Assembly (NCBI GenBank): GCA_013001695.1
Contig: JABDMC010000061.1
Coordinates: 1-34,255, forward strand
DNA length: 34,255 bases
Direction of reading: 5' to 3'
From: Akkermansiaceae bacterium
GTDB lineage: Bacteria > Verrucomicrobiota > Verrucomicrobiia > Verrucomicrobiales > Akkermansiaceae
A model generated the notes under the pieces. The model did not search any database, was not told where the DNA came from, and worked only from the letters and a program-made list of their open reading frames with translations. Below are positions 1-34,255 of this stretch, in pieces. Made by a program: the position numbers and the translations under genes. Every line of letters starts with the position of its first letter. Position 1 is the stretch's first letter.

Positions 1-1598
1 ACGACGAAAACTGGAACGCGGTGGTGAAGATCTTCCAACGCGGGGAGTTTCCCGGCGAGCCGGACATCCAGGCCGGGATCTACATGCTCGCCGGCCGGGC
101 CCTCGCGAATCTCGACCGGCATCATGAAGCGATCCGCCTCTTCTTCAACGTCGAGCGGCTTTCCCCGCTGACCGACCTCGGCTTCGAAGCAAGCTACCGC
201 CGCCTCGCGAGCTTCTACGAGGTGAACGGACCGAACATCGCGGCGCAGGCCGATTCCCTCATCGAGATTTACGGCGGCAAGCACCCGGACCACAAGTGGG
301 TCCAGCTGGCCCTCGTCATGAAGGCCGAGACCCTCTTCCACCGCGACCGGATGGCGGAGGCGGCGGCGGCCTACTCGGAGGTGAGCCCCAAGAACCTGCC
401 CGAGGACCTCCTCCCCGGGCTGTATTTCAAGCGCGGCTGGGCCCTCGCCGAATCCGGCGACTACAACCGCGCCGCCCAGGACCTCACGACCTTCATCTCC
501 CGGTTTCCCGACGACCCGCGGGTTCTGCAGGCCCTCGCCCAGCGGGGCTCCGCCTACCTGAAACTCGGCGACCGGTCCTCGGCCCTGAAGGACTTCGACC
601 AGCTGCTCGCCACCGCCACCGAGCCGAACATCCAGGCCTTCGCCCACCAGCACCGCGGCCGGATCTTCCGCGAAGATCGCCGCTACGAGTCCATGATCGA
701 GGCCTACACGACGCTCCTCAACGAACACGACCGCCTCTCCCGCGACACCGTCGCCAATGCCAACTACTGGATCGGCTGGGGATGGTTCAAGCTCGATGAA
801 TGGGCCAAGTGCCTGCCCTACCTCGAGCAGGCGCGCTCCCTCGTCCCGGCAAACTACAAGGAGCCCGCCGGAACCCACCTCGTGATCGCGGCCTACTCGC
901 TGAAGGATGCCGAGCAACTGAAGAAGGCCGTCATCCGGCTGCAGAGCGACGTCCCCGGAAAGCGCCTTCCCGTGAAGATGCTCACCTGGCTCGGGCTGCA
1001 GCTCTTCCAGCAGGGCGACTTCGACGGCGCCGACACCTTCCTCACCCTCGCATCCAACCCGGAAGATCCGGCCGACACCGACCTCATCGTCTGGCGCCAC
1101 CTCGCCAAGGCGCGCATCGAACTCCGCCACTACAGCCGCGCCATGGATGTTCTCCCCATCGTCCTCGAACGCGAGGAGAGCGACTTCTGGCGGACCGACG
1201 CCTGTCTCGACAAGGTCCACGCCCTGATCGGCCTCGGCAAATGGGACGAGGCCCGCGTGGCCTGCCACGAAGGCCTCCAAATGGACCCCCACGGCACGAT
1301 CCTCGCCGGGCTCAACATGTCGCTCGGCAAGATCGCGATGCAGAGGAAGGACTACGAGAGCGCCGCGGCCAGCTTCCTGCGCACCGCGGAGGTCTTTATC
1401 GATGACCGCGAGATCAAGCCGCTCGCACTCCACCTGGCCGCCGAGGCTCTCGACGGCCTCGAGCGCGCCGACCAGGCCGCCGAGATCCGGGCCCAGTTGA
1501 AACGGGAATTCCCGGAGTGGAAACCGCGCCCGGAGCCGCCCGCCGCCCCCGCGCCGGAGCCTGCCGAACCGGCCGCCGCGGAAGCGGCGAAAAGCTGA
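1..1598 (+). CDS. Tetratricopeptide-repeat protein, 5'-truncated by window edge
   Basis: ORF 21..1598 stays open to base 1 in frame (…DENWNAVVKIFQRGEFPGEPD), so the true start is upstream. TPR-like helical repeats (e.g. LYFKRGWALAESGDYNRAAQDLTTFISRFPDDP) and a Pro/Ala/Glu-rich C-terminus. Confidence 0.85.
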   Translation, partial: DENWNAVVKIFQRGEFPGEPDIQAGIYMLAGRALANLDRHHEAIRLFFNVERLSPLTDLGFEASYRRLASFYEVNGPNIAAQADSLIEIYGGKHPDHKWVQLALVMKAETLFHRDRMAEAAAAYSEVSPKNLPEDLLPGLYFKRGWALAESGDYNRAAQDLTTFISRFPDDPRVLQALAQRGSAYLKLGDRSSALKDFDQLLATATEPNIQAFAHQHRGRIFREDRRYESMIEAYTTLLNEHDRLSRDTVANANYWIGWGWFKLDEWAKCLPYLEQARSLVPANYKEPAGTHLVIAAYSLKDAEQLKKAVIRLQSDVPGKRLPVKMLTWLGLQLFQQGDFDGADTFLTLASNPEDPADTDLIVWRHLAKARIELRHYSRAMDVLPIVLEREESDFWRTDACLDKVHALIGLGKWDEARVACHEGLQMDPHGTILAGLNMSLGKIAMQRKDYESAAASFLRTAEVFIDDREIKPLALHLAAEALDGLERADQAAEIRAQLKREFPEWKPRPEPPAAPAPEPAEPAAAEAAKS

Positions 1599-1641
1599 CC
1601 GGAATTGTTCAGGAGAGGCCGAATTTACACCCATTTTTCCG

Positions 1642-1669
1642 TTGCCACTCCGAGGCCGCTGTCTAGACT
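1642..1669 (+). promoter_or_regulatory. Putative sigma70-like promoter for the pyrophosphatase gene
   Basis: TTGCCA (1642-1647), 16-nt spacer, TAGACT (1664-1669), upstream of the ATG at 1751. Confidence 0.4.
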
Positions 1670-1750
1670 CCGGCCCCGCGCCCGGGGGGCTGCCGCAGCC
1701 TCCCCGGACCCACTGAAATTCTTCCCCGCACCTCGGTAGACCGACTGCTC

Positions 1751-3829
1751 ATGACATTCAATCCGCTCGTGACGCCGCTCGCCGGGATCGCCGGTCTCGC
1801 AATTGCCTTCGTCCTGCTCGCCCGCATCGCCAAGCGACCCGGCGGCGACGGGAAGCTGGCCGAAATCGCCGCCAAGATCCATCGCGGGGCGATGGTCTTC
1901 ATGCGGCGCGAGTTCCTCCTGATCTCGATCTTCGCGCTCATCATCGGCGGGGCGATCTTCCTCTTTCAGCCGGAGTACGGGGCGCAGCAGTCGCTGGCCT
2001 TCTTCCTCGGCGCCCTCGCTTCCTCGATGGCCGGGTTCATCGGGATGTTCACCGCCACGAAGGCGAACGTGCGGACCGCCCTCGCCGCCAGGGACGAAGG
2101 GCAGGCCCCCGCCCTTTCCATCGCCTTCTTCGGCGGGTCCGTCATGGGGATCACCGTCGCATCCATGGGTCTCCTCGGACTCGGCGGACTCTTCTACTTC
2201 TACAGCGGCAACGAGCACGTCGCGGAGATCATGGAGGGATTCGCGATGGGCGCCTCCCTCGTCGCGCTCTTCTACCGGGTCGGGGGCGGCATCTTCACGA
2301 AGGCCGCCGACGTCGGCGCCGACCTCGTCGGGAAGGTCGAGGCGGGCATCCCCGAGGATGACCCGCGAAACCCCGGGGTGATCGCCGATAATGTCGGCGA
2401 CAACGTCGGCGACGTCGCCGGCATGGGCTCCGACATCTTCGAGTCCTACTGCAACGCCCAGATCGCGACCATCGCCATCGCCGCCGCCCTCGGCGCCAAC
2501 CTCGCGGAAGGGGCCTCCAGCGCCTCGGTGGAATTCATGGAGAAGCTCGGCGCCTCCGAGGGGAAGGAAGGCGTCCTGCAGCTCATGCAGCTGCCCCTGG
2601 CGCTCACCACCGTGGGCCTCCTCTGTTCCCTCCTCGGCATTTTGCTGGTGCGCCTCATGGCCGGGAAGAATCCCGCCGAGGCCCTGCGCTTCGGCACCAT
2701 CGGCGCGGCGGTCCTCTTTATCGGGGCGGCCTTCGGGCGCGCCAGCTTTTCCGGCCTGAGCACCGCGGTGGGCCTCTGCGTCCTCTGCGGGGCGGTCGGC
2801 GGCATCGTCATCGGGTTGATTACCGAGCACTACACCGGCGGCGGCCCGGTGCGCGAAATCGCGCGCCAGGGGGAAACCGGGGTGGCCACCCTCATGATCG
2901 CGGGGCTCTCCCTCGGCCTGAAATCGGTGGCGGTCCCCCTTCTCACCATCGCGGCCACCATCTATATCTCCTACGAGTTCGCCGGCCTCTACGGGGTGGG
3001 CCTCGCCGCCGTCGGCATGCTCGGCACCGTCGGGATCACCATGGCGATCGACGCCTACGGGCCGGTGGCCGACAACGCCGGCGGCATCGCCGAGATGGCG
3101 GCCATGGGACCCGAGACCCGCACCATCACCGACGGGCTCGACTCGGTCGGCAACACCACCGCCGCGATCGGCAAGGGCTTCGCCATCGGCGCCGCCGGAC
3201 TCTCCGCCCTGGCCCTCACCACGGCCTTCATCCAGAAGACCGGCGTCAACCTCAACCTCAGCGATCCCGCCATCCTGCGGACCTTCTTCGTGGGCGTCTT
3301 CATCGGGGGGGTGGTGCCGTTCCTCAACGGGGCCATCACCATGAATGCCGTGGGGCGCGCCGCCTTCGACATGATCTCCGAAATCCGGCGCCAGTTCCGT
3401 GACATCCCCGGCCTCCTCGAGGGGACCGGCGAGCCCGACTCCGACCGCTGCGTCGATATCGCCACCAAGGCCGCCACCAAGCGCATGGTCCTCCCCGCCC
3501 TCCTGGCGGTCGGCACGCCGCTCGTCGTCGGCTTCGGATTCGGGGGCGACGGCGCCATCGCCCTCTCCGGGACGCTCTGCGGGGCCCTCCTCGGGTGCAT
3601 TCTCCTCGCCCTCATGATGTCCAATGCCGGCGGCGCCTGGGACAATGCGAAAAAGTATGTCGAGGAAGGCCACCACGGCGGCAAGGGCTCCGAAACCCAC
3701 AAGGGCTGCGTCGTGGGCGATACCGTCGGCGACCCCCTCAAGGACACCTCCGGGCCATCTATGAACATTTTGATCAATGTGATGGCGATTGTGAGTCTTG
3801 TGATTGCTCCCCTCCTCGCGGGCAGCTAA
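1751..3829 (+). CDS. hppA: Membrane-bound ion-translocating pyrophosphatase
   Basis: 692 aa, multi-TM. Family motifs include DVGADLVGKVEAGIPEDDPRNPGVIADNVGDNVGDVAGMGSDIFESY and GDTVGDPLKDTSGPSMNILI. Confidence 0.97.
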   Translation: MTFNPLVTPLAGIAGLAIAFVLLARIAKRPGGDGKLAEIAAKIHRGAMVFMRREFLLISIFALIIGGAIFLFQPEYGAQQSLAFFLGALASSMAGFIGMFTATKANVRTALAARDEGQAPALSIAFFGGSVMGITVASMGLLGLGGLFYFYSGNEHVAEIMEGFAMGASLVALFYRVGGGIFTKAADVGADLVGKVEAGIPEDDPRNPGVIADNVGDNVGDVAGMGSDIFESYCNAQIATIAIAAALGANLAEGASSASVEFMEKLGASEGKEGVLQLMQLPLALTTVGLLCSLLGILLVRLMAGKNPAEALRFGTIGAAVLFIGAAFGRASFSGLSTAVGLCVLCGAVGGIVIGLITEHYTGGGPVREIARQGETGVATLMIAGLSLGLKSVAVPLLTIAATIYISYEFAGLYGVGLAAVGMLGTVGITMAIDAYGPVADNAGGIAEMAAMGPETRTITDGLDSVGNTTAAIGKGFAIGAAGLSALALTTAFIQKTGVNLNLSDPAILRTFFVGVFIGGVVPFLNGAITMNAVGRAAFDMISEIRRQFRDIPGLLEGTGEPDSDRCVDIATKAATKRMVLPALLAVGTPLVVGFGFGGDGAIALSGTLCGALLGCILLALMMSNAGGAWDNAKKYVEEGHHGGKGSETHKGCVVGDTVGDPLKDTSGPSMNILINVMAIVSLVIAPLLAGS

Positions 3830-3855
3830 AGTGTGGGCGAAGGTTTCTTCGCCAG

Positions 3856-4311
3856 ATGCTTCCCGAACCACCGCAAGCAAGACGGCTGTCCATCGAGCAC
3901 CGGGCCCGCTCGGTCCCCAACCGGCGGCCCTTTGTCGGGGCGCTGCTTTTCTCGGTCGTCTTTTACCTTTCGCTGGTGGCCACCGTCGGCTCACTCTTCG
4001 CGGTCATCCTCCTGGCGACCAAGGCCTCCGCGATCGCCTTCGGCGTGTGCATCGGCATCAACGTCTTCACGTGGCTGATCTCCTACCTGAAACGGCGCGG
4101 AGCCAGCTGCCCGCTGTGCAAGGGCACCCCCTACGTCGACACCGGGGCCCACAAGCACATCAAGGCGGAGCGCCTCTTCCCCCTCAACTACGGCACCTCC
4201 AACCTCCTCCGGAGCCTCTTCGTGCAGCGCTTCCGTTGCCCGTATTGCGGGACGCCCTTCGACATGCTCAAGAAGGTCGACCGGCAGCTGCGCTCCGGCG
4301 CCCACCGTTGA
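3856..4311 (+). CDS. Small membrane protein with C-terminal zinc-ribbon-like Cys pairs
   Basis: ATG at 3856, in frame with the longer ORF 3595..4311. Two hydrophobic segments, then CPLC…CPYC. Start chosen downstream of the hppA stop. Confidence 0.7.
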   Translation: MLPEPPQARRLSIEHRARSVPNRRPFVGALLFSVVFYLSLVATVGSLFAVILLATKASAIAFGVCIGINVFTWLISYLKRRGASCPLCKGTPYVDTGAHKHIKAERLFPLNYGTSNLLRSLFVQRFRCPYCGTPFDMLKKVDRQLRSGAHR

Positions 4312-4345
4312 GAATCGGGCTTCCTCTCCGCCGGCGGGCGGGCCC

Positions 4346-5608
4346 TCAGGTCTTGGCGTTCACGATGCGGCTGACGAGGGGCTTCAGGGTGAGGCCCTGC
4401 ACCACGATCGAAAAGACCACCACCACGTAGGTCACCACGAGGATCACCTCCCGGGCTTCGGCGTGTTCCGCGGCCTTGGGAATCCCCAGCGCGAGGGCCA
4501 CCGAGATCCCCCCGCGCAGCCCTCCCCACGTCAGGATCCGCCGCACCCCCGGGGTGAATTCCCGGAACCGCTTCAGGATCGTCACCGGCAGGGAGACCGC
4601 CGTGAAGCGCGCCGCCAGCACCACCCCGATCAGGACCACCCCGGCCATGAGGGCCTTCCCCGTGAGCTCCAGGACAAACAGCTCCAGGGCGATCAGGAGA
4701 AACAGGACCGCATTCAGGATCTCGTCCACCAGTTCCCAGAAGAGGTCGAGGTGCTCCCGGGTGGTGTCGCTCATGGCAAACATCCGGCCGTGGTTGCCGA
4801 TCATCAACCCGGCCACCACCATCGCGAGCGGACCGCTCAGGTGCCATTCCGATGCCAGCCGGTATCCGCCGGTCACGAGGGCGAGGGTGATGAGGATCTC
4901 GATCTGGTAGCTGTCGATGGACCGCAGCATGAAGTACCCGACGAGCCCGAGGGCCGCCCCCCAGGCGATGCCGCCGCCGGCCTCCACCGCGAAGAGCTTG
5001 GCGATTTCCGCGGCGCCCCCGCCGTGGTCCCCGTGCCCGCCGAGCGCGATCCCGAGCACCGCGAGGTAAACCACCACCCCCACGCCGTCGTTGAAGAGCG
5101 ATTCCCCCGTGATCTTCGTCTCGAGGGACTTGGGCGCCCCGGCGGTCTTCAGGATCCCGAGCACCGCCACGGGGTCGGTCGGCGAAATCAGCGCCCCGAA
5201 CACCAGGCACCAGATGAAGGGCACCGTGAAGCCGAAGAGCGGAAAGATCAACCAGGCCACCGACCCGATCAGGAAGGTCGAGAAGACCACCCCGAAGCTC
5301 GCCAGGATGCCCACCAGCCGGCGCTGGCTCGCGAGGTCGCCGAGGTTCACGTGCAGGGCCCCGGCAAAGAGGAGGTAGCTCAGCATCCCCTCCATCAGCG
5401 CCTCGTTGAAGTCGATGCCCTCCACGAATTTGTCCGCCGCGGCCGGGATGACCGGCAGCACCCCGCCGAGGACCAGCAGCAGGAGGCTCAGGACGAGGCC
5501 GATCAGCATCACCCCGATGGTGGTGGGCAGCTTGATGAACCGGTGGTTGAGGTAGCCGAAGACGGCGGCGAGAGCCAGCAGGACCGCGGCGATATCGAGG
5601 GTTTCCAT
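4346..5608 (-). CDS. Na+/H+ (cation:proton) antiporter, NhaP/CPA1 type
   Basis: 420 aa, multi-TM. Motifs ALISPTDPVAVLGILK, ESLFNDGVGVVVY and LTWGGLRGGISVALAL. Confidence 0.93.
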   Translation of the reverse strand: METLDIAAVLLALAAVFGYLNHRFIKLPTTIGVMLIGLVLSLLLLVLGGVLPVIPAAADKFVEGIDFNEALMEGMLSYLLFAGALHVNLGDLASQRRLVGILASFGVVFSTFLIGSVAWLIFPLFGFTVPFIWCLVFGALISPTDPVAVLGILKTAGAPKSLETKITGESLFNDGVGVVVYLAVLGIALGGHGDHGGGAAEIAKLFAVEAGGGIAWGAALGLVGYFMLRSIDSYQIEILITLALVTGGYRLASEWHLSGPLAMVVAGLMIGNHGRMFAMSDTTREHLDLFWELVDEILNAVLFLLIALELFVLELTGKALMAGVVLIGVVLAARFTAVSLPVTILKRFREFTPGVRRILTWGGLRGGISVALALGIPKAAEHAEAREVILVVTYVVVVFSIVVQGLTLKPLVSRIVNAKT

Positions 5609-5624
5609 GGTAGTTTCGGCGGGA

Positions 5625-7010
5625 TCAGTCCACCGCCGCCCGGACCGGGATCTCGGGGACGAAGTCCTTCCAGGTGTCGTCCCCCGCGACCTTCATGTTC
5701 TCGAGGTCGCGGCTGGTGTAACGCAGCAGACCTTCGTCGCCGCACGGAACATCCACCACGAGGCCATGCTGCCGGAGGTGCAGGTAGAGATGCTCGAGGT
5801 GGTCCGGCGCCTTGAAGTTGGCGGCCGTCACGAGCTCACCCGTCCGGCGGTTCTTCCACGGGTACACGAAGAGGCGGACGTCGTTTTTGAACAAGCGCCC
5901 GAAGGATTCCAGGATCCCTCCCTCGAGGTGCGCCGACCACTTCTCCTTGAAGAGCTCGTTGAGCAGCCCGATTGACAGGAGCACGCCGGTCGGCTGGTCG
6001 GTGTAGCGGTGCAGCACCCCGACGACGCGGTAAAACTCCGGGCACGACGAAATCAGGACGTTCTTCCCGAGGGCCTGCAGGGCATCGGCCCGGTCGAGGA
6101 AGTCGAGGTGATCGACCTCGGCGTCCTCCCGCAGGACGTTGCTCATCGTCATCTCGCAGAGATCCATGCGCCGGGCCGATTCTTCCGGGCTGAGATCCCG
6201 CGAGAAAACGGTGCGGGCCTGCTCGAGCATGTCGAGGTGCACCTTCGTGACCGGGTTGAAACTCCCCCGCAGCAGGACGATGGACCGCTTGTAGAGGGCC
6301 TCCGCGGGCTGCACGACCTCCCCGTCGGCGAGGAACATCGCCGCCGCCGTCAGCCCGCTCCGCACCAGCTGCAGCGAACAGAGCCGGTTGTCGACAAAGC
6401 GGAAGTCGGGCCCGTTGAACTTGAGCATGTCCACCTCGACGCGCTTCCCGGGGAGGTTGTCGACCAGCGCGCCGACGAACTTCTCGAGACTGAGGCGGTG
6501 GTGGAACGCCCCGTGAATGAAGTTCACCCCGAGGATCCCGAGGGCCTCCATCTGGGCGACATTCTCGTGGTCGAGAAGGCGCACGTGCATGAGGATGTCG
6601 TTCGGGGGCCCGTGCGGCTTGAGCTGCAGGCGGATGCCCAGCCACCCGTGGCACTCGCCGTCGTCCTGGTAGCCGCGGGCCCGGACCGTGTTGCAGAACG
6701 AGAAGAACGTCGACCGGTCACCGCGTTCGCCCGCCAGCCGCTCGACGAGGATCGAGTACTCGTGATCCAGCATGGCGCGCAGCCGCTGGCGGGAAACGTA
6801 GCGCCGCGCCGGCCCGTAGATCGCGTCGCTCATCGTCATGTCGTACGCCGAGATCGTCTTGGCCACCGTGCCGGCCGATGCCGAGGCGCGGAAAAACCAG
6901 TTGGCGACCTCCTGGCCGGCCCCGATCTCGGCGAAGGTCCCGTAAATCTCCTCGTCGAGGTTCAGCCGGAGGGCCTTGTCGTAGGTGCTGGAGACCGCTT
7001 GTTTCGCCAT
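5625..7010 (-). CDS. Conserved protein of uncertain function with a nucleotidyltransferase-like motif (GSFNPVTKVHLDML)
   Basis: 461-aa ORF ending 16 nt upstream of the antiporter start. The central motif resembles the GxFxPxxxxHL signature of NMN/NaMN adenylyltransferases. Confidence 0.65.
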   Translation of the reverse strand: MAKQAVSSTYDKALRLNLDEEIYGTFAEIGAGQEVANWFFRASASAGTVAKTISAYDMTMSDAIYGPARRYVSRQRLRAMLDHEYSILVERLAGERGDRSTFFSFCNTVRARGYQDDGECHGWLGIRLQLKPHGPPNDILMHVRLLDHENVAQMEALGILGVNFIHGAFHHRLSLEKFVGALVDNLPGKRVEVDMLKFNGPDFRFVDNRLCSLQLVRSGLTAAAMFLADGEVVQPAEALYKRSIVLLRGSFNPVTKVHLDMLEQARTVFSRDLSPEESARRMDLCEMTMSNVLREDAEVDHLDFLDRADALQALGKNVLISSCPEFYRVVGVLHRYTDQPTGVLLSIGLLNELFKEKWSAHLEGGILESFGRLFKNDVRLFVYPWKNRRTGELVTAANFKAPDHLEHLYLHLRQHGLVVDVPCGDEGLLRYTSRDLENMKVAGDDTWKDFVPEIPVRAAVD

Positions 7011-7095
7011 GCGCTGGCGGGATCATAGCCGCGGCGGCCGCCATGCGGCAAGATCCATCCGGCCCGCCAACCGCGCGGGCGAGCGTCCCGGCGCC

Positions 7096-9567
7096 CTACT
7101 CGGTGACCAGCTTCAACTTCTCCGGGGGCGGCAGTCGCAGGCTGGCTTCCTCTTCACCCCGCACTCCGTAGTCGAGCAGGAGCATGGGTCCCAGCGTGAG
7201 GGAGTCGGCGCTCTCTTCCTCCGGCGCCAGCGAGAGGGTGATCGCGTTGTAGGGATCGCTCCCGATCAAGGCCGGCGCCTTCGGCCGGATCGGGCTCACG
7301 GCGAGGCGCTGGCGCTGCGCGGAGGCCACCGACTCCGGCCCGTAGTTCGCGAGAACCTCCTCGACCGCCACCCCGCCCTGCCCGTGGACGTCGCAATATC
7401 CGAGCTGGGCGCGGTCGGCCCGGAGGATTTCCCGGTAGGCGGTGGTCCGGAAGGTCACCCCGTGTTCCGGATGCTCTTCGGTGTCGTAGCAATACCGCGT
7501 GGCCATGAGGCCCGACCGCGAACAGATCGACACCGGCTCGAGCCCCTCCGGCATCGCGACTTCCTGCCCCGAGAAATTCGAGGAGGCGGCGTTGATGGTG
7601 TCCACCCAGATCGGAAACGCCAGCTGCTTGCCGAAGGCTCCTTCGAATATCGGGGTGTTCCCGTCGATGAATCCCACCCACACCCCGAGACTCACCCGGC
7701 CGTTGTATCCCAGGCACCAGCCGTCCGAGAAGTTGTGGGTCGAGCCGGTCTTGACCGCGCCCGGAAATTCCTCGCCGCCGAGCTGGGACCCCTGCGCCGC
7801 GAGGTTCCCGCTCTTGGTGACATCCTGCAGCATGCTGTGCATCTGGTAGGCGGTCGTGGCGGAGCAGACCTGCTCGGCGGCCGACTGCTTCGCCGCCGCC
7901 TGGTAGACCGTCTTTTCCTCGGCGTTGTCGATGCGCTCGATGTAGTAGCGCGCCCGGGGGCGCATGCCGCCATTCGAAAATGCCGAGTAGGCCAGGACGG
8001 CCTCCGCGAGCGCCGCCGGCTCCCATCCCAGCAGGAGCCGGGTGAGGAGCTTTTCGCTCGCGGGCCGGAGGCCCATCGTCCTGCTCTGCGCATCGACCTT
8101 CTCGAGGCCCAGGTCCTTGCCGAGCCGCACCGAGGCCGCGATCTTCGAGGCCGCGAGGGCGCGCCGGCAGGTGATGCGTCCCTCGTAGCGCGGCTGGGCG
8201 ATCTCCATGCCCCACTCGCCGAGGATCCCCTCCCGCCCGCCGATCATCACGGCCCGGTTGTCCATCGGCTCGTCCCGCACCGCGGTCGACGGGTGCCAGT
8301 CGTTCTCCAGCGCCGCCGTGTAGATCACGGGAAGAAACGCCGTCCCGAGGGGACGCCGGCCCGACTCGACGATGTCGAACTGGGAATGCACGAAATCGCG
8401 CCCGCCCACGTGCGCGAGAACCGCCCCCGTCGCCGAGTCCACCATCAACACCCCCCCCTGCAGGTAGGCCGGGGGCTTCCCGCTCGCCTTGTTGTAGTCC
8501 CCGTGGAGCGGGTGGCCGTAGCCGCCGGTGCTCTCGATCCGGGCGAGGTGCGACGTCAGGCTCTCCTGCGCCCGCTCCTGCACCTCGCTGTCGATCGTGG
8601 TGTAGATCTTGAACCCCCCGCGGGACATGGCTTCCAACCCGACGCGGTCCCGCGCGATTCCAGCCACTTTCTCGTAAAGGTGCGAGGTCCCCCGCCGCAA
8701 CGGCTTCGGGTTCACCTTCACCGGGAGGGCCCTGAGCCGGGCCCACTCCGAATCGGTCACGGTCCCCTCTTCCAACATCCGGTTGAGGACATGGTCGCGG
8801 GCCTTCTTGTTGTCCTCCGGCGAGCGCAGCGGTGAGAGCGCCGTGGGGTTCTTCACGCAGGCCACGATGGAGGCGCATTCCTCCACGGTGAGATCCTTCG
8901 GCTCCTTCCCGTAGTACCCGAGCGAGGCCGAGCGGATCCCGTAGAACCCGCTGCCGAAGGGAATCCGGTTCAGGTAGAACTCCAAAATCTTCATCTTGGC
9001 CTCCATCCCTTCCTCGCCGGGAAACTGCGACATCATCCACTTCTCGATCCGCAGCGCCAAAAAGGCCTCCACCATCTTGCGGTCCATGCCGCCCTCCCCC
9101 CGCTCGCGGGCTTCGGATTGCAGGTCGAAGGCGTTCCGCGCCAGCTGCATGGTGATGGTGCTCGCCCCCTGCGTCACCTCCCGGGCCTTGAGGTTCAGGT
9201 AGACGGCCCGCATCACCCCGATCCAGTCGACGCCCTCGTGGTCGAAGAACCGCTGGTCCTCCTGGGCGAGGAGCGCCTGGATGAAGATCTCGGGCACCTC
9301 CTCGATTCCCACGAGGCTCCGGTTCTCCACGAAGATCCGGCCGAGCTCCTTCCCCTTCCGGTCGAAGATCAGGCTGGGCTCCTCGACGTCGTCGATGCGC
9401 TCCAGGTCGTAGGTCAGGGAGCGCTCGCGGAACGGCTCGAGTTTTTGATCGGCCCACCAAAGCCCGCCGAGTCCCGCCAGGACGCAAATCGCCAGGAAAA
9501 TCCACAGCCCTTTCCGTTGATACAGCCGCTTCTTCTTTCCGTCCTTGAAACGTTCGCGTTTCGCCAT
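7096..9567 (-). CDS. Class A penicillin-binding protein (GT51 transglycosylase plus degenerate transpeptidase domain)
   Basis: GT51 motifs EDQRFFDHEGVDW and QGASTITMQLARN; KTGS box in GAVKTGSTHNFSDGWCLGYNG. N-terminal TM anchor. Confidence 0.93.
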   Translation of the reverse strand: MAKRERFKDGKKKRLYQRKGLWIFLAICVLAGLGGLWWADQKLEPFRERSLTYDLERIDDVEEPSLIFDRKGKELGRIFVENRSLVGIEEVPEIFIQALLAQEDQRFFDHEGVDWIGVMRAVYLNLKAREVTQGASTITMQLARNAFDLQSEARERGEGGMDRKMVEAFLALRIEKWMMSQFPGEEGMEAKMKILEFYLNRIPFGSGFYGIRSASLGYYGKEPKDLTVEECASIVACVKNPTALSPLRSPEDNKKARDHVLNRMLEEGTVTDSEWARLRALPVKVNPKPLRRGTSHLYEKVAGIARDRVGLEAMSRGGFKIYTTIDSEVQERAQESLTSHLARIESTGGYGHPLHGDYNKASGKPPAYLQGGVLMVDSATGAVLAHVGGRDFVHSQFDIVESGRRPLGTAFLPVIYTAALENDWHPSTAVRDEPMDNRAVMIGGREGILGEWGMEIAQPRYEGRITCRRALAASKIAASVRLGKDLGLEKVDAQSRTMGLRPASEKLLTRLLLGWEPAALAEAVLAYSAFSNGGMRPRARYYIERIDNAEEKTVYQAAAKQSAAEQVCSATTAYQMHSMLQDVTKSGNLAAQGSQLGGEEFPGAVKTGSTHNFSDGWCLGYNGRVSLGVWVGFIDGNTPIFEGAFGKQLAFPIWVDTINAASSNFSGQEVAMPEGLEPVSICSRSGLMATRYCYDTEEHPEHGVTFRTTAYREILRADRAQLGYCDVHGQGGVAVEEVLANYGPESVASAQRQRLAVSPIRPKAPALIGSDPYNAITLSLAPEEESADSLTLGPMLLLDYGVRGEEEASLRLPPPEKLKLVTE

Positions 9568-9598
9568 GAAATGAGGGGGTCCTCCACCGCCGCGTGCG

Positions 9599-10729
9599 GT
9601 GGGGAATACCTACACCCACGACCCGTCCGGGGCAATCCCTTCCTTGCCGATCGATCTCCACTCCCGCCTCGAGGCCCGCGGCCCCCTGCCGTTCCCGGAG
9701 TTCATGGCGTGGGCCCTCTACGACCCCGATTCCGGCTACTACGCCGACCCCGGGCGGACCCGGATCGGCCGGGAGGGCGATTTCATCACCTCCGTCGCGA
9801 TCGGGCCCCTGTTCGGACGCCTCCTCGCCCGCCGGATCCACGCCGCATGGACTGTTCACAACCGCCCCCGGCCCTTCACCCTCCTGGAAGCCGGTCCGGA
9901 GGGCGGCCAGCTGGCCCGCGACATCCTCGCCGAGGCCGAAGCCCTCGATCCCGGGTTCCGCGAGGCGCTGCACTACGCCGCGGTCGAGCCCATGCCGCGC
10001 AAGCGCGAAGCCCTCGCGGCGCGACTCGCGGATCTTCCGCGCGCCACCGTGCATGCCGAGGCGTCCGAGGTCCGGGGAACCTGGGGCGCGGTCCTCGCCA
10101 ACGAGGTGCTCGACGCCCTCCCGGTGCACCTCCTCACCTTCACCGCGGGCGCCTGGCACGAACGCCGCGTCGCCCCGGCCGACGACAAGGGCCTGGCCCT
10201 CGTCCCCGCCGCCATCGAAGACGACCGCCTCGCCGCGTTTTGCGACCGATTGGGAACGCGCTTCCCGGACCCGTATCACACCGAGGCCTGTCTCGCCTAC
10301 GAGCCGTTTCTCGCCCCCTTCGCCGCGGCCTTCGACCAGGCCCTCATGATCCTGATCGACTACGGGTTTCCCGCCGCGGAGTACTACCACCCGGGCCGGA
10401 GCGAGGGGACCCTGCGCACCTACCGGCGCCACCGGGCCACCGACGACCCCCTCCTCGATCCCGGCGAGCAGGATATCACCACCCACGTCAATTTCACGGC
10501 CGTCGAGGAGGCCGCCCGGGCCGCCGGATTCACCCCGGCCGGCATCACCCCCCAGGAAATCTACTTCACGCGCCTCATGGCCCCGCTCCTCCCCGGCCTC
10601 GATCCCGGCGGCGACGACGGAAAGCAGGTCCTGCAGCAGTTCCGCACCCTCACCCACCCCTCCTTCCTCGGGACGCGCTTCCTCGTCGCGGAGTTCACCA
10701 AGGGGATTCCGCCCGCCCCCGGCGCCTGA
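9599..10729 (+). CDS. Class I SAM-dependent methyltransferase, MidA/NDUFAF7 (DUF185) family
   Basis: FMAWALYDPDSGYYADPGRTRIGREGDFITSVAIGPLFGRLLA; LLEAGPEGGQLARDIL; ANEVLDALPVHL. GTG start used by the track; the real start could be slightly downstream. Confidence 0.88.
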   Translation: MGNTYTHDPSGAIPSLPIDLHSRLEARGPLPFPEFMAWALYDPDSGYYADPGRTRIGREGDFITSVAIGPLFGRLLARRIHAAWTVHNRPRPFTLLEAGPEGGQLARDILAEAEALDPGFREALHYAAVEPMPRKREALAARLADLPRATVHAEASEVRGTWGAVLANEVLDALPVHLLTFTAGAWHERRVAPADDKGLALVPAAIEDDRLAAFCDRLGTRFPDPYHTEACLAYEPFLAPFAAAFDQALMILIDYGFPAAEYYHPGRSEGTLRTYRRHRATDDPLLDPGEQDITTHVNFTAVEEAARAAGFTPAGITPQEIYFTRLMAPLLPGLDPGGDDGKQVLQQFRTLTHPSFLGTRFLVAEFTKGIPPAPGA

Positions 10730-10757
10730 AGGGCTTTAATCTTCAGGGTCCCTGCCG

Positions 10758-10763
10758 TATGAT
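10758..10763 (+). promoter_or_regulatory. Putative -10 element (TATGAT) for tRNA-Leu
   Basis: TATGAT ends 11 nt before the tRNA 5' end. A weak -35 (TTTAAT) lies 17 nt upstream. Confidence 0.35.
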
Positions 10764-10774
10764 CCCCCTCTCCG

Positions 10775-10857
10775 GCCGGGATGGCGGAATTGGTAGACGC
10801 GCCTGATTTAGGATCAGGTGGGCGAAGCCCGTGCAGGTTCGAGTCCTGTTCCCGGTA
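10775..10857 (+). tRNA. tRNA-Leu (anticodon TAG)
   Basis: Acceptor GCCGGGA/TCCCGGT plus A73, anticodon arm CCTGA-TTTAGGA-TCAGG, variable arm GTGGGCGAAGCCCGT, T-arm GCAGG-TTCGAGT-CCTGT. CCA not encoded. Confidence 0.96.
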
Positions 10858-10876
10858 GTTTAGTTTCCTTAAACGA

Positions 10877-10904
10877 TTGTGCTTTCGCGGATCTATGCCA
10901 TAAT
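10877..10904 (+). promoter_or_regulatory. Putative promoter of the LysM lipoprotein gene
   Basis: TTGTGC (10877-10882), 16-nt spacer, CATAAT (10899-10904). The ATG at 10911 sits where transcription would start. Confidence 0.45.
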
Positions 10905-10910
10905 CCGCGC

Positions 10911-11561
10911 ATGCGGTGCCTGTCATTCGCCGCCGTGCTCGCCCTCTCCGCCCTCGCCCTGACCGGACTGACCGGTTGCGGTGGAGGCTCCTCCGGGATC
11001 GCGGCTGCGGGGTCCTACAATCCCGGTTACGGGCCGTTCGACAAGGACGGCAACTACATCGAGGCGTGGGCCGACAAGCCGGCCAAGAAACACTGGTGGG
11101 CCGGCAAATCGAAACCGGCCGCGGCACCGAAGCCGACCGCGCCGAAGCCGACGAAGGCGCCGCCCGTCATCGCCAGCACATCGACCCGCAAGCCGGCCAA
11201 GGCGACGAGCCCGGCGCGGACCCGCCCGACGGAAGTGGCGCGTCTCGGCCGGACGCGCACGGTCTACACGCCGCCGCCCACGCCCACCTACAACCGCCGC
11301 GCCTCGAAGCCGGCGTCGACCTACAAGCCGCCGGCACCGAAACCCACGGTGACCTACAAGCCGCCCGCACCGAAGCCGGCGCCGAAGCCCACCCCGGTGA
11401 AGCCGGCCAAGCCGCCCCCGATCCGCCACACCATCGTCAAGGGGGACACCCTCTACTCGCTGTCCCGCAAGTACGGCACCACCGTCGCGGCGATTCAGCG
11501 GGCCAACGGGATCAAGGGGACCACCATCATTACCGGGAAGACCTACCTCATTCCCCGGTAA
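10911..11561 (+). CDS. LysM-domain lipoprotein with Pro/Lys/Ala-rich linker
   Basis: MRCLSFAAVLALSALALTGLTGCGGG (lipobox); repetitive TYKPPAPKP linker; C-terminal LysM HTIVKGDTLYSLSRKYGTTVAAIQRANGIKGTTIITGKTYLIPR. Confidence 0.92.
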   Translation: MRCLSFAAVLALSALALTGLTGCGGGSSGIAAAGSYNPGYGPFDKDGNYIEAWADKPAKKHWWAGKSKPAAAPKPTAPKPTKAPPVIASTSTRKPAKATSPARTRPTEVARLGRTRTVYTPPPTPTYNRRASKPASTYKPPAPKPTVTYKPPAPKPAPKPTPVKPAKPPPIRHTIVKGDTLYSLSRKYGTTVAAIQRANGIKGTTIITGKTYLIPR

Positions 11562-11582
11562 GCCGCGTCCCCCGCGCCGCGG

Positions 11583-11623
11583 ACGATGGAGCCACGAATC
11601 CCCGTCCGGGGACTTCGCATCGT
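11583..11623. terminator. Structured inverted repeat between convergent genes
   Basis: ACGATG/CATCGT, CGAA/TTCG and TCCCC/GGGGA nest into one 15-bp interrupted hairpin with loop GTCC. No T-tract. Confidence 0.45.
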
Positions 11624-11637
11624 GAAGGCCGCCGGAG

Positions 11638-11660
11638 GGCCGGGCACGAGCCTCCCGGCC
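11638..11660. terminator. Second hairpin next to the lgt stop codon
   Basis: GGCCGGG-CACGAGCCT-CCCGGCC perfect 7-bp inverted repeat. Confidence 0.35.
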
Positions 11661-11662
11661 GT

Positions 11663-12664
11663 TCACCCCGCGGCCGGCGCGGATTCCCGCCCGCCCTTCT
11701 TCCACGCGCAGATGAGGAAGGCCGCCCCCATGGCGATCATGAAGAACGAGTAGAACTGCCCCTTGGTCACCCACCCCTCGACGACCCACGCCGCATCCGG
11801 CATCCGGAAGCGCTCCCCGGTGATGCGGAACAGGGCGTAGAGAACAAAGAAGAGGCCGGTCAGGACGCCGTGGCGAAGCTCCGGGAATCTCACCCGCAGG
11901 AAGAACAAGATGGCGAACAACAAGCCCCCCTCGAGCGCGGCCTGGTAAAGCTGCGACGGGTAGCGGCCCTCGAGGAAGGGGGCCACCGCCTGCTCGACGG
12001 CCTCGCTCCCCCGCATGCGCTCCACGAGATTGCCCGGGTAAACCTCCGGATCAACCTGCGTTGCGGCGCGCAGCGCCTCCTCCTGCCGCGCATGCTCGGT
12101 GGTACCCGGGGTGAGGGCCGCCTTGGGAAACTTGACCGCCCACGCCGCGCCGGCGGCGACGCGTCCGTAGAGTTCCCCGTTGATGAAGTTGGCGAGCCGC
12201 CCGAACATGAGGCCGAGGGGGGCCACCACGCAGAGCCCGTCGCCCAGCCCCGTCCACGAGACCTTTTTCATCCGCGCATAGACGTAGGTGAAGATCACGA
12301 GGCCGAGAATCCCGCCGTGGCTCGCCATCCCCCCTTTCCACACCTTGAAGACGAGGAGCGGATCCTCCCGCAGGGGGCCGAAGCCCTCCTCCGGAAGGAG
12401 GTAGAACAGGACGTAGCCGATCCGCCCGCCGAGGAAGACCCCGAAGAGCGCGCAGTAGGCGATGAAGTCGCCCGCCATTCCCGGTTCCAGGACCCACAAT
12501 TTCCGCCGCGCCATCCACCGCAGGAGAAGGTAGCCGGCCAGGAATCCGCCCAGGTAGGCCAGCCCGTACCAGCGCACCTTCAGCTCCCCGAAGAGCGGGA
12601 AGACGACCGGATCGAGGTCGTGGACCCACACCCCCAGCTGCTGCCATGCTTCCGTGATCACCAT
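11663..12664 (-). CDS. lgt: Prolipoprotein diacylglyceryl transferase
   Basis: VRWYGLAYLGGFLAGY; GGRIGYVLFY; KGGMASHGGILG; GRLANFINGELYGR; RYPSQLYQAALEG. Confidence 0.95.
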   Translation of the reverse strand: MVITEAWQQLGVWVHDLDPVVFPLFGELKVRWYGLAYLGGFLAGYLLLRWMARRKLWVLEPGMAGDFIAYCALFGVFLGGRIGYVLFYLLPEEGFGPLREDPLLVFKVWKGGMASHGGILGLVIFTYVYARMKKVSWTGLGDGLCVVAPLGLMFGRLANFINGELYGRVAAGAAWAVKFPKAALTPGTTEHARQEEALRAATQVDPEVYPGNLVERMRGSEAVEQAVAPFLEGRYPSQLYQAALEGGLLFAILFFLRVRFPELRHGVLTGLFFVLYALFRITGERFRMPDAAWVVEGWVTKGQFYSFFMIAMGAAFLICAWKKGGRESAPAAG

Positions 12665-12680
12665 TCCCCGGTTGCGCCGC

Positions 12681-13751
12681 CTAAAGGTAGCTAACGAGCT
12701 TCTTCACCCGGGCGGCGCTCAGGCCCTTCACCATCGCGACGCTCAAATTCACCATCGCGTCGAAATCGGCGACGTCGATGATGCTGCCGTGCGAATGGAT
12801 GTATCGCGCCGGAACCCCGAGCACCACGCACGGCACCCCTTCCCCGGCCAGCTGGATGCGGCCCGCGTCGGTGCCGCCCCCGGTGCGCACCGCCACCTGG
12901 TGCGGAATCTTCCCCCGCTCCGCGGTATCGATGGCGAACTGCGCCAGCCCGCGGTGCATGATGGCGCTGGGATCGTGGAGGCGAATCTGCACCCCCTGCC
13001 CGACCACCCCCTGCGACACGATGGACTCGAACCCCGGGGTATCGTCCGCCGGGGTGCCCTCGAAGAGAATGGCCACATCCGGCTTCGCCACGGCCGCGAG
13101 AGTCTGCGCCCCGCGCAACCCCACCTCCTCCTGCACCGTCCCGGCGAGGAGAAGCCGGTTCGACCGCTTCGTTTTCGCCAGGAATTTTCCGGCCTCGATG
13201 GCCGCCGCGATCCCGACGCGGTTGTCGAAGGCCTTGGCGATGTAGCGTCCCTTCCGCGCCAGCGGCTCGAAGCGGGTGCGCGGGGCGACCGGATCGCCCG
13301 GCCGGATCCCCCACGATTCCGCCTCTTCCCGGGACCCGGCTCCCACGTCGACGAACATCTTCTCGAGCGCCATCACCGTAGTCCGCTCCGATTCGGGAAG
13401 GAAGTGCGGGGGCTTCGACCCGACCACCCCGATGATCTTCCTGCCGGCCGCGGTCTTGATCTCCATCTGCTGGGCCAGCAGGACGTGCGTCCACCAGCCG
13501 CCGACCGGCACGAGCCGGAGGAAACCGCCCGCCGTGATCGATTGCACCCGGAAGCCGACTTCGTCCATGTGCCCCGCAAGAAGGACCCGCGGGCCCTTGC
13601 CTCCCGCATCGCACAGCACCGACCCGTGCCGGTCGGTGGCCAGTTTCCCCGCGTTCCCCAGCTCCCCGCAGAAAATCTCCCTCACCTCGTCCTCGAACCC
13701 GGGCACTCCGTGCGCCTCCGTCAACCGCTTCAAGAGCGTCCTCGCTGCCAT
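12681..13751 (-). CDS. M42-family metallopeptidase (aminopeptidase/endoglucanase-like)
   Basis: LLAGHMDEVGFRV; KAFDNRVGIAAAIE; GTVQEEVGLRGAQT; GTDAGRIQLAGEGVPCVVLGVPARYIHS. Confidence 0.94.
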   Translation of the reverse strand: MAARTLLKRLTEAHGVPGFEDEVREIFCGELGNAGKLATDRHGSVLCDAGGKGPRVLLAGHMDEVGFRVQSITAGGFLRLVPVGGWWTHVLLAQQMEIKTAAGRKIIGVVGSKPPHFLPESERTTVMALEKMFVDVGAGSREEAESWGIRPGDPVAPRTRFEPLARKGRYIAKAFDNRVGIAAAIEAGKFLAKTKRSNRLLLAGTVQEEVGLRGAQTLAAVAKPDVAILFEGTPADDTPGFESIVSQGVVGQGVQIRLHDPSAIMHRGLAQFAIDTAERGKIPHQVAVRTGGGTDAGRIQLAGEGVPCVVLGVPARYIHSHGSIIDVADFDAMVNLSVAMVKGLSAARVKKLVSYL

Positions 13752-13873
13752 GGTGGGAACTTACCGGCGGGCGCGACGTGATTGCCAGCACTAAGCACCG
13801 CGGAGACCAGCCGGCCGCCCCCGACCCGCCCGAAGCGGCATTTCCCGCGATTCGTGCTTTGCATCCCGGCCCG

Positions 13874-14950
13874 ATGGCCTATCTCAACGGCAAGACCATG
13901 TCCCCGGCGCCTCCACAAGTCACCGATCTTCACGTCGTTCAGAACGTGCCCCTCCCCGCCCCGGCCTTTCTCCTCTCGGAAGTCCCCCGCAGTGAAGAGC
14001 AGGCCCGCTTCGTGGCGGAATCACGCGAGGCCATCCGGGCCATCCTCACCGGCAAGGACCCCCGATTCCTCGTCATCGTCGGGCCGTGCTCGATTCACGA
14101 CACCAAGGCCGGCCGCGACTACGCCGAGCGACTCAAGGCGCTCGCCGCCGAGGTCGCCGACAAGCTCTACCTCGTCATGCGGGTCTACTTCGAGAAGCCC
14201 CGCACCACCGTCGGCTGGAAGGGACTCATCATGGACCCCGACCTCGACGGAACCGACAAGATCCCCAAGGGCCTCCAGATGGCCCGCCAGTTCCTGCAGG
14301 AGGTCGTCGAGCTGGGGGTGCCGACCGCCACCGAGTTTCTCGATCCGATCACCCCGCAGTACATCGCGGACCTCGTCTCATGGGCGGCCATCGGGGCCCG
14401 GACCAGCGAGAGCCAGACCCACCGGCAGATGGCCTCCGGCCTCTCGATGCCGCTCGGCTTCAAGAACACCATCAGCGGGGACGTGAAAGCCGCGGTGAAC
14501 GGCATCGGCGCCGCCACCAGCCCCCAGACCTTTCTCGGGGTCTCGGAGCAGGGGGTGGCCTCCGCCGTGACGACCTCCGGCAATCCCGACTGCCACCTCA
14601 TCCTGCGCGGCGGCGAAGCCGGCCCCAACTTCGACCCCGGCAGCGTGCAGGCCGCCATCGAGGCCCTCAATGCCGCCCAGTTGCCGCCCTACGTCATGAT
14701 CGACGCCTCGCATGCCAATTGCGGCAAGGACTGCACCCGGATGCCCGCCGTTTTCGAGGATATCGTCCGCCAGCGCGCCGGCGGGAACTCCGGCATCATC
14801 GGGGCCATGCTCGAAAGCAACCTCGTCGCCGCCAACCAGAAGTTCCCCCAGCCGCTCGAGAACCTCACCTACGGCCAGTCCATCACCGACCAGTGCATCG
14901 ACTGGGAGACGACGGTGCGCATCCTGCACGAGGCCGCGGCGGCCCTGTAG
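13874..14950 (+). CDS. 3-deoxy-7-phosphoheptulonate synthase (DAHP synthase, AroG/F type)
   Basis: VGPCSIHDTKAGRDYAERLKAL; MRVYFEKPRTTVGWKGLIMDPDLDGT; GARTSESQTHRQMASGLSMPLGFKN; MIDASHANCGKDC. ATG at 13874 preferred over the GTG-type start at 13778. Confidence 0.95.
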   Translation: MAYLNGKTMSPAPPQVTDLHVVQNVPLPAPAFLLSEVPRSEEQARFVAESREAIRAILTGKDPRFLVIVGPCSIHDTKAGRDYAERLKALAAEVADKLYLVMRVYFEKPRTTVGWKGLIMDPDLDGTDKIPKGLQMARQFLQEVVELGVPTATEFLDPITPQYIADLVSWAAIGARTSESQTHRQMASGLSMPLGFKNTISGDVKAAVNGIGAATSPQTFLGVSEQGVASAVTTSGNPDCHLILRGGEAGPNFDPGSVQAAIEALNAAQLPPYVMIDASHANCGKDCTRMPAVFEDIVRQRAGGNSGIIGAMLESNLVAANQKFPQPLENLTYGQSITDQCIDWETTVRILHEAAAAL

Positions 14951-15160
14951 CGCCCCGCAGACGGCCCCCTGCCCCCCGGCCTCCCGGGCGCGGAACCCCC
15001 TCCCGCCGCCGCAAGGGCCGTGCCGGCGGTCCGGTCCGGGGCCCCGGATGATTCCGCGAGGGAACCATTGCTTCTCGACCGCGCCGTGCTTGAATAAGGG
15101 TCAGAGATGGGTCTTCCGCGCATCCAGGATCGCGGCGGCCCGTCCGCAACCACCAGAGCT

Positions 15161-15520
15161 ATGAAAAGGAAATTCCACACCATCCTCCCCGCCGCCGCGG
15201 TCAGCGCATGCCTGCTCACCGTCGGCTGTGAAGAAAGCGCCGAAGTCACCGAAGTCGAGGAGAACACCCCCGCGGCCGCGGCCGGCGGCGCCGCCGCCGA
15301 GAGCGAGACCGTCAGCCTGAAGGTCAGCGGCATGACATGAGGCGTCGGATGCGTCAAGGCAGTGCGGTCCGCACTCGCCGAAGTCGATGGCGTCACCGTC
15401 AAGGAAGTCGCCATGCCCGACAAGGCCGTCGTGACGGTTGATCGCGGCAAGGTGAAGAACGAGCAGCTCATCGCCGCCGTGAAGAAGGCCGGGGAGCGCT
15501 ACAGCGCCACCATCGATTAG
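15161..15520 (+). CDS. Candidate selenoprotein: HMA-domain lipoprotein with in-frame TGA (Sec) at 15338-15340
   Basis: MKRKFHTILPAAAVSACLLTVGCEESAEV…SLKVSGMT-U-GVGCVKAVRSALAEVDGVTVKEVAMPDKAVVTVDRGKVKNEQLIAAVKKAGERYSATID*. The frame is intact across the TGA to TAG at 15520, and the TGA sits at the first Cys position of an HMA GMTCxxxC motif. Confidence 0.8.
15358..15379 (+). promoter_or_regulatory. Candidate bacterial SECIS element
   Basis: GGC-AGTGCG-GTC-CGCACT-c-GCC: perfect 6-bp upper stem, 3 more pairs below one bulged C, apical loop GUC with G first. 26 nt lie between TGA and the loop G. Confidence 0.65.
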
Positions 15521-15544
15521 TCCCCGCCGGCCCCGGCAGCCCGC

Positions 15545-15568
15545 TGGCCCCGGCCCGTGCCGGGGCCA
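15545..15568. terminator. Hairpin between convergent genes, possible bidirectional terminator
   Basis: TGGCCCCGGC-CCGT-GCCGGGGCCA perfect 10-bp stem, 24 nt after the HMA gene stop and just before the end of the convergent nucleotidase gene. No T-tract. Confidence 0.5.
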
Positions 15569-15573
15569 CGCTG

Positions 15574-17190
15574 TCAGGCGGGTTCGCGCACGTCGGCGGG
15601 CCGCACCACGCCCTTGTCCTTGAAGAAATCGATCAGGGCCTCGCGGCTCGTCATGGGCAGCAGCGTGGCGCGGGCTTCCGGACGCTCCGCGAGGGCCCGC
15701 AGGCGCATGAGGCGCTTGCCTCCCGACTGCGCGTCGTAGCTGTTGAATATGATGCAGTAGCGGTGGTCCTCGGGCTTCTCGACGCCGTTGCGCGGGCGCA
15801 CCGCGGTGACAAAGCGCTCGCCGCGGGACTCGTAGCGCGCCGCCCCGGCGGAGGCCGAGATGACCTCGAACCCGTAGAGGGCCCGGTCGGAGCGGACGTC
15901 GAGGGACTCATCCATGACGGCCGCCAGTTCGGCCCGCGTCAGGTAAAGGGCCACCAGCCGGTTCTCGTAAGGCAGGATGTCCCACATGTCCGCCACCGTC
16001 TTGCTGCCCGCCTTCAGGGTGCCGGACCCGAAGGTCCCGTGAAAGACGCCGTCGGCCGCGATCTCCTTCTTCGCGGCGGCATGAACGAACGCCGCGCACA
16101 GGAGGTTCTGCAACGGGCTGCCGCCGCCGTCGTCGTTCCGGCGGTCGGACAACTCGCCGTCGATCTCACCCACCTCGGTGGCGAGATACCGGCCCGACTC
16201 GTCGAGGTCGTCGCGGGCGGCCTCCAGCACCAGCGGGTCTTCCTCGATGCGCTCGTCCATGAACACCGTGAAGGCCCGCCGCTGCACGAGCCGCCGCGAC
16301 TCGACATCGAACGTCAGGTCGACCCGCCCGCAGTGGATCCCGAAGTAGTTCGCCTGCGTGTAGAGCGTCCCGTCGATCGACATGCTCGAGTGGTCGCGGT
16401 GCGTGTGTCCCGCGAGATAAACGTCCACCCCGTTGTCCCCCGCGAGAACCGCATTGATCGGGTTGGCGAAATCGTCCTCGTCGCGCCACCCGAAATGCCC
16501 GCAGGCCACGACCGCGTCGACCTTCGCCTCCTCGCGGAGATACCGCACGCTGGCCTCGAGCGCCTCCCGCGGGTCGGTGGCCTCGAAACCGCTCAGCAAC
16601 TCCGGGCGGAGCCAGTACGGCAGGCCCGGCGTGACGAGCCCGATCATCCCGATGCGGAACCCGCCGACCTCCTTCACGATATGCGGCAGCACCTTGGCCA
16701 GCGGATGGGTGGCGTCGTCCCAGGTGCCGGCCTGCTTCCCTTCGAGAAGGATGTTCCCGGTGAGGATCGGCATCCGCGAGCGGCTCACCGCATCGAGGAC
16801 CACCTCCGGCCCCCAGTCGAACTCGTGGTTCCCCAACACCCAGGCGTCGTAGCCGAGCTTGTTGAAGAGATCGATCATGAGACGCCCGCGCGTCATCCAA
16901 CCGACCGCCGTCCCCTGGTAAACGTCGCCGATGTCCACCAGGAGGGAATGCGGAAGGGCCTTCCGCCATTCCCGGATCTGCGCCGCACAGCGTGCCAGCC
17001 CGCCGACATTGCCGATCCCGTCGTAGGTCGACGTCGGCCGGATGTGCCCGTGCAGGTCGGTGGTGTGAAAGATCGATACCGAGCGGACCGACCGGGCCGG
17101 GTCCTCGCCCCGCAGGGCGCCGGGCAGCGCCAGGGAGGCCCCGGCAAGGGACGAGCGCTTGATAAAGCCGCGGCGGGAGGAAGTGATCAT
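15574..17190 (-). CDS. Tat-exported bifunctional metallophosphatase/5'-nucleotidase
   Basis: Twin-arginine signal SSRRGFIKRSSLAGASLALPGAL; FHTTDLHGHIRP; GDVYQGTAVG; LGNHEFDWG; ACGHFGW; AGHTHRDH; C-terminal 5'-nucleotidase domain. Confidence 0.94.
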   Translation of the reverse strand: MITSSRRGFIKRSSLAGASLALPGALRGEDPARSVRSVSIFHTTDLHGHIRPTSTYDGIGNVGGLARCAAQIREWRKALPHSLLVDIGDVYQGTAVGWMTRGRLMIDLFNKLGYDAWVLGNHEFDWGPEVVLDAVSRSRMPILTGNILLEGKQAGTWDDATHPLAKVLPHIVKEVGGFRIGMIGLVTPGLPYWLRPELLSGFEATDPREALEASVRYLREEAKVDAVVACGHFGWRDEDDFANPINAVLAGDNGVDVYLAGHTHRDHSSMSIDGTLYTQANYFGIHCGRVDLTFDVESRRLVQRRAFTVFMDERIEEDPLVLEAARDDLDESGRYLATEVGEIDGELSDRRNDDGGGSPLQNLLCAAFVHAAAKKEIAADGVFHGTFGSGTLKAGSKTVADMWDILPYENRLVALYLTRAELAAVMDESLDVRSDRALYGFEVISASAGAARYESRGERFVTAVRPRNGVEKPEDHRYCIIFNSYDAQSGGKRLMRLRALAERPEARATLLPMTSREALIDFFKDKGVVRPADVREPA

Positions 17191-17239
17191 CGGCGAACGT
17201 CCACCCTACCCCGCCCGGGAACGGGTGCAAGCCGTAGAT

Positions 17240-17263
17240 TGCCGCCGGACCGGCGGGAATGAC
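17240..17263. repeat. REP-like short palindromic element
   Basis: ATTGCCGCCGGACCGGCGGGAATGACA; the reverse complement TGTCATTCCCGCCGG…CGGCAAT resembles widespread bacterial GTCATTCCCGC-type intergenic palindromes. Confidence 0.4.
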
Positions 17264-17454
17264 ATGTGATCAACTCGATCCATCGAGCCCACGACCATGC
17301 TTTCTCTGCATCCCAATCCCGACCCACATCCCGGTCTCCCCCGATTGCCGGCAAGTGACCGGGGGAATGCGCAAGACCCGGGCCGGTGATTCCCGCGCGC
17401 CCAACCCCTCCGCCCATCGGAGGCCTCAGGGCATCACACCATCCCCCACCCCGG

Positions 17455-18141
17455 TCAGTTCGCGATGATGAACTTCGGGTCGAAGAAGGAGAGGGCCTCC
17501 TTTTCCCCCTTCTCGTTCTCGAAAACCATGACCACGTAATTCCCGCGGTCCTGGGCCTTGAGGGTCAAGAGGCGCTCGCCCTTGTGGGACACGATGGCGC
17601 GGACCTCTCCGCTCCCGATCTGGAAGCGTTTGGCCTTCAGGCGCGGCACCGCGGCCTTGATGGTCTTCTCGGACATCCCTTCGAAAACCTCCAGCGGCAG
17701 CTCCTTCTCGCGGCAGAAGGATATCAAGGTCACCCAGAAGCCACTCTCCGGCGTGTTTTGCCCGAGGCGGGCGAGCCTCAGGTTCCATCCGATGATCTCT
17801 CCGAGATCGTCGAGGTCCGCTTCGGCATAGGCGACAAGCGTCTGCGTCTGCCCGGCCGCAATGTCGATCTTCCGTTTCGCCGGGTTGCAGCCGGTCTTCT
17901 TCACCACGAACTCATGGGCCCCCTGCTCCATGCCGATCCCGCCGGTCCGCTGGCCGAGCTTGTATCCCTTCTTCCAGAGCGATTTGCCATCGACCTCGAA
18001 GAAGGTGTTTCCTTCTCCCGGCGATACCACGCTCATGAAGCGCACGAAGCCGATCTTCGACGGATCCCGTTCGTCCTGGGCCGCCGCCATCGGAGCGGCG
18101 CCCAGGGCCACCGCGCACATCCACCTACAAATCGCGTTCAT
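17455..18141 (-). CDS. Hypothetical secreted protein, last gene of the pseudopilin-cassette operon
   Basis: Start MNAICRWMCAVALGAAPMAAAQDERD (Sec-like signal) chosen from the longer ORF. Overlaps the end of the upstream gene by 17 nt. Confidence 0.75.
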   Translation of the reverse strand: MNAICRWMCAVALGAAPMAAAQDERDPSKIGFVRFMSVVSPGEGNTFFEVDGKSLWKKGYKLGQRTGGIGMEQGAHEFVVKKTGCNPAKRKIDIAAGQTQTLVAYAEADLDDLGEIIGWNLRLARLGQNTPESGFWVTLISFCREKELPLEVFEGMSEKTIKAAVPRLKAKRFQIGSGEVRAIVSHKGERLLTLKAQDRGNYVVMVFENEKGEKEALSFFDPKFIIAN

Positions 18142-21100
18142 AAAGCACTCGGACATCGAGCTCATCGGGCTGCAGGGCGCCGGCCTCGTCGCGCCCGCCG
18201 GGGTCGGCGAAAACCTGGAACATCTTGCGGCGGGTGGAAAGAACTTTCACCTCCCCGTTGCCGAGATCCCTGACCGCCTGGCCGATCGTGAAGACGCGGA
18301 AGTTGCGGCTCCGCGTGGTGGCGCTGTTGTAGACCCGGGCGAACACCTCTTCCGCGGCCGCGTCCGACCACTGGATGCTGCTCGACTTGGGATAAAACTG
18401 CTCGTTCCCGAAGACCACCTCCCCGGCCTCGTTCGTCACTTCCGCGAGCTGCGAGGCCGAGGCGTAGGGCCGCCCCGCGATGATGGCATCCGCAAGGATG
18501 TCGGCCTCGACTTCGGACTTGGGGGCCGACAAGGCCGTCGGAATGACCCGCGGGGCGAGGCTGCCGCTCGTGTCGTGGCCGCGCAACTCGACGGCCACCA
18601 GCGGGTCGGCCGCCAGCGGTCCCGCCGCGAGGGCCCGCAGGGTGTCCCGCGAGGCGGTGTTGATGTTCACGTGCCCCCGGATCGTCACCACCCCGCCCTG
18701 CCGCTCGCCGGCGTCCTCCGAGAACGGCTTGCCGCAGTGGAACAGGTCGAGGAGACGCGCCGCGTGGATCCCGGGCCGCAGCCGGCCCGGCCCGGAAAAG
18801 CCGGGGTGCTCCGGGCGGCCGATGCGCAGCGAATTGCCGCCGCCCAGCGTCCCCGATTCCTCGACGCCCCGGATCTCCACCGCCTCCGTCCACTGTTGAA
18901 TCGCCGGCCGCGACGACCGCTTGGCCCACATCGCGGGATCGAAGATGCGGCCCAATTCGGTCTCGCTGTAGTAGCGCCCGAAGTTCGAGATGCGGACCGG
19001 CGCCTTCTCCGGTTCCGAGCCGGGGTGCGGGACGAGGAAGCGCGCATCGTCCGGTCGCCGCGAGCGGTCCGTGGACCGGTTCTGCCGGTAGGCCCGTTCG
19101 CCGAAGTCCGCGTCGTGCCCGCCGTCCGGCCACTCCGACGGGAGAACGCGCCCGTAGATCGTGTTCGGATTCCGGCTGTAGATGCTCCCGTAGCGCACGT
19201 TGCGCCGGTTGGGGCTGTAGTTCTGCGGGTAGGAATTCGCCGACTGCATCGTCTCGGCGTAGTAGCACATCCGCACGTCCCCCATGCCGTTGTAGAACCC
19301 TCCGTATTCACCGAACGACCCGCCGGAGATGTTGGCGCGGGTCTCCGGATGATCGCCGTTGCGCAGACGATTGATGTCGAGGCGCTCCAGCCCCCCGCGC
19401 GACCAGTCGGCCCGCTCCCCGTTCCAGCGCATGACGTAGCTGCTCTGTCCGTCATCGCCGCTCAGCGTGTCAATCTGCCCGGGGAGAAACGCGACGGCGG
19501 GAGCGACATCAATCTTGTAGCGAACCGAGCCGAGGCGCACCACGCGGTGCTCGTTCCCGTCGAGGGAAATCGATACCGGCGGAAAGTAGTAGCGGCCGTC
19601 GTTGCCGTCCTTGGCGAGGTTGTGGTGCGAGCCGCTCTGCTCGTCGTTCGGGTCGATCGCGGCGACCGGCCGGTCGAGCACCTCCTCGTCCATGAAGCTG
19701 ATCTCCGGGTTGCTGCCGTACGGGAAGGAATAGTGGGTCTCGTAGTTGAATTGGTAGTCGCCCTCGATGGGCAGCGGCGACATGTTCCAGAGTTCGGCGA
19801 ACAGCTCGACGGTGAACAGGACGTAGAGGCGCCCGTTCTCGCGAAAAAAGCTCTTGTTGCTCCACGGGAAGGTATCCCCGGCATCGAAGTCGCCGGAATG
19901 GTTCAGCCAACGCCACGTGATGGTGAGGAGAAACTCGTTCACCAGCGGGCAGGAATCGATCCCGCGGTACTCGCCCTCCTTCACGGTCGGCTTCGAATCG
20001 CGGTCGGCGTAGTCGATCATGCTGGCCGCGAGGGTGGCCTCGTAGTCTTCCGGGAACCCGCCGCGCCGCAGGGCCGCAAACTCCGGCAGGGCGCTGCGGA
20101 TGTGCTCCTTGATCTCCGTGACCGCCTCATCCGGATCCTCCTCGAGGAGGCGATTCAGGTTCAGTTTCGGCTCCCCGGCCATGCTGCTGTCGACGCCCTC
20201 GACGTGGGGGATGAGCGACTGCTCGTCATACGGTTGATTGCCGGCGAAGAAGTTCTCCTCGAGCTGCCGGCCGCGCGGGTCGAGGAGGCGTCCCGTGACC
20301 GCTTCGCGCTGCAGCGGCGCCGGGACGCCGAGGTAGGCGAGGAGCGACTCCGGGGTTCGCGCGAAACTCTGCCCGCCGGCGCGGACCAGGTCGTCAAACT
20401 CGGTCGTGTCGCGCTGAAGTGTCGCGGGGTCGAGGGCGTAGGCGGCGGCCTGGTTCAGGTTGGACTTCACCCCGCCGGACCCGTCGGCGGCCCGGTCGGG
20501 ATTCACCCCCGGGGCCGGCCACGGCGGCGGATACCGGTCGGAAGCCTCGGTCGGCGCCGGCCAGTTCGCCCGCCAGTTGTCGGGCCAGAGTTCATTCGCC
20601 CGGGCGTGCCGGTCGTCCTTGAGGGCGTTGCCGGCCATCCCGGCCTCGAGGTAGGCCTGCGTGTCCTCGAGCCAATACGCGTAGCGGGCGACCTTCTTCC
20701 CCCCGGCGTCCTCGATGTACCGCCAAGCCAGGACCGGCGGCTTCTCGGAGCGGATCGGGCGCAAGGAAACGCGTTCGTCCGCATCCGCCGGCAGCCCGGG
20801 GTCGTCCGGCAATTCGAGGACCTCCGTGGAGGCCGCCTTGCGTGCCGCCGAATACAACGGCTCGTAGTCGTAGTCGTAGAGCGCGCCGTCGAGCCCGCTG
20901 CGGACGAGAAACAGGTAGGGCCGCTCCACGTCCTCGTCGCCGAACCCGTCGCCATCGAGATCGGGGGCGGCTTGGCCGTCGCCGTCGTCGTCATGCGAGA
21001 CCCGGATCGGGGCACGCACCACCGCGTAGCTGTCGTCGGCGGTGAACTCCGAGAGGACGGCCCGCACTTCCGTCAGGGCCGAGCGTGCCGCCAGGTCCGC

Positions 21101-21250
21101 GCGCAGGGCGTTGGTGTGCGCCCGCGCCGAGCGCTGCTCGAGACCGACCACGATCATCAGCCCGCCCAGCAGGACGAGCAGCCCCGCCATCGCGACGAGG
21201 ACGATCGGCAGGGTGAAGGCCGGTCGGCTGCTGGAACTGAAACTACTCAT
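18125..21250 (-). CDS. Verru_Chthon cassette protein A-like
   Basis: 1041 aa. N-terminal pilin-like hydrophobic segment (PAFTLPIVLVAMAGLLVLLGGLMIVVGLEQRSARAHTNALRADLAARSAL), then a very large exported domain. Genomic context with three prepilin-like genes. Confidence 0.8.
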   Translation of the reverse strand: MSSFSSSSRPAFTLPIVLVAMAGLLVLLGGLMIVVGLEQRSARAHTNALRADLAARSALTEVRAVLSEFTADDSYAVVRAPIRVSHDDDGDGQAAPDLDGDGFGDEDVERPYLFLVRSGLDGALYDYDYEPLYSAARKAASTEVLELPDDPGLPADADERVSLRPIRSEKPPVLAWRYIEDAGGKKVARYAYWLEDTQAYLEAGMAGNALKDDRHARANELWPDNWRANWPAPTEASDRYPPPWPAPGVNPDRAADGSGGVKSNLNQAAAYALDPATLQRDTTEFDDLVRAGGQSFARTPESLLAYLGVPAPLQREAVTGRLLDPRGRQLEENFFAGNQPYDEQSLIPHVEGVDSSMAGEPKLNLNRLLEEDPDEAVTEIKEHIRSALPEFAALRRGGFPEDYEATLAASMIDYADRDSKPTVKEGEYRGIDSCPLVNEFLLTITWRWLNHSGDFDAGDTFPWSNKSFFRENGRLYVLFTVELFAELWNMSPLPIEGDYQFNYETHYSFPYGSNPEISFMDEEVLDRPVAAIDPNDEQSGSHHNLAKDGNDGRYYFPPVSISLDGNEHRVVRLGSVRYKIDVAPAVAFLPGQIDTLSGDDGQSSYVMRWNGERADWSRGGLERLDINRLRNGDHPETRANISGGSFGEYGGFYNGMGDVRMCYYAETMQSANSYPQNYSPNRRNVRYGSIYSRNPNTIYGRVLPSEWPDGGHDADFGERAYRQNRSTDRSRRPDDARFLVPHPGSEPEKAPVRISNFGRYYSETELGRIFDPAMWAKRSSRPAIQQWTEAVEIRGVEESGTLGGGNSLRIGRPEHPGFSGPGRLRPGIHAARLLDLFHCGKPFSEDAGERQGGVVTIRGHVNINTASRDTLRALAAGPLAADPLVAVELRGHDTSGSLAPRVIPTALSAPKSEVEADILADAIIAGRPYASASQLAEVTNEAGEVVFGNEQFYPKSSSIQWSDAAAEEVFARVYNSATTRSRNFRVFTIGQAVRDLGNGEVKVLSTRRKMFQVFADPGGRDEAGALQPDELDVRVLYERDL

Positions 21251-22043
21251 CTAACGGCAATCTTGTCTTGAAGGTGCGCATCCGTTTTCCCTCCGCGGAC
21301 CCGGGTCCCTCCCCGAAAAACTGCCGCGCCAGCGGCCAGTCGCCTTCCCAGTTTTCCTCCTTGCTCAGCAGCGCCGCGGTCCGGTCGTCGGTGAGGCGCA
21401 GGGTGAGGTCGACGAAGTCGGGTCCCGCGAGGCCCGATTCCCGCGTCCAGGCTTCCACCTGCCCGCTCTCGGAATTCACCACCCACGGTTCGGCCAGAAA
21501 CTGCACCACGTTGAAGGCCACCGCCTCGTCCTCGAGCCGCTCCGGGTCCGGCTTGGGCGCGAGGAAGTCGTCCCCGTTCCGCAGCATCTCCATGACATCC
21601 GCGCTGCTGATCAACCGCCGGTAGAGCTTGCGCGAATAGGGGCCCGCCTCCCCCTCCAGCTCCCGCGTCACCGCGGTGTAATAGTAGACGAAGCACAGGT
21701 CCCCCGACGCCTTGCCGGCGTCCTGCGCGCTGCGCGGCTTCAGCGCGAAGAACCACGCCTCGCTCGACGGCCACACGCCCTCCCCCTGCCGGATCGAGAA
21801 GGACAGGTCATTCACCGGCGAGGGGCGGATTGTGGCGAGGTCGTCACTGAAGGTCGTCAGGGCGGCCCGGGCCTCCACGTTGGCGTCGATCCGCCCGGTG
21901 GCCGCCGCGTAGCCCTCGCTGCCGCTGCTCATCACCCCGAGCACCACCAGCAGCAGGATCGTCCCGACCGCCATGGCGACCATCAGCTCCGCGAGGGTGA
22001 ACCCCCGGGACCGCCGCGCCGTGATGCCCTTCGCCCTAGTCAT
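21243..22043 (-). CDS. Verru_Chthon cassette protein C-like (prepilin N-terminus)
   Basis: RRSRGFTLAELMVAMAVGTILLLVVLGVM prepilin cleavage/methylation signal. Overlaps the next gene by 8 nt. Confidence 0.8.
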   Translation of the reverse strand: MTRAKGITARRSRGFTLAELMVAMAVGTILLLVVLGVMSSGSEGYAAATGRIDANVEARAALTTFSDDLATIRPSPVNDLSFSIRQGEGVWPSSEAWFFALKPRSAQDAGKASGDLCFVYYYTAVTRELEGEAGPYSRKLYRRLISSADVMEMLRNGDDFLAPKPDPERLEDEAVAFNVVQFLAEPWVVNSESGQVEAWTRESGLAGPDFVDLTLRLTDDRTAALLSKEENWEGDWPLARQFFGEGPGSAEGKRMRTFKTRLPLDE

Positions 22044-22548
22044 CCGTGTGAAGCAGGCGCACGAAGCGCAGTTTGCGGCGGTCGGCCTCCCCGGCCCCCG
22101 GCGGCGTTTCGATGGTGATCTCGACCTTCGAGAGGTCGTTGGCGGCAGGCACGCTCTCCAGCAGGTGGCGTTCTCCCTTCAGCGTCACGAGGAACGCCAC
22201 CTCCAGCTCCCGGGAGCCCGTTGCGTAGGTTTCGGCCTCCGCCTCGGCGAGGAGTTTCCCGGACCGGTCGGCCGTGAACACAAATCGTTCCGCCCCCTGT
22301 GGAAAATCGGGCCAGCTCAGGACTCCCTCGAGCATCTCCCCCTTCCCTTCCCGGGCGCGGTCCAGCTCCTCGAGGACGCTGCGCACCATCAGGATGGCCC
22401 GGGTCTCGTCGGCCGCCTCGGAACTTCCCCGCCCGCCGGTGACCATGAGGGCCATCACCGTCGGGATGACGATCCCGACGATCGCCACCGAGATGACCAC
22501 CTCCATCAGCGAGAACCCGCCGGAGGACGATGCATGGCGCGCCGTCAT
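22036..22548 (-). CDS. Verru_Chthon cassette protein B-like (prepilin N-terminus)
   Basis: SSGGFSLMEVVISVAIVGIVIPTVMALMVTG. Overlaps the next gene by 8 nt. Confidence 0.8.
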   Translation of the reverse strand: MTARHASSSGGFSLMEVVISVAIVGIVIPTVMALMVTGGRGSSEAADETRAILMVRSVLEELDRAREGKGEMLEGVLSWPDFPQGAERFVFTADRSGKLLAEAEAETYATGSRELEVAFLVTLKGERHLLESVPAANDLSKVEITIETPPGAGEADRRKLRFVRLLHTDD

Positions 22549-23264
22549 CGGTTGTCACCCTCCAGGCTACGGGCCCGGCCGGTCAGCCGGCTCAGGTAGA
22601 CGGTGTCCGCGAGGGGCGCCCCGGAGTCCTTCCGCGCCGTGATCAAGAGGGTCTCGTTCCGCCAGGCCCCCTCCCCGACATGAATGCCGATGCGGCCGGA
22701 TCCGGCGGGATGGCTGACCGCCCCGGTGGGTTCAAACACGATGCAGGGCACCTGCACCACCGAGGGCCGGCTCTTCCCCTTCTCCGGAACGCGCACCTCC
22801 AGCGCCGGGGGCTGGTCCAGGGCGTTCAGGGCCCGGTCCGGGTCGCCCGCGCCCGCCTCGCTCGTCAGAAGAATCGTGCGTCCCGGGAGTTTCGTCCACC
22901 GCCGCAGTTGGTCCCCGGCCTCGAGATCGCCCGTGACCTCGTCCCGGACCACCTCGTAGAGCGTCATGGCCCGGCCCCGCGATTCCTCCGGCCCGTCGCC
23001 CAGGCCGACAAATGCCACCGCCGTCGGGTTGCCGCTCGAAACCGCTTCCGATCGCGCCCTCGTCAGCATCGCGGAGATCGCATCCCGGGCGGCGCGCCGC
23101 GCCCGCGGTCCGTCCGAAGGACCCATCGCCGCCACCGTGATTCCCAGCAAGATCGCGATGATCGCGATCACCGTGAGCACCTCCACGAGGGTAAAGCCTC
23201 CCACGCGCCTGGGCGCGATTCGACCAGACGGCGCAGTGGATCCGGCAAGACGGAGGAGATTCAC
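22545..23264 (-). CDS. Verru_Chthon cassette protein D-like (prepilin N-terminus)
   Basis: VGGFTLVEVLTVIAIIAILLGITVAAMG; GTG start (MNLLRLAGSTAPSGRIAPRRVGGFTL). The upstream part of the 344-aa ORF looks non-coding. 4-nt overlap with the next gene. Confidence 0.8.
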   Translation of the reverse strand: MNLLRLAGSTAPSGRIAPRRVGGFTLVEVLTVIAIIAILLGITVAAMGPSDGPRARRAARDAISAMLTRARSEAVSSGNPTAVAFVGLGDGPEESRGRAMTLYEVVRDEVTGDLEAGDQLRRWTKLPGRTILLTSEAGAGDPDRALNALDQPPALEVRVPEKGKSRPSVVQVPCIVFEPTGAVSHPAGSGRIGIHVGEGAWRNETLLITARKDSGAPLADTVYLSRLTGRARSLEGDNR

Positions 23265-23579
23265 TGGTGAGGGGGATTTCCCGAAGCGGCACTGCACGCA
23301 GCGTGCCACCACTAAGTAAACACAGGATCCCCCCCACGCCAACCCCTCAGGAGCTATTCCAGCGACGCGGCGGGCCACTGTGAAAAAGCAGCCCCACGGC
23401 GGCACCCGGGCCCGTCCCGCAACCGCGGATGCAAGGATTTGCGGGGTATTTTCCCGGCTCCGGGATGGCCCGCCCCGGGGTCCGGTGGCCGATTCCGGGG
23501 TGCTCGGGCGCGGCCGCCCGCTCCCGCTGGACCGGGGCCGGACGGGAGGCACCCGCCGGCCCCGCCGCCGGGAAACCAA

Positions 23580-24290
23580 TCAAGCGGCCGGCACGCAGCG
23601 CGGCATCTCCTCCGCCGCCCGCCACACCGAGTCCCACTCGAAGTACTCGAGGGCCCCAAACTGCTTTTTGTAGTCGTAGCAGCTCGGTTCGATGGTGGCG
23701 TAGCCGGTGTAACAGTAATCCATGCCCTGCTCCCGGGCGTAGTCGAGCTCGAGCAGCATCGTGAAGATGCCCAGGCGCCGGTTGCTCTCGCCCGGATTGA
23801 ATACCGCGTAAACGCTCGAGCAGGCCCGCTTCCCCAGCGCCAGGAAACTGGCGGCGAGAAGCTCTCCGTGGCGTCGAATACTCACCTGCATGCACCGGCA
23901 GGGCGTTCCGTCGGGTTCATCCCCGAGGAACTCCTCGAGCCGGGACGGAACGTTTCGCTCGAAGCGCGTCTTGTGCACCGCGAACAAGGCGTGCTCTTCC
24001 GGCCCCGGCCGGGCGGGCGAAATTCGCACCTCGAGGTCCCGGTTGCGCCGCATCGTCCGCCGCTGGCTCTTGGACGGCGCAAAATCCGGCACCCGGACCC
24101 GCAGGGCCACCTGCCGTTTCAGGCACATCTCGTCCGCCATCAGGCTCGCCCGGAAGAACTCGGTCCCGAACTGCCTCCAGCCCGCGGCCCACAGCTCGTC
24201 CATGGCTTTCGGGTCCACAAACGCCATGTGCCGGCCTTCCGCCACGAGCGGCCACGAGGCGGGGTAGGTGCCGTACAGACTTTGAGACAT
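23580..24290 (-). CDS. Arginyl/leucyl-tRNA--protein transferase-like protein (ATE/Bpt family)
   Basis: SKSQRRTMRRNRDLEVRI and YCYTGYATIEPSCYDYKKQFGALEYFEWDSVW resemble ATE C-terminal domain motifs. ATG at 24288-24290. Confidence 0.75.
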   Translation of the reverse strand: MSQSLYGTYPASWPLVAEGRHMAFVDPKAMDELWAAGWRQFGTEFFRASLMADEMCLKRQVALRVRVPDFAPSKSQRRTMRRNRDLEVRISPARPGPEEHALFAVHKTRFERNVPSRLEEFLGDEPDGTPCRCMQVSIRRHGELLAASFLALGKRACSSVYAVFNPGESNRRLGIFTMLLELDYAREQGMDYCYTGYATIEPSCYDYKKQFGALEYFEWDSVWRAAEEMPRCVPAA

Positions 24291-24303
24291 ATCTCGTAGA
24301 TGT

Positions 24304-24332
24304 AGTATACACCGGCCCCCGGCCCACCTCAA
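24304..24332 (-). promoter_or_regulatory. Putative sigma70 promoter for the ATE/Bpt-like gene
   Basis: Minus strand TTGAGG, 17-nt spacer, TATACT, then 13 nt to the ATG. Confidence 0.55.
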
Positions 24333-24364
24333 TCCCTTATCGCCCCGGGCGGCCCCGCAACCCG

Positions 24365-25051
24365 CTACGACCCGGGCTGCAACTCCGCCAACACCTCCGC
24401 GGTGTCGCTGAAATCCTCGACGACCACGTCCGCGCCGTGGTCCCGCAATTCCCCGGCCGTGAACGTGCCCGTCGCGACGCACAGCGTCCGCGCACCCATG
24501 GCGCGACCGCACGCGATGTCCTTCGGCGTGTCACCGATCACGATCGCCTCGGATCCCGCGAAGCGCCGCCCGGTGACGGCCTCCGCCCGCGAAAGCGCGA
24601 TGGGCCCCAACTCGTTGCGATCGTGGTGATCGTCCCCGTAGGCCCCGAACCGGAAGTAGCGGCCCAAGCCGTAGTGGCGCGTCTTCAAGGCCGCGCCGCC
24701 CGCGATGTTGCCGGTCAGCAGGCCAATCGTGGCCTCCGCGGCATGCAGGCGGTCCAGGAGCGCTTCCACCCCCGGAAACACCCGGCCCGCGAACGAGCCG
24801 TCCTGCATGTTGGCCTCCAGCCGGACGAGGTAACGCTCGTAGAACACGATGGCCCGTTCCTCGCTCCACTCGATCTCCATCGCCCCGAACAACTGCCTCA
24901 CAATCCCGGAGTCGGTGGATCCGGCGAGGTCCAGCTCCGGCCCCTCGACGCCATACAGCGCTTTCGAAGCCTCCTTGAGGGCCGCCATCCCGGCGCCCCC
25001 CGTGTCGAGCAAGGTCCCGTCAATGTCGAACAAGACCAGGAGGCCGTCCAT
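24365..25051 (-). CDS. HAD-superfamily hydrolase (phosphoglycolate phosphatase-like)
   Basis: LLVLFDIDGTLLDTGGAG; GLLTGNIAGGA; IVIGDTPKDIACGRAMG. Confidence 0.92.
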   Translation of the reverse strand: MDGLLVLFDIDGTLLDTGGAGMAALKEASKALYGVEGPELDLAGSTDSGIVRQLFGAMEIEWSEERAIVFYERYLVRLEANMQDGSFAGRVFPGVEALLDRLHAAEATIGLLTGNIAGGAALKTRHYGLGRYFRFGAYGDDHHDRNELGPIALSRAEAVTGRRFAGSEAIVIGDTPKDIACGRAMGARTLCVATGTFTAGELRDHGADVVVEDFSDTAEVLAELQPGS

Positions 25052-25065
25052 GGCGCCCCCCGGTG

Positions 25066-25761
25066 CTACTCGACCTCGGCCTTCTCCGCGCCGGCCGCGG
25101 GCTCACCCTCGTCGGAGGCGCCTTCCGCGCCCTCGTCCTCGTGCTCCAGATCATCATCGTCGTCGAAATCGTCCTCTTCGATCAACTCCCCGTGCTCGAG
25201 GACGAATTTCCGGTGTTGCTGGGCCTTCGGCAGCGGGGAGAGCACCATCACGATGGCCCGCCCGGCCAGCTTCGGCTCCTGGTCGACGTGCGCCATGTCC
25301 TTCAGGTCCCCCTTGATGCGCTCCATCACCTCGAACCCGATCTCGCGGTGGGCATTCTCCCGGCCGCGGAACTGGAGTTGCATGCGCACCTTGTGCCCGC
25401 CCTCGAGGAAGGTCTCGGCGCGCCCCATCTTCACATTGTAATCGTGCTCCTCGGTCCGCACGCGGAACTTCACCTCCTTCATCCGCGTCGCCGACTTGCT
25501 CTTGTGCTTCTTCAGCTTCGACTGCTCGTACTTCCACTTCCCGTAGTCGACCACCCGGCACACCGGCGGGTCCGCATTCGACGCCACCTCGACGAGATCG
25601 AGGCCCACGGCTTTCGCTTTCTGGACCGCTTCGCGGGTGTCCATGACCCCCAGCTGCTCTCCGCTCTTGCTGACTACCCGGACCCGCGGAGCGCGGATGC
25701 GGTCATTGACGCGCGTCATGTCTCGACGCGCCCGGCGGAATTTTTTCTTCGGCTTAGCGAT
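25066..25761 (-). CDS. infC: Translation initiation factor IF-3, probable ATC start
   Basis: NDRIRAPRVRVVSKSGEQLGVMDTREAVQKAKAVGLDLVEVASNADPPVCRVVDYGKWKYEQ. The annotated ATG is at 25719; the basic N-terminal coding continues in frame to ATC at 25759-25761. Confidence 0.95.
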   Translation of the reverse strand: MAKPKKKFRRARRDMTRVNDRIRAPRVRVVSKSGEQLGVMDTREAVQKAKAVGLDLVEVASNADPPVCRVVDYGKWKYEQSKLKKHKSKSATRMKEVKFRVRTEEHDYNVKMGRAETFLEGGHKVRMQLQFRGRENAHREIGFEVMERIKGDLKDMAHVDQEPKLAGRAIVMVLSPLPKAQQHRKFVLEHGELIEEDDFDDDDDLEHEDEGAEGASDEGEPAAGAEKAEVE

Positions 25762-25885
25762 AACGATCAGGTGCTAGGGTTGGACAAGGGACTCCCGCAT
25801 CGGGATTCCCAAAACTCGTCGTCATGCCCATCAGACCCAAACCTAAGAGACCTTGCATAATCAAGCGCACCGGCCCCGCTCCCGG

Positions 25886-27766
25886 TCACAATGACCGGGT
25901 TTCCACTTCCTCACGTATCTGGCAGACAAAATCATTCACTGGCATGGCACCCAGATCATCCCGATCCCGGTGCCTCACGCTCACGCTTCCCTCTTCCTCT
26001 TCACGAGCGCCTACAACAAGCATATAGGGGACCCGATCCAATCTCGCAAGCCGAATCTTGGCCCCGATTTTGTCACCGCTCTCGTCCCGCGCGACCCGGA
26101 TCCCGGCCCCGGCGAGGGCCTCCGCGATGGTCCGGCCGTAGGCGAGGTGCTTTTCCGAAATCGGCAGGACCCGCACCTGCTCGGGGGCCAGCCAGGTGGG
26201 AAACTTCCCCTCGAAGTGCTCGATGAGGAGCCCCGTGAAGCGCTCCAGCGATCCGAACGGGGCGCGGTGGATCATGACCGGCCGGTGCGGCTTGTTGTCC
26301 GGCCCGACGTAGCTCAACTCGAAGCGCTCCGGCAGGTTGTAGTCGACCTGCACGGTCCCGAGTTGCCACTCGCGCCCGATGACATCCTTCACCACGAAAT
26401 CGATCTTGGGTCCGTAGAAGGCGGCCTCCCCGGGTTCCTCGGTGTACTCCACGCCGAGGGTCTGCACCGCCTCGCGGAGGGCCTCCTCGGCCTTGTCCCA
26501 GTTCTCCGGGGCGCCCACGTACTTGTCGGAATCCGGATCGCGCAGCGAGAGGCGCACCGAGTAGTCGTCCATCCCGAGGGTCCCGAGGACGACCTTCACG
26601 AGGCCGAGGCACCCCTGGATCTCGCCCGCGAGCTGGTCCGGGGTGCAGAACAGGTGGGCGTCATCCTGCGTGAAGCTGCGCACCCGCGTCATCCCCCCGA
26701 GTTCCCCGCTCTGCTCCCAGCGGTAGACGGTCCCGAACTCCGCGAGCCGCACCGGCAGGTCGCGGTAACTGTGGTGGTCGCTTCCGAATATCCGGATGTG
26801 GTGCGGGCAGTTCATGGGCTTCAGGAGGAAGCCCTCCAATTCCCCGGAGCGCAGCCCGTTGCTCAGCTCCGCACAGCTTTTCCCCTCCTCCGCGTATCGT
26901 TCCACCGCCTCCCGGTCGGGAATCGGCGGGTACTGGCTCTCCTCGTAGTAGGGAAAGTGCCCGCTGGTCCGGTAGAGCTCGAGCTTCCCGATGTGCGGGG
27001 TGAAGACCTCGTGGTAACCCTGCTTGTCGAGCTCGCCCGAGATGAACTTCTGCAGCTCGCGCCGGATGATCCCCCCTTTCGGTTTCCAGAGGAGAAGCCC
27101 CTGCCCCACCATCTCGTCGATGTGGAAGAGGCCCATCTCGCGGCCGAGCTTCCGGTGGTCGCGCTTCTTCGCCTCCTCGAGCCGCTCGAGGTGCTCGGTG
27201 AGGAGCGTCTTGTTCTTGAAGCAGGTCCCGTAGACCCGCTGCAGCTGCTTGTTGTCCTTGTCGCCCTTGTAGAAGGCGCTCGCCACGCTCATCAGCTTGA
27301 AGGCCTTGCAGTTCCCGGTGCGGCCCACGTGCGGGCCGGCGCAGAGGTCCCAGAAATCGCCGTTCTTGAAGATCGAGATTTCCTCGCCCTCCGGGATGTC
27401 GTGGAGGAGGTCCACCTTGAAGGTCGACGGCACGTCGCGCTCGCCGCAGGCCGCGAGGCGTCCCTTCCGCGCAAGGTCCATCGCCTCGTCGCGGCTGAGA
27501 ACCACCCGCTCGAAGGTCTGGTTCTCCTTCACGACCTTCTTCATCTCGGCCTCGATCCGGGGGAAATCCTCGGTCGAGATGCGGTGCGTGAGATCGACGT
27601 CGTAGTAGAAGCCGCCCTCCACGGGAGGCCCCGCCGCGAACTGCGCGTCCGGCCAGAGACGCGCGATGGCGGTTGCCAGGACGTGCGCGCACGAATGCCG
27701 CAGGCGCTCCAAGTCCGTCATCTGGGCCCTCTCGTCGAGGGACTTCCGCTCTTTCACGTCCGCCAT
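25886..27766 (-). CDS. thrS: Threonyl-tRNA synthetase
   Basis: RHSCAHVLATAI; MNCPHHIRIFGSDHHSYRDLPVRLAEFGTVYRWEQSGELGGMTRVRSFTQDDAHLFC; PVMIHRAPFGSLERFTGLLIEHFEGKFPTWLAPEQV. Confidence 0.98.
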   Translation of the reverse strand: MADVKERKSLDERAQMTDLERLRHSCAHVLATAIARLWPDAQFAAGPPVEGGFYYDVDLTHRISTEDFPRIEAEMKKVVKENQTFERVVLSRDEAMDLARKGRLAACGERDVPSTFKVDLLHDIPEGEEISIFKNGDFWDLCAGPHVGRTGNCKAFKLMSVASAFYKGDKDNKQLQRVYGTCFKNKTLLTEHLERLEEAKKRDHRKLGREMGLFHIDEMVGQGLLLWKPKGGIIRRELQKFISGELDKQGYHEVFTPHIGKLELYRTSGHFPYYEESQYPPIPDREAVERYAEEGKSCAELSNGLRSGELEGFLLKPMNCPHHIRIFGSDHHSYRDLPVRLAEFGTVYRWEQSGELGGMTRVRSFTQDDAHLFCTPDQLAGEIQGCLGLVKVVLGTLGMDDYSVRLSLRDPDSDKYVGAPENWDKAEEALREAVQTLGVEYTEEPGEAAFYGPKIDFVVKDVIGREWQLGTVQVDYNLPERFELSYVGPDNKPHRPVMIHRAPFGSLERFTGLLIEHFEGKFPTWLAPEQVRVLPISEKHLAYGRTIAEALAGAGIRVARDESGDKIGAKIRLARLDRVPYMLVVGAREEEEGSVSVRHRDRDDLGAMPVNDFVCQIREEVETRSL

Positions 27767-27850
27767 ATCGCTTCCCCCTCAAACCATTGGCAGCCTCGAA
27801 TTGCAACGGCAAAGCGTGGCGGCGGAGCCAACGGATCGGCCCCGCCCCGC

Positions 27851-28143
27851 CGTCCGTGGCCCGGCGGGGACTCTGCCCATGAGACCGTTCGCTCCACCGG
27901 GACAAGCCCGGCGGGGGCGTCTTCGGGGGCGTCGCGCGGGCGATCCAACGGGACACGCCCGCCGTCGATGGCCCGGCGGGGACTCTGCCCATGAGACCAT
28001 TCGCTCCACCGGGACAAGCCCGGTGGGGGCGTCTTCGGGGGCGTCGTGCGGGCGATCCAACGGGACACGCCCGCCGTCCGTGGCCCGGCGGGCTTTCTGC
28101 CCATGAGACCATTCGCTCCACCGGGACAAGCCCGGTGGGGGCG
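27851..28143. repeat. 112-bp tandem repeat, about 2.6 copies, with internal hairpins
   Basis: Units beginning cgtc(c/g)(g/a)tggcccggcgg at 27851, 27963 and 28075. Each contains CCACCGGGACAAGCCCGGYGGG. Period not divisible by 3. Confidence 0.9.
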
Positions 28144-28212
28144 TCTGCCGCCCGTGGGAACGCCATTGGGGGAGCCCCCCGGGGGGCTTGTCCCCCCCGA
28201 GGCAAAGGCCGG

Positions 28213-28247
28213 CAAAAGAAAACGCCCCGCGGTCTCCCGCGGGGCGT
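28213..28247 (-). terminator. Rho-independent terminator downstream of rpsD
   Basis: Perfect 11-bp stem ACGCCCCGCGG-TCTC-CCGCGGGGCGT. On the minus strand it is followed by TTTCTTTT. Confidence 0.9.
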
Positions 28248-28269
28248 CTCGAAATCCGGTGCGGCGGAA

Positions 28270-28881
28270 TTACCGCGAGTAGAGCTCGACCACCAACTGC
28301 ACGTTGACGAGCGGGTCGATGTCTTCCGTCTCGGGGAGACGGGCCACGACGCCTTCCATCTTCTCGCGATCGAGCGTCAACCAGTCCTTCAGCGGGACCG
28401 CCTGGGTGAGGTCCATCATGCGGAGGCCGAGTTGCTGGGACGACGGCTTGCCGCCGATGGTGATCTTGTCGCCCGGCTTGCACTGGGCGCTGGGAACGTT
28501 GATCCGCTGGCCGTTCACGAGGACGTGTCCGTGACTCACGAGCTGGCGGGCGGCGTCCCGGGTGTTCCCGAAGCCGAGACGATAACAAACGTTGTCGAGG
28601 CGCGTCTCGAGGATCTGGAGGAGAATGTCGCCGGTCACCCCGCGGCGCGCCGCGGCGGTCTCGTAGTATTTCCGGAACTGCCGCTCGAGGACGCCGTACT
28701 GGTAGCGGAGCTTCTGCTTCTCGCCGAGGGCGACGGCATAGTCCGACTTCTTCCGGCGGCCGGACCGCAATCCGTGCTGGCCGGGAGGATAATTGCGGCG
28801 CTCGAGAGCGCGCGAGGAGCCAAACAGCGGCGTCAGAAAACGCCGGCTGATCTTGTCTTTCGGTCCAGTGTAACGGGCCAT
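28270..28881 (-). CDS. rpsD: 30S ribosomal protein S4
   Basis: MARYTGPKDKISRRF; YPPGQHGLRSGRRKKSDYAVALGEKQKLRYQYGVLERQFRKYY; LDNVCYRLGFGNTRDAARQLVSHGHVLVNGQRINVPS. Confidence 0.98.
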   Translation of the reverse strand: MARYTGPKDKISRRFLTPLFGSSRALERRNYPPGQHGLRSGRRKKSDYAVALGEKQKLRYQYGVLERQFRKYYETAAARRGVTGDILLQILETRLDNVCYRLGFGNTRDAARQLVSHGHVLVNGQRINVPSAQCKPGDKITIGGKPSSQQLGLRMMDLTQAVPLKDWLTLDREKMEGVVARLPETEDIDPLVNVQLVVELYSR

Positions 28882-28909
28882 CTTGAAATAGTCGGTGGTG
28901 GGAAGCTGT

Positions 28910-29587
28910 TTACACCCGGCGCGATTTCTTCGGCCGGCATCCGTTGTGCGGAATCGGGGTGACGTCCTTGATCCCGAGAATTTCGATCCCGAGACCCTGC
29001 AGGGCCCGCACCGCGGACTCGCGTCCGGCGCCCGGCCCCTTCACGCGCACCTCAGCCTCCTTGAGACCGTGGCTCATCGCCTGCCGGCAGGCATCCTGCG
29101 AGACGACCTGGCCCGCGTAGGCGGTGCTCTTGCGGGATCCCTTGAATCCCATCTTGCCGCCGCTCGACCAACCGATGGAATTGCCGTTCTGGTCGGTCAC
29201 GCTGACGATGGTGTTGTTGAATGTGGCGGTGACGTGCACGATGCCGCGCGTCACGTTCTTGCTGCCCTTGGCCTTGTGGACCTTGAGTTTGTCGGCAGCG
29301 TCCTCGCCCATGATCTCGGCGAAGATGTCCTTCTTTTCCTCCTTCTTGCCCTCGCCGCCTTCCGCGGGGGCCTCGCCCTTGCCTTCGCCCTCGGCCTTCT
29401 CGGCCGCGGGCTTCTTCTCGTCGGCCGCGGCTTCCTTCTTCGCAGCCGCGGGTTTCTCCTCCTTGGCGGGAGCTTCCTTCTTCTTGGCGGCGGGCTTCTT
29501 CTCCTCCGCTGCGGGGGCCTTCTCCTCCTTGGGGGCCTCGGGCGCGCTCTCGGCTGCGTCCGGCTTCTTGGTATCGTCGTCTGCCAT
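28910..29587 (-). CDS. rpsK: 30S ribosomal protein S11 with long low-complexity N-terminal extension
   Basis: C-terminal half [46 protein letters not shown]…[19 protein letters not shown]. About 100 N-terminal residues are Lys/Ala/Glu/Pro-rich. Confidence 0.96.
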
Positions 29588-29608
29588 GGCTCGGTGTCTT
29601 CCCTGAAT

Positions 29609-29977
29609 TTACTTCTTGGCGCCCACGGTCTTCTTCTTGCCCTTCCGCGTCCGCGAATTCGTGCGCGTCCGCTGGCCGCGCACCGGCAACCCGCGCTTGT
29701 GGCGCTGTCCCCGGTAGCAGTTGATCGAGGTGAGGCGCTTCATGGCCCCCTGGCGCTCCCGGCGGAGATCACCCTCGATCATGACGCCCTGGCTCTGGAT
29801 CACCTGGGCGATCTTCACCAGCTGTTCTTCGGAAAGTTCGCCGGTTCGCAGGTCGGGGTCGACGCCCGCCTGGTCGAGGATCTTCTTCGCGGTCTGCTGA
29901 CCGATCCCATAAATGTACGGAAGAGAAGCTTCGATGCGCTTCTCGTTGGGGATTTCGATACCAAAAAGTCGTGCCAT
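29609..29977 (-). CDS. rpsM: 30S ribosomal protein S13
   Basis: MARLFGIEIPNEKRIEASLPYIYGIGQQTAKKIL…CYRGQRHKRGLPVRGQRTRTNSRTRKGKKK. Start at 29977 rather than the longer ORF. Confidence 0.98.
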   Translation of the reverse strand: MARLFGIEIPNEKRIEASLPYIYGIGQQTAKKILDQAGVDPDLRTGELSEEQLVKIAQVIQSQGVMIEGDLRRERQGAMKRLTSINCYRGQRHKRGLPVRGQRTRTNSRTRKGKKKTVGAKK

Positions 29978-30032
29978 AATCGTGGTGGCGTGGTCCCGCG
30001 CCTCCTTGACTGCCGGAGCGGCGGGGGCGAGG

Positions 30033-30060
30033 TATTTAGCAGAGTTCCCCGTGCTGGCAA
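30033..30060 (-). promoter_or_regulatory. Putative promoter of the rpsM-rpsK-rpsD operon
   Basis: Minus strand TTGCCA, 16-nt spacer, TAAATA, about 55 nt upstream of rpsM. Confidence 0.35.
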
Positions 30061-30197
30061 GCCGAAATCGGTGATCTCCGTCGTGGTGCCGCCCGGCCGG
30101 GGTCGTGGGCGGGGTTCCCGGCACCCGGGTCTTTTACCGACCTGAAACATCCTCCCCGGCCCGGCGCGTATCCTCGGAGCGTCCCCGCCACGATCCC

Positions 30198-31400
30198 ATG
30201 CACCTCGATCCACGCCCCTCCCTCGCCGCCCTGGCCCTCGGGCTTGCCGCCATCCTCCCCCTCCCCGGGGCCCCGGAAAAGGCCAAGTCCCCGCAGAAGC
30301 CCGTCGTGAAGACCCTCGCCATCGGCGCCCAGGCGCCCGGCTTCGACCTCCCCGGGGTGGACGGGAAGAATCACGCCCTCGCGGACTTCGCCGCGGCGCG
30401 GATTCTCGTGGTCGTCTTCACCTGCAACCACTGTCCCGACGCCATCGGAGCCCAGGACCGGCTCAAGAAGCTCGCCGCCGATTACGGCCCGCAGGGGGTG
30501 GCGGTCGTGGCGATCTCGGGGAACGACCCCCTCGCCCTCCAGCCCTGGGAGCTGGGCTGGTCGGTCTACGGCGATTCCTTCGAGGAGATGCGGGCCCACG
30601 CCCGCGATCACGAATACAACTTCCCTTACCTCTACGACGGCGACACCCAGGCGGTCACCACCGCCTACGGCGCGGTCGCCACCCCGCACGTCTTCATCTT
30701 CGATGCCGACCGCCGCCTCCGCTACCAGGGGCGCCTCGACAACGGCCGCCGCGACCCGGGGCCGGCCACCGAGAACAACGCCCGCGACGTCCTCGACCTC
30801 CTCCTCGCCGGCAAGCCGGTCCCGGAAACGATGCAGACCTCGCGCGTCTTCGGCTGCTCGACGAAGTGGGCGTGGAAACGGGCCCTCGCCCAGGAGAAGG
30901 CGAAGGAGTGGGCCGGTCTCCCCGTGACCGTCGAACCCGCCGACGCCGCCACCATCCGGAAACTCGCCGCCAACGAGACCGGCAAGATCCGTCTCATCAA
31001 CGTCTGGGCGACCGATTGCGGCCCGTGCCTCGCCGAGTTCCCGGACCTCGTGGGGATCTACCGCCAGTATCAAAAGCGCGACTTCGACTTCGTCACCATC
31101 GCCACCGATCCGGCCCCGAAGGCCGGGGCGGTGCGCAAGGTCCTCACCCGCCAGCAAGCCGCCCTCTCCCCCCTGACGGCCAAATCCGTCGCGGCGGAAG
31201 GGCGCCGCACCAACAACTACCATTACGATTCCGACGACCTCGATGCCCTCGCCGAGGCTCTCGACGCCGAGTGGCAGGGCCCCCTCCCCCACACCCTCCT
31301 CCTCGCCCCCGGCGGCAAGGTCATTTTCCGCCACACCGGCCGGATCGATCCCATCGCGGTCCGCCGCGCCATCGTGGCCCGACTGCGGGCCGAAGAATGA
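30198..31400 (+). CDS. Exported redoxin/thioredoxin-like protein with two thioredoxin-fold domains
   Basis: Signal-like MHLDPRPSLAALALGLAAILPLPGA; N-domain VVFTCNHCPDAIGAQDRLKKLAADYG; C-domain LINVWATDCGPCLAEFPDLVGIYRQYQ. Confidence 0.87.
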   Translation: MHLDPRPSLAALALGLAAILPLPGAPEKAKSPQKPVVKTLAIGAQAPGFDLPGVDGKNHALADFAAARILVVVFTCNHCPDAIGAQDRLKKLAADYGPQGVAVVAISGNDPLALQPWELGWSVYGDSFEEMRAHARDHEYNFPYLYDGDTQAVTTAYGAVATPHVFIFDADRRLRYQGRLDNGRRDPGPATENNARDVLDLLLAGKPVPETMQTSRVFGCSTKWAWKRALAQEKAKEWAGLPVTVEPADAATIRKLAANETGKIRLINVWATDCGPCLAEFPDLVGIYRQYQKRDFDFVTIATDPAPKAGAVRKVLTRQQAALSPLTAKSVAAEGRRTNNYHYDSDDLDALAEALDAEWQGPLPHTLLLAPGGKVIFRHTGRIDPIAVRRAIVARLRAEE

Positions 31401-31401
31401 T

Positions 31402-31487
31402 TTGTAGGGCGGGCGCTCCGCCTGCCGTCAAAGCGGGCGCTCCCGTCACCCCGCCAGCCATTGCAAAACGATCGCCCCGCCCTACAA
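31402..31487. repeat. Short element bounded by 12-bp perfect terminal inverted repeats
   Basis: TTGTAGGGCGGG (31402-31413) and CCCGCCCTACAA (31476-31487), directly after the stop at 31400. Confidence 0.7.
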
Positions 31488-31578
31488 GCAACGCCCTTCC
31501 CGGGCCAGAAACCCGGCCTCGACAAGACAATCCAGCCGCCTACCGTCGTTCTCCCTAATACATCCAAACCGACTGTCT

Positions 31579-32721
31579 ATGGACTCCCAGCCCGCCGATA
31601 CTCCTGATGCCCCGGCTTCTTCCGAACCGCCCATCACCGCCGAACCGCCGATCACGGCCGAAATGCCCATTCCCGCCGGGGACGTGAAGGCCTCGTCCGA
31701 GTCCTCCGCACCGGCCGCGAGCACCAGCCTGCCGCCCGACGATGTCGCCGCGGTCGATGAACTCGGCCGCGTCTACAAGAGCCTCAAGGACGAGCTGGGG
31801 AAGGTCATCATCGGCCAGGACGAGGTCATCGAGCGCCTCGCGATCTGCCTCTTCGGCCGGGGCCACGCCCTCCTGATGGGTGTCCCGGGTCTCGCCAAGA
31901 CGCTCCTCATCTCGAGCGTCGCGGAAACCTTCCACCTTTCCTTCAGCCGCATCCAGTTCACCCCGGACCTCATGCCGGCCGACATCACCGGGACCGATAT
32001 CATCCAGGAGTCCGGCGCCGGCGGCAAACGCGAGTTCGAGTTCGTGAAGGGTCCCGTCTTCGCCAACATCATCCTCGCGGACGAAATCAACCGCGCCCCC
32101 GCCAAGACGCAGTCGGCGCTCCTCGAGGCCATGCAGGAACACCAGGTCACCGTCCTCGGCCGCAATTACAAGCTCGACCCGCCGTTCTTCGTCCTGGCCA
32201 CCCAGAACCCCATCGAGCAGGAGGGCACCTACCCGCTGCCCGAGGCGCAGCTCGACCGCTTCATGTTCCTCATCGACGTCGACTACCCGAGCGAGGAGGA
32301 GGAGCGCCGCATCGCCCGCGAAACCACCGGCATGGCCCGCGACGCCCTGCAGTCCCTCATCACCGGCGCCCAAGTCCTCGAGTTCCAGAAGCTCGTCCGC
32401 CGCGTGCCGGTCCCCGACCACATCTACGATTACGCGGTCGACATCGTCCGCAAGACCCGGCCCGGTTATGAATCCTCGCCGTCGTGGATCAAGGAGTACG
32501 TCGGCTGGGGCGCCGGTCCGCGCGCCGTCCAGTACCTCATCCTCGGCGCCAAGGCCCGGGCCGCCCTGCGCGGGGCCTACATGGCCTCCCTCGAGGACAT
32601 CGAGGCGGTCGCCGCCCCGGTCCTCACCCACCGCGTCATCACCAACTTCGCCGCCGAGTCGCAGGGCATGACGTCCAAGAAGGTCGTCGAGCGCCTCGTC
32701 GAGGAAATGCGCGAGGACTGA
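31579..32721 (+). CDS. MoxR-family AAA+ ATPase
   Basis: KVIIGQDEVIERL; LLMGVPGLAKTLL; FTPDLMPADITGTDI; GPVFANIILADEINRAPAKTQSALLEAMQEHQVTV; FFVLATQNPIEQEGTYPLPEAQLDRFMF. Confidence 0.96.
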   Translation: MDSQPADTPDAPASSEPPITAEPPITAEMPIPAGDVKASSESSAPAASTSLPPDDVAAVDELGRVYKSLKDELGKVIIGQDEVIERLAICLFGRGHALLMGVPGLAKTLLISSVAETFHLSFSRIQFTPDLMPADITGTDIIQESGAGGKREFEFVKGPVFANIILADEINRAPAKTQSALLEAMQEHQVTVLGRNYKLDPPFFVLATQNPIEQEGTYPLPEAQLDRFMFLIDVDYPSEEEERRIARETTGMARDALQSLITGAQVLEFQKLVRRVPVPDHIYDYAVDIVRKTRPGYESSPSWIKEYVGWGAGPRAVQYLILGAKARAALRGAYMASLEDIEAVAAPVLTHRVITNFAAESQGMTSKKVVERLVEEMRED

Positions 32722-32810
32722 GGCCTCCGTGGCGCGATCCCCGCGGTTCGACCCGCCCCTGAACAATCACCCCGACCCGAGTGCCTCCTGCCGTTCTCAG
32801 CCGTTCCCTG

Positions 32811-33110
32811 ATGCTCCGCCCCGCTCTTTTCCTGGGTGCCCTTCCGGTTTTCCTTGTCTCGTGCACCGTCTACCTTCGTGACGCCATCGACGGCTCCCCG
32901 TGGAATCGCGGATACGATTCGACCTACGCCGGGGCCCGCGCCGAGGGGCTCCCGCACGACCAGGCCCACCGCCGCGCCCTCCTGCACGGCCAGGAATCGC
33001 ACCACACCATCTGGGACCGCCGCAAGGCCGGGGAGAAGGCGGACAGGAAGCGCCGGAAGTTCTTCGGTGACGACGACGACGACGACGACATCAAGGTCCG
33101 CTGGGACTGA
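32811..33110 (+). CDS. Small putative lipoprotein with poly-Asp tail
   Basis: MLRPALFLGALPVFLVSCTVYLRDAIDG… with lipobox-like LVSC; C-terminus FFGDDDDDDDIKVRWD. Confidence 0.6.
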   Translation: MLRPALFLGALPVFLVSCTVYLRDAIDGSPWNRGYDSTYAGARAEGLPHDQAHRRALLHGQESHHTIWDRRKAGEKADRKRRKFFGDDDDDDDIKVRWD

Positions 33111-33161
33111 ACCCCGCATCCCCGACCACGAACCGCTCCCGAACCCGAACCCAGCCGCAGG

Positions 33162-34061
33162 TTGAAATACGATTTCCTTGATTCCGACGTCCTCGCCCGC
33201 CTCGGGGCGCTGCCGGTCGAGTCGCGCCTTGCCATGATCGGCAACGTCGTCGGGAAGCACCGCTCCCCGCACCGCGGCTCCTCGGTCGAGTTCGCCGAGT
33301 ACCGGAAGTACGTCGAGGGCGACGACACCCGCCGGCTCGACTGGAAGGCCTACGCCCGGTCCGACCGGCACTACATCAAGGAGTTCGAGGCCGACACCAA
33401 CCTGCGCGCCTACTTCGTGGTCGATTGCTCCGGGTCGATGAACTTCGCCTCCGAGGAGCGCGAAACGAAGATCAGCTACGCCCGCAAGCTGGCCGCCAGC
33501 CTGTGCTACCTCCTCGTCAACCAGGGCGACGCCGCGGGCCTCTCGTGCTGCACGGAGACCCTGCACCTCGAGATCCCGCCCAGCCGCCGCCCGGCCCAAC
33601 TCCAGCACATCTTCGACAGCCTCGCCAAGATCGAGCCGGAAGGCGAAACCGGCCTCGTCGACGCCCTCCACACCATCGCCGAGAAGATCGGCCAGCGGGC
33701 CCTCGTGGTGATTATCAGCGACCTCTTCTGCGACCCGGCGGCGCTGGCCGACGCCTTCCAGCACCTGCGCTTCCGCAAGCACGACATCTCGGTCTTCCAC
33801 CTCCTCGACCAGCAGGAAATCGACTTCAACTTCAGCCGGCCCTACCGGTTCATCGACCTCGAGGACAACACCACCCTCGTGGCGGAACCCAACCTCATCG
33901 TCGAGGAATACCACGCCGCCCTGCAGGAATACCTCACCGCCGTCGAAACCGCCTGCCACGACGTCCACGCCGACTACCACCGCATCGTCACCGACGACGA
34001 CTACGAAGCCATCCTCCGGGACTTCCTCACCGCCCGCCTCCCGAAGAAAGGACGACGCTGA
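33162..34061 (+). CDS. DUF58-domain (vWA-like) protein of the MoxR/Bat system
   Basis: FAEYRKYVEGDDTRRLDWKAYARSDRHYIKEFEADTNLRAYFVVDCSGSMNF. TTG start. Confidence 0.93.
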   Translation: MKYDFLDSDVLARLGALPVESRLAMIGNVVGKHRSPHRGSSVEFAEYRKYVEGDDTRRLDWKAYARSDRHYIKEFEADTNLRAYFVVDCSGSMNFASEERETKISYARKLAASLCYLLVNQGDAAGLSCCTETLHLEIPPSRRPAQLQHIFDSLAKIEPEGETGLVDALHTIAEKIGQRALVVIISDLFCDPAALADAFQHLRFRKHDISVFHLLDQQEIDFNFSRPYRFIDLEDNTTLVAEPNLIVEEYHAALQEYLTAVETACHDVHADYHRIVTDDDYEAILRDFLTARLPKKGRR

Positions 34062-34152
34062 GTTCCGGTAGACCGCAGGCAGTCGACGGCAGACCGTCTT
34101 TCCCATCAGACCCGATCCCCAGGCATCCCCCACCGCCATACCCATTCCCGAA

Positions 34153-34208
<56 letters not shown>

Positions 34209-34213
34209 ACTGC

Positions 34214-34255
34214 ATGACCTTCCTCCAGCCACTTCTCCTTTACGGACTCCTCGGG
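34214..34255 (+). CDS. Start of a BatA-like membrane protein, truncated by window end
   Basis: MTFLQPLLLYGLLG… resembles the aerotolerance-regulator N-terminal segment. Position after MoxR and DUF58. Confidence 0.5.
   Translation, partial: MTFLQPLLLYGLLG

Follow-up and report, generated by a model that had tools for sequence, protein, structure and literature searches.

Comparative evidence for a predicted lipid-anchored HMA-domain selenoprotein with a U-x3-C metal loop in an Akkermansiaceae genome

The question raised by this locus is whether an in-frame TGA ends a short gene or is read as selenocysteine (Sec, U) inside a longer one. By the window we mean the whole stretch of 34,255 nucleotides analysed here, from an Akkermansiaceae bacterium (contig JABDMC010000061.1). 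On its forward strand, which carries all features of the gene given below, a single frame runs from ATG 15161 to a TAG stop at 15518-15520 (the gene being 15161-15520), and as claimed in the first-pass annotation this frame is broken solely by TGA 15338-15340; translated with TGA as U, it gives a protein of 119 aa with a single U, at residue 60. The readthrough protein starts with a signal peptide (15161-15229), continues with an Ala/Glu-rich linker and ends with an HMA domain (15302-15514, residues ~48-118, strand-helix-strand-strand-helix-strand), which begins 5' of the TGA and ends well 3' of it. The lipobox LLTVGC reported earlier is indeed present in the signal peptide, and the Lgt gene for the lipidation step is encoded in the same window (11663-12664), so that on the sequence features of bacterial lipoproteins the protein is predicted to be lipidated, with Cys23 as the modified residue. 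We picture the product as being exported, lipidated on Cys23 and anchored in the envelope through the linker, which would be flexible.

If the TGA were a true stop, the locus would be a pseudogene, or its product would be a short signal peptide plus linker. TGA is a stop in the standard code and other genes of the window end in it; actually, TGA is the stop codon of 12 of 25 hand-chosen ORFs and lies inside none of them, which argues against a general reassignment of TGA. The homologues, however, do not end at this position, as the first-pass annotation had wished to see checked: dozens of them have a TGA in this column, which is common to independent assemblies, and members from three phyla retain the TGA along with a conserved sequence 3' of it. 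An Rfam search over the window gene matched no family, and a scan of the genome contigs with patterns back-translated from the single protein gave 0 matches, probably because patterns across the TGA use TGY for Cys.

Downstream of the TGA lies a hairpin, GGCAGUGCGGUCCGCACUCGCC (15358-15379), with the apical loop GGUCC at 15366-15370. The five-base loop begins 25 nt 3' of the TGA and the 22 nt have a minimum free energy (MFE) of -11.8 kcal/mol; this spacing, the GG in the loop and the MFE all agree with the bSECIS model of a 2026 review (PMC13188914), which describes a loop of 3-9 nt with G in the first two positions, an upper stem of 4-16 bp, a distance of 16-37 nt from the UGA and an MFE <= -7.5. 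Among 19-nt segments of homologues, an MFE of -7.5 is reached by just 9 of 49. We scanned 84,980 genomes with a DNA pattern combining TGA and hairpin, TGA N9 TGY N8 AGTGCRGKYYGCACT, that is, the motif AGUGC-RGKYY-GCACU with its loop 25 nt downstream of the TGA. The scan gave 79 matches in 74 stretches, where roughly 4 would be expected by chance according to our estimate from the information content of the pattern, and 78 of the 79 encode an exported HMA protein with G-[ML]-x-U-x3-C (the exception being L158). The named hosts of the matches are Akkermansiaceae, Rubritalea and other Verrucomicrobiota, Planctomycetota and Candidatus Poribacteria; Rubritalea profundi (L101) is a host available in culture.

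Since the pattern fixes most stem bases, covariation was asked of homologues found by protein instead. With a profile (A1), about 50 loci bearing the TGA were obtained from 260 genomes of the family, and their DNA was then examined; together with earlier loci these make up 51 U-containing genes, of which 49 passed a filter for genes whose first hairpin codon encodes V or I. In these 49 genes the first hairpin codon (Val) is always GTG and the hairpin Ala codon always GCA, compared with 18% of Val codons and 24% of Ala codons elsewhere in the same genes, and another hairpin codon is CAG or CGG throughout. Two genes outside the filter (L181 and L189) have Ala in place of Val, with GCG at the first site and GCG also at the partner Ala codon, showing a compensatory change from a U-A pair to a C-G pair. 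The outer pair, which is left free by the scan pattern and has its 3' base at a silent third position, varies among A-U, G-C, C-G, U-A and G-U, and is paired in 55 of 64 cases against a shuffled mean of 41.3. On the whole, 66 distinct segments have 97% of the stem paired, with a covariation score of 0.153. Shuffles give 0.077, none of the 500 coming as high, and slid versions of the stem reach 0.085 at most; the two innermost pairs are invariant and thus neutral, with no covariation signal. The hairpin therefore behaves as a bacterial SECIS in codon conservation, compensatory change, covariation, spacing and MFE, and with its fixed spacing, near-frozen codons and compensatory change the comparative case appears to be one of the clearest for such an element.

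The host genome encodes the whole Sec machinery that had been looked for: a tRNA-Sec with anticodon tca, and profile matches to selA (482 bits), selB (286 bits) and selD (378 bits, with one in-frame TGA). Eight of 98 genomes searched (own genome counted) carry a U-x3-C homologue whose TGA falls in the same column, and all eight have a tRNA-Sec over the Rfam cut-off, versus 37 of 98 overall (hypergeometric p 2.5e-4, with the genomes treated as independent though related). In a later check four further genomes (G617, G632, G610 and G605) have both the gene and tRNA-Sec; the exception is G630, 86% complete, which has the gene and no tRNA-Sec match at E 1e-7. It is general knowledge that in some bacteria variants of tRNA-Sec insert Cys at UGA, hence readthrough with Cys or another residue instead of Sec has to be considered; this is very improbable here, the host selA and selD being intact and selD itself having an in-frame TGA followed by a strong hairpin with an AGGUC loop. 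Termination at the TGA is more improbable still, in view of the conserved sequence behind a retained TGA, the codon conservation and compensatory change in the hairpin, and the Sec machinery in the genome. Decoding of UGA 15338 as Sec by SelB and tRNA-Sec, with the SECIS loop starting 25 nt downstream, is thus well supported by the comparison of sequences.

We then discuss what the Sec residue may do. Pfam HMA (PF00403) matches residues 53-111 across the TGA (E 1.9e-7, 31.8 bits versus a cut-off of 24.8) and also matches 53 of 54 members of the subfamily at E<=0.001; with the Sec machinery in the genome and the TGA column kept in homologues, the earlier proposal of an HMA-domain selenoprotein is well borne out. 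An AlphaFold model built with 54 aligned homologues has the HMA fold with pLDDT >90 over most of residues 48-119, and its best Foldseek matches in PDB are HMA7, CopZ-like proteins and MerP (TM 0.82-0.87 by target length), MerP being the closest with 0.87. The TGA had been placed at the first Cys of a metal-binding motif, and the position holds; the motif itself is refined. The loop GMT-U-GVG-C differs from the classical GMxCxxC by Sec in place of Cys plus one extra residue, beyond a simple change of C to U in CxxC, and in alignment with MerP and ATP7B the second Cys, Cys64 (TGC, 15350-15352), matches the second Cys of these proteins. Both U and C (Sec60 and Cys64) are invariant in the 54 aligned members (alignment A2). 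Selenolates have a known affinity for soft metals. Judging from the fold and the chemistry, the Sec60 selenolate and the Cys64 thiolate of this MerP/CopZ-like domain would together bind a soft metal ion, Hg(II), Cu(I) or Ag(I), in a loop exceeding CxxC by one residue, and the most likely role of the protein would be that of an envelope metal scavenger or chaperone. The surroundings of the genes indicate no single metal, since no metal-resistance neighbours, or indeed any neighbour genes, are conserved across the family, and a MerA profile search of the host genome found no protein over the cut-off. Synteny is only local: a leuB-like gene stands beside a Rubritaleaceae/Akkermansiaceae subset, and elsewhere the neighbours are other housekeeping genes. 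The neighbour cluster seen most often was rejected, being an antisense shadow of the HMA gene itself.

Alternatively, the protein may be a selenoprotein with a redox Sec/Cys pair, working as a selenenylsulfide switch or in peroxide/thiol reactions, with metal binding secondary or absent. Redox proteins make up the majority of known selenoproteins (PMC13188914), a selenenylsulfide from the U-x3-C pair is possible in principle, and one subgroup member (L200) has U-x2-C, which suggests that the spacing tolerates change. However, the fold is HMA rather than thioredoxin-like, the loop lies at the site of the metal-binding Cys pairs in MerP and CopZ, and no conserved thioredoxin-type partner gene is nearby, so that we consider this redox function unlikely. 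A lipid-anchored selenoprotein with SECIS-directed Sec, acting as soft-metal scavenger or chaperone in the envelope, would explain the observations jointly, and we give this reading a probability of roughly 0.8.

It is of interest how far such proteins are already known. The 2026 review (PMC13188914) lists 119 selenoprotein families or subfamilies, including UxxU proteins (NF041115), MerT-type C/SxxU and ZntA-type UxxC, and its table has no HMA entry with U-x3-C; this is in accordance with what had been guessed earlier, namely that the lipid-anchored UxxxC form may have been described less often. A GOS metagenome survey of 2008 reported two Sec-containing MerP sequences with the motif not given (PMC2398784), hence the U-x3-C form may have been sighted before. 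In NCBIfam the window protein falls under the cut-off of every model matched. The top score is to CopZ chaperones (NF047957 and others; 47.2 bits versus an 85-bit cut-off), which share the fold, but are cytosolic and have CxxC. The second is to the UxxU (seleno)protein NF041115 (46.2 bits versus a 95-bit cut-off), and 51 of the 54 members also match this model at E<=1e-5. It likewise carries Sec in the metal loop of an HMA-type domain, but has two Sec separated by two residues, whereas the window protein has one Sec and one Cys separated by three. MerP (TIGR02052; PDB 1osd, 1afi) is likewise a small exported HMA protein, but has CxxC with Cys and belongs to the mer operon, whereas the window protein has U-x3-C, stands beside aroF and a 5'-nucleotidase-like gene, and lies outside MerP by its score (41.5 bits versus 92.55). 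Sec in metal-transport proteins is also seen in the MerT/CopZ fusion-like NF045683 and the ZntA-type ATPase (UxxC); these are membrane transporters or fusions, unlike the stand-alone exported domain here. Sec-HMA proteins as such (UxxU, MerP/MerT-like, ZntA) are already known, and the stand-alone envelope form with U-x3-C is apparently uncatalogued. From comparative evidence, the window would hold a real selenoprotein gene belonging to this apparently uncatalogued Sec-HMA subfamily, with novelty at the variant level. It would add a coherent selenoprotein subfamily, whose functional domain would be lost in dozens of genomes by gene callers stopping at TGA, and with its small, expressible domain one could ask whether selenium is used in nature as a soft-metal ligand rather than a redox catalyst.

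As judged from the sequences at hand, the subfamily occurs chiefly in Verrucomicrobiota, Planctomycetota and Poribacteria. Over all loci, the HMA motifs are counted as U-x3-C 83, C-x2-C 31, C-x3-C 1 and U-x2-C 1; these numbers reflect searches aimed at the Sec-HMA subfamily and are no census. Alternation of Cys and Sec at the U/C-x3-C column, another check proposed earlier, is thus seen in one case: the sole C-x3-C protein, L226 of G280, resembles the family in being small, exported and of HMA type. The hairpin is absent from its DNA, and its genome has a marginal tRNA-Sec match of 47.9 bits and a second of 46.7. Hence the U-x3-C subfamily seems mostly, not always, to contain Sec. A lipobox-like Cys is present in ~40% of unbiased homologues by a crude pattern, the others resembling ordinary signal peptides, so that lipid anchoring is no family-wide trait. 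A profile search of 388 genomes of the phylum gave mainly CxxC proteins, many of them in long ATPase-sized frames.

In the genus, the window gene is an isolated occurrence. It sits between aroF and the 5'-nucleotidase-like gene, and in 14 of 14 other genus genomes these two genes are at the same locus with no HMA gene between them; the gap is 57-169 bp in the 11 genus genomes measured versus 623 bp here. In searches with the window protein, none of the 14 genomes gave an HMA match. The simplest reading is that the gene was gained in this lineage, with repeated loss in other genus members being a less simple alternative. A gene tree (~70-76 columns, weak) has Planctomycetota as one supported group and puts the window protein beside two Poribacteria sequences without strong support, for which reason we do not claim a transfer from Poribacteria; plasmid and viral searches found nothing. 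It is tempting, though rather doubtful, to go further and regard the U-x3-C HMA family as a distinct soft-metal site of the envelope, nearly always built with Sec, where the longer loop and the selenolate would let Hg(II), methylmercury, Ag(I) or Cu(I) be captured very tightly or in a redox-switchable manner; the family might also spread between marine bacteria as single genes.

Several further observations were made. The U-x2-C member of the family, L200 (G617:C23; GMTUAAC), has its hairpin 22 nt from the TGA and not 25, so that the position of the hairpin relative to the Cys is unchanged. In Verrucomicrobia bacterium MAG-85, one frame (L113:6653-7225, G077:C31) combines a signal peptide with a tandem pair of U-x3-C HMA domains, with a hairpin at each, and has two further in-frame TGAs in a Lys/Ser-rich linker; its product would be a four-Sec protein if every TGA is read. 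Tandem or adjacent gene copies on one contig are found at L100, L112, L120 and L137, in Rubritalea and Planctomycetota. A second type of exported HMA lipoprotein, with U-x2-C (GVVUGGC), was noticed with L040 (G023:C3:592327-592623) and L037 (G029), together with a Cys counterpart (GVTCGGC) in another genus; for G023 a tRNA-Sec was found too, in a slower search. In the host genome, selD (L018, G000:C106) is likely itself a selenoprotein (SCAG-U-ASKLG). The best MerA match there was rejected as an FAD oxidoreductase of another NCBIfam subfamily (NF004991); an FAD oxidoreductase with a sub-cut-off MerA score is recorded at L222 (G000:C299), and the ORF adjoining it resembles, by look, a putative radical SAM protein of the arsenosugar type. 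In addition, the gene adjoining the HMA gene in the window (15574-17190) encodes a 5'-nucleotidase/UshA-like phosphoesterase with no internal TGA in this copy, and UshA-like selenoproteins stand in the 2026 review table (PMC13188914).
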